Origin: Chloroflexota bacterium | GTDB lineage: Bacteria > Chloroflexota > Anaerolineae > Anaerolineales > Villigracilaceae | DNA: 64,000 bases | NCBI GenBank assembly: GCA_026390015.1 | Contig: JAPLGS010000139.1 | Location: 62,001 to 126,000, forward strand | Direction of reading: 5' to 3' | Shown here: piece after piece, positions 1-64,000 of the stretch | Position numbering within the stretch: the first letter of the stretch is position 1 | Layout of the letters: every line of letters starts with the position of its first letter | Translations under genes and position numbers: made by a program | The notes under the pieces: model-generated | What the model was told of the DNA's origin: nothing | Database searches by the model: none | The model's input: the letters and a program-made list of their open reading frames with translations, nothing else

Positions 1-1437
1 ATTAAGACCATCAGCAATCCAAAATTAAAATTGGAAGTGTTGACGCAGGAAGAAGTAAAAAAGATTCACGAAACGACTTTACAGATCATTGAAAAAATCG
101 GGGTGAGATTTCCATCCAAACGCGCGCTGGAGATTTGGGAAGCCAACGGCGCAGACGTGAATTACGAAAAAAAGATCGTGCGTGTCAAACCGCACATCAT
201 TGAAGATGCGCTAAAAAAAGCTCCACCAGCTTATAAACTTGCAGCGCGCGATCCGCAGCAGGATTTGCTGCTGGATGGCAATCACGTAAATCTCGGAACC
301 GATGGCTGTGGAGTGGAAGTAATTGACATCAACACAGGCGAAAAGCGTACATCTTGCCTGCAGGATGTACGCGACATTGCCCGAATAGCAGATGCGACAG
401 AAGAAGTGGCGTTCCATTGGGTAGCTGTCTCAGCTCAAGATGCGCCTGTGGAAGCGCGTGGCTTGCATGAATTAAAAGCCGTTTGGGAGAATTCCACCAA
501 ACATGTGCAGACCGAGTCTGTTTACAACGTGGAAGAAGCAAAAGCCGCGATTGAGATGGCTGCGTTAATCGTCGGCGGCAAAGATAAACTCCGCGAACGA
601 CCGATTCTCTCGCTTATGCAATGCACCGCTCCCCCGTTAGGTCATGATGGCGGGAGTTTGGATGCCGCATTATTAGCTGCAGAATTTGGAATCCCAACAG
701 GATTTATGACCATGGCAGCTTGTGCCACAACTGGCCCAACCACCATGGCTGGAAACCTTGCTGTGGGTAACGCGGAAGTAATCGCAGGAACCGCTCTTTT
801 ACAACTCGCGTATCCGGGAGCGCCGGTCTTTTACGCAGCGGCGCAAACCGCATCCGATCTGCGCACAGGTGCTTATACAGGCGGCGGCCCCGAGGATTTC
901 CTCTTCGGCGCAGCGACCAACATCCTCGCGGATTTTTACAACATTCCACTTTCGATGGGCTCATTCGCTACAGGCGCGAAAGAACCAAATTGGCAGGCTG
1001 GTCTTGAAGGTAGTTTATCCACATTCATGGCAAGTATTGTCATGTCGGATATGCTGCTCGGCTGCGGATTCTTGCACGGCAGCCGCATCTGGTCTTTTGC
1101 AGAGATGATGCTGGACTGTGAAATTTTCTCCATCATCCACAAGATGATGCAGGGTATTGAAGTCAATGATGAAACTCTTGCAATAGATTCAATTGCGGCA
1201 GTCGGCCCAGGCGGGCATTACCTCGGTCAGAAACATACCCGCAAACACATGCGCGAGTTATTCATGCCGCAATTCATGGATAGACGCCCGTATTCTGAAT
1301 GGGAAACGAAGAAAGATGATGCCCGCGATTGGGCGGTTTCCAAGGCACGCAAGACATTGAAAGAACATCAACCTGATCCCTTGGACGAAAATATCAGCAA
1401 GGAAATGGATCGAATTATCAAGTCGGTTGAGAAATAA
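1..1437 (+). CDS. MttB-family (trimethylamine methyltransferase-like) protein, 5' end outside window
   Basis: This is a member of the trimethylamine/glycine betaine methyltransferase superfamily (COG5598), which moves a methyl group from a quaternary or tertiary amine to a corrinoid protein. The frame is open from base 1 and the first in-frame start codon visible is a TTG at 31, so the true start probably lies just upstream and the annotated part is nearly full length (family usually 470-500 aa). The frame has no internal TAG, so it is a non-pyrrolysine member like MtgB rather than a classical MttB. Glycine-rich barrel segments such as GGGPEDFLFGAATN are visible. It is the first of four paralogues in a co-directional cluster. 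Its substrate cannot be told from sequence; a betaine-type compound is inferred. Confidence 0.88.
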   Translation: MKTISNPKLKLEVLTQEEVKKIHETTLQIIEKIGVRFPSKRALEIWEANGADVNYEKKIVRVKPHIIEDALKKAPPAYKLAARDPQQDLLLDGNHVNLGTDGCGVEVIDINTGEKRTSCLQDVRDIARIADATEEVAFHWVAVSAQDAPVEARGLHELKAVWENSTKHVQTESVYNVEEAKAAIEMAALIVGGKDKLRERPILSLMQCTAPPLGHDGGSLDAALLAAEFGIPTGFMTMAACATTGPTTMAGNLAVGNAEVIAGTALLQLAYPGAPVFYAAAQTASDLRTGAYTGGGPEDFLFGAATNILADFYNIPLSMGSFATGAKEPNWQAGLEGSLSTFMASIVMSDMLLGCGFLHGSRIWSFAEMMLDCEIFSIIHKMMQGIEVNDETLAIDSIAAVGPGGHYLGQKHTRKHMRELFMPQFMDRRPYSEWETKKDDARDWAVSKARKTLKEHQPDPLDENISKEMDRIIKSVEK

Positions 1438-1460
1438 AAGCGTTATAAGTTGAAGGTTCA

Positions 1461-1510
1461 CAGGTACCAAGTCCCTCACCCAATAAACTTGGTACCTGAT
1501 ATTTTTATTT
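1461..1510 (+). terminator. Intrinsic terminator after the first MttB-family gene
   Basis: A perfect 12-bp stem (CAGGTACCAAGT at 1461-1472 against its complement at 1487-1498) with a 14-nt loop is followed by ATATTTTTATTT. It lies 24 nt after the stop codon, so the first paralogue is probably transcribed separately from the next one. Confidence 0.7.
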
Positions 1511-1553
1511 CCTCTCTTTCGCCAAAGAGAATCAAACCCAGTAGAGGCTTCTT

Positions 1554-3032
1554 ATGCAACCCAAACTCACACTATTGAGCGATGAGATCATCGCTCGCAT
1601 TCTTGGAGAAGCCCACGAACTTCTTCTCAAACCTGGTATCAAAGTCCAGAACGCAGAGGCGCGGGAATTGCTCGCCGAAGCTGGAGCAAAGATCGACCCA
1701 GAGACGCAGGTCGCGCAAATCCCCGCTACGCTTGTCTACAAGGCCCTGGAAAGTGTGCCGCGTGATTTCTATTTATACGATTACGATGGAAACCCTACGG
1801 TTCATTACGGTGGCGACTCAGTCCACTTTGACCCAGGCTCTTCGGGTATTACGATCCTCAACCCCGAAACGCTGGAACATGACACCACTGAAACCGAACA
1901 CCTTATCCGCCTGATAAAAGTTGCCGAGCAACTCCCGCAGTATGACGCTCAATCCACGGCGGTTATTTGCCACGATGTTCCAAAAGAGATCCAGGATTCA
2001 TATCGGTTATATCTGGCACTACTATATTCGAAGAAGCCGATCGTCACAGGTGCGTTCACGAACAAGACCGTTCAGGAAATGATCGACATGCTCGTGCTTT
2101 TCGAGGGTAGTGCAAAAGCTGCGAGAGAAAAGCCACGCGCCATCTTTGATGTATGCCCAGCGCCGCCATTGATCTGGTCAAATTTCGGCGCAGGAAATTT
2201 GATCGCGCTCGCGCGCGCTGGCGTTCCTGCCGAGATTGTTTCCGTTCCGCTATCAGGAGCAGCCGCCCCTGTGACCATGCTCGGCACCGTCACCCAGCAC
2301 ACAGCGGAATGTTTCGCTGGCATCGTCATCCATCAACTTGCACATCCAGGCTCCCCCATCGTTTGGGGCGGCGCGGCGGCGATCTTTGATATGCGCAAAG
2401 GTGCCACTCCAATGGGAGCAGTGGAAACCGCCATGCTCGATTGTTCGTATGCGCAGGTCGCGAAGACACTGAACATGCCCACTCACACGTATCTCGGCGC
2501 AACGGATTCAAAACTCGTCGACGCACAGGCTGGGCTTGAAAGTGGAATCTCCGCCATGGTCGGCGCGTTGAGCGGTATCAATATGATCTCTGGCTCAGGC
2601 ATGTTGGATTTCCTCGCCTGCCATAGCGCAGAAAAACTGGTGCTCGACGCGGAAGGCATCGCAATGGCCAAGCGCATGATTGGCGGAGTAAAACTCCACA
2701 CCGACACGCTCGCCACAGGTTTTTACGATCACAACATCAATTTCAAAGGCGGCGATTTCCTCAAGCAAAAAGTTACAATGAAACTATTCCGAGAGGAACA
2801 GCATTTACCCAGCAGTGTGATCGATCGCGACTCGACTCGAGCATGGAAAGCCGCTGGCAGTCTGGATGCCTTTGGCAGATGCAAACTCCGCGTGATCGAA
2901 TTACTCGCATCATACCGACGCCCTGAAATTGATCCTGAGAAAGAACGGAGACTCTACGCTTTCGTGCTGGATCTCGCGAAAAAGTGCGGCCTCGAAGAGT
3001 TGCCCAAACTGGAAGATTTTCACCCCGTTTAA
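1554..3032 (+). CDS. MttB-family methyltransferase, paralogue 2
   Basis: This 492-aa protein is full length for the trimethylamine methyltransferase superfamily and has no internal TAG, so it is a non-pyrrolysine type. It is predicted to demethylate an unknown methylamine or betaine and methylate a corrinoid protein. The start ATG follows an AGAGG ribosome site. It opens with MQPKLTLLSDEII and shares long identical blocks (KPGIKVQNAEAR, YDYDGNPTV, FDPGSSGI, SKKPIVTGAFTNKTV) with the next gene, so the two are a tandem duplication. They are clearly diverged from the first and fourth paralogues. Its own terminator follows the stop codon. Confidence 0.9.
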   Translation: MQPKLTLLSDEIIARILGEAHELLLKPGIKVQNAEARELLAEAGAKIDPETQVAQIPATLVYKALESVPRDFYLYDYDGNPTVHYGGDSVHFDPGSSGITILNPETLEHDTTETEHLIRLIKVAEQLPQYDAQSTAVICHDVPKEIQDSYRLYLALLYSKKPIVTGAFTNKTVQEMIDMLVLFEGSAKAAREKPRAIFDVCPAPPLIWSNFGAGNLIALARAGVPAEIVSVPLSGAAAPVTMLGTVTQHTAECFAGIVIHQLAHPGSPIVWGGAAAIFDMRKGATPMGAVETAMLDCSYAQVAKTLNMPTHTYLGATDSKLVDAQAGLESGISAMVGALSGINMISGSGMLDFLACHSAEKLVLDAEGIAMAKRMIGGVKLHTDTLATGFYDHNINFKGGDFLKQKVTMKLFREEQHLPSSVIDRDSTRAWKAAGSLDAFGRCKLRVIELLASYRRPEIDPEKERRLYAFVLDLAKKCGLEELPKLEDFHPV

Positions 3033-3040
3033 TAAATTTC

Positions 3041-3072
3041 AACTCCAACGGCTGGTGTCGTTGGAGTTTTAT
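3041..3072 (+). terminator. Intrinsic terminator after paralogue 2
   Basis: AACTCCAACG (3041-3050) pairs perfectly with CGTTGGAGTT (3059-3068) across an 8-nt loop, followed by a short T-rich tail, 8 nt after the stop codon. Confidence 0.6.
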
Positions 3073-3115
3073 CATCCGAAGTCATAATACTTTGGACTCT
3101 ATATAGAGGTGCAAT

Positions 3116-4514
3116 ATGCAACCCAAACTATCTTTACTCAACGAAGAGTTAATCAAACGCATTATTGAGGAAGCCTATCAATTGATGATGAAACCGGGCA
3201 TCAAGGTGCAGAATGCCGAAGCAAGGCAAATGCTCGCGGACGCCGGGGCGCAAGTGGATGAGGAGACGATGATCGTTCACATTCCAGCTCAGATCGTCAA
3301 ACAGGCATTGGAAACAGTTCCCCGCCAGTTTTTTCTTTATGATTACGATGGCAATCCCACGGTCCAGTACGGAGGCGACGCAGTTCAATTTGACCCTGGT
3401 TCATCCGGCATTTCGATTCTCATCCCGGAAACTCTGGAGCACAAAACAGCCGAAACCGAAGATCTGATCCGCATCATTAAGGTCGCCGAAAGTCTGCCGC
3501 AATACGATGCACAATCCACAGCGATCGTTTGCCACGATGTTCCAAAAGATATCCATGATCTGTATCGGTTGTATCTGGTATTGCTTTATTCAAAGAAACC
3601 GATCGTCACAGGGGCGTTCACGAACAAGACCGTGCACAATATGATCGACATGCTCGCCATCTTCGCGGGCGGGCGGGATAACTTACGTGAACATCCACGC
3701 GCTGTATTTGATGCCTGTCCTTCACCTCCTTTGATCTGGTCTAACTTCGGCGCAGGAAATTTGATCACGTTGGCACGCGCCGGTTGCGGCGGAATGTTTA
3801 TCAGGCATCGCGATCCACCAACTCGCTCACGCTGGTTCCCCAATTGTTTGGGGCGGCGCACCTTCCACATTTGACATGCGCAAAGGCGGCACACCATTTG
3901 GCTCGGTGGAAACAGCCATGATCGATTCATCCTACGCGCAGGTTGGTAAATCGCTCTGCCTGCCAACTCATGCCTATCTCGGCTCTACTGAATCAAAAAT
4001 TTTAGACATGCAAGCCGGACTCGAAAGCGGCATGGGCGCCATGATCGGCGCGTTGAGCGGCATCAACATGATCTCGGGTTCGGGCATGGTCGATTCACTG
4101 CTTTGCCAAAGCCCCGAAAAACTTGTCATCGACGCGGAAGGTATCGCAATGGCACAGCGCATGCTGCAAGGCATGAAGATCCACACTGATACGCTCGCCA
4201 CAGGTTTTTATGAAGGAGTCAACTTCAAAGGCGGCGACTTCCTCAAACAGAGGATCACCATGCAGCTTTTCCAAAAAGAACAGCACATGCCAGGCAAAGT
4301 CATTGACCGTGATTCGATGCGCGGTTGGAAGGAATCTGGTTCGATGGATACGTTCACCCGAGCCAGGATCCGTGTGAAGGAAATTCTCGCTTCCTACCGG
4401 CGGCCCGAACTTGATCCTGCCAAAGAAGCGGAACTCCATGCTTATGTCATGGATCTCGCCAAAAAAGCGGGCATCGAACAGCTGCCTTTTGTGGAAGAAT
4501 TTCAACCGGTATGA
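3116..4514 (+). pseudogene. MttB-family paralogue 3, broken by an internal deletion and frameshift
   Basis: The start codon (ATG at 3116 after AGAGGTG) and the N-terminal 225 or so residues align with paralogue 2 up to the shared LARAG block. Reading then shifts: the first frame stops at 3874, while the second frame resumes with AECLSG from about 3789 and runs to 4514. Compared with paralogue 2, 27 codons between LARAG and AECFAG are replaced by 4 nt, a net loss of 77 nt, which explains the shift. Both halves otherwise keep high similarity, so the lesion is recent or is an assembly error. If real, the gene cannot make an intact barrel. The stop overlaps the start of the peptidase gene by 4 nt. 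Confidence 0.85.
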
Positions 4515-6346
4515 GCATTCTCAACCTCTCTCAACTTTTACGCGTGCCGCATGTGGATAGCGGATTAAACTTTGACATTTCACCCGACGGGCAGAGATTG
4601 ATATTCTCCTGGAACAAATCTGGCAAGTGGGAATTGTGGCAAATGCCCTTGCAAGAAGAGCACTCTTCCCGAAACGGCATTCCACAACTCAACGAAGAGA
4701 ATGCTGCGCTCTTCACCATGACGCCGCATTTGGAAGGCGCAAAATTCTCACCGCTATTTTCACCCGATGGTACTCAACTCGCTTACGCATTGGATATGGA
4801 TGGCAGCGAGTCTTATCAAATAGTCATTCAAGATCTGCAGACAAATATCGCAACCAACCTGACCCCAAACATTGCTTACGCCCACCAACCAAATTTTTCA
4901 TGGTCACCTGACGGAAAAATGCTGGCGGTGCTTTCTGATAAGCACGGGCAATTTGCTTTACACCTGCTCCCCGTCGACGGGACTTCCGGGCGAATGATAA
5001 AAAATGTATTCCATCCATGCTGGGATGTGAAATGGTCGCCGGATGGTCAATGGATCGCGATCGAGGCCGAGTCGACGGCGAGTGATAGAAGTATTTATGT
5101 GATGCCGATCAACCGTCCACGAAAAACGGGAAAAAATAAAGCAACTAAAGTTCATACTACGCAATTGAAATTGAACGCGCAAAATCCTGCGTGGTCACCT
5201 GATTCTAAATTTCTGGCATTCTCCGGAGAAAATGGAGAATGGCATGATATTGGATTGTTCAATGTGGATTCCCAGGAAATTACGTGGGTCAATGAATCCG
5301 CGGGCGATGACACACAGCCCGCATGGTCGCGGAGCGGGGAATCTATAGGATGGATCCATTCCATAGGCGCAAGAACCAGTTTCCAGTTTAAAAGAGGAAA
5401 CGCTTCAATTGAGGAAAAAAAAATTGGGGATGGCGTTCACTACTTTCCGCAGTTCACATCTGACAGCGTTGTAATTCTATATGAAGATCCGCAGCATCCA
5501 TGCGACTTGTGGAAAATAGCGCTTGAAGATGAATCAATTCAGCAATTGACAAATTCATTATCCAACGAAATTCATGACGCGGAATTTATTCAACCCGAAG
5601 AAGTTTGGTATGCGGGCAAAGACGGGACTCAAATTCCTGCGCTATTGTATCGCGCAAAAGATAGCACGCGCGCGGTGATCAACATCCATGGCGGGCCAAA
5701 TTGGTTGTTCCAATTTTTATGGTATCCGATCATGAGTTACATGGCATCGCGCGGCTGGACGGTTCTCGCTCCAAATTATCGTGGTTCATCGGGTTATGGA
5801 AAGAAATGGCAAAACGCAAGCCGCTATGATATGGGCGGCGTAGACAACGATGATTGCGCGGCGGGCGCAAATTATTTAATCGCAAACGGGCTGGTCGAAA
5901 AAGATAAAATCGGAGTCACAGGCAGAAGCCATGGCGGTTATTTGACAATGACTTGCCTGACGAGGTATCCGGAATTATTCGCTGTGGGTTCGGCGGTTGT
6001 GCCTTTCTTAAATTGGATCAAGTCGCATAAAAATTCACGCGAAGATCTGCAGCATTGGAATATTGAAAATATGGGCGACCCGCATGAGAACCATGAGTTA
6101 TGGATCGCGCGTTCGCCTTATTTCTTTTTGGATAATATCAACGCGCCCGTGCAAATGATCTGCGGCGGAAATGATGCGCGCTGCCCCGCTTCTGACTCGA
6201 TCGACGCGCGTGATAAACTTGTCGAACTCGGGAAACAAGTTGAGCTGCTGCTATACAAAGATGAAGGTCATTCATTTTTGGATACGGAAAACTTAATCGA
6301 TTCAGAAATAAAACGCATGGAATTTTTAGCAAAGGTACTGGGTTGA
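4511..6346 (+). CDS. S9-family serine peptidase (prolyl oligopeptidase/acylaminoacyl-peptidase type)
   Basis: This 611-aa protein has an N-terminal beta-propeller built of repeated FSPDG, WSPDG and WSPDSK blades (about residues 20-340) and a C-terminal alpha/beta hydrolase. The catalytic triad is visible: Ser473 in GRSHGGY, Asp555 in GGNDARC and His587 in DEGHSF. No signal peptide is seen, so it probably acts in the cytoplasm on short peptides or N-acyl amino acids. Its ATG overlaps the stop of the broken MttB-family gene (ATGA), which suggests translational coupling. Its presence between methyltransferase genes hints that the methylated substrate arrives as a peptide or acyl conjugate; that is inference. 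Confidence 0.9.
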   Translation: MSILNLSQLLRVPHVDSGLNFDISPDGQRLIFSWNKSGKWELWQMPLQEEHSSRNGIPQLNEENAALFTMTPHLEGAKFSPLFSPDGTQLAYALDMDGSESYQIVIQDLQTNIATNLTPNIAYAHQPNFSWSPDGKMLAVLSDKHGQFALHLLPVDGTSGRMIKNVFHPCWDVKWSPDGQWIAIEAESTASDRSIYVMPINRPRKTGKNKATKVHTTQLKLNAQNPAWSPDSKFLAFSGENGEWHDIGLFNVDSQEITWVNESAGDDTQPAWSRSGESIGWIHSIGARTSFQFKRGNASIEEKKIGDGVHYFPQFTSDSVVILYEDPQHPCDLWKIALEDESIQQLTNSLSNEIHDAEFIQPEEVWYAGKDGTQIPALLYRAKDSTRAVINIHGGPNWLFQFLWYPIMSYMASRGWTVLAPNYRGSSGYGKKWQNASRYDMGGVDNDDCAAGANYLIANGLVEKDKIGVTGRSHGGYLTMTCLTRYPELFAVGSAVVPFLNWIKSHKNSREDLQHWNIENMGDPHENHELWIARSPYFFLDNINAPVQMICGGNDARCPASDSIDARDKLVELGKQVELLLYKDEGHSFLDTENLIDSEIKRMEFLAKVLG

Positions 6347-6376
6347 TTCTTACAAAATGAAAGTAAAGGAGATTTT

Positions 6377-7795
6377 ATGGGTCAATTGAATTTTCTCTCA
6401 GAGGATGATGTCAAGCGAATACATAACGCCACGCTGCGAATCCTGAACGAAGTCGGTTATGTGTGGACGCACAAGGAAAGCCTTGAAATCTTAACAGGCG
6501 CGGGATGCAAGATAAAAGGCAACCGCGTATATTTTCCACCAGAGTTGGTGGAAGACAGCATCCAGAAAGCTGGGAAGCGCACCACCATCCGCGGGCGTGG
6601 CGGTATGACAAAGACACTCGGCGATGGAAATTTATATTTCCACAACCTCGGCGGCGCGCGTGATATTTATGACGCGAAGACGGGTAATCATCGCATTGCT
6701 CAATTGCAGGATGTGCGCGACTCGACACGAGTGCTCGATGCGCTTGAAAACTGTAACACCATCACGCCTTTCTTTACGCCGCAGGATGTGCCGGGCGAAT
6801 TAATGTCACTGGCAATGTACCGTCATGCGCTACCGTTCACCACAAAACCGCTTCAAGGTCCCGGTGTGCAATATGGCCCTGAAACCAAATTCGCAGTGCA
6901 GATGGCTGAAGTGATCGGGAACCCGAAAGAGGTTTTGACCCTTGCGCTTTCTCCTGTTTCCCCGCTCACCATCCCTGACCATGAAGCCGAGGCTGTGATC
7001 GAGATCGCGCGCGCGGGAATCGCATTCGGTGCTCTGCCCTGCCCCACCGCAGGCGCAACAGGACCAATGACGATCAGCGGATCAATCGCGCAGCAGAATG
7101 CAGAGACTCTGGCGGTGGTGATCCTTGCACAATTGGTAAACCCAGGCTTGCCGATCATTTATTGCGGACGACTTGCCATGATGGAACCGCGAATGGGCTC
7201 ATCAGTTTGGGGCGGCGTGGAATTGGGCCTCGCCTCGGCAGGAACGGTTCAACTTGGACATCATTATGGATTCACGGTCAACGTTTATGGGTTCTCCACG
7301 AATGCGCATACCATCGATGCCCAGGATGGATTTGAGCGCGGACTGAACGCAGCCATCCCCGCCCTGGCTGGAGCGGATGAACTCTCTGGCATCGGCGAAA
7401 TGGAAGCGGGCGTGATGGGTTCGTACGCGCAGATGGTTCTCGATAACGAATTGGCATCCAGCATTCTGCGATTAAGGCGCGGTTTCAGCGCGGATGAAGA
7501 CGCGCTTGGCGTTGACATCATCGCGGCGGTCATGGACGGCTCGCGCAATTTCCTCGGCCAAAAGCATACGATGAAATATCTAAAAGCTGGCGAAGTACAA
7601 TTGACAAAACTTGCAGAACGAAATTCCTGGGAAACCTGGGAACGGAAGGGGAAGCAGGGAATGGTGGAACGTGCCATTGATGAAGCTGAAAAGATTTTAC
7701 GCGAACATCAAGTGGAGCCGCTCGAGCCACAGCAAGAGCAGGAGCTTGATAAAATCATGGAAGCTGCGGAAAAAGAATTGGTGAAGAAAAGATAA
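6377..7795 (+). CDS. MttB-family methyltransferase, paralogue 4
   Basis: This 472-aa member of the trimethylamine methyltransferase superfamily starts at an ATG after AAAGGAG, 30 nt downstream of the S9 peptidase stop. It has no internal TAG. Its N-terminus (EDDVKRIHNATLRILNEVGY) matches the family pattern and is closer to paralogue 1 than to the 2/3 pair. The methyl donor is unknown; transfer to a corrinoid carrier is the family role. The M20 hydrolase gene follows 25 nt later, so peptidase, this gene, hydrolase and the pterin methyltransferase look like one transcript. Confidence 0.9.
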   Translation: MGQLNFLSEDDVKRIHNATLRILNEVGYVWTHKESLEILTGAGCKIKGNRVYFPPELVEDSIQKAGKRTTIRGRGGMTKTLGDGNLYFHNLGGARDIYDAKTGNHRIAQLQDVRDSTRVLDALENCNTITPFFTPQDVPGELMSLAMYRHALPFTTKPLQGPGVQYGPETKFAVQMAEVIGNPKEVLTLALSPVSPLTIPDHEAEAVIEIARAGIAFGALPCPTAGATGPMTISGSIAQQNAETLAVVILAQLVNPGLPIIYCGRLAMMEPRMGSSVWGGVELGLASAGTVQLGHHYGFTVNVYGFSTNAHTIDAQDGFERGLNAAIPALAGADELSGIGEMEAGVMGSYAQMVLDNELASSILRLRRGFSADEDALGVDIIAAVMDGSRNFLGQKHTMKYLKAGEVQLTKLAERNSWETWERKGKQGMVERAIDEAEKILREHQVEPLEPQQEQELDKIMEAAEKELVKKR

Positions 7796-7820
7796 CAACC
7801 TATAAACTTTTGGAGGTATT

Positions 7821-8978
7821 ATGTTAAAACAAGCAAATGCAATTTCAGAGGAACTGATCGAATGGCGGCGCGATTTTCACATGCACCCCGAAACAGGATT
7901 CGATGTTTACCGCACAGCAGGTATCGTGGCTGATGAGTTGGAGAAGATGGGGTACCGTGTCAAGCGCGGCGTAGGCAAAAGCGGCGTCGTGGCAGACATC
8001 GGCGAAGGCGGCAGGATGGTCGCCATCCGCGCGGATATGGATGCGCTGCCGCTTCAAGAGTTGAATGAGTCTGAATTCAAATCGCAAAACGATGGAAAGA
8101 TGCACGCCTGCGGGCACGACTCGCATACCGCGATGGCCTTGGGCGCAGCGCATCTGCTCGCCAAAGAAAAATTCACTGGCCGTGTTCGTTTTCTATTCCA
8201 GCCCAGCGAAGAATCCGCAGACGAGGAAGGCAAGAGCGGCGCAGTGCGCATGTCTGAAGATGGAGCGATGAATGGCGTGGATTATGTCATCGCGCAGCAT
8301 GTGGACCCGGGCCAGCCTGTCGGGACGATCGCCATCAGTTCGGGAGCAGCTTCCGGCGGAGTCGATTCGTGGTTTGGTGTCATCCAGGGAAAAGGCGGGC
8401 ATGGCGCGTATCCGCATCATACAGTTGACCCGTTCTATTTATTAGCCCATATTATTTTTGCGTTGAACGCATTCATCTCTCGCAAACTTGATCCATTTTC
8501 TCCAGCGGTTGTCAGTATCGGTTCCATCAATGGCGGGTTTACAGAAAATGTAATTCCGGATAGTATCAAAATTACAGGCACATTGCGCTTCACCACTGCG
8601 GAGGTGCAAAAACAAATCCATGCTGAGATCAAGCGCGCCTTTGATATCGCAAAAACGCTTGGCGGTGATTATGAATTAAAAATTGAAATCGGCGCGCCTC
8701 CGATGACCAACGATAAGAAGGTTACAGAAATGATCGAATCGGTTGGCAAAGATTTTCTCGGCGCGGAAAATGTGCACGAGATTCACAAGTCACTGGGCGC
8801 GGAGGATTTTGGTTCTTTTATGGAGCACGCGCCTGGAGCGATGTATATGCTCGGCACAAGAAAACAAGGCCATGAAGAATATCCGTTCCATCATCCAAAA
8901 TTTGATATTGACGAGCGCGCCTTTCCTTTAGGCACGGCCATTTTGGCGGAAACTGCCTTGAGGTTTTTGAAACAGTAA
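7821..8978 (+). CDS. M20-family amidohydrolase (N-acyl amino acid or peptide hydrolase)
   Basis: This 385-aa protein is a metal-dependent M20D amidohydrolase of the hippurate hydrolase/IAA-amino acid hydrolase type, which cleaves an amide bond to release an amino acid. Metal ligands are visible: HACGHD around residues 95-100, the PSEES pair of acidic residues, and the C-terminal GAEDFGSF block. A good GGAGG ribosome site precedes the ATG. Lying between an MttB-family methyltransferase and a pterin methyltransferase, it may free a methylated amino acid from a conjugate before demethylation. This role is inferred from position only. Confidence 0.9.
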   Translation: MLKQANAISEELIEWRRDFHMHPETGFDVYRTAGIVADELEKMGYRVKRGVGKSGVVADIGEGGRMVAIRADMDALPLQELNESEFKSQNDGKMHACGHDSHTAMALGAAHLLAKEKFTGRVRFLFQPSEESADEEGKSGAVRMSEDGAMNGVDYVIAQHVDPGQPVGTIAISSGAASGGVDSWFGVIQGKGGHGAYPHHTVDPFYLLAHIIFALNAFISRKLDPFSPAVVSIGSINGGFTENVIPDSIKITGTLRFTTAEVQKQIHAEIKRAFDIAKTLGGDYELKIEIGAPPMTNDKKVTEMIESVGKDFLGAENVHEIHKSLGAEDFGSFMEHAPGAMYMLGTRKQGHEEYPFHHPKFDIDERAFPLGTAILAETALRFLKQ

Positions 8979-9035
8979 TCCAAAAATTTAGTGGGCTGTG
9001 AGGCCTTTCAGGTTTTAATTTTTTTCGGAGGATAC

Positions 9036-9908
9036 ATGCATACCATATTAAAATCGAACAGCAAAGAAATCATCATCGGCATTGACAAACCATTTGTTAT
9101 CATCGGCGAAAAGATCAACCCAACCGGCATAAAAAAATTGGGTCAGGCGTTGGTTGATAACAACATGGAATTTGTTATTCAACTCGCCCAGAGACAAGTC
9201 GCGTGGGGGGCGGAGGTGCTGGATGTGAACGTGGGTCATCCGCAAATTGACGAAGTGACCATAATGCCGATCGTGGTCGAAGCAATCAGAGGCGCGGTGG
9301 ATGTTCCCTTATGTATTGACTCAAATGATCCGAAGATCCTCGAAGCTGGGTTGAAGTTTGCGCCGGGCAAGCCGTTGATCAACTCTGTCAATGGAGAGGA
9401 AAAACAATTGTCGAGTGTCCTGCCGCTCGCGAAAGAAAGGGGCGCGGCCCTCCTCGGGTTGACAATCGGCGAAGATGGAATCCCGGCGACTGCGGAGGAA
9501 CGTCTCGTAGTGGCGGGTCACATTATTGAGCGCGCTGCAAAGATGGGAATTCCCATTGAAGATATTATTATCGATCCGCTGGTGATGACCGTTGGACATA
9601 ACAGCCTGGCCGCGACCGTGACGCTCAAGACTATCGAATTGATCAGAAAAGAATATGGGGTGAACATGAGTCTGGGCGCGAGCAATGTTTCATTTGGATT
9701 GCCTGACCGGCAATTTGTCAACAGCGCGTTCCTTTCACTTGCTATTCAAGCGGGCGTAACCTGCTCGATCACGGATCCGATCAAACTGGGGAGCTCGATC
9801 CGCGCTACAGATCTATTGTTGGGCAAAGATGCAAACTCCATTCGATACCTAAAATATTTCAGAGCGACTGAAAAATTAAGAGCACAGGAAGCAGCGGCGA
9901 AGACCTAA
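9036..9908 (+). CDS. Pterin-binding methyltransferase (MtgA/AcsE type, methylcorrinoid:tetrahydrofolate)
   Basis: This 290-aa protein belongs to the pterin-binding family that includes MtgA, AcsE and the MetH folate domain. These enzymes move a methyl group between a corrinoid protein and tetrahydrofolate. Family motifs are in order: GEKINPTG, DVNVG, CIDSN, NSVNGE and GASNVSFGLP. I chose the ATG at 9036 because GGAGGA sits just before it; an in-frame upstream GTG at 8991 has no ribosome site. It is the last gene of the cluster and completes the expected route from methylated amine to methyl-THF. The corrinoid carrier protein itself is not in this window. Confidence 0.88.
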   Translation: MHTILKSNSKEIIIGIDKPFVIIGEKINPTGIKKLGQALVDNNMEFVIQLAQRQVAWGAEVLDVNVGHPQIDEVTIMPIVVEAIRGAVDVPLCIDSNDPKILEAGLKFAPGKPLINSVNGEEKQLSSVLPLAKERGAALLGLTIGEDGIPATAEERLVVAGHIIERAAKMGIPIEDIIIDPLVMTVGHNSLAATVTLKTIELIRKEYGVNMSLGASNVSFGLPDRQFVNSAFLSLAIQAGVTCSITDPIKLGSSIRATDLLLGKDANSIRYLKYFRATEKLRAQEAAAKT

Positions 9909-9934
9909 ACATAGATGGGAGCTCAGAGTTTTTT

Positions 9935-10714
9935 TCATTTTGGGATTGGTAAAGAATACCCGCCATCCATCACGATCGTTTGCCCCACGATCATCGACGC
10001 GGCGGATGTACATAAAAACGCGACAACTTCCGCAACTTCTTCCGGTGAGATCAAGCGTCCTGCCGGAACTTGTTCTATAAATTTTCGCAGAATGTTATCC
10101 TGACTTCCCATGGAAGCAAAATGTTTTAAAGCATCCGTCTCTACTACGCCAGGAGAGACGGCGTTGACATTGATTCCTTTTGAGATCAACTCCACACCCA
10201 GATAGCGTGTAAGTGATTCCAATGCTGCCTTGCTGGCACCAACGACGACATAATCAGGCAACACGCGCGTGGCACCTGCGCTTGAGATGCTGACGATCTT
10301 TCCGCCGCCGCGTTTTTCCATCAAAACCGCGGCGCGCTGTGACGAGAACAAAAAGGCGCGCGCGTTGATGTTCATGGTCCAATCCCAGCCTTTTGGTTTC
10401 TGTTCCATCGCAGGACGGTTATATCCGGAAGCGGCGTTGTGAATGAAAATATCCAGCCCGCCAAATTCATTTTCCAATTCATCGAACATGCGATTCAGGT
10501 CATCCATATCTCCGACATCCGCTCTGACTAGCAGCACACTGCGGCCTAACTTTTCAATCTCACGCGCAGTTTGCTCAGCCGGCTCACGGTTGCGGAAAAA
10601 ATTAATGACCACATCCGCGCCATTTTCAGCAAAATGTAAGGCGATGGCACGTCCAATTCCGCGGCCAGAGCCGGTGACAAGAGCGATCTTGTTTAAAAAA
10701 GAAAGTGAAGGCAT
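9935..10714 (-). CDS. fabL: FabL-like SDR (enoyl-ACP reductase III type)
   Basis: This 259-aa short-chain dehydrogenase has the cofactor motif GSGRGIGRA near the N-terminus and a catalytic Tyr155-x6-Lys162 pair. That spacing marks enoyl-ACP reductases rather than the Tyr-x3-Lys of ordinary SDRs. The stretch SKAALESLTRYLGVEL and the later TDALKHF closely resemble Bacillus FabL, the NADPH-dependent enoyl reductase of fatty acid synthesis. It is convergent with the methyltransferase cluster and stands alone, with no fab genes beside it. A 3-oxoacyl reductase role is the main alternative. Confidence 0.78.
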   Translation of the reverse strand: MPSLSFLNKIALVTGSGRGIGRAIALHFAENGADVVINFFRNREPAEQTAREIEKLGRSVLLVRADVGDMDDLNRMFDELENEFGGLDIFIHNAASGYNRPAMEQKPKGWDWTMNINARAFLFSSQRAAVLMEKRGGGKIVSISSAGATRVLPDYVVVGASKAALESLTRYLGVELISKGINVNAVSPGVVETDALKHFASMGSQDNILRKFIEQVPAGRLISPEEVAEVVAFLCTSAASMIVGQTIVMDGGYSLPIPK

Positions 10715-10788
10715 GAGATATTTTCCTTATTTTTTTATGACAGTTTTGAGGCAGTATAACATGATGGTCTGGATCAAATAAATTCATG

Positions 10789-10794
10789 TATAAT
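10789..10794 (+). promoter_or_regulatory. -10 box of the HAD phosphatase gene, probably leaderless
   Basis: A perfect TATAAT lies 10 nt before the ATG at 10805, with no ribosome site between. The predicted transcript would begin only a few nt before the start codon. No clear -35 was found. Confidence 0.55.
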
Positions 10795-10804
10795 CTCCGC
10801 TCCT

Positions 10805-11491
10805 ATGAACACAACATCCTTTGAGCTTGTCATCTTTGATTGCGACGGCGTACTGGTGGAGAGCGAACCGCTCGCCACGCGAGTCTTTGTCCAAATACTT
10901 GCCGAGCATGGCTTCAAAGTAAATTATGAAGAATACTTGCGGAAATTTTCCGGGGCGGTCATATACCAAAGACTGGAAGCTGCTGCGCAAGAATTGAAAT
11001 GGACTCCGCCCGCAAATTTTATGTCCATTTTCGATGAACGGCTTTCCGTGTTGACTGAAAAGGAGCTCAAGTCTGTTCCTGGGATTCATGCACTCCTCAA
11101 GAGTTTATCGGTGCCGGCCTGTGTCGCTTCAAACGGAAGCCGGGATGAGATCGTGCTTCGATTAAAAATCGCCGAGCTGACGGATTATTTCGGCAAGGCA
11201 ATCTTCAGCGGACTGGAAATGCCGCATCCCAAACCCGCTCCGGATGTTTTCCTGGCTGCAGCCGAAGCATTCAAAGCAGCTCCCGATCGATGCATCGTGA
11301 TAGAGGATAGCGTTCTTGGAACCACGGCGGCCATCCGCGCGGGGATGAGAGTCTATGGTCACGCGGCGTTCACTTCGAGCGCGTCATTGAAAGCCACCGG
11401 TGCTATTCCATTTGATAATATGATGGAATTAAAATCGTTACTGAGCGATGTCTGTTTTGAGAAAATAGATTCCAGGCAGGGCGCTCTTTAA
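10805..11491 (+). CDS. HAD-superfamily hydrolase, beta-phosphoglucomutase-like
   Basis: This 228-aa protein has HAD motif I with nucleophile Asp12 and acid/base Asp14 in FDCDGVLVES, motif II around VASNGS, the conserved Lys in HPKPAPD and the acidic motif IEDSVLGTTAA. A helical cap of the C1 type follows motif I. The family dephosphorylates or isomerises small sugar phosphates (Gph, beta-PGM or YieH-like). Proximity to the glycogen genes malQ and glgA fits a sugar phosphate but does not prove it. It is convergent with malQ. Confidence 0.85.
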   Translation: MNTTSFELVIFDCDGVLVESEPLATRVFVQILAEHGFKVNYEEYLRKFSGAVIYQRLEAAAQELKWTPPANFMSIFDERLSVLTEKELKSVPGIHALLKSLSVPACVASNGSRDEIVLRLKIAELTDYFGKAIFSGLEMPHPKPAPDVFLAAAEAFKAAPDRCIVIEDSVLGTTAAIRAGMRVYGHAAFTSSASLKATGAIPFDNMMELKSLLSDVCFEKIDSRQGAL

Positions 11492-11528
11492 GTTTTCCCC
11501 TCTTATTTCATTGCAATATTAAATTTGA

Positions 11529-13034
11529 TTAGCGGCTGAACAACCAGTTCAATTCGCGAAGTTGATCTGCCAGATCTTCGCGTAAATCACTCTCGGCAAT
11601 TCGCCACTCCCAGTTCCCGCCCAACCGTGATGGAAAATTCATGCGCGCTTCACCGCCGCAATTAAGAACATCCTGCATGGGCGCAATTGCAATGTCGGCA
11701 ACTGAACTCCATACCGCGCGGATCAAATCCCAGGCGAAATCACTGCCATCAACCCGCAAGTACCGAATGGCAAATTCGCGCTCATGCGCTTCAGCGGATT
11801 CATACCAACCACGCGCAGTATCGTTGTCGTGCGTGCCTGTATACGCCACACAATTGGGAACATAATTATGCGGCAAAAATAGATTATCAGGTCCTGAAAA
11901 ACCAAATTGCAAAACTTTCATACCAGGCAGATCGAACGCTTTGAGCAATTCGATAACATCAGGAGTCACCAAACCCAGGTCTTCTGCAATAATGGGCAAA
12001 CCTGTTTCTGGTGTGATCAATCCATCGCCGAAGTGTTTGTCAATTGCGCGGATTAGATCCTGACCCGGGCCAGTCACCCAGCGGCCAAACTCTGCAGTTT
12101 TGTGGTCTGCGGGAATTTCATAATAACCAGCGAAGCCGCGGAAATGGTCAAAGCGCAGGATGTCAAAAATTTTCAGAGAGGAACGCACGCGTGAAAGCCA
12201 CCAGGCGTATCCATCGTTTTTATGGATCTTCCAGTTATAAAGCGGGTTGCCCCATAGTTGGCCGGTCGAGGAAAATCCATCGGGCGGAACTCCAGCCACG
12301 ACGGTTGGATTCCCGTGTTTATCCAAAAAGAATAATTCGGGATGTGCCCATACATCTGAAGAATCATAGGCTACAAAAATCGGAATGTCACCAATGATCT
12401 GAATGCCGCGTTCATTTGCATACGCGCGCAATTTATTCCACTGACGAAAAAATATGAATTGATAGAATGCGTAACGCAGCACACTTTCAGCAAGTTCGTT
12501 CTGAGCTTTACGCAAGGAAACCTTCTTGCGTGCGCGCAACGGTTCAGGCCAGCCGCTCCATGCGCCGCCGCCGTTGGATTCTTTCAACGCCATGAAGAGA
12601 GTGTAGTCATCGAGCCAGGTTGCATTTTCAGCGCAGAAATAATCAAAGGCTGAGCGCAAATTTTCAGGGTGGGATCGGTAGTTGGAAAATGCCTGTTGCA
12701 AAAGATCAAGCTTGCGAGGAATGAGCAGGCCAAAGTTTACGGTTGAAGCGGGCAGATCCTTCATCCCATTTAAATCAGCCTGAGTCAATAGTCCATCAGC
12801 AAGCAGATCATCAGGGCTGATCAAATATGGATTTCCCGCAAAGGCGGAAAAACTTTGATACGGAGAATCTCCATATCCAGTTGGTCCAAGCGGAAGCATT
12901 TGCCAGAGTTTGCATCCAGTGGATGACAGCCAGTCGACGAAACGATAAGCCTGCGGGCCAAGGTCGCCGATGCCGTATGGGCTGGGCAGGCTGGAGGGGT
13001 GAAGGAGGATGCCAGAGGAGCGTTTGAAGGTCAT
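11529..13034 (-). CDS. malQ: 4-alpha-glucanotransferase (amylomaltase)
   Basis: MalQ transfers glucan chains between maltodextrins in glycogen and maltose turnover. The 501-aa protein has the GH77 hallmarks: SSLPSPYGIGDLG at the start, the nucleophile Asp in RFDHFRGF, the acid/base Glu in IIAEDLGL, and YTGTHDNDT. I chose the internal ATG at 13034 over one 32 codons upstream because it overlaps the glgA stop (TAATG) and begins at the conserved MTFKRSSGILLH. The overlap indicates translational coupling to glgA. Confidence 0.93.
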   Translation of the reverse strand: MTFKRSSGILLHPSSLPSPYGIGDLGPQAYRFVDWLSSTGCKLWQMLPLGPTGYGDSPYQSFSAFAGNPYLISPDDLLADGLLTQADLNGMKDLPASTVNFGLLIPRKLDLLQQAFSNYRSHPENLRSAFDYFCAENATWLDDYTLFMALKESNGGGAWSGWPEPLRARKKVSLRKAQNELAESVLRYAFYQFIFFRQWNKLRAYANERGIQIIGDIPIFVAYDSSDVWAHPELFFLDKHGNPTVVAGVPPDGFSSTGQLWGNPLYNWKIHKNDGYAWWLSRVRSSLKIFDILRFDHFRGFAGYYEIPADHKTAEFGRWVTGPGQDLIRAIDKHFGDGLITPETGLPIIAEDLGLVTPDVIELLKAFDLPGMKVLQFGFSGPDNLFLPHNYVPNCVAYTGTHDNDTARGWYESAEAHEREFAIRYLRVDGSDFAWDLIRAVWSSVADIAIAPMQDVLNCGGEARMNFPSRLGGNWEWRIAESDLREDLADQLRELNWLFSR

Positions 13035-14455
13035 TATTTGATGATGGATTGATAGAGTTCGAGATATTTTTTCGCGGAGTTTTCCCAGGAAAAATCCTGA
13101 GCCATTCCTACGCGCTGCATGGTTTGCCATTTTTCAGGGTCTGCATAAATTTTGAATGCAGAATTTATCGCGGCCATTAAAGACATGTGATGGGCTTTTT
13201 GAAAGACGAAGCCTGTCTTCCCATGAATGACCGTATCGTTCAGGCCGCCTGCCGCGCGTACGATGGGAATACATCCATAATGCATCGCGATCATTTGGGA
13301 AAGTCCACACGGCTCATATCGTGAAGGCATAAGCAGCATATCTGATCCAGCGTAGATCTGACGCGCTAAACCGGCGTCGTACCGGGTTTGAACATTGATT
13401 CGATCAGGAAATAAAGCTTGTAATTTTAACGCGGCATCTTCGAGTTTCGGATCCCCTGTCCCTAAAATTACTGCCTGCCAATTTGAGCGCTTCATGCTTT
13501 TCAGCGCTGTGAAAGAAAGGTCAACGCCTTTTTGAATATCCATGCGTGTGACCATTGCGAGCAACGGTGTTTTGGATTCACGCGGCAAGCCGAGTCTTTC
13601 CTGCAGCAGGCCTTTATTTGCGGCGCGTTTTTCAAGTGAAGTAATATCGAAATTAACCCCAAGAGCGGAATCTTCTGCTGGGTTAAATGAAACTTCGTCC
13701 AGGCCGTTTATGATTCCGTGTAATGTTTCGCGGCGTGATTGAAAAAAGTCATCTAATCCACAACTATATTCGGGTTGTAATATTTCTTTCGCATAAGTTG
13801 GTGATACCGCCACGATGGCATCCGAAGCCCACAGCCCCAAAGGCGATGGCATTACACGCGACCAATCCGGCAGGTCAGTTTGCGCGAGCTTCAATCCATA
13901 ACTTTCCAAAATTGCGCTTACATCGGGTCCCATAAAAGGAAGGTTATGGAGAGTGAGCACTGATGCGATATGACGCACACCTTCCTCCCAGGTTTTCGTA
14001 AGGGAGCCATACAAACTCAACGCGGTATGCCAATCATTTGCGTGGATCACATCAGGAAGCCAATTGATCTGACGGGGCAACTCCAAGGCTGCCAGGGAAA
14101 AGAAAGTATATTTTTCCGCATCCAATTTTGAATCAGATGAATAGACAGAGCCATTCGCGCGGATCGGGTCGCCGCCAATAAAATAAACGGGCATGCCGTT
14201 TAGTAAAGTCTCAAAAACCTCCACTTGAATTTCAGCATCACCACGCTGCAACGCGAAAATTCCCACAGGTCTGAGGTTATCCGATTTGACCACAGGGTGA
14301 TACGGCAGAACAAGCCGCACATCCAAAGTTATGTCAGCATTGGATAGGGAACGCAAAGCATGCGGCAAAGAGCCAGCCACGTCGCCCAATCCTCCCACTT
14401 TTACAAAAGGTTCGGCTTCCGCCGCGAGAAATAATACATTGATGATTTTAGGCAT
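13034..14455 (-). CDS. glgA: Glycogen synthase (ADP-glucose type, GT5)
   Basis: GlgA extends alpha-1,4-glucan chains from ADP-glucose. The 473-aa protein shows the N-terminal KVGGLGDVAGSLPHAL signature (the usual KTGGL has Val here) and the C-terminal EPCGLSQMIAMHYG and AAGGLNDTV nucleotide-sugar motifs of GT5 enzymes. It lies upstream of malQ with a 1-nt overlap, so the two form a glycogen unit. A strong hairpin separates it from tRNA-His upstream. Confidence 0.94.
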   Translation of the reverse strand: MPKIINVLFLAAEAEPFVKVGGLGDVAGSLPHALRSLSNADITLDVRLVLPYHPVVKSDNLRPVGIFALQRGDAEIQVEVFETLLNGMPVYFIGGDPIRANGSVYSSDSKLDAEKYTFFSLAALELPRQINWLPDVIHANDWHTALSLYGSLTKTWEEGVRHIASVLTLHNLPFMGPDVSAILESYGLKLAQTDLPDWSRVMPSPLGLWASDAIVAVSPTYAKEILQPEYSCGLDDFFQSRRETLHGIINGLDEVSFNPAEDSALGVNFDITSLEKRAANKGLLQERLGLPRESKTPLLAMVTRMDIQKGVDLSFTALKSMKRSNWQAVILGTGDPKLEDAALKLQALFPDRINVQTRYDAGLARQIYAGSDMLLMPSRYEPCGLSQMIAMHYGCIPIVRAAGGLNDTVIHGKTGFVFQKAHHMSLMAAINSAFKIYADPEKWQTMQRVGMAQDFSWENSAKKYLELYQSIIK

Positions 14456-14475
14456 AAGATTATTTTCCTACTATA

Positions 14476-14508
14476 AGACCCTAAAGGTTTCAGATACCTT
14501 TAGGGTCT
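14476..14508 (-). terminator. Perfect hairpin between tRNA-His and glgA
   Basis: Thirteen bases at 14476-14488 (AGACCCTAAAGGT) are perfectly complementary to 14496-14508 with a 7-nt loop. On the minus strand it follows the tRNA 3' end by 8 nt and precedes glgA by 20 nt. No long T run follows, so it may be a weak terminator, a tRNA 3'-processing signal or an RNA-stabilising element. Confidence 0.6.
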
Positions 14509-14516
14509 GGGATTTG

Positions 14517-14589
14517 GGAGCCTGAAGGGTTTCGAACCCTCAACATCTACAGCCACAGTGTAGCGCTCTGCCGTTGAGCTACAGGCTCC
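14517..14589 (-). tRNA. tRNA-His (anticodon GTG)
   Basis: Read on the minus strand the cloverleaf folds well. The acceptor GAGCCTG pairs with CAGGCTC, the D stem is GCTC/GAGC, the anticodon stem CTACA/TGTAG encloses loop CTGTGGC with anticodon GTG, and the T arm is GAGGG-TTCGAAA-CCCTT. The extra G at position -1 and discriminator C73, the identity pair of histidine tRNAs, are encoded. The CCA end is not encoded. It lies 27 nt downstream of hisS on the same strand. Confidence 0.95.
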
Positions 14590-14616
14590 ATATTTGAAGC
14601 GAGCGACATTATATCA

Positions 14617-15900
14617 TTAGGATATAACGCCCGCAAGGATTTTTTGGATGACTTCAAAAACCGATTCGCGCGTAACTGTGACCTGTTCGCCATTAACCAG
14701 GTTTTTAACCGTCACCTGGGCATTTGCCGCCTCATCAGGACCAAGCGTAAGCACCACTCGTGCTTTCATCTTATCGGCAAATTTGAATTGCTTCTGCAAT
14801 TTGGCAGGCTCTGGATAACACAACACATTCAAGCCGGCATTGCGCAATTCCGCAGACAGCGAAAATGATTCCTGCATTAAACTCTCATCAAAAATCGTCA
14901 TGAGGATCGGCGCGGGGCTTGGAATAAATTCGGGCAAGAGTCCTTTTTCCTGCAGAATAATCCCGATTACCATATCACCCATCGCAAAGCCAACAGCTGG
15001 GAGCGGCTGTCCGCCAACGTCGGCAAGCAGGTTATCATAGCGACCGCCGCCCAAAATTGCGCGCTTCAACGAACCGCTGGTATCAAAGGCTTCAAAGACT
15101 GTCCCTGTATAATATAAAAGTCCGCGCATGATGTTCGGGTCAAATTTGACATAGTCCTTCACACCCAATGATTCAAGCGCTGCGAACAAACGCACAAGTT
15201 CATCGCTCTTTTTCCACAAGTCAAAATTAGCGAGGATATCTTTCAAACCAACAAGCTGTGATTCGTTCAACCCCAATTCAAATGCGTACGCGTCCCATTT
15301 GGCAGGTTCCATCTTCGAACGGCGATCTACCAGATTGGAAACATCCATTCGTTTTTCGACTGCTATATCCAACGCGTCAAATTGAGAATCCATCAGCCGC
15401 CGATTATTCACATAAATAGTAGCCAGCTGGGGGCTGAGTCCGACCGAGCGCAGGAATGTCGCACCGACCGCGATCAGTTCCGCATCCGCTTCTGGAGAGC
15501 TGACTCCAAGCATGTCAATATTCCACTGAAAGAATTCACGGCCGCGTCCCTTTTGCGGTTGTTCGTATCTCCAAAATGGACCGAACGACCACCAGCGCAC
15601 AGGGAAGGTCAACTCGCCCTGCTTGGCCACGATCATGCGCGCGAGGCTGGGCGTGAGCTCGGGGCGCAGTGTGACAAAATCTCCGCTGCGATCGGTGAAG
15701 GTGAATGATTGTTTCTTTACAAGCTCTTCGCCTGATTTCGCCGCGTAAAGATCGATCGACTCAATGAAGGGCGCGTCCCATTCCTGATAACCAAACGAAC
15801 GCGAAGCCGCGCGGACTTTATCGTAAATGAAATTACGCAAAGCCATTTGTTCGGGATAGAATTCGCGTGTACCTTTTACAGATTGTATTTTGCTTACCAT
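14617..15900 (-). CDS. hisS: Histidyl-tRNA synthetase
   Basis: HisRS charges tRNA-His with histidine. The 427-aa class II synthetase shows GTREFYP at the start, the motif 2 region (FGPFWRYEQPQKGRGREFFQ), GLLYYTGTVFEAFD and GGGRYDNLL, followed by a C-terminal anticodon-binding domain. Its length is normal. The cognate tRNA gene lies directly downstream in the same direction, a pairing that would allow co-transcription. Confidence 0.96.
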   Translation of the reverse strand: MVSKIQSVKGTREFYPEQMALRNFIYDKVRAASRSFGYQEWDAPFIESIDLYAAKSGEELVKKQSFTFTDRSGDFVTLRPELTPSLARMIVAKQGELTFPVRWWSFGPFWRYEQPQKGRGREFFQWNIDMLGVSSPEADAELIAVGATFLRSVGLSPQLATIYVNNRRLMDSQFDALDIAVEKRMDVSNLVDRRSKMEPAKWDAYAFELGLNESQLVGLKDILANFDLWKKSDELVRLFAALESLGVKDYVKFDPNIMRGLLYYTGTVFEAFDTSGSLKRAILGGGRYDNLLADVGGQPLPAVGFAMGDMVIGIILQEKGLLPEFIPSPAPILMTIFDESLMQESFSLSAELRNAGLNVLCYPEPAKLQKQFKFADKMKARVVLTLGPDEAANAQVTVKNLVNGEQVTVTRESVFEVIQKILAGVIS

Positions 15901-15977
15901 GATGACTCCAGTGCGCGAATTCTATCATGAGTTGGAAAAGTTTTTCAAAATTCAGCTAATGAATTTTGACACAGTTT

Positions 15978-15986
15978 TGGTATAAT
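15978..15986 (+). promoter_or_regulatory. Extended -10 promoter for the SAM methyltransferase gene
   Basis: TGGTATAAT is a consensus extended -10 element (TG-n-TATAAT), 26 nt before the ATG at 16013. A TTGACA lies nearby but only 9 nt upstream of the -10, too close to act with it. Confidence 0.6.
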
Positions 15987-16012
15987 ACTTTATTATCTTT
16001 AAGGAGAGAGCC

Positions 16013-16813
16013 ATGAAAATTGATTATCAGGAACCGAGCAAAGACTTGCTCATGAGGATCGACATCCACGAAAAATATGGTTCAGCTAATATTGACGTGT
16101 GGACGAACGATCTGCTCAAGCCTCAGGCCGGCATGAACATTCTCGATGTTGGATGCGGCGCGGGAAAATTATCTTTTCTCTTTAACGAATATACAAAAGG
16201 TAATGCCAGTATCACGGGCGGCGATTTCTCTGAAGAATTGCTCGATAAGGCGCGCGAGAAAAATAAAAAGATCGGAGCCAATATTGATTTTCAATTTTTG
16301 GATTTCAACCAGCCGTTCAACTTCCCCGACAACACATTTGACTTGTGCACAAGCGCCTTCGCCATCTACTACGCATCAGACCTCGACTTTACATTTGGTG
16401 AAGCCCATCGGGTGCTCAAAACTGGCGGGCGGCTTTTTGTCTCTGGCCCATTACCCGAAAATAAGCAGATGTTCTACGACATCATCAAAGAAGCGGCCAA
16501 TACCACTATTCCACCGATGCCCGGTTCTTCACGCTTCAAAGGTGACATCTTCAATACGATCAGCAGGTTATTTGCAAAAACTGAATTACACAAATTTGAA
16601 AATCATCTCACCTTCCCTGAAGTTGCTCCATTTATTGATTATGTCCGCGCGTCTCTTGGCGAAGACCGCAAACTGTGGACATCCATGTTCAACGGCGCGG
16701 ATGAATACGAAGCCTTGATCGGCAAGATTCAAGCCGTGGCTAACAAGTGGTTAGAACGTGACGGCAAATTGGTCATGACGAAAGTTGTCGGTGGCATTCT
16801 CGCCACCAAGTAA
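16013..16813 (+). CDS. Class I SAM-dependent methyltransferase (UbiE/COQ5-like fold)
   Basis: This 266-aa protein has the Rossmann methyltransferase motif I LDVGCGAGK (about residues 44-52), the acidic post-I residue in GGDFSEELLDKA and the post-motif YYASDLDFTFGEAHRVLKTG typical of Methyltransf_11. A strong AAGGAGAG ribosome site precedes the ATG. The substrate is unknown. It is a single gene between divergent hisS and the PIG-L gene, separated from the latter by a long hairpin. Confidence 0.85.
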   Translation: MKIDYQEPSKDLLMRIDIHEKYGSANIDVWTNDLLKPQAGMNILDVGCGAGKLSFLFNEYTKGNASITGGDFSEELLDKAREKNKKIGANIDFQFLDFNQPFNFPDNTFDLCTSAFAIYYASDLDFTFGEAHRVLKTGGRLFVSGPLPENKQMFYDIIKEAANTTIPPMPGSSRFKGDIFNTISRLFAKTELHKFENHLTFPEVAPFIDYVRASLGEDRKLWTSMFNGADEYEALIGKIQAVANKWLERDGKLVMTKVVGGILATK

Positions 16814-16819
16814 AACAAT

Positions 16820-16865
16820 AAGTGGTAATTGGTAATTAGCTCTCGTTAATTACCAATTACCACTT
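16820..16865. repeat. Long perfect inverted repeat, possible terminator
   Basis: A 19-bp perfect stem (16820-16838 with 16847-16865) encloses an 8-nt loop. Each arm contains a doubled GGTAATT unit. It lies 7 nt after the methyltransferase stop and before the PIG-L gene. No T run follows, so a transcription-stop role is uncertain. Confidence 0.65.
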
Positions 16866-16879
16866 ACCATTTATCTATC

Positions 16880-17512
16880 ATGAATTTCTCCGGTAAAAAA
16901 GTCCTCTTCCTCGGCGCGCATCCTGATGATATTGAGATCGGATGCGGCGCTTTGATTCACAATATTGTTCAACAAACAGAAATTCTATGTGTCACACTTT
17001 CAGATAACCAAAATAATCCCGACTTGAAAAACGTAAAAGGTGAGCATCTCAAGTCCATGAAAGTATTGGGAGTGCCAGAAGATAAAATCGTCTTTGGCCC
17101 ATTTATCACGCGCGTCTTTCCAAATGCACGGCAGGAGATTCTTGAATATTTTCTGAATTTACGCAGGGATTTCCAGCCTGATTTGATCTTCGTGCATTCG
17201 AAACAGGATGTACATCAGGATCATCTCACGATGACCGATGAGGCTTTGCGCGCATTCCGCGGGATCACCGTTTTGGGATTTGATGTCGTGCGCTCTTCCT
17301 ATGGATTCTTTCCGCACTTTTTAGTGGAAGTGACCGAAGAGGATGTCCAAAAAAAGATCGAAGCGCTCTCGGAATATGAAACCTATCGCGGCAGATATTA
17401 TTTCAACAGTGAACTCACTCGCTCGATCATGGTCAGACACGGCGCGTTAGCAGAACTTCTGTTTGCTGAAGGGTTTGATATTTTGAGAATTGTCGGGAAG
17501 TTTGAAGGCTAA
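16880..17512 (+). CDS. PIG-L/LmbE-family deacetylase
   Basis: This 210-aa protein carries the zinc-binding AHPDD motif at residues 13-17 followed by EIGCG, and a later histidine pair in DVHQDH, as in the GlcNAc-PI de-N-acetylase family (MshB, BshB, LmbE). These remove acetyl groups from N-acetylglucosamine-containing molecules. No substrate-defining neighbour is present. No good ribosome site precedes the ATG. Confidence 0.85.
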   Translation: MNFSGKKVLFLGAHPDDIEIGCGALIHNIVQQTEILCVTLSDNQNNPDLKNVKGEHLKSMKVLGVPEDKIVFGPFITRVFPNARQEILEYFLNLRRDFQPDLIFVHSKQDVHQDHLTMTDEALRAFRGITVLGFDVVRSSYGFFPHFLVEVTEEDVQKKIEALSEYETYRGRYYFNSELTRSIMVRHGALAELLFAEGFDILRIVGKFEG

Positions 17513-17546
17513 AAAAAATCGGCGATTTCAAGCTCGCCGATTTTTT
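17513..17546. terminator. Bidirectional terminator between PIG-L and Rieske genes
   Basis: A 13-bp stem (AAAAAATCGGCGA at 17513-17525 with its complement at 17534-17546) and an 8-nt loop end in runs of A and T on both sides. It lies directly between two convergent stop codons and touches the Rieske stop. Confidence 0.85.
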
Positions 17547-17892
17547 ATTCTTTTGGTATTCCCACAAAAATATTTCCAACACGCACTTGTACTGGATACG
17601 CAGGAATATCCACTACTGCGGGCATTTGCACAGCCTGGCCTGTTCTCACGTCAAATTCCGCGCCGTGACGCGGACAGACTATATTATGGCCTTCGAGCGT
17701 CCCATCTCCCAGCGGACCGTCGTCATGCGTGCAGACATCTCCGATGGCAAAGAGTTGTCCCGCGATATTGAAGATAACAATGGGCTTTTCACCAAGGTCA
17801 ACAAATAAGCGTTCACCATTTGGGAGCTCAGCGGCGGGGACAATCTCTACAAATTCGATTTTTGATTCGTCAATGATTGCATAATTAAACAT
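17545..17892 (-). CDS. Rieske [2Fe-2S] ferredoxin-like protein of the suf operon
   Basis: This 115-aa soluble Rieske protein ligates a [2Fe-2S] cluster through Cys54-x-His56 and Cys73-x2-His76 (CTH and CPRH). It resembles dioxygenase-type ferredoxins and has no signal or membrane segment. It is the last gene of the leftward suf operon, 6 nt after sufU. SUF operons of several phyla carry such a protein; it may serve as an electron donor or a cluster recipient. Confidence 0.88.
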   Translation of the reverse strand: MFNYAIIDESKIEFVEIVPAAELPNGERLFVDLGEKPIVIFNIAGQLFAIGDVCTHDDGPLGDGTLEGHNIVCPRHGAEFDVRTGQAVQMPAVVDIPAYPVQVRVGNIFVGIPKE

Positions 17893-17898
17893 CTTATA

Positions 17899-18294
17899 TT
17901 ATTCCACCAATTCGTCGCTGGCTTCGCCTAATCCATAGACACCTGCTTTCAAAACCTTGAGCGAAAGCAATGCGCATTTCAAGCGGACAGGACCTAGGTC
18001 AATGCCCAACAATTCGAGAACAGATTCTTTGTTTAGCTTTTTTACTTCTTCCAAAGATTTGCCGATTATTGATTCAACCAGCAGATCTGCGGAAGCTTGC
18101 GAAATGGCGCAGCCGTGACCGTCGAAGCGGGCATCGGCTACAAAGCCATCAGCGTCGAGACGCAAATCAATTTGGATATGGTCACCGCACAAGGGATTAT
18201 TATCCGCAAACGAAATATCATGCGGATCAAGTTTCCCGCGATGAGATGGGTTTTTATAGTGTTCGATAATTACTTCGCGATAAAGATCATCCAT
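17899..18294 (-). CDS. sufU: SufU/IscU-type Fe-S scaffold or sulfur-transfer protein
   Basis: This 131-aa NifU_N-family protein has three conserved cysteines: Cys36 (NPLCGD), Cys62 (GHGCAIS) and Cys107 (VRLKCALL). Lys before the third Cys is SufU-like, where IscU has His. However, the roughly 18-residue insert that normally separates Cys2 and Cys3 in SufU is absent, giving IscU-like spacing. SufU accepts sulfur from SufS. It lies 5 nt after sufS and 6 nt before the Rieske gene. Confidence 0.9.
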   Translation of the reverse strand: MDDLYREVIIEHYKNPSHRGKLDPHDISFADNNPLCGDHIQIDLRLDADGFVADARFDGHGCAISQASADLLVESIIGKSLEEVKKLNKESVLELLGIDLGPVRLKCALLSLKVLKAGVYGLGEASDELVE

Positions 18295-18299
18295 GTAAT

Positions 18300-19526
18300 T
18301 TACCCAAACATCTTCTTAACTTTATAGATGCCGTTTACGAGCAAGTCCACTTCATCCTTTGTATTATACATATAGAAGGAAGCGCGACTGGTGGCTTGGA
18401 TCCCAAATTTTTCATGCAAAGGCTGGGCGCAGTGATGGCCAGCTCTTACCGCAATTCCATCCCGATCCAAAATTTGCGCCACATCATGCGGATGGACTCC
18501 TTCAAGAGTAAAGGCCGCCACCCCGCCTTTTTTATCGGCTGATGGACCGAACAATTTCACACCTGGGATTTCCTCCAAGCGTTCGAGCGCATATTCTGTA
18601 ATTTCATGTTCATGCGCTGCAATGTTATCCATCCCGATTCCGCTCAAATAATCGACAGCCGCGCCGAAACCAATCGCTTCTGCGATGGCAGGCGTGCCCG
18701 CTTCGAATTTATGCGGTAATGTATTCGGGCGGAAGGAACGCAGTTTCACTTCTTTGATCATATCGCCGCCGCCTAAAAATGGAGGCATGGATTCGAGTAA
18801 AGCGGCTTTACCGTACAGTGCACCGATGCCTGTCGGGCCGCACATTTTGTGCGCAGAGAAGGCGTAAAAATCTGCGTCTAGGGACTGCACGTCCACGGCA
18901 AAATGCGGAACGGATTGCGCGCCATCCACCATGACAATTGCGCCTGCTTCATGCGCGAGGCGGATGATCTCGGAGGCGGGGTTGATCGTCCCTAAAACGT
19001 TGGACATGTGCGTAAACGAGACCAACTTCGGGCGGCGGGAAAGAAGCGTTTTATACATCTCAAGATCAAGCAAACCGTCTTCCGTCACAGGGATGAATTC
19101 CAACTCGATCCCGCGCTCCGCTTGAAGCATGTGCCACGGAACAAGATTGCTGTGATGTTCCATCTCGGTCAGGATAACAAGATCGCCCTGCTTTAAATTT
19201 GCGCGCGCCCAACTATACGCGACAAGATTTATAGACTCGGTTGTGTTGCGCGTGTAAATGATCTGGCGCGCCGAAGCCGCGTTGATGAACTTCGCGATCT
19301 TTTCACGCGCGCCTTCATACAGCGCAGTTGATTCTTCGGCAAGTGTATGCACACCCCGATGGATGTTCGCGTTGGAGCGGCGATAAAAATCATCCATCGC
19401 CGTTATCACTGACAAAGGTTTTTGTGATGTGGCGGTTGAATCCAAATATATAAGTCGCACACCCGCGCGGGTTTCGCGTTCAAGAATTGGGAAATCTTTT
19501 CGGATTTCAGATAGGTTTAGTTTCAT
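18300..19526 (-). CDS. sufS: Cysteine desulfurase SufS
   Basis: SufS takes sulfur from cysteine and passes it to SufU or SufBCD. The 408-aa class V aminotransferase-fold enzyme has the PLP lysine Lys227 in FSAHKMCGPTG, the His-rich EMEHHSN block, and the catalytic Cys in AGHHCAQP near residue 364. The start ATG at 19526 lies downstream of a 12-bp palindrome and a terminator-like hairpin, so expression may be partly uncoupled from the upstream sufCBD genes. Confidence 0.95.
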   Translation of the reverse strand: MKLNLSEIRKDFPILERETRAGVRLIYLDSTATSQKPLSVITAMDDFYRRSNANIHRGVHTLAEESTALYEGAREKIAKFINAASARQIIYTRNTTESINLVAYSWARANLKQGDLVILTEMEHHSNLVPWHMLQAERGIELEFIPVTEDGLLDLEMYKTLLSRRPKLVSFTHMSNVLGTINPASEIIRLAHEAGAIVMVDGAQSVPHFAVDVQSLDADFYAFSAHKMCGPTGIGALYGKAALLESMPPFLGGGDMIKEVKLRSFRPNTLPHKFEAGTPAIAEAIGFGAAVDYLSGIGMDNIAAHEHEITEYALERLEEIPGVKLFGPSADKKGGVAAFTLEGVHPHDVAQILDRDGIAVRAGHHCAQPLHEKFGIQATSRASFYMYNTKDEVDLLVNGIYKVKKMFG

Positions 19527-19538
19527 GGGTAAGTAAAA

Positions 19539-19550
19539 AAGTATATACTT
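19539..19550. promoter_or_regulatory. Perfect 12-bp palindrome just upstream of sufS
   Basis: AAGTATATACTT is fully self-complementary and ends 13 nt before the sufS ATG. It overlaps the T-run side of the adjacent hairpin. A repressor site is possible; no second copy was recognised. Confidence 0.35.
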
Positions 19551-19581
19551 AGGCAGGTGAACAAGTAAACCTGCCTAAGTA
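19546..19581 (-). terminator. Hairpin with T run between gene X and sufS (attenuator candidate)
   Basis: A 13-bp perfect stem (19546-19558 with 19569-19581, arm TACTTAGGCAGGT) with a 10-nt loop follows gene X on the minus strand. It is followed by TATACTTTTTTAC. It fits a partial intrinsic terminator that splits the suf operon into sufCBD-X and sufS-sufU-Rieske. Confidence 0.6.
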
Positions 19582-19592
19582 TTTAGGCATCC

Positions 19593-20195
19593 TTAATAAT
19601 CGGGGATAAAATCTTTTCTGACAACTTTCTTGCCGGGAACGGGACGAATATGTTCTGAGATCACCGGGAACCATAAAATACGATCAGGCACCATCCAACC
19701 GTCTGTGAGATACACATTTGATCGAAATTGTACTGCCACCAATTTGTTGTCAATCTGAACAACAATACCCTTCACCCACCCGCGGATGCGCTCTCGATTT
19801 TTTTCGTGATCACAAAATACTTCGACAGTATCACCAACATCAAATGCATGTTCAATCCCAGGTGCCTTCATAAAAGCAAATTGATTTACACGAGGCGTGC
19901 GTTTAATGGGGCGCCGTCTTTCTAGCAGTGGGCTTGCAACACGTTTTGCTGCCACCAAAGATTTCGCTGAAGTCTTAGGCAATTTGTTTTTTTCGACGAC
20001 TGAATTAATTGTTACCTCTGACTTGGCTGCAAGTTTGGGAAGATCCTTTGATTTCAGATTCTGCTTTGTTATGGATTTCTTCGGCGCCTCCATTTTCACA
20101 TTTGGTTTTGATGTTATCTTCTTTGAAACTTTTGCCCTCACCACCGACTTTGATTTGGTCTTCGAACTTGGCTTAACTTTAGATTTGACTGCCAT
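19593..20195 (-). CDS. Unknown protein with Lys-rich tail and small basic C-terminal domain, inside the suf operon
   Basis: I do not recognise a family. Residues 1-95 are low complexity and very rich in Lys, Ser, Ala and Val, like a histone-H1 or ribosomal tail. The C-terminal 80 or so residues form a compact region with VGDTVEVFCDHE, GWVKGIVVQIDNKLVAVQF and WMVPDRILWF, whose alternating pattern suggests a small beta-barrel (SH3/Tudor-like). Two Cys/His residues (CDHE) could bind metal. It lies between sufD and sufS on the same strand. A TATAAT at 20215-20220 (minus) and AGGATG ribosome site precede the ATG. Nucleic-acid binding is a guess from charge. Confidence 0.75.
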   Translation of the reverse strand: MAVKSKVKPSSKTKSKSVVRAKVSKKITSKPNVKMEAPKKSITKQNLKSKDLPKLAAKSEVTINSVVEKNKLPKTSAKSLVAAKRVASPLLERRRPIKRTPRVNQFAFMKAPGIEHAFDVGDTVEVFCDHEKNRERIRGWVKGIVVQIDNKLVAVQFRSNVYLTDGWMVPDRILWFPVISEHIRPVPGKKVVRKDFIPDY

Positions 20196-20277
20196 ATTTC
20201 ACATCCTGTCTTAAATTATAGAGACGCCCTCCGCCTCTTTCTTAACGATCAAATTGCTTCACACAAATCAGTTTTTT

Positions 20278-21609
20278 CTAACCTGACAATTTATCCTGTA
20301 TCGCCTGTTGAAATCTCTCACGCACCCCTTCAAACGGAATACGCTGCATAATGGGGTCGAAGAATCCTTCCACCACCAAACGTTCCGCATCCGCCTGTGG
20401 AATGCCGCGACTCTTTAAGTAAAACAACGGCTCTTTTTCCAACTTGCCAACTGTGGCACCATGCGTGCAACGAACATCATCCGCGAGAATTTCCAGCCCT
20501 GGGATCGAATCTGCCCGGGATTGGTCATCGAGAACAAGGTTGCGATTGGCTTGATAACCATCTGTCTTTTGCGCACCGGGCGCAACGTAGATCATACCCT
20601 GCCACACAGAGCGACTCTTACCCTTCAGCGCACCTTTAAACAACAGGTCGCTGGTGGTGTGCGGAGCGAGGTGATTCTGTTGAGTATCGTGATCAAGATG
20701 TTGGGTCCCATCTGTAAAATAGAAACCTGACATTCGTCCTTGTGCGCCTTCGCCAGCGAGATCAAGGTCTGAGAAATTCTTTGTAAGACGTGAACCCACC
20801 GCGCCAAAGATCCAATCCAAATTTCCGCCGCGCTCGACATGTGCGCGTTCGTGAGAGAAGTTCCACACGTGGCGTCCCCACGATTGTAACTCTACAAAGC
20901 GTAAACTGGCGTCTTTGCCAACGTGAATTTCCACAATACCCGCGTGCATGGCGTGACCCGTTTCGTTTGGAGAAGCGGCTTCATGCACATAAGTGACAGA
21001 AGCACCATCTTCCACATAAACGATCAAATGAGAGAAGTGAGCCAGATCAACACCGGGCCCCCACAATATGGAATGCAGCGGAGTTTCAACGATCACATTT
21101 TTTGGAACATATAATAGAACGCCATTGCCCGCAAGAGCGGATGCTAAAGCAGCAAATTTCCCATCTTCGGGTTTGACCACCTGACCGATAAGTCGATTCA
21201 GGAGCTCAGCATGTTCACGCTCGGCGGTGTGAATATCAGTGAAGACAACTCCTTTCGAGACCAGCGCAGGATCAAGTTCCACGCGCGAGCCGCCAGGCAG
21301 GAGTGTGATCTGTCCGCCGTGCTGTTCACCTGTCAACGGCCTGAGCAGGTTTTCTGGCACACGAGCTAGATCTTCAAACGCGCCGTCTTTTGGAATTTTG
21401 AAATCCGCTGCGGGTAAAAATCTTAAGTCGGTGCGGCGCCAGGCCTCATCAGTGGTGATGGGCATCGAGAATTTTATAAACGCGTCCCAGGCTCTGGCTC
21501 GGATGTCTTTCAGACCGCCGGCGGGGATGGATTCTGCGGTGAAGGAGAATTCCTTCGCGGCAGAATCACTTCGAGTTCGAGTAACAGATACTTTTGGTTT
21601 CTCTTGCAT
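20278..21609 (-). CDS. sufD: SufD, subunit of the SufBCD scaffold
   Basis: SufD pairs with SufB and SufC to assemble and deliver Fe-S clusters. The 443-aa protein has the right-handed beta-helix family features: VEDGASVTYVHEAAS, DHDTQQNHLAPHT, and the C-terminal DDVRCTHGATVG with the conserved His, then FYLKSRGIP. Length is normal. It follows sufB after a 108-nt gap that holds a palindromic repeat element. Confidence 0.93.
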   Translation of the reverse strand: MQEKPKVSVTRTRSDSAAKEFSFTAESIPAGGLKDIRARAWDAFIKFSMPITTDEAWRRTDLRFLPAADFKIPKDGAFEDLARVPENLLRPLTGEQHGGQITLLPGGSRVELDPALVSKGVVFTDIHTAEREHAELLNRLIGQVVKPEDGKFAALASALAGNGVLLYVPKNVIVETPLHSILWGPGVDLAHFSHLIVYVEDGASVTYVHEAASPNETGHAMHAGIVEIHVGKDASLRFVELQSWGRHVWNFSHERAHVERGGNLDWIFGAVGSRLTKNFSDLDLAGEGAQGRMSGFYFTDGTQHLDHDTQQNHLAPHTTSDLLFKGALKGKSRSVWQGMIYVAPGAQKTDGYQANRNLVLDDQSRADSIPGLEILADDVRCTHGATVGKLEKEPLFYLKSRGIPQADAERLVVEGFFDPIMQRIPFEGVRERFQQAIQDKLSG

Positions 21610-21628
21610 ATTTTTTTCTCTACACTAT

Positions 21629-21715
21629 GTCATTGTGAGGGCGCTTTTTGCCCGAAGCAATCCTCCACTTTGCAAAAGATTGCTTCGTCTGGAAGAGCAC
21701 TCTCCTCGCAATGAC
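21629..21715. repeat. Palindromic dispersed repeat (TCATTGYGAG...GCAATGA type) between sufB and sufD
   Basis: Outer arms GTCATTGTGAGG (21629-21640) and CCTCGCAATGAC (21704-21715) are complementary at 11 of 12 positions. Nested inside, GAAGCAATC (21654-21662) pairs perfectly with GATTGCTTC (21678-21686). The arrangement and sequence resemble the short REP/MITE-like elements scattered in Chloroflexota and other genomes. It fills most of the gap between sufB and sufD. Confidence 0.7.
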
Positions 21716-21717
21716 GA

Positions 21718-23145
21718 TTATCCGATTGAGCCTTCCATTTGCAATTGGATCAGGCGGTTCATTTCGACCGCGTATTCCATCGGCAATTCTTTGACGAGTG
21801 GTTCGATGAAACCAGAGACAACCATGCCCGTAGCTTCCTCTTCAGTCAGTCCGCGGGACATTAAATAAAAGAGCTGCTCTTCACCAACTTTGGAGACCGA
21901 AGCCTCGTGGCCGATGGTCACATCGTCTTCATCAATTTCGATAGTGGGGTAGGTATCAGAGCGGGATTTCGAATCAAGCAATAGCGCATCACAAACTACA
22001 TTGGATCTGACGCCTTTCGAGCCTTTATATACTTTGACCATGCCGCGATACGAAGCTCGGCCGCCGCCTTTACTGATGGACTTGGATGTGATCTTGCTGG
22101 TGGTGTTTGGAGCGAAATGCATCATCTTCGAACCTGCATCTTGAATTTGGCCCGGGCCTGCGAAGGCCATCGACAGCATTTCTCCGCGCGCGCCGGGTTC
22201 CATCAAATAGCAGGATGGATATTTCATAGTTAAGGCGCTGCCAAGATTTGCGTCAACCCATTCGTGAGAAGCATCGGCAAAAACTTTGGCACGTTGCGTG
22301 ACGAGGTTGAAAACATTCGTGGACCAGTTTTGAATGGTAGAGTAACGTGAGCGCGCACCCTTCTTAACGATGATCTCAATCACGCCAGAATGGAAAGAGT
22401 TGGTAGTGTATTGAGGCGCGGTACAGCCTTCAACGTAATGCACCGAAGCGCCCTCATCAACAATGATAAGTGTGCGCTCGAACTGACCAACATTGGCAGT
22501 ATTCAAACGAAAATAAGCCTGCAAAGGCAAATCCACTTTGACACCTTTGGGAACATACACGAACGATCCGCCTGACCAGACGGCAGAGTTGAGTGCGGCG
22601 AATTTATTATCTTCGATCGGGATGACAGTGCCGAAATATTCCTTGAACAGATCAGGGTATTGCTTGAGTCCATCTTCAATTGACAGGAAGATCACGCCTT
22701 GTTTTTCAAGATGTTCCAAAATGGAATGATAGACCATTTCGCTTTCATATTGTGCACCCACGCCCGCCAAAAATTTTTGCTCGGCTTCGGGGATGCCCAA
22801 TTTATTGAAAGTATTCTTGATATCATCGGGAACATTGTCCCATGATTTTTCACTTTTCTCAGTCGGCTTGACGTAGTAAAAAATATTATCCAGATCAAGG
22901 TTCGAAATGTCGGGCCCCCAATTTGGCATGGGGCGTGATAGATAATGCTCCAACGCCTTCAAGCGGAAGTCAAGCATCCATTGCGGTTCGTTTTTCATGC
23001 GCGAAATATTTTCCACAACGCTACGGCTCAACCCTCTTTCAGATTTGAAAACATAGTTATCGTCGCGATCATGAAAACCATATTTGTAATCACCAATTTC
23101 ATCGAGGATCTTGGTGTCTTCATCAAGTTTTTTATCTTCAGTCAT
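21718..23145 (-). CDS. sufB: SufB, core subunit of the Fe-S assembly scaffold
   Basis: SufB builds the nascent cluster in the SufBC2D complex. I chose the ATG at 23145 (475 aa, [10 protein letters not shown]), which has GGTGA upstream and gives the normal family length; the open frame extends 60 codons further but that part is unlike SufB. Family blocks are clear: [48 protein letters not shown] and [20 protein letters not shown]. It lies 76 nt after sufC. Confidence 0.94.
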
Positions 23146-23221
23146 TAGATTCACCATTTTTGATTTTGATGAAGAGCCGCATCCTGCCGACCCGTCACCT
23201 GCTGCTAACAATAAAGAGAGT

Positions 23222-23998
23222 CTAGGCCTCAGCCGTTTCCTCGTACTTCTCGCGCACCCAGTCATATCCCTGTTCTTCGAGATGCAGAGCAAGATCGGCG
23301 CCGCCTGATTCAACAATACGACCATCCAACATGATGTGGACGAAATTCGGTTTGATGTAATTCAACAGACGCTGATAATGCGTGATGACCAGCACTCCGA
23401 GATCAGGTCCAGAAAGAGCGTTGACTCCCTCCGAAACAATTCTGAGCGCGTCAATATCCAGGCCTGAATCGGTTTCATCTAAAATAGCCATTTCGGGCTT
23501 GAGAGCGGCCATCTGCAAAATCTCGGCACGCTTCTTCTCGCCGCCAGAGAAACCGTCATTGAGATAACGACCAGCGAAAGCGTGATCCATTTTGAGCATT
23601 TCCATTTTTTCCTTGAGCATTTTGCGGAACTCAAGAATGGGCATACCTTTGTCTTCAGGATTTACAGCCCGACGACGGGCATTCAGCGCTGTACGCAGGA
23701 AGTTCGCCACGGTCACACCAGGAATTGCGACCGGGTACTGAAAAGCCAAAAAGATGCCAGCGCGCGACCGCTCATCTGGTTCGAGTTCAAGAACATTTTG
23801 ATCTTTGAAAATGATCTCGCCTTCAGTTACTGTATAATTGGGATGCCCCATAAGGGTATAAGCTAGCGTAGACTTCCCAGTTCCGTTTGGCCCCATGATG
23901 GCATGGATTTCGCCCTGATTGATGGTCAATGAGAGTCCCTTGAGAATTTCTTTATCTTCGATGCTAACGTGCAGGTTTTTTATTTCAAGTTGCGACAT
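23222..23998 (-). CDS. sufC: SufC, ABC-type ATPase of the SufBCD complex
   Basis: SufC hydrolyses ATP to drive cluster assembly on SufB-SufD. The 258-aa protein has Walker [10 protein letters not shown] (residues 36-44), Q-loop [15 protein letters not shown] signature [11 protein letters not shown] and Walker [12 protein letters not shown]. It is the first gene of the leftward operon and is served by a consensus promoter at 24076-24104. A small hairpin (ACCGC-TTA-GCGGT, 24022-24034) lies in the leader. Confidence 0.95.
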
Positions 23999-24075
23999 AC
24001 CTAGTTTGCTCCTAAGAATTCACCGCTTAGCGGTACTTTGTAAGCCATTACTGGCGTTTTTATCACTTGAAGAGC

Positions 24076-24104
24076 ATTATAGCAGAATTAGGCTAATATG
24101 TCAA
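24076..24104 (-). promoter_or_regulatory. Sigma-70-type promoter of the suf operon
   Basis: On the minus strand, TTGACA (24099-24104) and TATAAT (24076-24081) are both perfect consensus with a 17-nt spacer. The -35 box overlaps the left end of the 30-bp element at 24101-24130, so a protein bound there would block the polymerase. Confidence 0.85.
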
Positions 24105-24130
24105 TATTTATGATATTTTTCTAGTATATT
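24101..24130. promoter_or_regulatory. 30-bp repeat element, copy A (candidate SufR operator at sufC)
   Basis: This stretch is identical at 29 of 30 positions, in the same orientation, to 27492-27521 upstream of sufR. It is built as TCAATAT-N4-GATA-N2-TTTC-N4-ATATT, a dyad with one arm slightly decayed in this copy. It overlaps the sufC -35 box. A shared SufR or Fe-S-responsive operator is the natural reading. Confidence 0.75.
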
Positions 24131-24250
24131 CGAACACACCGCCTCAAAATTGGGATTTGCTTCACTTTCGCAATAGAATAATACCGCAAATATAATAAAC
24201 TTAGGTTACATTTGGAAGAAATATACGGAAGCTTTTTACAAGGTGAATTA

Positions 24251-27200
24251 ATGAAAATGCCCTCATTCAAGCTCAGAATCATTTATTGGCTTGCCATCGT
24301 ATCATTATGGAGCGTAGGCGCCATTCTCCCTGCACAGACCATTGATACAGAGTCCACCGCATATAGCGATTCTGCTTTTCAAACGGGCAATATCGTATTT
24401 GCGGTTATTGGTGATTTCGGGGAAGCAGGCCAACCAGAGGCAGATGTTGCAAATCTCGTAAAGGCCTGGAACCCCAGTTTTATTATTACCGTCGGTGACA
24501 ACAACTATCCAAACGGCGCAGTTAGTTCAATTGACGAAAACATCGGTCAATATTATCACCAGTATATTTTCAAATACAATGGTAAATATGGAGACGGTTC
24601 GGCAGTTAATCAGTTTTTTCCAGCGCTTGGCAACCACGACTGGGACCAAAACAACGGCAGGCAGCAGGAACTCTACTTTACCCTGCCCGGCAATGAAAGA
24701 TATTACGATTTTATTCAGGGATCTGCTCATTTCTTTGTACTTAACAGTAACGTAACCGAGCCGGAGGGGGCTGATGTTAATTCAAAACAAGCGAAATGGC
24801 TGAAAAAGGCACTTGCAGCGTCAACGTCAAAATTTGATATTGTCATTTTGCATCACCCGCCCTATTCTTCTGGAAGACATGGCTCCACCACGAGGATGCA
24901 ATGGCCTTACAAATCCTGGGGAGCAGACGCGGTTTTGAGCGGCCATGATCACCTTTACGAGAGAATCCTTGTTGACGGATTACCCTACTTTGTAAATGGG
25001 ATCGGCGGAGCAGAAAGTTTATATAGATTCGAAAATGTAATCCCTGAAAGCAAATTCCGCTACAACCTGGATTATGGCGCAATGCGCGTGGAAGCTAATA
25101 ATCAGACGATGAAATTTCAATTATTTTCACGGGCAGGCGTTCTTGTTGATGAATATACGATCGGGAACGTCCCACCAGTTGTTACTTCGATTCTACGAGC
25201 AAGCCCTAACCCGACAAATTCTTCAAGCGTGGATTTTACCGTCACTTTTTCAGATGCAGTTTCAGGCGTGGATGTTTCCGACTTTAGCCTCGCGACAACT
25301 TCCCCAACTGACGCGTCCATCCTTGGAATTAGCGGATCTGGAATTCAATATACCGTCTCGGTAAATTCCGGATCCAGTGATAACACTCTCCGCCTCGACT
25401 TGATAGACAACGACAGCATCCTAAACAGCACCGGCGTTCAATTAGGTGCCACAGGAAATGGGAATGGCAATTTCATCAATGGTGAAATTTACAACATAGA
25501 CAAAACACCGCCGAGGGTTAGTTCCATCACCCGCGTGGGCGTCAGCCCAACCAACGCTTCAAGCCTGGACTTTTCGATCACTTTCTCAGAAGCAGTTTCA
25601 GGCGTCGACGCTTCCGACTTCAACCTCATCTCGACAAAAAACAGCGGTGCATCCATAAGCGGAATCAAAGGCGCGGGAACAACGTATATAGCAACCGTAT
25701 TTACCGGCACTGGCGAAGACACACTCCGCCTTGATTTTATTGACGATGACACTACAACCGACTTTGTAGGCAACAAAATAGGCGGTGTAGGTACGGGAAA
25801 CGGGAACTTCGCCGGTAATGAAACCTATAGTGTAGATAGAATTTCTCCCAAAGTGACATCCATCGTGCGGGCAAATTCCAGCCCAACCAATGCCTCAAAC
25901 GTGGATTTCATTGTCACATTCTCTGAGCCAATAACAGGGCTGGATACTTTCGCCCTTAATTTGTTTTCAACAAACAAGAACGGAGCCAGTAAATCTTCCA
26001 TCAGCAGCGTGAACGGGGTAGGCAATGTTTACAGCGTTACCGTAAACACAGACCTGAATGATGACACGATCCGCCTTGACTTAATCGACAACGACAGCAT
26101 CACCGACCTTATTGGAAATGCCTTGGGAGGAAGCGGCGAGGGAAATGGGAATTTTTATGATGGCGAGATCTACATAATGGATAAGTCTGTTCCATACGTG
26201 ACCTCAATCATTCGCGCCAGCTCCAACCCATCCAACTTAGCCAGCGTGAACTTCATCGTCACACTTTCTGAATCAGTGACAGGCGTGGATTTATCTGATT
26301 TCATTTTGTACACAACCAATATCAGTGGCGCTTCGATAACAAGCGTCAATAGCTTTGATCCATTTTATATTGTCGCTGTCAACACCGGCAGCGGCGATGG
26401 CGCGCTGCGCCTTGATCTTATTGACGACGACAGCATCACCAACGGCAGCAATCTTGGTGGGGTTGGCTTAGGAAATGGAACCTTTAACAATGGAGAAATT
26501 TATACGATCGACAAGACAGCGCCTATCGTGACTTCGATCATTCGAGCCAGCGCCAATCCAGCCAACTCAACCAGCGTAGATTTTATTGTTACTTTCTCAG
26601 AATCCGTTACAGGTGTGGATGTGGGGGATTTCAAATTAAACACCGAAAATATCAACAGAGCATCAGTTATCAGCCTGAATAGTCTCGACCCGTTCTTTGT
26701 CGTCACTGTGAACACCGGCATCGGGACCGGCAACCTTCGCCTTGATCAAATTGACGATGACAGCATTGCAGATAGCGCGAATAACAAATTAGGCGGCCTT
26801 GGCGCTGACAACGGGACGTTCAATACAGGCGAGGCTTTCAACGTCTCAAAAAGTTCCATTAATTTCCCTCCGCCTTCCAACCAAGAGCCTCGAAAAAACC
26901 TACTAACCAATAATTCAAACACATCCTTCGCATGGTCACGTGTTCGAGGCGGACTGGCTTACGAAATCATAATCGCAGCCGATATGAATTTCAACAATCT
27001 CATACTGAGTCGGACAGTGGACGGGACATCTTATACAGGAACCTCTTTACTCACCGATGGAACCTATTACTGGCATGTACGCGCTTATAATGAAAATTTT
27101 CAACCAGGCAAATTCAGCGCGACCTATTCTTTCACAATCGATACCATTGCACCGGCAACGCCAATTCCCACCAGCCCGCTAAATAAGGCATCAACAACCA

Positions 27201-27427
27201 GAAGACCCACATTAAAGTGGTCACCAGTTAATGAGGCGATAAATTATCAAATTGAAGTTGACAACAATTCCGACTTCTCGAGTCCAGAATTCAGATCTAC
27301 AAAACGGGCTGCATCCATTCGAACCTCCAACCTACCCAAAGGAGTTTGTTTCTGGCGAGTACGAACAAAAGACGCAGCAGGAAATTGGAGCAACTGGTCT
27401 GAGAGCCAATTAATAAATATCCAGTAA
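24251..27427 (+). CDS. Secreted metallophosphoesterase with five Ig-like repeats
   Basis: The 1058-aa protein begins with a signal peptide (basic MKMPSFKLR, then a hydrophobic run). A calcineurin-like phosphoesterase domain follows to about residue 300, with GDFGEAG, GDNNYP, GNHDWD, HHPPYSSGRHG and GHDHLYER motifs that bind two metals. Then come five repeats of roughly 110 residues, each with a VVTSI-RAS-NP start, a VDF-VTFSE-VTGVD core and a Leu-Arg-Leu-Asp block; they resemble bacterial Ig-like adhesion modules. The end has fibronectin-like segments. I chose ATG 24251 because AAGGTG precedes it; an upstream in-frame TTG at 24212 is less likely. The gene sits between the two 30-bp elements and splits the suf region. 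Confidence 0.88.
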   Translation: MKMPSFKLRIIYWLAIVSLWSVGAILPAQTIDTESTAYSDSAFQTGNIVFAVIGDFGEAGQPEADVANLVKAWNPSFIITVGDNNYPNGAVSSIDENIGQYYHQYIFKYNGKYGDGSAVNQFFPALGNHDWDQNNGRQQELYFTLPGNERYYDFIQGSAHFFVLNSNVTEPEGADVNSKQAKWLKKALAASTSKFDIVILHHPPYSSGRHGSTTRMQWPYKSWGADAVLSGHDHLYERILVDGLPYFVNGIGGAESLYRFENVIPESKFRYNLDYGAMRVEANNQTMKFQLFSRAGVLVDEYTIGNVPPVVTSILRASPNPTNSSSVDFTVTFSDAVSGVDVSDFSLATTSPTDASILGISGSGIQYTVSVNSGSSDNTLRLDLIDNDSILNSTGVQLGATGNGNGNFINGEIYNIDKTPPRVSSITRVGVSPTNASSLDFSITFSEAVSGVDASDFNLISTKNSGASISGIKGAGTTYIATVFTGTGEDTLRLDFIDDDTTTDFVGNKIGGVGTGNGNFAGNETYSVDRISPKVTSIVRANSSPTNASNVDFIVTFSEPITGLDTFALNLFSTNKNGASKSSISSVNGVGNVYSVTVNTDLNDDTIRLDLIDNDSITDLIGNALGGSGEGNGNFYDGEIYIMDKSVPYVTSIIRASSNPSNLASVNFIVTLSESVTGVDLSDFILYTTNISGASITSVNSFDPFYIVAVNTGSGDGALRLDLIDDDSITNGSNLGGVGLGNGTFNNGEIYTIDKTAPIVTSIIRASANPANSTSVDFIVTFSESVTGVDVGDFKLNTENINRASVISLNSLDPFFVVTVNTGIGTGNLRLDQIDDDSIADSANNKLGGLGADNGTFNTGEAFNVSKSSINFPPPSNQEPRKNLLTNNSNTSFAWSRVRGGLAYEIIIAADMNFNNLILSRTVDGTSYTGTSLLTDGTYYWHVRAYNENFQPGKFSATYSFTIDTIAPATPIPTSPLNKASTTRRPTLKWSPVNEAINYQIEVDNNSDFSSPEFRSTKRAASIRTSNLPKGVCFWRVRTKDAAGNWSNWSESQLINIQ

Positions 27428-27491
27428 GACCCATAAACATCTACAATATCCATAAATAATAAGAATAATATCGCTTCATTTGTCTCCGCGC

Positions 27492-27521
27492 TCAATATTT
27501 ATGATATTTATCTAGTATATT
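27492..27521. promoter_or_regulatory. 30-bp repeat element, copy B (candidate SufR operator at sufR)
   Basis: Same sequence and orientation as 24101-24130 with one difference. With its right flank this copy forms a longer dyad: TCAATAT-N4-GATA-TT-TATC-N4-ATATTGA, centred at 27507/27508, with perfect 7-bp outer and 4-bp inner arms. It overlaps the sufR -35 box, fitting autoregulation. Confidence 0.75.
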
Positions 27522-27548
27522 GACAATCCAAACCGACTTGGTTATACT
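27520..27548 (+). promoter_or_regulatory. Promoter of sufR, predicted leaderless transcript
   Basis: TTGACA (27520-27525) and TATACT (27543-27548) are separated by 17 nt. Only 6 nt separate the -10 from the ATG at 27555, so transcription should start at or next to the start codon. The spacer holds a small inverted repeat CCAA-N6-TTGG (27528-27541), which recalls the CAAC-N6-GTTG site reported for cyanobacterial SufR. Confidence 0.8.
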
Positions 27549-27554
27549 TGTCCT

Positions 27555-28178
27555 ATGAAATCAACGCGCGACAAGATATTACACACTTTATTATCAAAAC
27601 CCCGCTCCACCATTAATACATTAGCAGAGGCTGTTGGAATCAATCCAATTTCTGTGCGGCATCACCTCACAAACCTGCAAATGGAAGGATTGGTTGAAGG
27701 GCAAGAGGAACGGCACGGTGTAGGACGTCCGCGGTTGGTTTACACTTTGACAGATGAGGGCATGGAACACTTCCCCACCCGCTATATGCAACTTACAACA
27801 CGTTTACTGGCTCAGATGAAAGATACTATGCCGGGGCCGGTCGTGGCAAAGTTATTCAGCCAGATCGCAGAAGATATGGCCGGTCAGTATTCCAAAGATA
27901 TGCAGGGACTTAGTATGGAAGAACGTCTTGATTTCGTCAAAGAAATGTTGGGGCGTGAAGGCTTCACCGTTGAATGGGAGAAGAAAGATGGACAATACCA
28001 AATCCATGAAATTTCATGCCCTTATTATCAAATCGGGATCGCCCATCCTGAAGTATGCACTGTTGACCAAACCTTGATCTCTAAAATGCTGGCTTTGCCT
28101 GCCAATAAAGTTCAATGTATTTTGAGCGGCGCTGCGCATTGTACGTATGTAATCCAACCTGTTGAAGTAAATAACTAA
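27555..28178 (+). CDS. sufR: SufR-like Fe-S-sensing transcriptional regulator
   Basis: SufR represses suf genes when its own cluster is intact. The 207-aa protein has an N-terminal winged helix (residues 5-65, with VRHHLTNLQMEGLV and GVGRPRLVYTLT) and a C-terminal region with four cysteines, Cys155, Cys168, Cys188 and Cys196, suited to bind an Fe-S cluster. Linkage to the suf operon and the shared 30-bp element near both promoters support the call. sufT follows 16 nt later, so the two are co-transcribed. Confidence 0.87.
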   Translation: MKSTRDKILHTLLSKPRSTINTLAEAVGINPISVRHHLTNLQMEGLVEGQEERHGVGRPRLVYTLTDEGMEHFPTRYMQLTTRLLAQMKDTMPGPVVAKLFSQIAEDMAGQYSKDMQGLSMEERLDFVKEMLGREGFTVEWEKKDGQYQIHEISCPYYQIGIAHPEVCTVDQTLISKMLALPANKVQCILSGAAHCTYVIQPVEVNN

Positions 28179-28194
28179 GAAACAAGGAGCCAAA

Positions 28195-28545
28195 ATGCCA
28201 GACACTGAAGTACAAGAAATCCAGTGGACACTCCACAAGACTTTCCCAGAACGCGTACAGGAAGTACGCGCCCGCCTCTCTGAGGTGATCGATCCTGAAA
28301 TTGGAATGAACATTATCCAGCTAGGACTGATCCGCGATGTCGAGATTACAGCTGAGGGAATCGGTCATGTCAAAATGATCCTCACCACACCATTTTGCCC
28401 TTATGGGCCAGCCATGATCGAAATGACAAAAGCCAAAGCGGTCGAAGGACTCAATATGCCTGTCAACATTGAAATGGGAATGGATATGTGGGACTTCTCG
28501 ATGATGGAAGACCCGTCCGCGCTGGACTGGGGAATGTACACATAA
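28195..28545 (+). CDS. sufT: SufT/MIP18-family (DUF59) Fe-S cluster assembly factor
   Basis: This 116-aa DUF59 protein has the family start VIDPEIGMNIIQLGLI and the LTTPFCPYGPAM block with its conserved Cys. Such proteins help mature or traffic Fe-S clusters. It sits downstream of sufR with an AAGGAG ribosome site and ends before a strong terminator. Phenylacetate degradation PaaD is a related family, but no paa genes are nearby. Confidence 0.88.
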   Translation: MPDTEVQEIQWTLHKTFPERVQEVRARLSEVIDPEIGMNIIQLGLIRDVEITAEGIGHVKMILTTPFCPYGPAMIEMTKAKAVEGLNMPVNIEMGMDMWDFSMMEDPSALDWGMYT

Positions 28546-28562
28546 AGTTGAAGGTTAAAAGT

Positions 28563-28599
28563 AAAAGACGCCGATCCAATTGGATCGGCGTCTTTTTTT
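28563..28599. terminator. Bidirectional terminator after sufT
   Basis: A 34-nt fully palindromic sequence (28563-28596; arm AAAAGACGCCGATCC around AATT) ends in seven T residues. It separates convergent sufT and the XRE-cupin gene. Confidence 0.92.
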
Positions 28600-28610
28600 A
28601 TTCGAAGCGT

Positions 28611-29225
28611 TCATCCCTTATTCTTATTCCAATGCATGGCATTTGGCTGTTCGCCTTCTGCAAAACCTGAAATGATGATCAACGCATTGGTCACATTTTT
28701 TGAGTGATTTTTCCAGCGATGCTGCATTTTAGACTCAAACAACAAACTATCTCCAGGGGATAGTAAAAAGACCTGCTTCTCTACAAAATATTCCAATTCA
28801 CCTCGCAGGCAGAACACAAACTCGTGCCCTGAATGGACAATACTATGAGAGCCGCTTGCCGCGCCACTTTCAAGCGTGAGCATGAACGGCTCCACCCGGC
28901 CAGAGAACTGCTCACCGCCTAAGGCTTCAAACACGCCGCGCGTAAACGACATGCGTGTACGCTCATCTGATTTCAAAAAAACAATTTGTTTCTTCTCGGT
29001 TTGAGATCCGAAAAAAGCGGTAATCGAAACCCCCAACGCGTCAGCCAATTTATATAACGTACTGACTGAAGGCGAAGTTTTTCCACGCTCGATCATGCTG
29101 AGCGCATTCGCGGAGAGTCCGCTTTTGGTGGCGAGAGTTCGCATTGACATATTTCGCGCCTCGCGCAGTTGACGCAAACTTGACGCTACATCGACAGACA
29201 TTGCTTCCCGTTGGAATGATTCCAT
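28611..29225 (-). CDS. XRE-family regulator with cupin domain
   Basis: The 204-aa protein has an N-terminal helix-turn-helix (about residues 15-70, LATKSGLSANALSMIERGKTS) and a C-terminal cupin barrel (SGHEFVFCLRGELEYF, LLSPGDSLLFES) that usually senses a small ligand. A perfect AGGAGG lies 4 nt before the ATG. It faces away from the ArsR-led cytochrome operon across a 160-nt region, so it could regulate that operon, itself, or a distant target. Confidence 0.88.
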   Translation of the reverse strand: MESFQREAMSVDVASSLRQLREARNMSMRTLATKSGLSANALSMIERGKTSPSVSTLYKLADALGVSITAFFGSQTEKKQIVFLKSDERTRMSFTRGVFEALGGEQFSGRVEPFMLTLESGAASGSHSIVHSGHEFVFCLRGELEYFVEKQVFLLSPGDSLLFESKMQHRWKNHSKNVTNALIIISGFAEGEQPNAMHWNKNKG

Positions 29226-29312
29226 AATGCCTCCTATATATTTTTACCAAACATACCTGAATTATACCGTAACTATATGTGACATTAAACACAAGTTAAT
29301 ATGACACAAGCC

Positions 29313-29338
29313 ACTATTGTACAAATCGTCACAATAGT
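29313..29338. promoter_or_regulatory. Inverted repeat in the XRE-cupin/arsR divergent region
   Basis: ACTATTGT (29313-29320) is the exact complement of ACAATAGT (29331-29338) with a 10-nt spacer, 47 nt upstream of the ArsR-family gene. The spacing (18 nt centre to centre) suits a dimeric repressor. Which of the two regulators binds is unknown. Confidence 0.45.
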
Positions 29339-29385
29339 ATTATGAAAATGCGAATATGTGTTTATATGAATATAGGTAAAACAAA

Positions 29386-29721
29386 ATGGTTAACCAAACC
29401 CTCAAACAGGAAATCTCGCAACTTGAAGCTGATTTTTGCTTCGCCCTCTCTGACCCGAACCGCATCCTTATGCTGTATGCCCTCAGCGAGAAGCCTCTCA
29501 ATGTAACCGAACTCACCAACGAACTCGGGTTGAATCAGCCCACTACATCGAGGCATCTCAAGGTTATGCGGGAACGGGGTTTGGTGCAAACTGTCCGAAC
29601 GGGCACGACCGTCACTTATCATCTTACAGACCAAAGATTAATTCAGGCGCTTGATCTTCTGCGATCCGTTATGCGGGATCGCTTGACCCAGCGTGCAAGC
29701 CTGATAAACGAAATCGCATAA
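29386..29721 (+). CDS. ArsR-family transcriptional regulator
   Basis: This 111-aa winged-helix protein has SDPNRILMLYALSEKPLNVTELTNEL, NQPTTSRHLKVMRERGLV and a beta-wing TGTTVTYHL, typical of ArsR/SmtB repressors. It has a single Cys near residue 18, so the usual paired-Cys metal or persulfide sensor sites are not visible. It is the first gene of the cytochrome/YeeE operon, with the next ribosome site overlapping its stop. A sulfur-compound or redox signal is likely from context. Confidence 0.88.
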   Translation: MVNQTLKQEISQLEADFCFALSDPNRILMLYALSEKPLNVTELTNELGLNQPTTSRHLKVMRERGLVQTVRTGTTVTYHLTDQRLIQALDLLRSVMRDRLTQRASLINEIA

Positions 29722-29732
29722 GGAGAATGTTG

Positions 29733-31169
29733 ATGAAGAACCGCTTCCCTTCCTGGATTTTTGGACTGCTCGGCATTTTGTTGCTGATCCTCGTCCCTAT
29801 CCTTTATTTCCTGCCACGCACCCAGGCATCCACTGACCCTGCGGCGTACATCCCTACGAAAGCAGTGCATGTGGATCATAAAGATATTGTCAAAGGCGAA
29901 TTCAAAACAGGACAGGATGTGACCCGCGCCTGTCTCGAATGTCACGAAGACGCCGCGACCGATTTTATGAAAACAACTCACTGGACATGGGAATCAAAAG
30001 CTTTCGATGTACCATGGCGCGCTGACTCTGTGACGATCGGTAAGATAAATCAGATCAACAATTTTTGCATCGGCTCACAAGGCAATGAAAATAAATGTAT
30101 GTCTTGCCACGCTGGCTATGGCTGGGAGAACGGAAAAGAATCAGTACTTGCCAGTCAAGAGAATGTAGATTGCCTTGCCTGTCACGCGGACTCTGGCGCG
30201 TACGGCAAAGGCATATTTGGCAACCCCGCTGACGGCGTAGACTTGCTCGCCGCCGCGCAAAGTGTGCGCGCCCCGACACGCGAGAATTGTGGAAAATGTC
30301 ACTTCGATGGCGGCGGAGGCAACGGCGTCAAACACGGCGACCTTGATGAAAGCCTATACTTCCCTCAAAAAAATCTTGATATCCATATGGGCGGCGAAGC
30401 CAACATGCAATGCACCGACTGTCACGTGACAAAAGATCATCAAATTTTAGGGCGTATGCTCGCGGACAATTACACCATCGATCCGCAAGAACAAGTTTCC
30501 TGCGAACAATGCCATGTAAATCAAAAACATAAAGATGAACGCATCAATACTCATCTTTCTGCGGTTGCTTGTCAAACCTGTCATATCCCCGCGATTGCAC
30601 TCGAAGATCCAACCAAAGTCAAATGGGACTGGTCGCAAGCGGGTCAGGAAGGACGCACAGAGGATCATTTCACATATCTAAAGATCAAGGGCGAATTCAC
30701 TTACGAAAAGAATTTCAAACCCACGTATCTCTGGTTCAATGGCAACAATGAATATCGCTATATCCTCGGCGACAAGGTCAGCGCAAACGGCCCGACCTAC
30801 ATCAATAAGCCCGCAGGCGATATCAAAGATACCCGCGCAAAGATATTCCCCTTCAAATTACATATCGCCAAACAGCCGTACGACACAGTAAATAATTATT
30901 TACTGCAACCTGTCACCTCTGGTAAAGGCGGCTTCTGGACCACCTTCGATTGGAACAGCGCCTTCGAACTCGCCGCGCCAATCACAGGCCTCGATTACAG
31001 CGGCCAATATGGTTTTACAGAAACCTATATGTACTGGCCGACAACTCACATGGTTCAATCTGCCGACAAGGCGTTGCAATGCGACTCTTGTCACGGTGAA
31101 TCTGGCCGCATGGATTGGGAAGCCCTCGGCTATCCTGGTGATCCAATTGAATGGGGCGGGAGAAAATAA
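29733..31169 (+). CDS. Octaheme c-type cytochrome, tetrathionate reductase (OTR) family
   Basis: The 478-aa protein has an N-terminal membrane anchor or signal (residues 8-28) and eight CxxCH heme sites (near residues 67, 122, 147, 186, 227, 257, 280 and 452). The segments GKINQINNFCIG, CMSCHAGYGW and the C-terminal RMDWEALGYPGDP are typical of the Shewanella octaheme tetrathionate reductase family, whose members also reduce nitrite and hydroxylamine in vitro. ATG 29733 is preferred over 29727 because AAGGAG is then correctly spaced. It acts outside the membrane. The next gene, 2 nt on, supplies a plausible electron donor. Confidence 0.9.
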   Translation: MKNRFPSWIFGLLGILLLILVPILYFLPRTQASTDPAAYIPTKAVHVDHKDIVKGEFKTGQDVTRACLECHEDAATDFMKTTHWTWESKAFDVPWRADSVTIGKINQINNFCIGSQGNENKCMSCHAGYGWENGKESVLASQENVDCLACHADSGAYGKGIFGNPADGVDLLAAAQSVRAPTRENCGKCHFDGGGGNGVKHGDLDESLYFPQKNLDIHMGGEANMQCTDCHVTKDHQILGRMLADNYTIDPQEQVSCEQCHVNQKHKDERINTHLSAVACQTCHIPAIALEDPTKVKWDWSQAGQEGRTEDHFTYLKIKGEFTYEKNFKPTYLWFNGNNEYRYILGDKVSANGPTYINKPAGDIKDTRAKIFPFKLHIAKQPYDTVNNYLLQPVTSGKGGFWTTFDWNSAFELAAPITGLDYSGQYGFTETYMYWPTTHMVQSADKALQCDSCHGESGRMDWEALGYPGDPIEWGGRK

Positions 31170-31171
31170 CC

Positions 31172-33877
31172 ATGAAACGCTACTCACTCCTCTCACTTGC
31201 TGGACTTCTTATCCTCGTGCTTGCATTCGGAATTAGCACGGTTCTCGCCTCGCCCAAAGCTGTTCCTGAACAACAGGCATCTCCCCTGCATCCGAATTTT
31301 ATCCTGCTCGATGTAAATGATGTAAATGTGTTGGAAAGCAAAAATGCAGTTTCAACTATTAAAACCTGCGGACAGTGTCATGATACAGAATTTATTACGT
31401 CACACGCATTTCACGCTGACTTGGGACTGTCTGATTACGCGGCCTCCAAAAAATCATGGGATGCAAGCACAGGCACGTTCGGACAATGGAATCCACTCAC
31501 CTACCGCTTCCTCTCTCAGAGCGGCGATGAACGGCTTGACTTATCCACTGCTGAATGGCTGATGTTAAACGGTGAACGTGTCGTTGGCAGCGGCCCTGCT
31601 ACAACGTCTCGTGATGGAAATTTACTTGCGGCCGCAAAAGCAAGCGAAACCAATCCTGAAACTTCCCTGCTTGATTCAAATGGCAATGTCATAACCTGGG
31701 ATTGGAAAAAATCTGGCACCATGGAAATGAATTGTTTCCTTTGTCACCTTGAAGCTCCAAACACTTCCGCTCGCGCAGACGCGATCCATGCTGGCGAATT
31801 TGGCAAGGCAAACACAGCCACTTTACTTGGCTTAAACATCGTCAGTGAATCAGTTGACGGGTGGACCTGGAATGCAGAATCATTTACCGAGGCTGGCGAA
31901 CTCAAAAGTGAAAAACTTGGCATTCAGGATCCGACCAATTCAAACTGCGCTACCTGTCATGGTGAAGTACATCCCGATACGGAAGAGCCACTCACCGTCA
32001 GCGCCTGTGACTTGAATTATCCGCAGACCGCTACAACGGGACAAGTTGTCAGCGGACAACGCATTTCTAATTCTGGCGTAAACCTGAGCGGCAAGGAAGC
32101 TCTCACCCGCTCGTGGGATGTCCACGCAGAACGACAATTGCAATGCACAGATTGTCATTATGCGCTCAACAATCCCGCACATATCAGCGAAGCGCAGAGC
32201 AACAACCCTGAGCATTTAATCTACGATCCGCGCTCTTTGGAAATTGGCGAATATCTACAGCGACCCGATCATAATTTTGCGCGCGGACAAAGTGCGCAAT
32301 TCAACGTAGCACCAGAGTACAAAGGCACGATGCGCCGCTGCGAAAATTGTCACGACGCCAACAAAGGGCACGCTGACTGGCTGCCCTACATAAAGACTCA
32401 CATGGACTCGGTCGCATGCGAAACCTGTCACATCCCACAGATGTATGCACCCGCTATTCAAGCATACGACTGGACAGTCATTACTCCTGATGGCAAGGCT
32501 GTCGAATCCTGCCGCGGGGTGAATGGAACTCCCAACAAAGTCACATCGCTCATTACAGGTTACAAACCAGTATTATTAAATCGCACAAATATTGACGGAC
32601 AAAAATTACTGGCTCCATATAACTTGATCACTTCCTTTTATTGGGTCTATGACGATGCGAATAACAACAAACGCCCCGTTCGCCTGATCGATCTTGAATC
32701 AGCATATCTTGAAAACGGAAATTACGCCGCCGATATTGTTACCGCATTTGACTCAAACAACGATGGAAAAATAAGCAGCGCGGAGCTTATTCTTAACTCT
32801 CCAGTGAAAGAGATGACTGTCAAATCAAAACTAGTTGCGCTTGGGTTGGAGAATCCGCGTATTGAAGGCATGGTTCAACCATACAGTATCAACCACAATG
32901 TCGCTCGCGGAGCAGACGCGGTCAACGAGTGCAAAGCCTGCCACGCCGATGAGTCGCGCGTATCGCAGTCTATCAAGCTGGCAGAATTCGCTCCTGTAAT
33001 GCCTATCTTTGACGCTGCTAATAATGTCAACGGCAGCGGCGAGATCGTAACAGGCGAAGATGGTGCGCTATATTATCAGCCGATGCCGTCTAAAGATAGT
33101 ATGTATGTATTCGGTTCAAGCCGTGTTAGTTGGATCGATTGGTTCGGCACGATCGCGTTCGCGGGTTCGCTTTTAGGTGTGATCGGGCATGGGACGCTGA
33201 GATATTTCTCATCCAAAAAACAGCCGAAAGGTCAGGTAAAAACCGAGCGTGTTCATATGTACGAACCGTATCGCCGCTTCTGGCATTGGCTGCAAACGAC
33301 ATCCATCGTCATGCTGTTATTTACAGGTCTAATTATCCATAGACCTGATATCTTCGGCGCGTTCTCTTTCCGCGGCGTGGTGACAGTACATAATGTGCTT
33401 GCGGTCATCCTTGTTGTCAATGCTGCCCTCTCGTTTTTCTATCATATTGTCACTGCACGCATTCAGGAATTCATCCCGCGACCCTACGGATTCTTCGACG
33501 ATGCGATCATTCAGGCAAAGTATTACATCAGCGGAATTTTCAAAGGCGAAGCACATCCGTTTGAGAAGCTGCCAACCAGCCGCATGAACCCCATTCAGAA
33601 AATGACCTATTTCATGATATTGAATGTGCTATTGCCGCTTCAGATCATCACAGGCGCGATCATGTGGAGCGTACAAAAATGGCCTGAATTTGCAAACGCT
33701 CTGGGAGGGCTGCCATTCCTGGCACCTTTCCACTCACTCGTGGCGTGGATGTTCGGCACATTTATTCTTGTCCATGTATATATGACGACCACTGGCGCAA
33801 CTCCGCTTGAAGCGATGCGCGCGATGGTAACTGGTTATGAAGAAGTGGAAGTACATGAAAGCAAGGATGAAGCCTAA
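31172..33877 (+). CDS. Heptaheme cytochrome c fused to a cytochrome b (b561-like) membrane domain
   Basis: The 901-aa protein has a signal peptide, then seven CxxCH sites (CGQCH, CFLCH, CATCH, CTDCH, CENCH, CETCH, CKACH), and an EF-hand-like loop DSNNDGKISSAE near residue 526. A membrane segment lies near 653, and a cytochrome b561-type bundle at about 700-880 has heme-ligand histidines in RRFWHWLQ, HNVLAV and HVYMTTTG. It probably takes electrons from menaquinol and passes them to its own c hemes and to the octaheme partner. It starts 2 nt after the octaheme gene. Confidence 0.88.
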   Translation: MKRYSLLSLAGLLILVLAFGISTVLASPKAVPEQQASPLHPNFILLDVNDVNVLESKNAVSTIKTCGQCHDTEFITSHAFHADLGLSDYAASKKSWDASTGTFGQWNPLTYRFLSQSGDERLDLSTAEWLMLNGERVVGSGPATTSRDGNLLAAAKASETNPETSLLDSNGNVITWDWKKSGTMEMNCFLCHLEAPNTSARADAIHAGEFGKANTATLLGLNIVSESVDGWTWNAESFTEAGELKSEKLGIQDPTNSNCATCHGEVHPDTEEPLTVSACDLNYPQTATTGQVVSGQRISNSGVNLSGKEALTRSWDVHAERQLQCTDCHYALNNPAHISEAQSNNPEHLIYDPRSLEIGEYLQRPDHNFARGQSAQFNVAPEYKGTMRRCENCHDANKGHADWLPYIKTHMDSVACETCHIPQMYAPAIQAYDWTVITPDGKAVESCRGVNGTPNKVTSLITGYKPVLLNRTNIDGQKLLAPYNLITSFYWVYDDANNNKRPVRLIDLESAYLENGNYAADIVTAFDSNNDGKISSAELILNSPVKEMTVKSKLVALGLENPRIEGMVQPYSINHNVARGADAVNECKACHADESRVSQSIKLAEFAPVMPIFDAANNVNGSGEIVTGEDGALYYQPMPSKDSMYVFGSSRVSWIDWFGTIAFAGSLLGVIGHGTLRYFSSKKQPKGQVKTERVHMYEPYRRFWHWLQTTSIVMLLFTGLIIHRPDIFGAFSFRGVVTVHNVLAVILVVNAALSFFYHIVTARIQEFIPRPYGFFDDAIIQAKYYISGIFKGEAHPFEKLPTSRMNPIQKMTYFMILNVLLPLQIITGAIMWSVQKWPEFANALGGLPFLAPFHSLVAWMFGTFILVHVYMTTTGATPLEAMRAMVTGYEEVEVHESKDEA

Positions 33878-33949
33878 ATTAATTTAATGAAACACTCAAC
33901 CAACCTTCAACTGATAACTTTCAACCTGAATTTATAACAAGGAGTATCA

Positions 33950-34495
33950 ATGACTACTCAAACAAGAAAATCAATATTCAACCGACCAGAAAAAGCGTAT
34001 GTTCATCCATATTTTGGCGGAGTGGTTCTGGGAATTGTTCTGTTCCTGGCATTCCTACTAACTGGTAATGGACTCGGCTCATCTGGAGCAACCAGCCGCA
34101 TTGACGCGGCACTCGTCGATGCCGTCGCTCCGTCGCATGTTGACAACACACCTTATCTTTTGAAGATGGCAGGCGGGGATAAAAATCCACTCGACGATTG
34201 GATCGTGCCTGTATTTTTCGGCGCATTGCTCGGCGGCTTCACCTCTGGCGCTTTCAATGGACGCCTCAAAATAATGACCACCAAAGGTCCAAACATATCC
34301 AACCGTACACGCTGGCTAATGTCCTTTCTCGGCGGTGTGATATTTCTGTATGGCGCACGCATGGCACGCGGATGCACATCAGGGCAGGCGCTGTCAGGCG
34401 GTGCGACTCTCGCAGCTGGTTCCTGGGTGATCATGTTCGCCATCTTCGGTGGCGCGTATGCTCTCGCGTATTTTGTAAGGAAGTTGTGGTTGTAA
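33950..34495 (+). CDS. YeeE/YedE-family sulfur transport protein, N-half type
   Basis: This 181-aa membrane protein has a first helix at about residues 20-38, an external loop, and a bundle with the signature ARGCTSGQALSGG, whose Cys handles thiosulfate in TsuA-type channels. It is half the length of TsuA; the next gene supplies the second half. The ribosome site is CAAGGAG. It is the third gene in the multiheme operon, 72 nt after the cytochrome b fusion. Confidence 0.85.
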   Translation: MTTQTRKSIFNRPEKAYVHPYFGGVVLGIVLFLAFLLTGNGLGSSGATSRIDAALVDAVAPSHVDNTPYLLKMAGGDKNPLDDWIVPVFFGALLGGFTSGAFNGRLKIMTTKGPNISNRTRWLMSFLGGVIFLYGARMARGCTSGQALSGGATLAAGSWVIMFAIFGGAYALAYFVRKLWL

Positions 34496-34535
34496 AACGT
34501 TTAAACGTCTCAACGTTTTCTCAAGGAGAAACAAA

Positions 34536-35837
34536 ATGAATTTTCCCCTCCAATCTTTTATCGCAGTCAACGCAGCCAACCCGTGGACGTATGTACTCTT
34601 CGCCGCGATCGGTTTTGCATTTGGCTATACACTTGAAATGTCTGGCTTCGGCGACTCAAGAAAACTGGCCGCGCAATTTTATTTCACCGAACTGACCGTC
34701 CTCAAAGTCATGTTCACTGCCATCGCCGTGGCAATGGTTTTATTATTTGGCGCGGTCGGGCTTGGCATTCTCGATTTCAGCCAGGTCTGGGTCAACCCAA
34801 CTTATCTCGCCTCAGGCATCGTCGGTGGATTGATCATGGGCGTTGGCTTTATCGTCGGCGGATTCTGCCCCACCACTTCCCTTGCATCCGCATCAACAGG
34901 CAAGATCGACGGTATGTTATTTATGCTCGGTGGATTTGTCGGCGCATTCCTGTTTGGTGAAACTGAAAATTATTTCAGTAATTGGTACAACAACGCGGGT
35001 TATTATGGACGCCTGACACTCGACCAAGTCTTTAATATTCCAGTGGGCGCAGTTGTTGTGTTGGTTGTGCTCATGGCACTCTTCATGTTCTGGGGCGGCG
35101 AACAACTTGAACGCATCTTCGGCAAAAAAGATTTGAGCAAAGAACCCAAACTACGCCTGGCTGGCGCGGCAATTTTAATTGTCGCAGCGCTGGCAGTTTT
35201 TGTGATTGGAAATCCTTCGCTTGAAGAAAAATATAACAAAGTTAAATTCACGCGTACCGAAAGCATCCCTCAAGTAAACGCAGATCCCATCGTCAACACA
35301 TTAACCTACACCGCAGATGAGATGCTTGAGAATAGACTCGTATTTATCACATCCGCCGAAGCCTTCAAGGCGAAATACAATCAATCCATGAATCCTGTTT
35401 ATTTGGATGTGCGTTCTGAATCTGATTACAACCTCTATCACATCGAAAACGCGGTCAATGTTCCACTGGAACGGCTCACCGAAGTTATCCCCGTTTTACT
35501 TAGCGAACCACCCGCGAACAGCGTATTCATCTTGATGAGTAACGACGAAGCAGCGGCTACCAAAGCCTGGAAGACTCTCGTCGGATCAAGCGTCCAGAAT
35601 GTATACATCCTCGAAGGTGGAGTCAATAGCTGGATCGCATTTTTCGGCAAGGATGACAAAACACTGCAACCCGCGCCGAAAGCTGGTGATGACCAATTGG
35701 GCTATATTTTCCCTGCAGCATTGGGCAGCCAATACGAGTCGTGTGATCCCAATCCACAGGAATATGAAACACTGGAATTCGAAGCCAAGATCATTCTGCA
35801 ACTCAAGCGTGATAAATCTGGCGGCGGTTGCGGGTAG
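34536..35837 (+). CDS. YeeE/YedE-family protein fused to a cysteine-less rhodanese domain
   Basis: Residues 1-230 are a multi-helix YeeE/YedE bundle with the Cys motif VGGFCPTTSLAS. Residues 270-370 form a rhodanese fold (YLDVRSESDYNLYHIENA, then YILEGGVNSW), but the active-site loop reads FILMSNDEAAA, with no catalytic Cys. The protein ends KSGGGCG, a flexible tail with a penultimate Cys432 much like the sulfur-carrying GGCGG end of SoxY. Together with the preceding gene it could import thiosulfate or a polysulfide and hold it on the tail Cys; that function is inferred. An AAGGAG site precedes the ATG. Confidence 0.85.
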   Translation: MNFPLQSFIAVNAANPWTYVLFAAIGFAFGYTLEMSGFGDSRKLAAQFYFTELTVLKVMFTAIAVAMVLLFGAVGLGILDFSQVWVNPTYLASGIVGGLIMGVGFIVGGFCPTTSLASASTGKIDGMLFMLGGFVGAFLFGETENYFSNWYNNAGYYGRLTLDQVFNIPVGAVVVLVVLMALFMFWGGEQLERIFGKKDLSKEPKLRLAGAAILIVAALAVFVIGNPSLEEKYNKVKFTRTESIPQVNADPIVNTLTYTADEMLENRLVFITSAEAFKAKYNQSMNPVYLDVRSESDYNLYHIENAVNVPLERLTEVIPVLLSEPPANSVFILMSNDEAAATKAWKTLVGSSVQNVYILEGGVNSWIAFFGKDDKTLQPAPKAGDDQLGYIFPAALGSQYESCDPNPQEYETLEFEAKIILQLKRDKSGGGCG

Positions 35838-35864
35838 GGCAGTTTTCAGTTTTCAGTAATCAGT

Positions 35865-35904
35865 AAAACAATAATCGCGTGATAATTCGCGCGATTATTG
35901 TTTT
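35865..35904. terminator. Bidirectional terminator after the multiheme/YeeE operon
   Basis: A 15-bp perfect stem (AAAACAATAATCGCG at 35865-35879 with 35890-35904) with a 10-nt loop, A-rich and T-rich at the ends, lies between convergent genes. Confidence 0.85.
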
Positions 35905-35923
35905 CATTCTTTATCATTCATCT

Positions 35924-37426
35924 TTAGACTTTATAAATCACATCCAGATATTTTTTTAGTAAATCGCTGACCATACCGCGCAAAGGCAGAGTCGCCGCCA
36001 TGCCGTAGACTGGAGCCATTGTCCCTTTTTCTTCGGGATGCATTTTGACATGTTCGACTGCTTCCCGCAAATCAACAATAAACCGTTGTGCTACACCAGG
36101 CTGAGCATGCCGCAATGTGACGCAGATATGCACACAGCTAGGTTTGTGCAGCCCGTTCAAACTCCACTTCTTGTGCGCCATGAAATCCAATACTTTATAA
36201 ATATCAAGAGAGTCTGACGCAAACGCGATCACAAAAAGTGGATCGCCAAGAACGCGCAATTCAGGGATTTCACGGATCCCTTTTTTAATGGCCGCGGCTG
36301 TTTCAAGAATTTTCCCAGTTGCGGATAAATAGCCTTCCGCGCCAATGGATGTCAACGCGGCCCAACAAGCAGCGCTCAACGCTCCAGGGCGGCTGCCTGC
36401 AAAGGTGGGCGAAAAATATAAACCGCCAGGCCATTCGGTGGATGTGTAATATTGAAAATGTCTCAGTTCCTGTCCACGATACAAAACAACGGATGTGCCT
36501 TTCGCCGCGTAACCGTATTTATGCGTATCCGCAGACATGGAGGTTACGCCAGGTAAACGGAAATCAAACTGCGGCACCTTGTATCCCAACTTCTCAGCCC
36601 ACGGCAGAACAAATCCGCCCAAACATCCATCAGTGTGAAAACCAATATTATTCTGACGGGCAAGTTCGGATAACTCCGCGATCGGGTCAATCGCGCCATG
36701 CGGAAAGGAAGGCGCTGAACCGACGATCACAACTGTGTTCGGCGTAATCGCCTTTCGCGCAGATTCCACATCTGCGCGAAAGGTTTCGTCGACAGGGATG
36801 TGGATCATTTTGATATTAAAATATTCACTGGCTTTATCGAAAGCGGCATGGGCAGTAACGGGGACGATCATCTCAGGCTTCGTAATGCCTTTCTTCTCTC
36901 GCGCCCAATCGCGATAGGTTTTCATCGCCAGCAAAATACTTTCGGTGCCGCCGGATGAAAGCGTGCCGCAAACATCCTGGCCTGCCCCGCCGAGCATGTC
37001 CGCTGTCATCGCCACGATCTCAGCTTCAAATTTTGTCGCGCTGGGCCAAACATCCGCGTGGAGCGGATTGCTTTGTGAGTTGATGGCGTACACTTGATTT
37101 AGAAAATCAATATGCTCCTGGTCACCATGATAGACCGCGCCTGAAACAAAGCCATTCTTCCATTGAGATTCTTCCTGATCGCGCATGGATTCCATCTCAT
37201 GCAAAACATCAGCACGCTTGCGCCCAGCCTCGGGGATTTGCGTGAATGTAGCAAATTTATTCTTGTATGGCTTGGATGAAGTTTCAAGCCCAACCATGAT
37301 CTCAGCGTATTCGCTATCGATCTTTTGGCTGACGCCGGGAATGGCTTTTAATCCCTTTTCCACAGATGCCAAAAAACGCGGGTTTAATTTCCCCAGTTGT
37401 TTTATGATGTTATCTTTCCAACTCAT
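35924..37426 (-). CDS. Sphingosine-1-phosphate lyase-like PLP-dependent enzyme
   Basis: This 500-aa group II PLP enzyme resembles sphingosine-1-phosphate lyase (Dpl1/SPL) along its whole length: [26 protein letters not shown], the PLP lysine Lys303 in [15 protein letters not shown], and [11 protein letters not shown]. That family cleaves phosphorylated long-chain amino alcohols to an aldehyde and phosphoethanolamine. Unlike the eukaryotic enzyme, it has no strong membrane anchor. It follows an FGGY kinase gene by 32 nt. Other PLP decarboxylase functions remain possible. Confidence 0.82.
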
Positions 37427-37458
37427 GAAGTATCTCCAATTCGGAATGCGGGCTTCAG

Positions 37459-39042
37459 TTAGTGTTGTTGATTTAATCGCGCGTGGATCTTGCGATTGCT
37501 TTCATAAATTGCGACAAACTCTTTGAAAAGCTCATCGTAAATTTTGCGATTGTCGGGATTCGGCGTATATGTATTCGCGATCTTCACGCGGGTGCCGATC
37601 TCATCATATTTCATGTAACCAAGCGAAGCCGAAGCCAGCAAGGCTGCACCGCGCACATTCGCTTCGATCGGGTCTTTGACCTGTCGAATGGGGCGGTTCA
37701 ACACATCCGCATGGATCTGACACCAAACATTGGATTTCGCGCCGCCGCCGACCATGTTAATGGCATCGACTGGACGCTTGTTGAATTGCTCAACATACTT
37801 CAACAACCAGCGCGAGTTATACGCCACGCCTTCAAAAACCGCCCGCACCATATGCGCGCGCGTTGTATTAAGTGATTGGTTATTAAATCCGCCGCGCACC
37901 AAATGATCATCAACGGGAGTGCGTTCGCCATAAAGCCAGGGTGTAAATATTAATTTGTCACTGCCGGCAGGCGTGCGCTCGGTGATCTGATCGAATAGCT
38001 GATATGCATTTGAAGGCTTCACACCCGTGGACAATTCATCCTCTGGAAAAATAATATTATTACGCAGATATTGCAGGCATCCCCCGGCACATTCCTGTTC
38101 ATTGGTGAGCAGGTAGCGCCCCGGTATGGCAGAAGGGAGAGCGCCTAAGTTATGGAACAAGTCGGTTTTTTTGAATGGGACATGACAGGTCAACCAGCCG
38201 GAAGTTCCAATGTATAGATGTGGTTCAAAATCGCGCACTGCGCCAGATCCGATAGCTGCGGAGTGGACATCCGGCGAACCCATCAATACCTTGACATCTT
38301 CACGCAAACCCCAGGCGCGGGCAATATCGGGACGAAGAGTCCCCAGTATCGCATTGGCAGGTTTCAGGTCAGGAAGTTTCGTGCGGTCTATCGTCGAAAG
38401 TTTGATGAGACCCTCATGATAGGTGACATTCTCAATATTGCGATTGTCCGTCAGCCAATTCAAAGTGATCGAATTAAACGATGCCGCAAAATTTCCAGTC
38501 AAACGTAAGCCGATATAATCCACTGGCTCAAGAAATTTATATGCGCGTTGATAAATATCGGGGCGTTCGTATTTGAGAAACAAAATATGAGCAGTGGGGT
38601 CTTTACCCGATTTTCCAGGAATTCCGCCAGTCAATCGAATCCAATTTATAAGTTTCGCAAGCCCATATCCCTCAACTTTGAGCGGCCCATCAACCAGCTT
38701 GTTGACATAAGGAGCGCCGCGCGAATCCATCCAGATGATGGCGTTGCCCAACGCATTGCCATCCTGATCGACTGCGACAGTCCCTGACCATTGTGCTGTA
38801 ATTGCAACTGCAACGATATCATCCTTGGGAACGAGGTTTTTCGCAAACAATCTTTGGCCCGCCATTTGGATGGCGTTCCACCAATCATCCGGCGCTTGTT
38901 CAGCTCCGCCGCCCGCTGGAAGCAATATCGGCGTTTCCTCGAATTCACTGCCAATCAATTCGCCTTGGGTAGAAAGTAATGCAACTTTGGGCCCTGATGT
39001 ACCAAGATCTATTGCGAGTATGAATTTATTTTCTTTTGACAT
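37459..39042 (-). CDS. FGGY-family carbohydrate kinase (xylulokinase-like)
   Basis: This 527-aa kinase has the ATPase-fold start [16 protein letters not shown], the substrate-domain MDSRGAP motif, [14 protein letters not shown] and the family signature [14 protein letters not shown]. It phosphorylates a sugar or polyol; the exact substrate cannot be read. ATG 39042 is chosen since GAGGCGG precedes it and it begins at the conserved domain, 29 codons inside the open frame. It is directly upstream of the PLP lyase-like gene, so kinase and lyase may act in sequence. Confidence 0.88.
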
Positions 39043-39165
39043 TTGCCGCCTCAAGATTTGGAATTTATAGGAAACGCTTCCAAGATGATACACCAACATT
39101 TCAGAATAGCCAACCAGATCATGTTTCAATAAAAAAACTCTTGATCAATAATCAAGCCTTTCCTT

Positions 39166-39711
39166 CTATGGCCCCGGAGTAGGCGTCTTTGAAGGGGTGC
39201 TGGTCGGTGTAGACGTCCTTGAAAGAGTGCTGGTTGGTGTGGGCGTCGGCGGCGGGGTGAAAATCGGCAACACAACGATATCAGTTCCCGGGTCGATCTG
39301 CAAATAAATATCTTGCACCCAACACGGAACGTGGTAAGTTGGATTGTCCACCAATAGCCAGCCGGGGATGCTTCCACGCCCAACCAACTTAACTCTGATA
39401 CCTTCCTTCAACGAACTGATCACATCGTAAACTGGACCTGGCCCCCACCAACACAATGCAGCGCGAGAAACAAGCGGATCCGCCGCCGCTGGTGCAGGCG
39501 AGGCCGTCTCTGTCATTTGCGGCTCTGACGTAAATGTAGTTGCGAATATAACCGTCTCAACCAGCAGCCCGTCAGCAATAGTTGGTGTAGTTGTCTCGCT
39601 TGGCGCAGACGAAGACCCAATGGTTTGAGGTAAATTACAGGCAAGTACCGCCATGATCAGAATTAGCAAGGCCGTGATATTTCTAAAAATAGTTTTTTTC
39701 ATTTTATTCAC
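39166..39711 (-). CDS. Lipoprotein with SH3-like domain and Pro/Thr-rich tail
   Basis: This 181-aa protein starts with a lipoprotein signal (KKTIFRN, hydrophobic run, lipobox VLAC with Cys25), then an 85-residue SH3-like domain whose pattern CWWGPGPVYDV ... LVGRGSIPGWLLVD ... CWVQDIYL has paired cysteines. It ends in a Pro/Thr/Ser-rich tail encoded by 30-bp tandem repeats. The same Cys-paired domain occurs in the lipoprotein at 48150. A surface or cell-wall binding role is inferred. Confidence 0.8.
   Translation of the reverse strand: MNKMKKTIFRNITALLILIMAVLACNLPQTIGSSSAPSETTTPTIADGLLVETVIFATTFTSEPQMTETASPAPAAADPLVSRAALCWWGPGPVYDVISSLKEGIRVKLVGRGSIPGWLLVDNPTYHVPCWVQDIYLQIDPGTDIVVLPIFTPPPTPTPTSTLSRTSTPTSTPSKTPTPGP
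39181..39246. repeat. 30-bp tandem repeat in a lipoprotein gene
   Basis: Two adjacent 30-bp units (39181-39210 and 39211-39240) and the start of a third share GCTGGTNGGTGT and related blocks. They encode Thr-Pro-Thr-Ser runs at the C-terminus, so the number of units could vary between strains. Confidence 0.75.
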
Positions 39712-39745
39712 CTTTCACTAAAAGGAATATTTTACTTTAATCTCG

Positions 39746-39985
39746 TTAATCATCGTTCTCGTTTTGGACACCATAAACCCGAGCAACCGCAGACTCAATC
39801 TCTGCATTTGTATGTTTTTCACACGCCACAAGCGGACGCGCCGCATACGAAACGAGTTTTCCGCCAGCGCTCATCACTTTGGCATCCACAAACTTCCCGC
39901 TTGTGTTGGTAACCACATAAAGTTGATACAGCTTTCCGCACACGATACATCCGTGTGTTTCACCTTTGGTGAATTTTTCTGTCAT
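39746..39985 (-). CDS. Small Cys-rich protein, possible zinc ribbon
   Basis: This 79-aa protein is not recognised. It has CIVC near residue 13 and CEKH near residue 55, a four-ligand pattern (C-x2-C ... C-x2-H) that could bind zinc, joined by a short beta-rich stretch. The ATG follows GGAGG. It stands alone between the lipoprotein gene and a 270-nt gene-poor gap. Confidence 0.6.
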   Translation of the reverse strand: MTEKFTKGETHGCIVCGKLYQLYVVTNTSGKFVDAKVMSAGGKLVSYAARPLVACEKHTNAEIESAVARVYGVQNENDD

Positions 39986-40086
39986 ATCGACCTCCAGGAA
40001 CTATTTAACTATACAACAAATTTATGAAATATCCGAATTGAAATCGTGAAACGCGAGCTGTAAACTCAACAAGTTATCTTTATCAC

Positions 40087-40115
40087 TTGTCCAATACGGA
40101 AATTTCCTGTATGCT
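40087..40115 (+). promoter_or_regulatory. Promoter-like pair in the gap before the short lipoprotein gene
   Basis: TTGTCC (40087-40092) and TATGCT (40110-40115) have 17-nt spacing. The block TGTATGCTTACTA around the -10 recurs exactly at 41785-41797. A second -10 (TATAAT, 40223-40228) lies closer to the gene at 40255. The region 39986-40254 holds no clear gene apart from a doubtful 35-codon frame at 40151-40258. Confidence 0.45.
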
Positions 40116-40254
40116 TACTAAAGCGAGAAAAATATCGACTGAATCTAAAAATGAATTGGACTCACACAATTTGGGGTGTTAATACTTGCGATCAATATAG
40201 TCGCAGCAATGTGAACACCCGCTATAATAAAAATATATTTACAAAGAGAAAGCC

Positions 40255-40494
40255 ATGAAACAAAGTATTCTATTTTCATTGGTATTTTTGCTGATTAGCG
40301 GATGTGGGCTATCCACAAAGACAACACCAATCCAAACAAGAGCGGCTGAAATTCCACGCACTCCAACCGCGTCGGCAACAAATAACCCTCCCACAACAAC
40401 TCCGCCGCCATTGCCTAACCTGATACAAACTCCTACTGCCATATCAGCCACGATCATTTTTCAGGATAATTTTAATGGTTTTCTGGTGAAATAA
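40255..40494 (+). CDS. Short lipoprotein, probably truncated
   Basis: This 79-aa product has a lipoprotein signal (LLISGCG, lipobox Cys18) and a Pro/Thr-rich stalk, then ends abruptly at FQDNFNGFLVK. DDF/DNF-type sequences usually open a following beta-sandwich domain in such proteins, so the gene has probably lost its 3' part. An AAAGAGAAAG stretch precedes the ATG. Confidence 0.55.
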   Translation: MKQSILFSLVFLLISGCGLSTKTTPIQTRAAEIPRTPTASATNNPPTTTPPPLPNLIQTPTAISATIIFQDNFNGFLVK

Positions 40495-40569
40495 TGGGTC
40501 CACTACAAATCAAATGATCCATCTCGTATAACGAAAATTCAATTTTGACCAACACCCATGGTGATACAA

Positions 40570-40851
40570 ATGACAAACAAGATCAAACCTTCTGAAAGAA
40601 TATCAGCACGCTTTCAAATATCAGCCGAAAGCGCAAAGTATTTTCTGAGCCGTGTCCAAAAAAGTTTCAAGACGGAAAGACCTCCCCACAAATTGATCGT
40701 GGATTTCATTGACACACAGAATTTTGAACTCCTGCTCACTCCGTACGAGATCGCGGCCATGATGAATGAAAGCGGCACATGGGCGTTCGCGTTAGCCACC
40801 GAACCTCCCATCCTAATCGGCGATGATGATGATTTTCCTTTACAAGATTAA
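40570..40851 (+). CDS. Hypothetical protein
   Basis: A 93-aa protein of unknown family, mostly polar, with a middle segment SAKYFLSRVQKSF and a hydrophobic WAFALATEPPILIG near an acidic end (DDDDF). The start at 40570 is chosen over GTG/ATG 12 nt upstream without a strong ribosome site in either case. It may be a real small gene or the remains of one. Confidence 0.45.
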   Translation: MTNKIKPSERISARFQISAESAKYFLSRVQKSFKTERPPHKLIVDFIDTQNFELLLTPYEIAAMMNESGTWAFALATEPPILIGDDDDFPLQD

Positions 40852-40926
40852 TTATTTAGCTCGAAGAAGAACAAAGGAAATACAGACATACAACCTTGGC
40901 CGCATCGCAATAAATCCCTTTTCGCA

Positions 40927-40982
40927 AAGTTGATAAGAGGAAGGATAAAACCGTTCAGTTTTATCCTTCCTCTTATCAACTT
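40927..40982. terminator. Very long perfect hairpin downstream of the cyclophilin gene
   Basis: A 25-bp perfect stem (40927-40951 with 40958-40982) with a 6-nt loop lies 10 nt beyond the cyclophilin stop. It is unusually long for a terminator and lacks a long T run, but its position fits one. Confidence 0.7.
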
Positions 40983-40992
40983 ATCCAAAAAT

Positions 40993-41721
40993 TTACTTTT
41001 GCGTGATGGTCACAGACTCGATCACATCCCCTGTAAAGGTGGGGCTTTGTCCCGGATCGCGAAGTGTGATGGTACTCAAAACACCCATGCCCTCAAGCAC
41101 CTGTCCGAAAATGGTATATCCACCATTCAAGGCTTCCTGTGGAGAAAAAGTAATAAAAAACTGACTCCCATTGGTATCTCGTCCAGCGTTCGCCATTGCC
41201 AGCACGCCCGCTTTAGCAAACGTAAGATCATTATCTTCATTCACAAATTTATAACCCGGGCCGCCAGTACCCGTGCCCGTAGGATCGCCGCCCTGCGCCA
41301 TAAAATCTGGCAGAACACGATGGAAAGTCACGCCATCAAAAAAACCTTTACAACCCAAGAAAGCAAAACTATTCACTGTGATTGGCGCTTTGGCAGGATA
41401 CAACTCCGCAACAATCTGACCGCCCTTTGCCAGCTTAATGTTCGCAAAATATTTCTTCGCCGTATCGATCAGCATTGGCGGCGCTTCGTTATAAGTATCA
41501 GCTGCGGCGATCGAATCAAATATCCCGCAAGCAGAGGTGGTGCTATTAACCACGCTGTTGGAGCTTGAGTCAGTAGCGACAGCATCTCCATTGGACTTGG
41601 GTCTCGAAAGCAAATACCAGGCAAATAACGCGACCAAAACTAAAACCACACCCAGCGCCGCATATTGCATGGACATATCGGGTTTCTTGACAACTTTTTT
41701 TACAGGTTTCTTTTTTGCCAT
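40993..41721 (-). CDS. Membrane-anchored cyclophilin-type peptidyl-prolyl isomerase
   Basis: The 242-aa protein has a Lys-rich N-terminus, one membrane segment (about residues 21-38, VVLVLVALFAWYLL) and a C-terminal cyclophilin domain with VTFHRVLPDFMAQGGDPTGTG, SQFFITF and GQVLEGM. It is expected outside the membrane, helping secreted proteins fold. ATG 41721 is preferred since AAGGAGAAGG precedes it. It is divergent from the YwiC-like gene. Confidence 0.92.
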   Translation of the reverse strand: MAKKKPVKKVVKKPDMSMQYAALGVVLVLVALFAWYLLSRPKSNGDAVATDSSSNSVVNSTTSACGIFDSIAAADTYNEAPPMLIDTAKKYFANIKLAKGGQIVAELYPAKAPITVNSFAFLGCKGFFDGVTFHRVLPDFMAQGGDPTGTGTGGPGYKFVNEDNDLTFAKAGVLAMANAGRDTNGSQFFITFSPQEALNGGYTIFGQVLEGMGVLSTITLRDPGQSPTFTGDVIESVTITQK

Positions 41722-41763
41722 AATAACCTTCTCCTTGAATGATATATCCATATTATAACAACC

Positions 41764-41792
41764 TTGCGCGCAGAGGAGTTATCTTGTATGCT
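41764..41792 (+). promoter_or_regulatory. Promoter of the YwiC-like gene, probably leaderless
   Basis: TTGCGC (41764-41769) and TATGCT (41787-41792) have a 17-nt spacer. The ATG at 41802 is only 9 nt beyond the -10, leaving a leader of 2-3 nt at most. Confidence 0.55.
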
Positions 41793-41801
41793 TACTACAC
41801 T

Positions 41802-42632
41802 ATGCGAAATTATTTCAAAAAACAGATCGCCCTTCCACAAGACCACGGTTCGTGGGTATTCATTTTAACACCCTTGCTTGTTGGCATCTTCGCAGGCGGA
41901 AAATTCGATCACGCAATCTTCAATCTTTTAATAGCCGCGACTTCTGCATTCATGATCCGCCAACCGATGACGATCATCGTCAAAGTAAGATCTGGCAGAC
42001 GCCCAAACACTGATCTAGCCGCCGCCCGGTTTTGGATACTAATCTATGGCAGTTTCGCAGCCCTGGCATTGACCGCGCTCATCCGCGGCGGATTTGGCTA
42101 TCTGTTATATCTGGCAATACCAGGCGCACCGGTCTTCGCGTGGCATCTGTGGCTGGTCAGTCAACGCGCAGAGCGGAAACAAGCAGGCATAGAGATCATC
42201 GCCACGGGAGTTCTGTCTCTGGCCGCGCCTGCTGCCTATTGGGTGGGACTTGGCCGCTACGATCCGCATGGATGGTGGCTTTTGATCTGGGTCTGGCTGC
42301 AATCGGCCGCGAGTATTGTCTACGCATATCTCAGGCTGGAACAACGCGATTTGAAACAAGATCAGTTCCAAAGCGGAGAAAGAAGCGCGTTGTGGAAGAT
42401 GGGCAATCGCGCATTCCTATATACATCCTTTAATTTAAGCGCGGCGCTTATCCTTGGTTGGGCAAATATCATTCCGCAACTTATCTTCATTCCATTTCTA
42501 GTACAATGGCTTGAAACGATCTGGGGCATTACTCATCCTTCGATTGGATGGAAACCCATTCGGATCGGCATGCGTCAATTCACGGTCAGCATGTTGTGGA
42601 CGATATTATTTATCCTTTTTAATAAATTCTAA
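41802..42632 (+). CDS. YwiC-like membrane protein
   Basis: This 276-aa protein has the family start ALPQDHGSWVF and six to eight hydrophobic helices, matching the YwiC-like family (function unknown; in Bacillus the gene lies near nitrate respiration genes). The start at 41802 begins at the conserved region and fits the nearby promoter; the open frame extends 21 codons upstream. A DsrE-like gene follows 11 nt later, so the two are probably co-transcribed. Confidence 0.82.
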   Translation: MRNYFKKQIALPQDHGSWVFILTPLLVGIFAGGKFDHAIFNLLIAATSAFMIRQPMTIIVKVRSGRRPNTDLAAARFWILIYGSFAALALTALIRGGFGYLLYLAIPGAPVFAWHLWLVSQRAERKQAGIEIIATGVLSLAAPAAYWVGLGRYDPHGWWLLIWVWLQSAASIVYAYLRLEQRDLKQDQFQSGERSALWKMGNRAFLYTSFNLSAALILGWANIIPQLIFIPFLVQWLETIWGITHPSIGWKPIRIGMRQFTVSMLWTILFILFNKF

Positions 42633-42643
42633 ACGGAGCAATT

Positions 42644-42985
42644 ATGAAAGACAGCATCATCCTCGTCACGAACAACGGTATGGGAAAAGCGCCCACCCCT
42701 CAACTGCAACATATACTGGCCGCAAAATATTTTGAACTGCTGCTGCAAAACAATGAACTGCCCGCGGCCATTTGTTTCTATACCGATGGCGTTCGATTAA
42801 CCGTCAGCGGCTCACCTGTGCTTGACCAACTCAAGGCGCTGGAAACAAAAGGAGTACGACTGATCATCTGCGCCACCTGTCTCGACTATTTCGATATTAG
42901 AGACGATGTGCAAGTTGGCATCATCGGCGGGATGCCCGATATCATCGAAGCGCAAACAAAAGCATCCAAAGTGATTACAATATAA
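42644..42985 (+). CDS. DsrE/YedF-like small sulfurtransferase-related protein
   Basis: This 113-aa protein matches the DsrE-like fold of the YedF C-terminal domain: ILVTNNGMGKAP, FYTDGVRLTVSGS and ICATCLDYFD with a Cys pair (Cys-x2... in ATC). YedF-type proteins occur with sulfur and selenium metabolism genes. No TusA-like domain is attached here. It has a CGGAG site before the ATG and follows the YwiC-like gene. Confidence 0.8.
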   Translation: MKDSIILVTNNGMGKAPTPQLQHILAAKYFELLLQNNELPAAICFYTDGVRLTVSGSPVLDQLKALETKGVRLIICATCLDYFDIRDDVQVGIIGGMPDIIEAQTKASKVITI

Positions 42986-43042
42986 ACAGCTTTCGCTCAG
43001 AGTGTGCGAAACTTGTATAAAAAAATATCGGAGAAGAATCAA

Positions 43043-44194
43043 ATGAATTTTGATCTAAGCGAAGAACAAAAAATATGGAAGAAAACCGTGCACGATTTTG
43101 TGGCAAAAGTTGTTAAACCCAAGGCGCATGAAGTGGACGAAACCAGCGAGTTCAACTGGGAGGCTGTTCGCAAAGGCGGTCCGCTCGGATTAATGGGATT
43201 GAGCATTCCCGAAACCTACGGCGGCTCCAATGTAGATATGATCTCATCCGTTATCGCGATGGAAGAATTGGGTTGGGGCTGCGGCTCGACCGCGCTGGCT
43301 TTCACCGCCCACAATGGACTCGGCACTGCGCCCATCACGCTTTATGGTTCGGAAGAACTGAAAGCGAAATGGCTTCCTATGATGGCGGATGGCAAAAATA
43401 AACTTGGCGCGCTGGCATTGACCGAACCCGGCGCCGGTTCTGATATTCAAGGCGGCGTGATCACCAAGGCTGAAAAGCAAGGGGATGAATGGGTTATTAA
43501 TGGCGCAAAGATGTGGTGCACAAACGCCGGTATTGCGGAATATATCATCACCCTTGTCCGCACAAACCCGAAGGGCGGATCAAAATCGTTGAGCATGATC
43601 CTGGTTCCGACTGATTCACAAGGCTTGAAGATCGGTCCACCCGAGAAAAAAATGGGGTTGCACGGCTCGCCTACCCACGCCGTCAGCTATGACAATGTCC
43701 ACGTACCGCTGGGAAATCTCGTCGGACCCGAAGGACGCGGACTGCAACAAACCCTGGCCACTTTGGATGCGGGCCGCATCAGCATTGGCGCGATCTCTAT
43801 CGGACTGGCTCAATCCGCAATGGAGACGGCAGTAGAGTACGCCCGTCAACGCAAGGCGTTTGGTCAACCCATCGCGGAATTTCAAGCGATCCAATTTAAA
43901 TTATCAAACATGGCAACGGAAATCGAACTGGCGCGCACCCTGTTATACAAAGCCGCGTGGTTAAAAGACGAAGGCCGCCCGTACAACAAGGAAGCCGCCA
44001 TGGCAAAACTCTTCGCAACAGAAATGGCGGAACGTGCCTGTTATGATGCGATCCAGATCCACGGCGGATTTGGCTATAGCAGTGAGTATCATGTTGAACG
44101 CATGTACCGCGATGCGCGCCTAATGACCATCGGTGAAGGGACGAGCGAGATACAAAGATTAGTCATCGCAAGACATGTGCTGGCGAGCGAGTAA
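43043..44194 (+). CDS. Acyl-CoA dehydrogenase
   Basis: This 383-aa flavoenzyme oxidises an acyl-CoA to the enoyl-CoA. It shows ALTEPGAGSDIQG, a MWCTNAGIAEYI FAD-binding region, YARQRKAFGQPIAEFQ and the C-terminal GEGTSEIQRL where the catalytic Glu lies in short/medium-chain members. ATG 43043 is favoured by GGAGAAG upstream and the conserved start. No electron-transfer flavoprotein or other beta-oxidation genes are nearby. Confidence 0.92.
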   Translation: MNFDLSEEQKIWKKTVHDFVAKVVKPKAHEVDETSEFNWEAVRKGGPLGLMGLSIPETYGGSNVDMISSVIAMEELGWGCGSTALAFTAHNGLGTAPITLYGSEELKAKWLPMMADGKNKLGALALTEPGAGSDIQGGVITKAEKQGDEWVINGAKMWCTNAGIAEYIITLVRTNPKGGSKSLSMILVPTDSQGLKIGPPEKKMGLHGSPTHAVSYDNVHVPLGNLVGPEGRGLQQTLATLDAGRISIGAISIGLAQSAMETAVEYARQRKAFGQPIAEFQAIQFKLSNMATEIELARTLLYKAAWLKDEGRPYNKEAAMAKLFATEMAERACYDAIQIHGGFGYSSEYHVERMYRDARLMTIGEGTSEIQRLVIARHVLASE

Positions 44195-44234
44195 AATCAA
44201 CCCCGCAAATTCTTTCCTCGGCAGGAAACATTGT

Positions 44235-44594
44235 ATGACTAAAATTTTGATCGTGGACGACAACGTGGAAGCAACAGAATTGTTTGAAAAATTCCTGACT
44301 TTTGAAGGCTATGAAACAACTTCATTAAATGAAAGCGCCAAAACTTTAGATATAGCCAATACAATCATCCCTGATCTATTTATCCTTGATCTAATGATGC
44401 CTCCACCAGACGGTTTTAAATTATGCAGGCTATTACGGGCAGATCCTAAATTTGAGCTTACGCCTATAATTATTATTACTGCCTTAGACGATAGTGACAG
44501 CAAAGCAATTGCCTACGGCGCCGGCGCAAATGATTATCTGACAAAGCCATTCCACATTAATGAACTCGCTATACGAGTAAAAAACCTTTTATAA
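44235..44594 (+). CDS. Single-domain response regulator
   Basis: A 119-aa receiver domain only, with the acidic pair in IVDDN, the phosphoacceptor Asp in LFILDLMMPP, and the conserved Thr and Lys (IITALDD, LTKPF). No output domain is present, so it probably acts by protein contact. The ATG at 44235 follows AGGAAAC. A bidirectional terminator follows. Confidence 0.9.
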   Translation: MTKILIVDDNVEATELFEKFLTFEGYETTSLNESAKTLDIANTIIPDLFILDLMMPPPDGFKLCRLLRADPKFELTPIIIITALDDSDSKAIAYGAGANDYLTKPFHINELAIRVKNLL

Positions 44595-44613
44595 AGAAAT
44601 TCACCCCTATAAT

Positions 44614-44651
44614 AAAAAAGCGGCACACCATCAAAAGTGTGCCGCTTTTTT
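44614..44651. terminator. Bidirectional terminator between response regulator and cytochrome c genes
   Basis: A 15-bp perfect stem (AAAAAAGCGGCACAC at 44614-44628 with 44637-44651) with an 8-nt loop, A run on one side and T run on the other. Confidence 0.92.
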
Positions 44652-44669
44652 ATTACTGAACTTGAATTC

Positions 44670-45065
44670 TTACTTTAATGTGCGAAGGAATGCAACAACC
44701 TGCCAGATCTGTTCATCTGTCAAGACACCCTTCCAGGCAACCATGGAAGTGCCTTCCTTACCGGTGTTTACGCGCCAGTAGAGATAGTCATCGCCAACTG
44801 TGGGAGCGAACACGGCCAGATTCTTAGGCTGAGGGTCAAGCGCAACTCCGGCAGGGCCGTCACCATGACCTTGGGGTCCGTGACAGGTTTCGCAATTGGT
44901 CTTGAATACTTCTGCGCCGGCAGTAGAGGCATCCGCCCCAAGAGGGCTCTTCGCGCCCGCATACTCAGCCGGAACAGGAGCTACTGTGGCAACAGCGTTT
45001 CCACCACCGCAAGCGGCCAAAGCGAGCGCTGCCAAAACTACTAATACAAACAAAATTTTCTTCAT
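44670..45065 (-). CDS. Monoheme cytochrome c lipoprotein
   Basis: This 131-aa protein begins with a lipoprotein signal (MKKILFVLVVLAALALAAC, lipobox Cys19). It carries one heme site CETCH followed by GPQGHGDGPAG, and the distal Met in TSMVAW. It is an electron carrier tethered to the outer face of the membrane. The start at 45065 is used because GGAGG is correctly spaced. A small membrane-protein gene lies upstream on the same strand. Confidence 0.9.
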   Translation of the reverse strand: MKKILFVLVVLAALALAACGGGNAVATVAPVPAEYAGAKSPLGADASTAGAEVFKTNCETCHGPQGHGDGPAGVALDPQPKNLAVFAPTVGDDYLYWRVNTGKEGTSMVAWKGVLTDEQIWQVVAFLRTLK

Positions 45066-45219
45066 TTTCATCCTCCGATAGTATATAGTCGAAAAGCGGT
45101 TTGAATTATATGCATATTGTGAATTTATGTACATCCCGAAATTTCGATCTAAAGCAGAATATTTTCTGAGAAGAATCGTCAAAAAAAAGTTGCTCGATTC
45201 TGACCAGAGAATCATCATT

Positions 45220-45396
45220 TTACTTCACAGAAGTTTTCGCCTCATGCGTAACTTCAGCTTGATCCTGTTTTCTAACGCTTATCAACCACCCGACAATAAT
45301 TAATAACAGAAAGAACGCGATCCCAGCGAACAACAAGCCCTGCAAACTCATATTTGGACCTTCTCCTCCTTCAGATAAAAAACGCATTGCCAACAT
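45220..45396 (-). CDS. Small single-pass membrane protein
   Basis: This 58-aa protein has one hydrophobic helix (GLLFAGIAFFLLLIIVGWLI) with a charged C-terminus and no recognised family. The ATG at 45396 has GGAGGCG at ideal distance; an internal ATG at 45351 also has a good site. It is upstream of the cytochrome c lipoprotein gene and might be a small partner of a respiratory complex. Confidence 0.6.
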   Translation of the reverse strand: MLAMRFLSEGGEGPNMSLQGLLFAGIAFFLLLIIVGWLISVRKQDQAEVTHEAKTSVK

Positions 45397-45593
45397 ATTC
45401 GCCTCCGTATGATTTTTTATACGGAAGTTATACGTGAAAATATACTTCATGTCAAATGGAAAAACCAGAGACGATTTCCAACTCAGCTACAAGGCTAAAA
45501 AAAAACAACGAGGAGGATCGTGTTTTTTGTTGAGTTATATATTCGGCACGCGGTAAGGTAAAATTCAACCTCCCTTTCAATTGGAGAAACGAT

Positions 45594-46475
45594 ATGAGCC
45601 TTAAAACTTGGTTTAAGATTATTGCCTTATTTCTGCTTGCCCTTGTGTTCTTTTTACGGCTTACATCCCGCCCTGCCCCGGTATATCCCTACTATTCAAG
45701 CGATATGAAATATCCACTTGTCATTGCTCACCAGGGCGGGGACGGTCTCTGGCCCGGCGACACTCTCTTTGCATATCAAAATGCTGTCAAACTCGGGGTA
45801 GACGTTCTCGAAATGGATATTCACATCACCAAAGATGGAGTGCTCGTTCTCATGCACGATGAAACCGTTGACCGCACCACAGACGGCACAGGCGACATTG
45901 AGTCGATGACGCTCGCAGAACTCAAGCAGTTAGACGCAGGCTACGGCTGGACTTCAGACGAAGGCAAGACCTTCCCCTTCCGCGGACAGGGGATCACGAT
46001 AACTACGTTAGAGGAAATGTATCAAACCTTTCCTGACAAGCATATGACCATCGAAATCAAAATGTCAAACGCTGCAATGATAAAACCATTTTGTGAATTG
46101 ATCCGCCAATATAATATGCAAGACAAAATATTGGTCGCGTCTTTCTTCGACGACAAGATGAAGGATTTCAGGGCTGAATGTCCTGAAGTGGCCACTTCCA
46201 GCGCGAAGAATGAAACGACTATTTTCGTATTAGCCAGCAAGGTATTCCTCGCTGGTTTTTACTCGCCCAAATTTATAGCATTGCAAGTCCCCGAAGAATC
46301 GGGGGGGATCACAGTGATGACCGAAGCATTCGTCAAAACCTCACATGCGCGCAATCTCACCGTCGAGGTTTGGACGATCAACGACACCGAAACCATGCAG
46401 AAACTCATAGACTGGGGAGTGGGCGGCATCATTACTGATAGACCTGATTTAATGATGGACTTGTTGGGAAGATAA
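45594..46475 (+). CDS. Glycerophosphodiester phosphodiesterase
   Basis: This 293-aa GDPD-family TIM barrel has IAHQGGDGLWPGDT (the usual HRG reads HQG here), the metal-binding EMDIHITKDG and LVLMHDETVDRTTDG, and IEIKMSN. It hydrolyses glycerophosphodiesters from lipids to glycerol 3-phosphate. An N-terminal helix (residues 5-22) anchors it to the membrane. TTGGAG precedes the ATG. Confidence 0.92.
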   Translation: MSLKTWFKIIALFLLALVFFLRLTSRPAPVYPYYSSDMKYPLVIAHQGGDGLWPGDTLFAYQNAVKLGVDVLEMDIHITKDGVLVLMHDETVDRTTDGTGDIESMTLAELKQLDAGYGWTSDEGKTFPFRGQGITITTLEEMYQTFPDKHMTIEIKMSNAAMIKPFCELIRQYNMQDKILVASFFDDKMKDFRAECPEVATSSAKNETTIFVLASKVFLAGFYSPKFIALQVPEESGGITVMTEAFVKTSHARNLTVEVWTINDTETMQKLIDWGVGGIITDRPDLMMDLLGR

Positions 46476-46509
46476 GGATAAAGGCAAACATATACCCGCG
46501 CTCATGTTC

Positions 46510-47070
46510 TCAAATTTCCATCCATATAGTTCTATCTCCAAAAGATGGTTTCACCGTTGGTTCAACTACAACATCAGGATATCCAACATAGATAAATCCT
46601 GCAATACATTGATCTTCAGAAAAGCCAAAAAATTCCTTCACCTTCGAATCACGCGCCCATTCGCCGGTACGCCAGATCGCACCAAGGCCGAGTGCGTGCG
46701 CGGCCAATAAAATATTCTGGCATGCGGCGGAAACAGCAGAAATATTTTCCACCTCGATTACTTTTGGCTCAACTGGTTTATCGATACCAACTGCGATAAT
46801 GACTGGCGCGCGGAGCGGCAATGCGCGGGTTTTATCCAAACCCTCTTGCGGCAGATCAGGGAAACGGTCATGTTGTGAAGCGGCCATTGCATCGCCTAAT
46901 TTATTACGCGCATTTCCCGTCAAAACAAAAAAACGCCACGGCCTCACTTTGAAATGATTTGGAGCCTTGTTGCCGGCATCTAATATTTTTTCGATCATGT
47001 CCCGCGGAAGTGAATCCGTTTTTACTTTGCTGACAGAATGTCTCGTATTGATCGTTTCAAATAATTCCAT
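46510..47070 (-). CDS. Nitroreductase-family flavoprotein
   Basis: This 186-aa protein has the FMN-binding RHSVSKVK start, APNHFKVRPWRFFVLTG and the C-terminal GLGAIWRTGEWARD and FIYVGYPD blocks, most like the YdjA/NfnB group. It reduces nitro or quinone compounds with NAD(P)H; the natural substrate is unknown. It is divergent from the deacetylase gene. Confidence 0.9.
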   Translation of the reverse strand: MELFETINTRHSVSKVKTDSLPRDMIEKILDAGNKAPNHFKVRPWRFFVLTGNARNKLGDAMAASQHDRFPDLPQEGLDKTRALPLRAPVIIAVGIDKPVEPKVIEVENISAVSAACQNILLAAHALGLGAIWRTGEWARDSKVKEFFGFSEDQCIAGFIYVGYPDVVVEPTVKPSFGDRTIWMEI

Positions 47071-47115
47071 GTTTCCTCAGTGAACAAAGACGCTTGCGGG
47101 TAAAATTATCTTACC

Positions 47116-48153
47116 ATGAAAATATTCTACTCCGAAACACATCGCAAACATTATCCGCCTTTCGAGGTTTTCGATGGCGGTAAACGTGTGCCATATCTTG
47201 AAAACCCGGATCGCATGGATCGGATTTTATCCGCGCTTAAACAAAAGGATTGGGCTGAATTTCTTGAACCATCAGATTTTGGACTTGAACCGATCTATGC
47301 CGTGCATGACAAAGATTACACCACCTTCCTCGCTTCAGCGTGGAACGAGTGGCTGGATTCTGACCCCGAAGTTGCCGCCGCCCCTGAGCTGCACGCTTTC
47401 CTGCCCGCGACATTTGCATTGAGACGAACGCCGCATATACCGTCTACACTGCTCGGCAAAGCCGGCTACTACATGATGGATTTATCCGCCTGCATCGTGG
47501 AACATACTTATGCTGCAGCGTTGTCGTCTGTCAACTGCGCAGTAAGCGCAGCCGAATCCACATTCCGCACACAGCGTTCCGCATTCGCTCTTTGCCGCCC
47601 GCCCGGACATCACGCGGGAGTAGATTACGCGGCTGGTTATTGCTTCATCAATAACGCATCAGTTGCCGCGAATTGGCTTTCATCAAAAGGGAAAGTGGCC
47701 TTGCTTGATATAGATTATCATGCCGGAAATGGAACACAGGATATTTTCTACGAACGCGATGATGTTTTGACAATTTCAATTCACGGTGATCCTGATTTCG
47801 AATATCCGCATTACATTGGTTTCGCAGATGAAACGGGCGCAGGCGAAGGAATTGGTTTTCATAGAAATTTCCCGCTTCCTGCAGACACAGATGATACCCA
47901 ATATTTGTCTGCATTGGATGAAGCTTTGGAGATCATAAGAAAATTTGAGCCACAACATCTTGTGATCTCCGCTGGCGTGGACACTTTTGACGGAGACCCG
48001 CTTGGCAAATTCAAAGTCACGCGCAACGGATTTATGGAAATTGGAAAGCGAATCGCTGGATTGCGCCTTCCAGCTGTGATCATCATGGAAGGCGGTTACG
48101 CCAATGAAGCACTCGGCGAAAACATTGTCACGTTACTGGAGCAGTTTAAATGA
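47116..48153 (+). CDS. Histone-deacetylase-family hydrolase (acetylpolyamine amidohydrolase type)
   Basis: This 345-aa zinc hydrolase has RPPGHHAG with the catalytic His pair, GYCFINNASVAA, the zinc-binding DIDYHAGNGTQDIF, SIHGDP and ISAGVDTFDGDP. Bacterial members deacetylate acetylpolyamines or other acetylated amines. Its stop overlaps the start of the next lipoprotein gene (ATGA), so the two are probably translated together. Confidence 0.9.
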   Translation: MKIFYSETHRKHYPPFEVFDGGKRVPYLENPDRMDRILSALKQKDWAEFLEPSDFGLEPIYAVHDKDYTTFLASAWNEWLDSDPEVAAAPELHAFLPATFALRRTPHIPSTLLGKAGYYMMDLSACIVEHTYAAALSSVNCAVSAAESTFRTQRSAFALCRPPGHHAGVDYAAGYCFINNASVAANWLSSKGKVALLDIDYHAGNGTQDIFYERDDVLTISIHGDPDFEYPHYIGFADETGAGEGIGFHRNFPLPADTDDTQYLSALDEALEIIRKFEPQHLVISAGVDTFDGDPLGKFKVTRNGFMEIGKRIAGLRLPAVIIMEGGYANEALGENIVTLLEQFK

Positions 48154-48929
48154 AAAAGCAAGTGTTCACTTTATTGATAATATTGATCCTCCTGACTGCC
48201 TGCAGATCTTCACCCGAAGCGGAGGCAACTTTAACTGCAACATCCATCACAGCCACCGCAGCTTACTGGACAAAGACTCCGACAGTAACGCTCACTTCAT
48301 CTCCAACTTCCACGTCGACTCCAACGATCACGTTATCTCCGACAATCACGCCTTCACCCACGGTCACAGCCACTCCAACATTTTCTTTCCCAAGTGTGAC
48401 CGTCAACAAACAGGCGCATTGCCGTTATGGGCCTGCCGTCGCCTATTTACACGCCGCAGATCTGGCGATTGGAGACATTGGCACAGTGCGCGGAAGAGCC
48501 TTTTACAGCAACTGGCTTTTCATCAAATTTGATAAGATCAATTATTTTTGCTGGGTTGCGCCTTCGGTGGTGGATGTGGTTGGCGATATTAGCAATATTA
48601 ATAAGATCACGCCAGATCTTCAGTCTATTGGCAGCAATAAATATGGCCCGCCTCACAATGTATCCGCTGTCCGAAATGGTGATGAAGTGACCATCAGTTG
48701 GGATCAAATGAAAATGACCACAGACAAGGACCGCGGCTATTTTATTGAAGCATTCGTTTGCCAGAATACTTTTCTGCTTTGGTGGACATTCTCCTATCCC
48801 GATCAGTTCACCACGAGCTATTCAGTCAAAGACGAGGCAGGTTGTACGGGGCCTTCCTACGGACAATTATATACCGTTGAAAAGCATGGATATTCACAGC
48901 CATTGAATATCCCATGGCCCCCACCGTAA
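48150..48929 (+). CDS. Lipoprotein with Thr/Pro stalk and Cys-paired SH3-like domain
   Basis: This 259-aa protein has a lipobox (LILLTAC, Cys18), a Thr/Ser/Pro-rich stalk (about residues 25-80), then an SH3-like domain with HCRYGPAVAYLH, VRGRAFYSNWLFI and FCWVAPSVV. This pattern matches the domain of the lipoprotein at 39166. The final 110 residues hold a fibronectin-like segment with VTISWDQ. Its ATG overlaps the deacetylase stop. Confidence 0.82.
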   Translation: MKKQVFTLLIILILLTACRSSPEAEATLTATSITATAAYWTKTPTVTLTSSPTSTSTPTITLSPTITPSPTVTATPTFSFPSVTVNKQAHCRYGPAVAYLHAADLAIGDIGTVRGRAFYSNWLFIKFDKINYFCWVAPSVVDVVGDISNINKITPDLQSIGSNKYGPPHNVSAVRNGDEVTISWDQMKMTTDKDRGYFIEAFVCQNTFLLWWTFSYPDQFTTSYSVKDEAGCTGPSYGQLYTVEKHGYSQPLNIPWPPP

Positions 48930-48997
48930 GATATTTTTTTGGGACGGATTTTTTACATTCATAGCTGCAAAAAACGCATAGTAATTTACAAATAATT

Positions 48998-49396
48998 TTA
49001 TGGGATCAGGATCGCACCAGACACGTTTGGTTTAAATCCCTTAGGCCAAATCGTGTCTAAAGTATATACAGCCTCATTAAGGTTAGCCCCGTCCAGGTTA
49101 TATGCTCCACTGAGATCAGCTCCGCTTAGGTCGGCATTGCGCAGGTCTGTCCCGCCCATGTTAGCGTTCTGCAAAGCAGCTCCGGTCAAGTTCGCCCTAC
49201 TCAAGTTCGCCCCTCTCAGATCAGCCTCACTCAAGTTAGCCTCGATCAGTGTGGCTCCACCCAAATTAGTTTTGATTAGGTTGGCTTTGATTAGATCAGC
49301 CGCGATCAAATCTGCATTACTCAGATCGGCACCTACCAGCCAACGTGGGCCAGGTTGGTTTAGGAGTGCATATAATTCATTGCTTGTAAATTGCAT
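48998..49396 (-). CDS. Pentapeptide-repeat protein
   Basis: This 132-aa protein consists largely of A-D/N-L-x-x repeats (ADLSNADLIAADLIKANL and onward, about 17 repeats), which fold into a right-handed quadrilateral helix that mimics DNA in some members (Qnr, MfpA). The function here is unknown. It lies downstream of a response regulator gene on the same strand, 19 nt apart. Confidence 0.9.
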   Translation of the reverse strand: MQFTSNELYALLNQPGPRWLVGADLSNADLIAADLIKANLIKTNLGGATLIEANLSEADLRGANLSRANLTGAALQNANMGGTDLRNADLSGADLSGAYNLDGANLNEAVYTLDTIWPKGFKPNVSGAILIP

Positions 49397-49415
49397 AGTT
49401 TTCCCTTTCCACTTT

Positions 49416-49787
49416 TTACGGGGTTATGATTCCAGCTTTATTTAATGCCTCTTCCAGCGCATCGATCGTGGCAGGTTTTATCAACATTGCCTGGGCACCT
49501 GCTTTCATCACAAGATGACGCGTTTCTGGTTGATCATCTGACGTTACCACGATCACGGGTACTTTCCTCAAGCGCGGATCTCGGCGGATATATGCAAGCA
49601 CTTCAGTTCCATCCACGCCGGGCATATTGATATCTAGGCAGACAAAACGCGGAACCATGTGCCCCAAAACTGTCATCGCCGGGCTCGAGCCATAGGCAAC
49701 TCGCGCGGGCAACTCCAACAGTTCCAACATTTGATGTAATGCATCGGCAGTATTGCGATTATCATCAATGATCAGACCATCTTCCAT
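49416..49787 (-). CDS. Single-domain response regulator next to MoeA fusion
   Basis: A 123-aa receiver domain with IIDDNRN, the phospho-Asp in VCLDINMPGVDGTE, IVVTSDD and LIKPA. No output domain. Its ATG directly follows the stop of the MoeA fusion gene (TGAATG), so it is translated from the same message. No histidine kinase gene is in the window. Confidence 0.9.
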   Translation of the reverse strand: MEDGLIIDDNRNTADALHQMLELLELPARVAYGSSPAMTVLGHMVPRFVCLDINMPGVDGTEVLAYIRRDPRLRKVPVIVVTSDDQPETRHLVMKAGAQAMLIKPATIDALEEALNKAGIITP

Positions 49788-51773
49788 TCAGTCCTCCAAA
49801 ATTATTGTGCCCATCACAGACACATCGTACCCCTTCAGGTGAGATACTGCTAATCGAAATTCCGAATCAGCCAGCAGTCCGAAGAGAGGTGCGAGTAGGT
49901 CACCATCTGCATATTCTTTGGGAATCACCAGATCATAGCGTTCTTGAAAGAGCGGAATAAAGTCCAAATCCAAGGCTTGCGCAGCGGCGGCAATCCCGAG
50001 GCCGCAATCTGCGCGGCCCGAAGCGACGGCGGTGGCGACTCCAAGATGCGTATATTCTTCCTGAGTATAGCCGATTATGGAATCAGCGGACAATGCCAAC
50101 GCGTTGAGATGATAATCCAACAAGACGCGCGTACCGGCTCCACGCTGTCGGTTCACAAACTGGATTTGAGGCCTGCTGAGGTCTCCCAAATTTTTTACGC
50201 CTTTTGGGTTTCCCTTCTTAACCAATAAGCCCTGTTCACGCCCAACCAAAGCAACGACCTTGACGGGAATGTTCGGCATGTATTGACGAATATATGAAAT
50301 GTTATATCCGCCAGTTGCGGGGTCGAGCAGATGCGAGCCAGCCAAATGCGCCTCAGCGCGCCGAAGCGCGATCAGCCCGCCCTGCGAACCAACATTCGCT
50401 GATGTAAAGCGACGATCGTGTTCCGCGAGAAATTGGGCGAGCAGATCAAGCGTGAGGTCATGCGAACCGATACAGAAGATCGTTCTTTCAATTTCAGCCT
50501 TGCTTCGATACAAATGAACTTTGACCTGTGCGCCTGCTTCCAGTCCCTGCACACCGCTTGGAATTAATGCAAGTCCGTCGGCTTGAACCAGTGAAGTGAT
50601 CACACCCGCACCGCGCGATAATGGCGCGGCGAGAAGTTTATCTCCAACTTTTCCAACTGCGACTCGCACGAAATCATCGTCACCAGCTGGTGAAACGATC
50701 TTGCGCGTGAGCGTGACCATTTCAGTGGGAAGTTCATTCGCTCTACGTCCCAGCCATTTTGCGAGGATAGATTCAACGAAAATATCCACTGTGAGCGCGG
50801 CAGAGACCGGGTAGCCGGGCACGCCGATAATAGGGATTAGGTTTCCTGTCTCATCATTCCTAAGCCCTAATTCATTTTTTACCATGCCCAAAATTACTGG
50901 ATGTCCTGGGCGGACGGCAACTCCATGAACGAGTAATTGACCTAATTTCTCCACAACTCTAGCGGAGAAATCTTCCGCGCCTGCTGAGGAACCTGCGTTT
51001 AACAAAACAAGATCATGCGTTTGTGCGGCTTCCTGCACGCGTTGACAGATCGAATCAAAATCATCTTTTGTGATTGGATAACGAGTCGGCTCTGCACCCA
51101 TTGCTTTAACTTGCGCGGCCATCACCAATGAGTTGTATTCGAGAATATCACCCGATCTCAGTTTGCTTCCGATCGGAACCAATTCACTCCCAGTTGGGAG
51201 GATCGCAACTTTCGGTTTGCGCGCTACTTTTATTTCCTGATATCCTGCAGCGGCGATTGCTCCCAAATCTGCGGGGCGCAAGATACGGCCCTTTGGCAAA
51301 ACCAACTGAGTCGCGACAATATCCTCACCTAATGGGCGGACGTGACTCCACGGCGCAACGGCGGCGCGAATTCTGATGCAGGTTGGTTGACGAATGTCTG
51401 AGGTAATGTCGCCGTTTTCATCCAGTGATTCTACATTCTCAATGGGAATGACAGCATTCGCCCAAACTGGAAGCGGATCACCGGTATCTACATATTGCGT
51501 GGAATTTTCCTTCAATAAAAAACTAATTGGAGAGGAAGGCTGCGCTCCATTTGTTTTATCAGCGATTACAGCAAAACCATCCATCGCAGAAGCATGATAA
51601 TGCGGCGATGATACCAGCGCCCAGATCGGCTCAGCAGTGACTCTCCCAAGCGCGTTTTCGTTGAGAGGGATCGATTCAACGCCCAGCATTCGCCAAAGTT
51701 CAGCATCCTGCAAGGCTTCGCGCAAACGTGATTGCGCCTGTGAAAGTGGAATATCGTGAAGATAGATTGACAT
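49788..51773 (-). CDS. Molybdopterin molybdenumtransferase MoeA fused to a substrate-binding-protein domain
   Basis: Residues 1-410 match MoeA, which inserts molybdenum into molybdopterin: SSPHYHASAMDGFAV, GDPLPVWANAVIP, LLNAGSSAGAEDF, PGHPVILG and GVPGYPVSAALT. Residues 430-661 are a periplasmic-binding-like domain (PF12727 type) with FVNRQRGAGTRVLLDYHL and ATAVASGRADCGLG. This fusion is known in archaea and clostridia and is thought to sense or bind molybdate or the cofactor. It follows guaB by 13 nt. Confidence 0.9.
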   Translation of the reverse strand: MSIYLHDIPLSQAQSRLREALQDAELWRMLGVESIPLNENALGRVTAEPIWALVSSPHYHASAMDGFAVIADKTNGAQPSSPISFLLKENSTQYVDTGDPLPVWANAVIPIENVESLDENGDITSDIRQPTCIRIRAAVAPWSHVRPLGEDIVATQLVLPKGRILRPADLGAIAAAGYQEIKVARKPKVAILPTGSELVPIGSKLRSGDILEYNSLVMAAQVKAMGAEPTRYPITKDDFDSICQRVQEAAQTHDLVLLNAGSSAGAEDFSARVVEKLGQLLVHGVAVRPGHPVILGMVKNELGLRNDETGNLIPIIGVPGYPVSAALTVDIFVESILAKWLGRRANELPTEMVTLTRKIVSPAGDDDFVRVAVGKVGDKLLAAPLSRGAGVITSLVQADGLALIPSGVQGLEAGAQVKVHLYRSKAEIERTIFCIGSHDLTLDLLAQFLAEHDRRFTSANVGSQGGLIALRRAEAHLAGSHLLDPATGGYNISYIRQYMPNIPVKVVALVGREQGLLVKKGNPKGVKNLGDLSRPQIQFVNRQRGAGTRVLLDYHLNALALSADSIIGYTQEEYTHLGVATAVASGRADCGLGIAAAAQALDLDFIPLFQERYDLVIPKEYADGDLLAPLFGLLADSEFRLAVSHLKGYDVSVMGTIILED

Positions 51774-51786
51774 ATTGTTTTACAAT

Positions 51787-53226
51787 TTAGGTTAGCACAT
51801 CCACATCATGTGGACCGGATTCCTTCAGTCCGGCTCCGGTCATGCGGATAAACACGGCTTTCTGTTGGAAGTCTTCGATCGAATGTGCGCCGCTATAACT
51901 CATGCCTGATTGCAATCCGCCGATCAATTGAGTCAACACTTCACGCGCGCGTCCACGATATGGGACTGCCGCTTCGACGCCCTCAGCGACATACTCCTCA
52001 ATTTCTTCCTGTGTAAGATCGTTGCCTTCGCGTTTGTTTCGATTAATATTTGCCTCGCGTGAAGCCATTCCACGCGACGCTTTATAACGATGGCCTTTGC
52101 GGGTCATGACCAAACCCGGGCTTTCATCTGTTCCAGCCAGCATACTGCCGATCATCGCCGTCTGCGCGCCTGCCGCGATGGCCTTGGCAAGATCGCCGGG
52201 CTGACGAATACCGCCGTCCGCGATAATGGGAATGCCAGCAGACTCGGCCGCTCTGGCACAGTCGATGATGGCCGTAAGCTGCGGAACGCCAGAACCAGCC
52301 ACGATGCGCGTAATGCAAATGGAACCTGGACCCACGCCAACTTTCACCGAGTCAACTCCCGCATCGATGAGTCGTTTCGTGCTATCTGCAGTTGCCACAT
52401 TGCCTCCGATGATCTGAGCCTCGGGAAAATGTTTGCGGATATTTTTTATCATCTCGATCTCAAGCAGCGAGTCGCCATGCGCGATATCCACCACAATGCA
52501 ATCAGCGCCAGCGGCAAGCACTGATTCTACACGATGCATTTCCATATCACGCACGCCAACCGCGGCGCCGACCGCCAACCGTCCACGCGAATCTTTTGTG
52601 GCTCGCGGAAATTGAGTGATCTTCAGAATATCCTTCAAGGTCACGAGTCCGGAAACCTTCCCATCCTGATCTACCAGGGGTAATTTCTCAACACGGAATT
52701 CATGTAATAAACGCTCCGCTTCTTTCAAGGTTGTTTCCGGCGAGGCTGTATGTACGGTGCGAGTCATCACATCGGTGACGGGTCGGCGGTCATCTTCTTC
52801 GAATAATAGATCGCGTGTGGTGACGATACCGATCAACTTTTCATCTTTATCCAGGATTAAAATCCCTCCTGTATTAGTTTCAGCCACCATGCGTTTTAGA
52901 TCACCGACGGTATGTGATTCGGTCATTGTGAAAGGCTTATCCACAATAAAAGATTCCGCTTTTTTAACGCGGTCAATTTGACGCGCCTGCTCGGCGATCG
53001 TCATAAAGCGATGGATCATTCCAATGCCACCCTCGCGCGCCATGGTGATCGCCATCTCGCTTTCGGTCACCACATCCATGTTCGCAGAAACGATCGGCAT
53101 GTATAATGCGATCTTCTTCGTCAGCCAGCTCTTTGTCGAAATCAATCGCCGCGAGTCCACATCAGAATATTGCGGCACAAGTAATACATCATCATAGGTC
53201 AAACCAGTATCTGGCAAAATTATCAT
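51787..53226 (-). CDS. guaB: Inosine-5'-monophosphate dehydrogenase
   Basis: IMPDH converts IMP to XMP with NAD, the committed step to GMP. The 479-aa barrel has [14 protein letters not shown], two CBS domains (about residues 95-210), the catalytic Cys in [30 protein letters not shown] and GMASREANI. Length is standard. It is the first gene of the leftward guaB-moeA-response regulator run and is divergent from the kinase gene. Confidence 0.96.
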
Positions 53227-53343
53227 ATTCGCTCCTGTAAAGGTAATCGGACGAATTATAATGCGTGATGACTCTTCACGCCTTTAAAATTGGAAATTGC
53301 CCAAGACACAGTCTTTCATTTTCAAAATACACCTGCTTCTCTT

Positions 53344-53372
53344 TTTACCCTTTGAATTTTTATATGTATAAT
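53344..53372 (+). promoter_or_regulatory. Promoter of the kinase-NTPase gene
   Basis: TATAAT (53367-53372) is perfect consensus, with TTTACC (53344-53349) 17 nt upstream. A ribosome site (AAAGGAT) lies between it and the ATG at 53405. Confidence 0.55.
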
Positions 53373-53404
53373 CAGCAAACATTCCTTGAAAGGATCCACT
53401 CTGC

Positions 53405-56400
53405 ATGCTTGGACAAGTACTTGTCAACAGATATAGAATAGATGCTGAAATTGGCAAAGGCGGTATGGGGATTGTATATCGCGGCTATGACACCATGCTT
53501 GCCCGTGAAGTGGCGGTCAAACTCATTTCAAGCACAGGATTAGACACCGAGGGACGAACCCGCCTGCTGGTCGAAGCGCGCGCCGCCGCCCGGCTCAATC
53601 ACCCAAACATCGTCACGATCTATGACGCTGTCGATGCGGAAGAGACTCCCTTCATCATCATGGAACTGGTTGATGGAAAAACCTTGCGCGCCATTCCCAC
53701 CCCAAGTATAGAAGAATGCATTGAATATACGCGCCAGATCTGCAACGCGCTCGTCCATGCTCATGGAAAAGGGATCATTCATCGTGACCTTAAACCCGAG
53801 AATGTGATCCTCACTCCGCAAAACGTCGCCAAGCTAATGGATTTTGGTCTCGCTCGCAGCAGCGATTCGCCTCATGTTACAGCATCAGGCATCATCGTGG
53901 GCACGGCATCTTATCTCGCGCCGGAGCTGATCGAAGGCGGGGAACCCAGCATCCAGTCAGATCTTTATGCGCTTGGCGTGATGTTGTTCGAAATGCTAAC
54001 AGGAATCCAGCCATATAAAGGCAAGGATATCGTCCAGCTCATCTATCAACACTTGAATGCACCAGTCCCTTCAGCCAGAGACATCAGAATTGATATTCCA
54101 ATTGCGCTGAATTCGTTAGTGATGAAATTAATGAGAAAGAATCCTGACGAGAGACCCGCATCTGCATATGATGTTGAGTTGGCTCTGGTATCCTTGCAGA
54201 GTGATCAAGACCGAAAGACTCAGACCATTTCATCCGATGATGCCAAGTTTCAAGAATTACCTGAACTGGGAGAAAAACGTTCCCAGGCCCAAATTAGCTG
54301 GGACAGAAAATGGCAAAAAAAAGGTTATTCAAGATCATCGCTGCCGGTACTAGAACCAACCGAACGTCCATTGATCCTCGCCAACCGAGAGAAGGAACTC
54401 GCTATAGGTGTCGAGTATCTAAAAGATCATCGACTGCTGATCGTCAATGGGATGCCGGGAATTGGCAAAAGCACATTCGCGCGCGCCTTGCTTGAATTTA
54501 TGCCGGCAGAATCGCCGCCACCGTTTTGGTATGACTTTGAACGCCAGCGGAACAGCGGCAATACACTTGGCGTCCTGCTTGATCGCATTTCAAGTTATCT
54601 TGAAAACTGTCTGGGCGGTGAAGTGCGTCAGGAAGTTATGGCATTTCGAAATTCGCCCGAGGGACAAGCCTCTGCATATGAAGTGGACGTATTGATAGAT
54701 TATTTAAATTCGGAAACACCCATCTGGCTCGTTTTTGATAATCTCGAAACGGTGCTCTCACGCGGATCAAACCACTTCAAGGATGAAGGCCTTGAAATGC
54801 TCTTTGACGGCCTGAAGAGCAATACCCATAATGCCAGGATCATAGTCACCAACCCGTTTGTTCCCATTTTGCATAACGAACAGTTTCTGCTTGAGTTTGG
54901 CACACAACCGCTCACCCTGCGCGGACTTGGCGAATCAGATTCAGTTTCCTACCTGCGGGTGTTTGGCCTGGATAAATTCCCGGATGACATGCTTGTGTCA
55001 TTGGCCCGAACTGCCGATGGACATCCATTCACACTAAACCATCTCGCTCATTATATAAAGGCGCTCGGCGTTACATCTGCCGTTGGTGATATTCAAGGCG
55101 GGCTGGCAGAAACCACCGAACGATTTAAAGTATCACTCCAGCAGCGCCTCTCTCCGCAGGAATTCGATGCGCTCCAATCCATAACGATCCTGCACAGGGA
55201 GATATCGCTTGAAGGACTATGCCAAACCGCGCAGGTCACACCTGGCGTAGTTAAAAGATTACGCGAAGAGGGTTTGCTTCAGGCAAGTGACACAGGAAAA
55301 TTTTGGCTGCCCAATATTGTAAAAAATAGTTTAAAACCAGCCAGCCCCGAAGCCACGCAATTGGCACATCTGCGCGCAACCAACTTCTACCGCAACCAAA
55401 AAATCTCACCAACCCGTCAAGGCATCGAGGATTACGCCAGCATTCTTGAATGGCATCATCATGCCGTTCAAGCCGGGGATTCATCCAGTAGTTATTCTGC
55501 GCTTTTCTCAACAGGTCTGAAAGACCAGCTCATGGCGTGGAATGAATACAGCCTGCTTGCCGAGTTATGTGAAGCAACTCTTTCCGTGGTCAGCCCTGAA
55601 CATAAGGAACTTTCCAAACTGGAATTGGGTACGACTCAGCATACCTTGGGCATCCTGCACTTCCTGCTTGGACGATATTTACAAAGCATCGCCCTTCTGA
55701 TAAAAGGACTTGATTCTATCGCTACGAGTGAACAACCGGAACTCAGAATTAGATTACTGATCGACTTGGCTGAATCATATACAGCCAATGGAGATTTTGT
55801 TCCGGCTATGGAAATTTGTCAGCATTCCATGAACGCGCTATCCAGCATAAAAAGTGAAGATCTACTGGCAAAGGCTTTACAAGTCAGAGGCATTATCCAT
55901 CGAGGACAGGGAAATATGGAACAAGCCATAGGCGACCTTGAGAATTCCTTGAAACAATATGAGCGCGTAAATGATCAAGCCGGAATTGCTTATGTCACCG
56001 GCGAATTGGGAATTGTCTATTATTATCAAAATCAATTTGCCAAAGCGCTCGCAAATTATCGGCGCGCACTCAACCTGTGCAAAGCCAGACATGATATGCG
56101 CGGTGCGATGATCGGTCACTTCAACATTGGTGATATCTTACTGCAAGATGAGCAACATGCTCTGGCAACAAAGGAACTTCAATTAGCATGGGAAATTGCC
56201 CGAAAAAGAAAGCTTTTATTTGTTGAGGTCCAAGCGGGTCTCTTCCTGATCGAAGCCAAAATTGCGCTTTCGCGCTTCGATAAATTGGAGGATGAATTAA
56301 GCGAACTAAACTCTTTGATCTCAGATCAAGAATCTCCGCGCCTTTCAGGTCAAGCGCTCGTTCTTCAAGCGAGTCTGCATTGGAAACTAGATGAATTTGA

Positions 56401-56620
56401 GCAGGCCAGAAAATGTTTTAATGGCGCATTTGCTTTATTAAATAATGAAAACAGCAAATACGAACTGGCACGCGCTTACCTAGCCTTTGCTGGTTTTCTC
56501 AAAAAACAAGGACAAATGAGTGAGGCAAGAATTGCTCTCGAAAATGGGCGGAAAGCTTTTAGCGCCCTGAATAATAAGCTTGGCTTGCAGGCCATCGAAA
56601 AAGCATTTATGAGTCTCTAG
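53405..56620 (+). CDS. Ser/Thr protein kinase fused to a STAND-type NTPase and TPR repeats
   Basis: The 1071-aa protein has three parts. Residues 8-265 form a Hanks-type kinase with GKGGMG (17-22), ATP-binding Lys39, HRDLKPEN and DFGLAR. From about 340 an NB-ARC/STAND-like NTPase has P-loop NGMPGIGKST and Walker B WLVFDN. From about 700 to the end there are helical TPR-like repeats. No membrane segment is seen, so it should be cytoplasmic. Such proteins integrate signals or act in stress or defence; no substrate or partner gene is adjacent. It ends at a strong terminator. Confidence 0.88.
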   Translation: MLGQVLVNRYRIDAEIGKGGMGIVYRGYDTMLAREVAVKLISSTGLDTEGRTRLLVEARAAARLNHPNIVTIYDAVDAEETPFIIMELVDGKTLRAIPTPSIEECIEYTRQICNALVHAHGKGIIHRDLKPENVILTPQNVAKLMDFGLARSSDSPHVTASGIIVGTASYLAPELIEGGEPSIQSDLYALGVMLFEMLTGIQPYKGKDIVQLIYQHLNAPVPSARDIRIDIPIALNSLVMKLMRKNPDERPASAYDVELALVSLQSDQDRKTQTISSDDAKFQELPELGEKRSQAQISWDRKWQKKGYSRSSLPVLEPTERPLILANREKELAIGVEYLKDHRLLIVNGMPGIGKSTFARALLEFMPAESPPPFWYDFERQRNSGNTLGVLLDRISSYLENCLGGEVRQEVMAFRNSPEGQASAYEVDVLIDYLNSETPIWLVFDNLETVLSRGSNHFKDEGLEMLFDGLKSNTHNARIIVTNPFVPILHNEQFLLEFGTQPLTLRGLGESDSVSYLRVFGLDKFPDDMLVSLARTADGHPFTLNHLAHYIKALGVTSAVGDIQGGLAETTERFKVSLQQRLSPQEFDALQSITILHREISLEGLCQTAQVTPGVVKRLREEGLLQASDTGKFWLPNIVKNSLKPASPEATQLAHLRATNFYRNQKISPTRQGIEDYASILEWHHHAVQAGDSSSSYSALFSTGLKDQLMAWNEYSLLAELCEATLSVVSPEHKELSKLELGTTQHTLGILHFLLGRYLQSIALLIKGLDSIATSEQPELRIRLLIDLAESYTANGDFVPAMEICQHSMNALSSIKSEDLLAKALQVRGIIHRGQGNMEQAIGDLENSLKQYERVNDQAGIAYVTGELGIVYYYQNQFAKALANYRRALNLCKARHDMRGAMIGHFNIGDILLQDEQHALATKELQLAWEIARKRKLLFVEVQAGLFLIEAKIALSRFDKLEDELSELNSLISDQESPRLSGQALVLQASLHWKLDEFEQARKCFNGAFALLNNENSKYELARAYLAFAGFLKKQGQMSEARIALENGRKAFSALNNKLGLQAIEKAFMSL

Positions 56621-56622
56621 AT

Positions 56623-56666
56623 AAAAGAAAACGCGCCAGACAATAAAACCTGGCGCGTTTTCTTTT
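56623..56666. terminator. Bidirectional terminator after the kinase-NTPase gene
   Basis: A 17-bp perfect stem (AAAAGAAAACGCGCCAG at 56623-56639 with 56650-56666) and a 10-nt loop, with A-rich and T-rich ends, between convergent genes. Confidence 0.92.
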
Positions 56667-56682
56667 ATAAATCAGGATCTAC

Positions 56683-57309
56683 CTAGTTCGATTTCGGGCT
56701 TCCCCAACCGATTGGCGGGTCTCCCCAAAATTGGAATTCAATCGTCGCCGTGCTGCCATCCATCCTGTAGTTTTGGAACGGTTTCCAGATACTCACTCTG
56801 GCATCAGCGTCAGGCAAATACAAATAGACCGGTACCAGGTCCGCCTCCGTCAGCCCGCTCTTGCAGCCTGATAATTTTTCAACGTCATTTCCTGTAAAAG
56901 CAATTTGCATTGTCACCGGGGACGCAAAACTCTTTACCATCTCTCCACCCTTATCAAAGAAAGCCAGATTTCCAGCAATGGAAATAACGCATTGAAAACC
57001 GTCTTTCGGCAATCCAGCAAACTTCGATTCGTCACTAGCTGAAATGGAAAGCAAGTAGGGCGTTACGCCGGGCGGAACATTGGCCAGGGTAAGTTTATGA
57101 TCCAATAGCCCGGAGCAGGAAAACCCGCCTCCTTCCACACCACACGCCACCGCGTCAACTGGGAGCGTACCCGGGGCCCGAACGATCGATTTCGCAGCCC
57201 TTGTAAGCAGAACAAAAAGAACTACCACGACGATCAGCAAAACAAAGATTAAAACATTGTGCAGCAGATAATTAGAACGTGTTGTTCGATCATTCGTCTT
57301 TTGTGACAT
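56683..57309 (-). CDS. Membrane-anchored protein of unknown function
   Basis: This 208-aa protein has one hydrophobic helix (about residues 18-37, VLIFVLLIVVVVLFVLL) and an exported beta-rich domain with four cysteines (CGVEGGGFSCSG, FQCVIS, SGCKSG) that could form disulfides. No family was recognised. It ends with the pattern FQFWGDPPIGWG. CGGAGG lies before the ATG. It stands alone; 57310-57520 upstream shows no other gene. Confidence 0.6.
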   Translation of the reverse strand: MSQKTNDRTTRSNYLLHNVLIFVLLIVVVVLFVLLTRAAKSIVRAPGTLPVDAVACGVEGGGFSCSGLLDHKLTLANVPPGVTPYLLSISASDESKFAGLPKDGFQCVISIAGNLAFFDKGGEMVKSFASPVTMQIAFTGNDVEKLSGCKSGLTEADLVPVYLYLPDADARVSIWKPFQNYRMDGSTATIEFQFWGDPPIGWGSPKSN

Positions 57310-57520
57310 AGCTCCTCCGATAAATATGAAAACCGAATTTATAAAAACTTATAAACATTATAGCACGCTGAATTATTTTAGGGAATTTTTATATCATTCC
57401 ACCAGCAAATAAGTAAAATTTGACCAACCCTAAAAATGTAGGCAAACCACAATTTCCGGTGAGGGGGATACTAAAAACACATTTCAAGAATCAAAAAAAT
57501 CGATCGTCATTAATATCTCG

Positions 57521-57862
57521 GTGATGATATGCTTGCTGGCAACAACATATGATCTATACATTTACGAATGTAATTCCGTGCTTCAAGAGCAAGCCACTCC
57601 CGCACCACTGACAGCCAGTATCCACGAGAGAATCGGCAACTGTCAAAGCGGGATTAATTTTTTATTTGCAAAACAATCATCGGTAGGCAAGGTCTCATTT
57701 CGCCTGCAAGACCAAACCAAGTTTCATGCCTGCCCCGTTCTGCTCAGCGGACAAGTTAATGATATAGTCAAAGGTGAGATCGCCACCGAATTTGTGGAAG
57801 AGCGTTTGTTCAAAGGAAAACAGGAACCTGTTATGATGTATAAGGTTCTGGGAATTGAATAA
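57521..57862 (+). CDS. Possible small exported protein, start uncertain
   Basis: The frame from GTG 57521 encodes 113 aa. In-frame codons just upstream extend a hydrophobic stretch (SIVINISVMICLLATTY), so the true start may lie before 57521, but no ATG, GTG or TTG is available there. The remainder is polar with two cysteines and no recognised family. It may be a degraded gene. If it is not coding, 57310-57960 is a gene-free stretch in which I see nothing else. Confidence 0.3.
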   Translation: MMICLLATTYDLYIYECNSVLQEQATPAPLTASIHERIGNCQSGINFLFAKQSSVGKVSFRLQDQTKFHACPVLLSGQVNDIVKGEIATEFVEERLFKGKQEPVMMYKVLGIE

Positions 57863-57960
57863 TCCTTGCATGCGGCTTGAAGGATTAGGTGGAAAAGAAA
57901 TTTGCCAATAAAGAGTAAAGATGGAAACCAATATCCGCATCAAAGTTGAGAGGTGTTTAC

Positions 57961-58752
57961 ATGGCTGATTCACAGGCTGGGATCAATAAGGGATATTTAG
58001 ACGGAAACTCCATTTCACCCAACGAACTTCACATACAATATGGGATACCCCATGAAGAAATTATCTCTTTTCGGAATCTCCTACGGGTTTATCCCAACCC
58101 GGAAGTGATCATCAGAGAAGGGGATCGTGAACAAGCGCTGTATCTTCTGCGGGTGGGGACAGTGGAGGTTTTCAAAGGACAGGGTACATCAAAGGAATTA
58201 ATTGGCACGATCGACGCTGTCAATTTTTTTGGCGAGATGAGCATGATCAATGACGAAGCCAGAAGCGCGACGGTCATATCTATGACAAATAATGTCGTGA
58301 TCTATAAGATCCCCAACCCTAACATTCAAACCATCCTTACCAATCCCAAATGGGCTGAATTGTTGATCTCACGCCTTTCCAGGAATCTTGCAAGAAGCCA
58401 TGAACAGCATATCATTGCTGCTGAACAGATAAAAGTATTACGGTCTGAGTTGGAACGTGTTAAAAAAGAAATGAATAGCCAACAGGCAGAGTCCACGAAA
58501 AACACCCTGCTTGCCTTTAATGGGCTTCTCCATTTTCAAGGTATCGTCCAACGAACGGCGGTGGTAGGAAGTAAGGGCTGGGCATATCTAAACACACTTG
58601 ACCGTATCACCCGCAGCTTGATCTCCTACTACTTTCCCAATTTGGATGAAACGAATAAAACTGTGGAAATTAACGTGATTCAAGATTGTCTGGCAGGCCT
58701 TCCGCAGGATGAGCAACATAAAGTGATCGAGGAGTTCAAGCAATTACTTTAG
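57961..58752 (+). CDS. Cyclic-nucleotide-binding-domain protein
   Basis: The 263-aa protein has a CRP-type cNMP-binding domain (about residues 35-145) with VIIREGDREQALYLLRVGTVEVF, FFGEMSMINDEARSATVI and IYKIP. A coiled segment follows at about 155-180 (EQIKVLRSELERVKKEMN), then a helical C-terminus with no helix-turn-helix recognised. It is not an obvious transcription factor. ATG 57961 follows GAGAGGTG. It may sense cAMP or c-di-GMP-type signals and act on a partner. Confidence 0.8.
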   Translation: MADSQAGINKGYLDGNSISPNELHIQYGIPHEEIISFRNLLRVYPNPEVIIREGDREQALYLLRVGTVEVFKGQGTSKELIGTIDAVNFFGEMSMINDEARSATVISMTNNVVIYKIPNPNIQTILTNPKWAELLISRLSRNLARSHEQHIIAAEQIKVLRSELERVKKEMNSQQAESTKNTLLAFNGLLHFQGIVQRTAVVGSKGWAYLNTLDRITRSLISYYFPNLDETNKTVEINVIQDCLAGLPQDEQHKVIEEFKQLL

Positions 58753-58987
58753 GCTATTTTTTTCCTGCCATTCAAAACCTTTTTAGGATGCGGAAAATAT
58801 CAACGCTTCCTTCACGGTTTTTTTAATTTATTTTCCGGCTTATCTGTCTGGATTCGATTTCCACGGGCTGCGGTTGATAATTGGAAATACGAAAATAATT
58901 ACTCGAAAACTAGATAATCAAGAATTCGATCAGATAAAATAAACACGACGTGTAAGTCAACGGGCCGCAGCCAGGAGCTATTGGACA

Positions 58988-60487
58988 ATGCCAAAGAAAT
59001 CCAAAGTAGATGAGCGCATTGACAAACTCTTCGAGGGTTTCCATCCCGAAGAGAATGCTCCCATTGTAAAGATCAAACCAAAGGTTGAGGAACTCAAGCC
59101 ACGATTGCCAAATCAGAAATCGATCTGGCAAAGTTCTGATCCGATCCCAGCATCAAAGCCGACTTATAACACTATGATCATAGCCGCGATTCTGGCAACT
59201 ATTTTAGTGCTGGCGACGAGCCTTGTTTTTCTCAGATTCAGAAATATTCCCTTACTACCCGATAAAATTATTCCAGCCCAACCGTCGACATCTACAACAC
59301 TGCTGTCCAATGCGGCTGTCCCTTCGTCTGCATCCCCGGCCAAACCCATCCTGCCTCTTGCTCTCACCCAAATTACATCCAGGCCAACACTGACGCCCAC
59401 TTTTTTGCCCACACTCACCAGTACAGCCATTGGCGGATGTAATGGGGTTACGGAAATTCCACTGCCTGAATGCACTGCTCTGGTCGCTCTCTATAAAAGC
59501 ACCGACGGCGATAACTGGATCAATAAATTGGGCTGGCTGGTCACGACGAAACCTTGCTCCTGGTTTGGCGTCATTTGCAGTAACAGTCACGTGACAGGCC
59601 TTTATCTATCATCCAACGCATTGAACGGGAGCATTACGCCTGAACTTGGAAACTTGAGCTTCCTAACAATACTCCGACTCAATTACAATCAATTGAGCGG
59701 CAGCATTCCGCCAGAAATTGGCAGGCTGACCGACCTAACCAACATCCTCCTTTTTGGAAACCGTTTGAGCGGCAGCATTCCCCCAGAACTTGGCAAGCTG
59801 CCCACGCTGACTCTCTTATCGCTTGGTGGCAATGAGCTGATCGGCAGCATCCCGCCTGAGATTGGAAACCTTACCAATCTTACTGGCCTGTACCTTTATT
59901 CTAATCAATTGAGCGGGAACATACCGCCAGAGCTTGGGAAACTGAGAAATCTGACGGGGTTATATCTTTATTCAAATCAACTGAGTGGCAGCATCCCCAC
60001 TGAACTTAGCGGCATGACCGCACTCAATCTGCTTTCGCTGGAAAATAACTTTCTCAGTGGAAATATTCCATCAGCTTTGGGCCAACTTATAAATTTGACT
60101 GGTGTAAATCTAAGTTTCAACAAGCTCAGCGGCAGCATCCCGCCAGAAATTGGTCAACTTGTAAACCTGACAAGTCTTTCTCTAGCGGGGAACCAATTGA
60201 GCGGAAGTATCCCCCACGAGTTGGGCGGCTTGACAAACCTAACGAGCCTATCTCTCAATTTAAACCAATTGTCTGAAGACATTCCATCCGAATTTAGCAA
60301 CCTTACCAAATTGACAGATCTTTACCTCGATGGGAATCTGATCTCTGGCCCTGTCCCGGAATCCATGCACAATATTGTTGGGTTGACCAATTTTTATTAT
60401 CCATCAACCATCTGTCTGCCAAACACAACGGATTTCTTAGAGTGGATCAGCGCGGTCAATCATTCTCACGATATTCTATGCCCATAG
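58988..60487 (+). CDS. Membrane-anchored leucine-rich-repeat protein (plant-type LRR)
   Basis: The 499-aa protein has a charged cytoplasmic start (residues 1-58), a single membrane helix (62-83), a Ser/Pro/Thr-rich stalk, a cap segment with CTALVALYKSTDGDNW and CSWFGVICSN, then about ten 24-residue repeats of the plant type (LSGSIPPEIGxLxNLTxL). The N-terminal cap and repeat style are those of plant receptor kinases and are also found in some bacterial surface proteins. It is expected to bind a ligand outside the cell. No ribosome site is obvious. Confidence 0.85.
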   Translation: MPKKSKVDERIDKLFEGFHPEENAPIVKIKPKVEELKPRLPNQKSIWQSSDPIPASKPTYNTMIIAAILATILVLATSLVFLRFRNIPLLPDKIIPAQPSTSTTLLSNAAVPSSASPAKPILPLALTQITSRPTLTPTFLPTLTSTAIGGCNGVTEIPLPECTALVALYKSTDGDNWINKLGWLVTTKPCSWFGVICSNSHVTGLYLSSNALNGSITPELGNLSFLTILRLNYNQLSGSIPPEIGRLTDLTNILLFGNRLSGSIPPELGKLPTLTLLSLGGNELIGSIPPEIGNLTNLTGLYLYSNQLSGNIPPELGKLRNLTGLYLYSNQLSGSIPTELSGMTALNLLSLENNFLSGNIPSALGQLINLTGVNLSFNKLSGSIPPEIGQLVNLTSLSLAGNQLSGSIPHELGGLTNLTSLSLNLNQLSEDIPSEFSNLTKLTDLYLDGNLISGPVPESMHNIVGLTNFYYPSTICLPNTTDFLEWISAVNHSHDILCP

Positions 60488-60533
60488 TTTATTAATTAAT
60501 ACGCCAAACCTCGAAACCTTGAATATCCTGGTT

Positions 60534-61169
60534 CTAATTGGGTATGACCATTTCTTTTGACTCTATTACTTCCGCCTGTATTTTCCCCGCAGAGAGTTCT
60601 CTTAGATCATTTTGAAATATCTCAAATACTTCCACAGGCATGCGGACTGTCATCGTGACATCCGTGCCAAAATCCTCCCCTAAAATTTCTCCGCGTTGAC
60701 GAGTTACTATGAGTCGCAATCGTTCCAATAAATTGTAAGGCAACGCGATCATCGCGATATAAACTGGAACGCGCCGCCCGCGCCCCACCGCGTTGACCAC
60801 CAATTGCGCAGACTCGGTGTACGCTTTGACCAACCCGCCCGTGCCAAGTAAAGTCCCGCCAAAATATCGAGTGATGACCAGCGCCGCATCGCCGAGTCCA
60901 CTGCCGCGCAGGACCGCCAAAGCAGGCTTACCCGAAGTCCCGCTCGGCTCACCATCATCCGAAAAATATTCGGTGACCGTATTCCCTCCGCCGATAATAT
61001 AGACGGGCACATTATGCGACGCATCCGCAAATTCTTTTCTGATGCGCGCCATGAAGGCGCGCGCTTCGTCAATGCTAAAGACAGGCGCGAGCGTGGAAAT
61101 AAATTTCGAGTTCATTACAGCCAACTCACGTCGGATTTCTGTCAGCGGAACTAAATAAGTTTTGGTCAT
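60534..61169 (-). CDS. YigZ/IMPACT-family protein
   Basis: This 211-aa protein has the UPF0029 N-terminal signature: FVYI-like start, FISTLAPVFSIDEARAFM, FSDDGEPSGTSGKPALAVL, VITRYFGGTLLGTGGLVKAY. A ferredoxin-like C-terminal domain follows. The family is linked to translation control in eukaryotes; the bacterial role is not settled. It is convergent with the LRR gene and divergent from pgl. Confidence 0.9.
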   Translation of the reverse strand: MTKTYLVPLTEIRRELAVMNSKFISTLAPVFSIDEARAFMARIRKEFADASHNVPVYIIGGGNTVTEYFSDDGEPSGTSGKPALAVLRGSGLGDAALVITRYFGGTLLGTGGLVKAYTESAQLVVNAVGRGRRVPVYIAMIALPYNLLERLRLIVTRQRGEILGEDFGTDVTMTVRMPVEVFEIFQNDLRELSAGKIQAEVIESKEMVIPN

Positions 61170-61198
61170 GGCTCGAATTGTAAAAGAAATCTATGAGT

Positions 61199-61228
61199 TT
61201 GAACATTGCCACAAGGATGTGTTAAACT
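61199..61228 (+). promoter_or_regulatory. Promoter of pgl, predicted leaderless transcript
   Basis: TTGAAC (61199-61204) and TAAACT (61223-61228) have an 18-nt spacer, and the ATG at 61235 lies 6 nt past the -10, with no ribosome site. Transcription would begin at about the start codon. Confidence 0.45.
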
Positions 61229-61234
61229 TTTTGT

Positions 61235-61966
61235 ATGAAGCCTGATATAAAAATATTCAAAGACCTCGACGGATTAAGTCATGCCGCAGCAAAGATGTTC
61301 ATCGAATCATCTTCGCAAGCCATAGCGCAACGCGGACGTTTTCTGGTTGCGCTATCAGGCGGCAGTACGCCAAATCAACTGTATCAATTGCTGGCAAGCG
61401 CTCCATATCGCGATCAAATAGATTGGTCAAAGGTTCATATATTTTGGGGCGATGAACGTTGCGTACCCATGGATGATCCGGGCAATAGTTATTATCAAGC
61501 CAGGCTGGCATTACTTGATCTTGTAAATATTCCAGCGGATAACGTACACCGCGTTCAATCGGATTTTGAACCTGCCTCGGCCGCACTGGATTATGCGCGA
61601 ACGCTGATGGTTTTTTCAACGCCTCCACTCGGCTGGCCGCGCTTTGATCTGGTACTACTCGGCATGGGCGACGACGGACACACAGCTTCATTGTTCCCAG
61701 GCTCACCCGTGGATGTAAGCGAACCTGTCATTGCAATCACCGCGCAATACCAAAATCGCCCTGCCAAACGTGTTACCCTGACGCCGCTGGTATTCAACAG
61801 CGCGCACAGAATACTATTCCTTGTAACTGGCGCAAACAAGGCCGTAACTTTAACCCAGGTATTCAGCGACATATCTAATGTCGATTTACTGCCTGCCCAG
61901 CGGATTCAGCCAACAGATGGAGAACTCCTCTGGTTGATGGATGAAGCGGCGGCGGGTAAGCTATAA
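61235..61966 (+). CDS. pgl: 6-phosphogluconolactonase
   Basis: Pgl hydrolyses 6-phosphogluconolactone in the oxidative pentose phosphate pathway. The 243-aa protein has the NagB-like fold with VALSGGSTPNQLY, WSKVHIFWGDERCVPMDD and LLGMGDDGHTASLFPGS. It starts the rightward pgl-gnd-zwf run, 26 nt before gnd. Confidence 0.94.
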   Translation: MKPDIKIFKDLDGLSHAAAKMFIESSSQAIAQRGRFLVALSGGSTPNQLYQLLASAPYRDQIDWSKVHIFWGDERCVPMDDPGNSYYQARLALLDLVNIPADNVHRVQSDFEPASAALDYARTLMVFSTPPLGWPRFDLVLLGMGDDGHTASLFPGSPVDVSEPVIAITAQYQNRPAKRVTLTPLVFNSAHRILFLVTGANKAVTLTQVFSDISNVDLLPAQRIQPTDGELLWLMDEAAAGKL

Positions 61967-61992
61967 AAATCATTCAAAATTTTAGGAGAACT

Positions 61993-62901
61993 ATGGAACT
62001 CGCGATCATCGGTTTAGGAAAAATGGGATTGAACATGGCCACACGTTTGGTGCGCGGTGGTCATCGCGTGATTGGATTTGCGCGCAGTAAAGAGACTGTA
62101 CAGGAAGCGGTCAACATTGGCGCGGAAGGCGCTGACACGCTTGAAAATGCAGTCGCCAAATTAAACGCGCCGCGCATCGTATGGGTCATGGTGCCATCGG
62201 GCCAGACCACCGACGACACGATCAATAAACTGGAAGGCTTACTGCAAAAAGGTGACACGGTCATTGACGGCGGAAACTCCAATTACAAAGACTCTGTCCG
62301 CCACGCGTCACAGCTTGAAGCCAAAGGAATCGACTTCGTAGACTGCGGCACCAGCGGCGGCATCTGGGGACTCAGCGAAGGCTACAGCCTGATGATCGGC
62401 GGACAGGTTGAAGCGGTGGAGAAGTTGCGTCCCATTTTTGAGACGCTGGCCCCTGCGGCTGATAAAGGCTGGGGACGAGTCGGCCCGCATGGCGCTGGAC
62501 ATTTCACAAAAATGATCCACAATGGAATTGAATACGGCATGATGCAAGCCTTTGCAGAAGGCTTTAGTATTTTGAAAGCCAAGCAAGAGTTTGGACTCGA
62601 TCTCGCGCAGATCTCGGAAATTTGGCAGCATGGCAGTGTGGTGCGCTCGTGGTTGTTAGACCTGGCCGCCAATGCGTTGAAGGAAGATGCGAAACTTGAG
62701 GATATCAAACCGTGGGTCGCTGATTCTGGCGAAGGGCGCTGGACAGTTTTCGAATCCATTGATCTCGATGTGCCCGCGCCGATCATCACACTCGCCTTGC
62801 AAATGCGCTTCGCCAGCCGCGATGATGAAAATTTTTCAGCGCGCATGCTCGCCGCATTACGCAATCAATTTGGCGGACACGCCATCAAGAAGGCGGAATA
62901 A
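61993..62901 (+). CDS. gnd: 6-phosphogluconate dehydrogenase (decarboxylating, short form)
   Basis: It oxidises and decarboxylates 6-phosphogluconate to ribulose 5-phosphate. The 302-aa protein is the short, often NAD-dependent type: Rossmann GLGKMGLNMA, GGNSNYKDS, the catalytic region CGTSGGIWGLSEGYSLMIGG and KMIHNGIEYGMMQA with the conserved Lys and Asn. AGGAG precedes the ATG. It sits between pgl and zwf. Confidence 0.94.
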   Translation: MELAIIGLGKMGLNMATRLVRGGHRVIGFARSKETVQEAVNIGAEGADTLENAVAKLNAPRIVWVMVPSGQTTDDTINKLEGLLQKGDTVIDGGNSNYKDSVRHASQLEAKGIDFVDCGTSGGIWGLSEGYSLMIGGQVEAVEKLRPIFETLAPAADKGWGRVGPHGAGHFTKMIHNGIEYGMMQAFAEGFSILKAKQEFGLDLAQISEIWQHGSVVRSWLLDLAANALKEDAKLEDIKPWVADSGEGRWTVFESIDLDVPAPIITLALQMRFASRDDENFSARMLAALRNQFGGHAIKKAE

Positions 62902-62911
62902 GACAGACGAT

Positions 62912-62960
62912 AGACGGCGGACAGTATACCGTTTTATCTACGGTCAATCGTCCACGGTCT
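62912..62960. repeat. Imperfect inverted repeat between gnd and zwf
   Basis: AGACGGCGGAC (62912-62922) matches the complement of 62950-62960 at 9 of 11 positions. The surrounding GAC/GTC-rich text looks like a degenerate dispersed repeat. No clear promoter for zwf was seen here. Confidence 0.35.
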
Positions 62961-62974
62961 GCGGTCATTTACTT

Positions 62975-64000
62975 ATGAACAATCTTCCCAATAATAGTTT
63001 ACTAACAACGATCATCATCTTCGGCGCTTCTGGTGATCTGACGCAGCGAAAGCTGATGCCTTCGCTGTTTAATTTGTTCCGCAAGCGCCGCACTCCAAAA
63101 AAATTCCAGATCGTTGGCTTTGGCGGTACAGCATTTACCGATGAACAGTTTCGCGAACATTTACTTAAAGGGCTGAAGGAACACGCAGGTTACGAATTCA
63201 CTGATGAAGAGTGGACTGTCTTCGCGCCTAATCTGCATTATCTTTCTGGCAAATACACCGAAGCAAGTGATTTCCAAAAACTGGCCGATACTCTCACTCT
63301 TTTGGAAAACGGCGAAGCCAATCGGCTTTTTTACATGGCACTGCCGCCGACTCTGTTCCCCGTCATTATTGATAATCTGGATGCGTCAGGGCAGCTGCAT
63401 GAGAACGGAGCCTGGCGGCGCGTGGTGCTTGAAAAACCCTTCGGCACAGACCTTGCGTCAGCAGTCACTTTGAACAAACAGGTTCACAAAGCGCTCAACG
63501 AAAACCAGATCTACCGCATTGACCATTATCTCGGCAAGGAAACCGTCCAGAACATTTTGTTTACGCGCTTTGCCAACACCATCTTTGAGCCGATCTGGAA
63601 TCGCACTTATATTGATCACGTGCAGATCACCGTGGCAGAGAAGGTCGGGCTCGAACATCGAGCAGGTTTTTATGACAGCGTCGGTGTGCTGCGCGACATG
63701 TTTCAGAATCATCTTTTGCAATTGCTGACGCTCGTTGCCATGGAACCGCCTGCATCGTTCAGCGCAAGTCACTTGCGGAATGAAAAGGTAAAAGTTCTCA
63801 GCGCTGTTCAGCCCATGACTCCCGAACAGGTATCAGCGAATACAGTTCGCGGACAATATAAAGGCTATCGCAGCGAAGAGCAGGTTAATCCGAACTCCAC
63901 CACACCCACTTATGCGGCGCTCCGCCTCTACATCAACAACTGGCGCTGGAAAGGCGTACCCTTTTATTTACGCTCTGGAAAAAATCTCGCAGAGAAACAA
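62975..64000 (+). CDS. zwf: Glucose-6-phosphate 1-dehydrogenase, 3' end outside window
   Basis: G6PDH makes NAD(P)H and phosphogluconolactone from glucose 6-phosphate. From the ATG at 62975 the frame stays open for 342 codons to the window edge. It shows the cofactor motif IIIFGASGDLTQRKLMPSL, the active-site RIDHYLGKETVQN and FRSGKxL-type end (LRSGKNLAEK). About 150 residues should lie beyond the window. It completes the oxidative pentose phosphate set. Confidence 0.94.
   Translation, partial: MNNLPNNSLLTTIIIFGASGDLTQRKLMPSLFNLFRKRRTPKKFQIVGFGGTAFTDEQFREHLLKGLKEHAGYEFTDEEWTVFAPNLHYLSGKYTEASDFQKLADTLTLLENGEANRLFYMALPPTLFPVIIDNLDASGQLHENGAWRRVVLEKPFGTDLASAVTLNKQVHKALNENQIYRIDHYLGKETVQNILFTRFANTIFEPIWNRTYIDHVQITVAEKVGLEHRAGFYDSVGVLRDMFQNHLLQLLTLVAMEPPASFSASHLRNEKVKVLSAVQPMTPEQVSANTVRGQYKGYRSEEQVNPNSTTPTYAALRLYINNWRWKGVPFYLRSGKNLAEKQ

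Follow-up and report, generated by a model that had tools for sequence, protein, structure and literature searches.

Paired 30-bp elements at the divergent sufC and sufR promoters of a Chloroflexota bacterium, and the apparently recurrent single-element form among its relatives

In Synechocystis, sufR is divergent from sufBCDS, and the intervening region has two separate SufR sites, of which the one near sufBCDS has high affinity and the one near sufR low affinity (PMC6034842). The cyanobacterial SufR site is given as CAAC-N6-GTTG (PMC8593673, PMC13421787). In Mycobacterium, the SufR protein Rv1460 is described as using the ligand cysteines C203, C216 and C244, separated by X12 then X27, and its gene heads the suf operon. 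The locus analysed here resembles that of Synechocystis in having a divergent sufR and two separate sites in between, which are here predicted sites only, but differs from it in that the element is an A+T-rich dyad, present as near-identical direct repeats with a fixed base difference and with foreign genes between them. The regulator has the same cysteine spacing as reported for Rv1460 (C155, C168 and C196, X12 then X27), whereas its gene is divergent with its own promoter, unlike the Mycobacterium gene placed at the head of an operon. None of the titles and abstract openings brought up by full-text searching of PMC dealt with a sufC/sufR twin-element arrangement in Chloroflexota, which is no proof of its being unpublished.

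The sufC–sufR region and its two elements

The window, meaning the whole stretch of 64,000 nucleotides that was analysed, carries sufC (23222..23998, minus strand), coding for the Fe-S cluster assembly ATPase (TIGR01978, 371.5 bits versus a cut-off of 212.8), as the first of the leftward suf genes, with sufB next. Its predicted promoter (24076..24104, minus strand) matches the consensus at 12/12 positions, with a -35 box TTGACA at 24104-24099, a 17 bp spacer and a -10 box TATAAT at 24081-24076. In the other direction, the predicted sufR promoter (27520..27548, plus strand; TTGACA at 27520-27525, 17 bp spacer, TATACT at 27543-27548; 11/12 consensus matches) precedes the gene of a winged-helix regulator (27555..28178, plus strand) and, downstream of it, a SufT-like (FeS_assembly_P) gene (28195..28545, plus strand; PF01883, 6.8e-13). 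The regulator scores 80.9 bits over 198 residues with the cyanobacterial equivalog model TIGR02702, under the curated cut-off of 178.8, and is named SufR-like here. Its four Cys (155, 168, 188 and 196) are conserved in all 59 genomes aligned, and its gene occupies the position expected of sufR, being adjacent to sufC in 16 of the 57 genomes of the genus-level group and facing it across a gap in 13.

Two elements lie between these promoters, copy A at the sufC side (24101..24130, plus strand, with a 24-bp core at 24107-24130) and copy B at the sufR side (27492..27521, plus strand, core at 27498-27521). Sequence comparison bears out what the first-pass annotation had reported, namely that both have the same orientation and are identical at 29 of 30 positions; the sole mismatch is a diagnostic base, T at 24119 in copy A and A at 27510 in copy B. 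Copy A carries only the -35 edge of sufC and copy B only that of sufR, again as annotated. The 29-bp core pattern has two matches in the window at up to 3 mismatches, and none in 100 shuffles. The sufC -10 box and the element are identical across six aligned genomes, and everything rightward of them is unalignable. The motif CAAC-N6-GTTG has no match at up to one mismatch in either element; tried as a candidate site over the window, it gave 22 one-mismatch matches versus 26.1 expected, none at the elements, and was rejected.

Copies A and B enclose a single long gene, whose product is a secreted metallophosphoesterase that contains Ig-like repeats (24251..27427, plus strand; an open reading frame of 1058 aa from the ATG at 24251; PF00149 2.1e-14, PF19078 1.6e-10). 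A possible promoter of its own (24167..24196, plus strand; TTCGCA, 18 bp, TATAAT; 10/12) is a consensus match only.

Occurrence of the element and contents of the gap

The survey of the genus-level group (57 genomes, scanned genome-wide at up to 3 mismatches) revealed the element in 54 of them, the three genomes without it being G010, G014 and G049. In sixteen genomes sufC and sufR are adjacent and share a lone element flanked by a -35 box at either end, and 32 have two copies, which are direct on one contig in 13 (spacing 0.2 to 16 kb), inverted in two (50 and 195 kb apart) and on different contigs in 17; in the remaining six, only one copy of a separated pair is seen. In a wider genome set, a 27-bp pattern was present in 23 of 41 genomes, all 23 within the genus, and a control pattern read backwards gave no match in either scan. 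Three weak matches apart, these scans showed the element nowhere but at sufC and sufR. These three, with 3 mismatches each, lie off the suf sites in G046, G053 and G059. Since distant sufC and sufR genes each keep a copy, we argue that each copy serves its own promoter.

UP elements for RNA polymerase are located immediately upstream of the -35 box, which is where this A+T-rich element stands at both promoters. It might accordingly be such an UP-type element, or the site of another regulator, and not a SufR site, and the absence of CAAC-N6-GTTG from it and the score of the regulator protein under the SufR cut-off agree with this. We nevertheless hold this to be unlikely, because 24 bp are nearly invariant among genomes at both sufC and sufR and are kept at both genes even at 50 or 195 kb, because the element resembles a dyad whose inner pairs are fuller in the sufR copy, and because the adjoining gene encodes a SufR-like protein with the cysteine spacing reported for Rv1460. 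These sequence features suggest that the element controls, from an upstream position, two suf promoters that face each other, and that it is most likely the site of the adjoining SufR-like protein.

The first-pass annotation had read the region as a compact single-element ancestor split by insertion of the phosphoesterase gene, with duplication of the element. The paired repeats themselves are confirmed, and the insertion interpretation is partly supported. Uninterrupted relatives with one element exist as it predicted: the 16 compact genomes have no phosphoesterase between sufC and sufR and bear a -35 box at both ends. The operator obtained by joining the outer edges of both copies is also found with respect to the two -35 boxes, but not in its right half, where TATC was predicted and 18 of 19 single elements have TTTC. 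The annotation had further named, as findings contrary to its reading, a lack of any single-copy form among relatives and the element at unrelated promoters; some relatives do have a single copy, and scanning whole genomes revealed no such promoters, the three 3-mismatch matches aside.

Comparison of relatives places the homology breaks at the elements. Between the window (G000) and the single-element genome G022, one block runs leftward from 24130 and the other rightward from 27492, and the two overlap in G022 on 30 bp, which are the element; G044 shows the same two-block overlap, exactly on the 30-bp element. Likewise, when G094, whose cargo spans 2.7 kb, is aligned with its single-element close sister G106, flank blocks that are 85-93% identical overlap on 28 bp. 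With regard to G021 and G061, which have identical sufR genes, homology stops 2 bp beyond the core of the sufC copy, one genome has 3.6 kb where the other has 1.7 kb, and homology then resumes at 98.8%; they differ in the first cargo gene, up to a common S-layer domain.

A homologue of the phosphoesterase is present in 32 of the 57 genomes, in ten of which it is enclosed by both copies on the same contig. Other genes located within the gap or next to the elements encode S-layer proteins that have beta-propeller, GSDH or FG-GAP domains; further ones are UbiA, by itself or accompanied by ApbE and RnfD-type genes, a DUF4332 gene, and a set that contains MauE. The suf-locus phosphoesterases form one large group including several relocated ones, with weak root support (67/97). 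G042 and G063 have a phosphoesterase elsewhere in the genome and a single element at the suf locus. The phosphoesterases of G000, G008, G016 and G046 are mutually nearest, which is consistent with inheritance within this clade and with losses from G022 and from G044/G019. A clear phosphoesterase remnant was sought in the 227-bp gap of G067 and rejected, the C-terminus matches being weak (best E 0.012-0.033).

Direct repeats flanking an insert could also be the 30-bp target-site duplication of a transposon or similar element. However, the insert is not bounded by inverted repeats, the three pairs found all sitting inside it, and no transposase domain was detected in the phosphoesterase or in 18 cargo proteins scanned from other genomes. 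Furthermore, the repeats are a conserved promoter element that persists over the whole family while the cargo changes. We reject this origin as extremely improbable.

Age of the duplication, nesting of the single forms and the copy-specific base

Of 78 loci from named records, some of them belonging to genomes already counted, 28 were used as additional genomes, and these brought in lineages outside the genus. Sister lineages carry tandem elements free of cargo, 56 bp apart in G098, 57 bp in G100, 56 bp in G101 and 47 bp in G103; elsewhere, the tandem spacing is 60 bp in G087 and 324 bp in G090. In an rpoB tree of 80 genomes, from which G043, G045, G058, G107 and G108 were left out as their rpoB was not found and G070 as it had a piece only, the four sister-lineage tandems fall within the first ingroup branch. 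Under a two-state model on this tree, the ingroup node has a two-copy probability of 0.98-0.99 and the genus-level node one of 1.00, with genomes having unlinked genes or one visible copy scored as two-copy, deeper outgroups forming long branches, and the intended outgroup rows G104 and G105 landing inside the ingroup. The minimum number of copy-state changes is 10, that is, one gain and nine losses if the second copy was gained once, and 23 gains are required if losses are barred. One clade of the 14 genus singles with rpoB is rejected (p 1.3e-5), as is one of all genus singles on both sufBC and sufRT; joining G022 with G044 and G019 is rejected on rpoB (p 0.011).

The cargo-free tandems and the rpoB tree, together with the copy-specific base described below, suggest that the duplication is old and independent of the phosphoesterase gene. 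Since single forms are nested among two-copy lineages, most singles within the clade seem to have reverted independently, some nine times under a single gain of the duplication, and not to represent the ancestor. Two nodes deviate: the two-copy probability is 0.49-0.53 at the G094+G106 node, and only 0.16-0.18 at the G057-G056 node, which favours the single form; regain or transfer is possible at both. The tandem forms could also be relics of lost cargo, in which case the duplication-first order would be unproved.

The proposal that the phosphoesterase insertion itself produced the duplication, through a split in recent times that would make today's compact relatives the unsplit ancestral form, is weakened by the four cargo-free tandems of sister lineages, by the unrelated genes found in the same gap and by the nesting of compact forms among two-copy ones; the copy-specific base common to the lineages throughout is a further point against it. 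The compact relatives with the structure it predicted, and the more distant families (G026, G028, G029, G030, G031, G036 and G040) in which sufC and sufR are adjacent and free of cargo, speak in its favour, and we consider it improbable. Its own stated alternative, a duplication kept for co-regulation with no insertion event, is nearer the evidence.

The copy-specific base stands at position 13 of the 24-bp core. Among 82 genomes, sufC copies have T there in 43 of 44 cases, sufR copies have A in 60 of 61, and singles have T in 18 of 19, the exceptions being G107, G046 and G106. An A at this position completes an inner dyad pair, which is paired in 59/61 sufR copies and 1/44 sufC copies. The sufR copies were selected by GACA after the core, which is hence present in 61/61, and the sufC copies by TCAA on the left; the base following the sufC core is C in 34/44 and G in 1/44. 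In the 42 genomes with both copies, the two agree on average at 23.1 of 26 core bases. The tandem genomes carry the same T/A split, which points to one old duplication.

Single elements mostly combine a sufC-type core with the sufR-side flank. In G042/G063, the core is throughout the sufC core of the two-copy relatives G005 and G050 and is followed by GACAGG, like the sufR side of G050, and the single element of G106 has an A-type core after a sufC-type left flank; exchange at either end of the element is therefore compatible with the data. A-type singles amount to only 1 of 19, and random crossovers would give more, a shortage that could be explained by selection at sufC or by spread of a compact allele.

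In another view of the single forms, their main source is not local deletion but horizontal transfer, with alleles from compact donors replacing the suf locus or half of it. The sequence GACAAACT after the element is common to 12 of the 16 genus singles and is absent from the split sufR copies compared. Moreover, the histories of sufBC and sufRT disagree both with that of rpoB and between themselves at G067, G001/G068, G013/G053 and G050: sufBC rejects the grouping of G013/G053 with G012/G024 (p 1.6e-6), sufRT rejects the rpoB clade of G001/G068 (p 1.2e-5), and G067 groups with G066 on sufBC, a grouping rejected on sufRT (p 1.7e-6). Conflicts at these four places indicate that the two halves of the locus were exchanged separately, and support horizontal exchange as a second force. 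As the main source of single forms, we find replacement rather unlikely, because on the sufR side G022, G044 and G042/G063 still have the local flank found in their two-copy relatives, G106 and G094 are collinear and close sisters on rpoB, and a single clade of all singles is rejected on both halves.

Proposed history and its meaning

Taken as a whole, an old duplicated suf element, later supplied with cargo and collapsed to a single one about nine times, is in our opinion the best explanation, and a probable one. The element would have been duplicated early in the clade (Anaerolineales, probably Candidatus Villigracilaceae), each promoter owning a copy directly upstream of its -35 box, and the copies would then have diverged at one position, to T at sufC and A at sufR. 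With a tandem form as the presumed precursor, genes would later have come to occupy the gap, the secreted metallophosphoesterase here and quite different genes elsewhere, the cargo being swapped. Since the copies stay near-identical direct repeats, recombination between them could remove the gap and restore a single element with a -35 box at each end, which may have happened some nine times; recombination with incoming suf DNA would be another route to removing or replacing its content. Deletion between short direct repeats is a general outcome of recombination. This locus would be a case of it, in that two near-identical repeats become one and the intervening DNA is gone, but it departs from plain repeat deletion in that selection apparently retains the repeats as functional promoter elements. 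By analogy with Synechocystis, two copies of different affinity may serve the two promoters, and the T/A base may set the difference, with a corresponding effect on regulation.

More tentatively, the promoter elements may act as the fixed homology arms of a recombinase-free gene-exchange site, in which cargo enclosed by the elements of an essential pair of divergent promoters is swapped, lost and regained across the family while each promoter keeps its specialised copy; the sufC/sufR junction would also mark where the locus halves change partners.

Divergent suf/sufR genes, two SufR sites and deletion between repeats are each already known singly, and interest outside the suf field is moderate. 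The locus shows how what looks like the perfect footprint of an insertion can come from a conserved regulatory element, with no transposon involved. From the fixed T/A difference, the two copies are predicted to differ in affinity, and both states occur in close relatives. The family would thereby offer a replicated natural experiment, in which a common divergent control site has become two specialised ones, and back.

Element copies at and away from the suf genes

Among the sufR copies of the element, the repeat of about 30 bp that forms a putative SufR-like site, a T at the diagnostic base (the 13th of the 24-bp core) occurs in 1 of 61, namely at locus L096 of the relative G046 (sufR copy at 6809-6832), and the sufC and sufR copies of this genome show no difference across the 24-bp core. 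These matching copies perhaps reflect a recent conversion. Single element-like matches with three mismatches lie at sites other than sufC and sufR in G046 (contig C37), G053 (C5) and G059 (C297), and could represent either chance or a third regulated gene.

Completeness and mixing of assemblies

The 95% complete genome G015 retains the element at sufC with one mismatch; a search of it for a sufR match found none, and sufR may be absent from the assembly. G096 carries two full rpoB genes on adjoining contigs, which suggests a mixed assembly.

Genes around the suf genes

In the window, two neighbouring long genes downstream of the suf genes (29727-33877) appear, by eye only, multihaem cytochrome-like, with many CxxCH-type motifs. 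In G054, about 8 kb of small genes (L106, 4200-12900) separate the phosphoesterase from sufC, perhaps the route by which sufC and its cargo came apart; PIN-like toxin-antitoxin candidates were noticed among them by eye.

The cargo genes of the near-identical pair G021 (L051, 4268-14317) and G061 (L115) have common S-layer-homology 3' ends, with about 72-98% identity within and between both genomes. One entire upstream gene has been swapped as far as the S-layer-homology domain, a sequence pattern that looks like domain-anchored shuffling.
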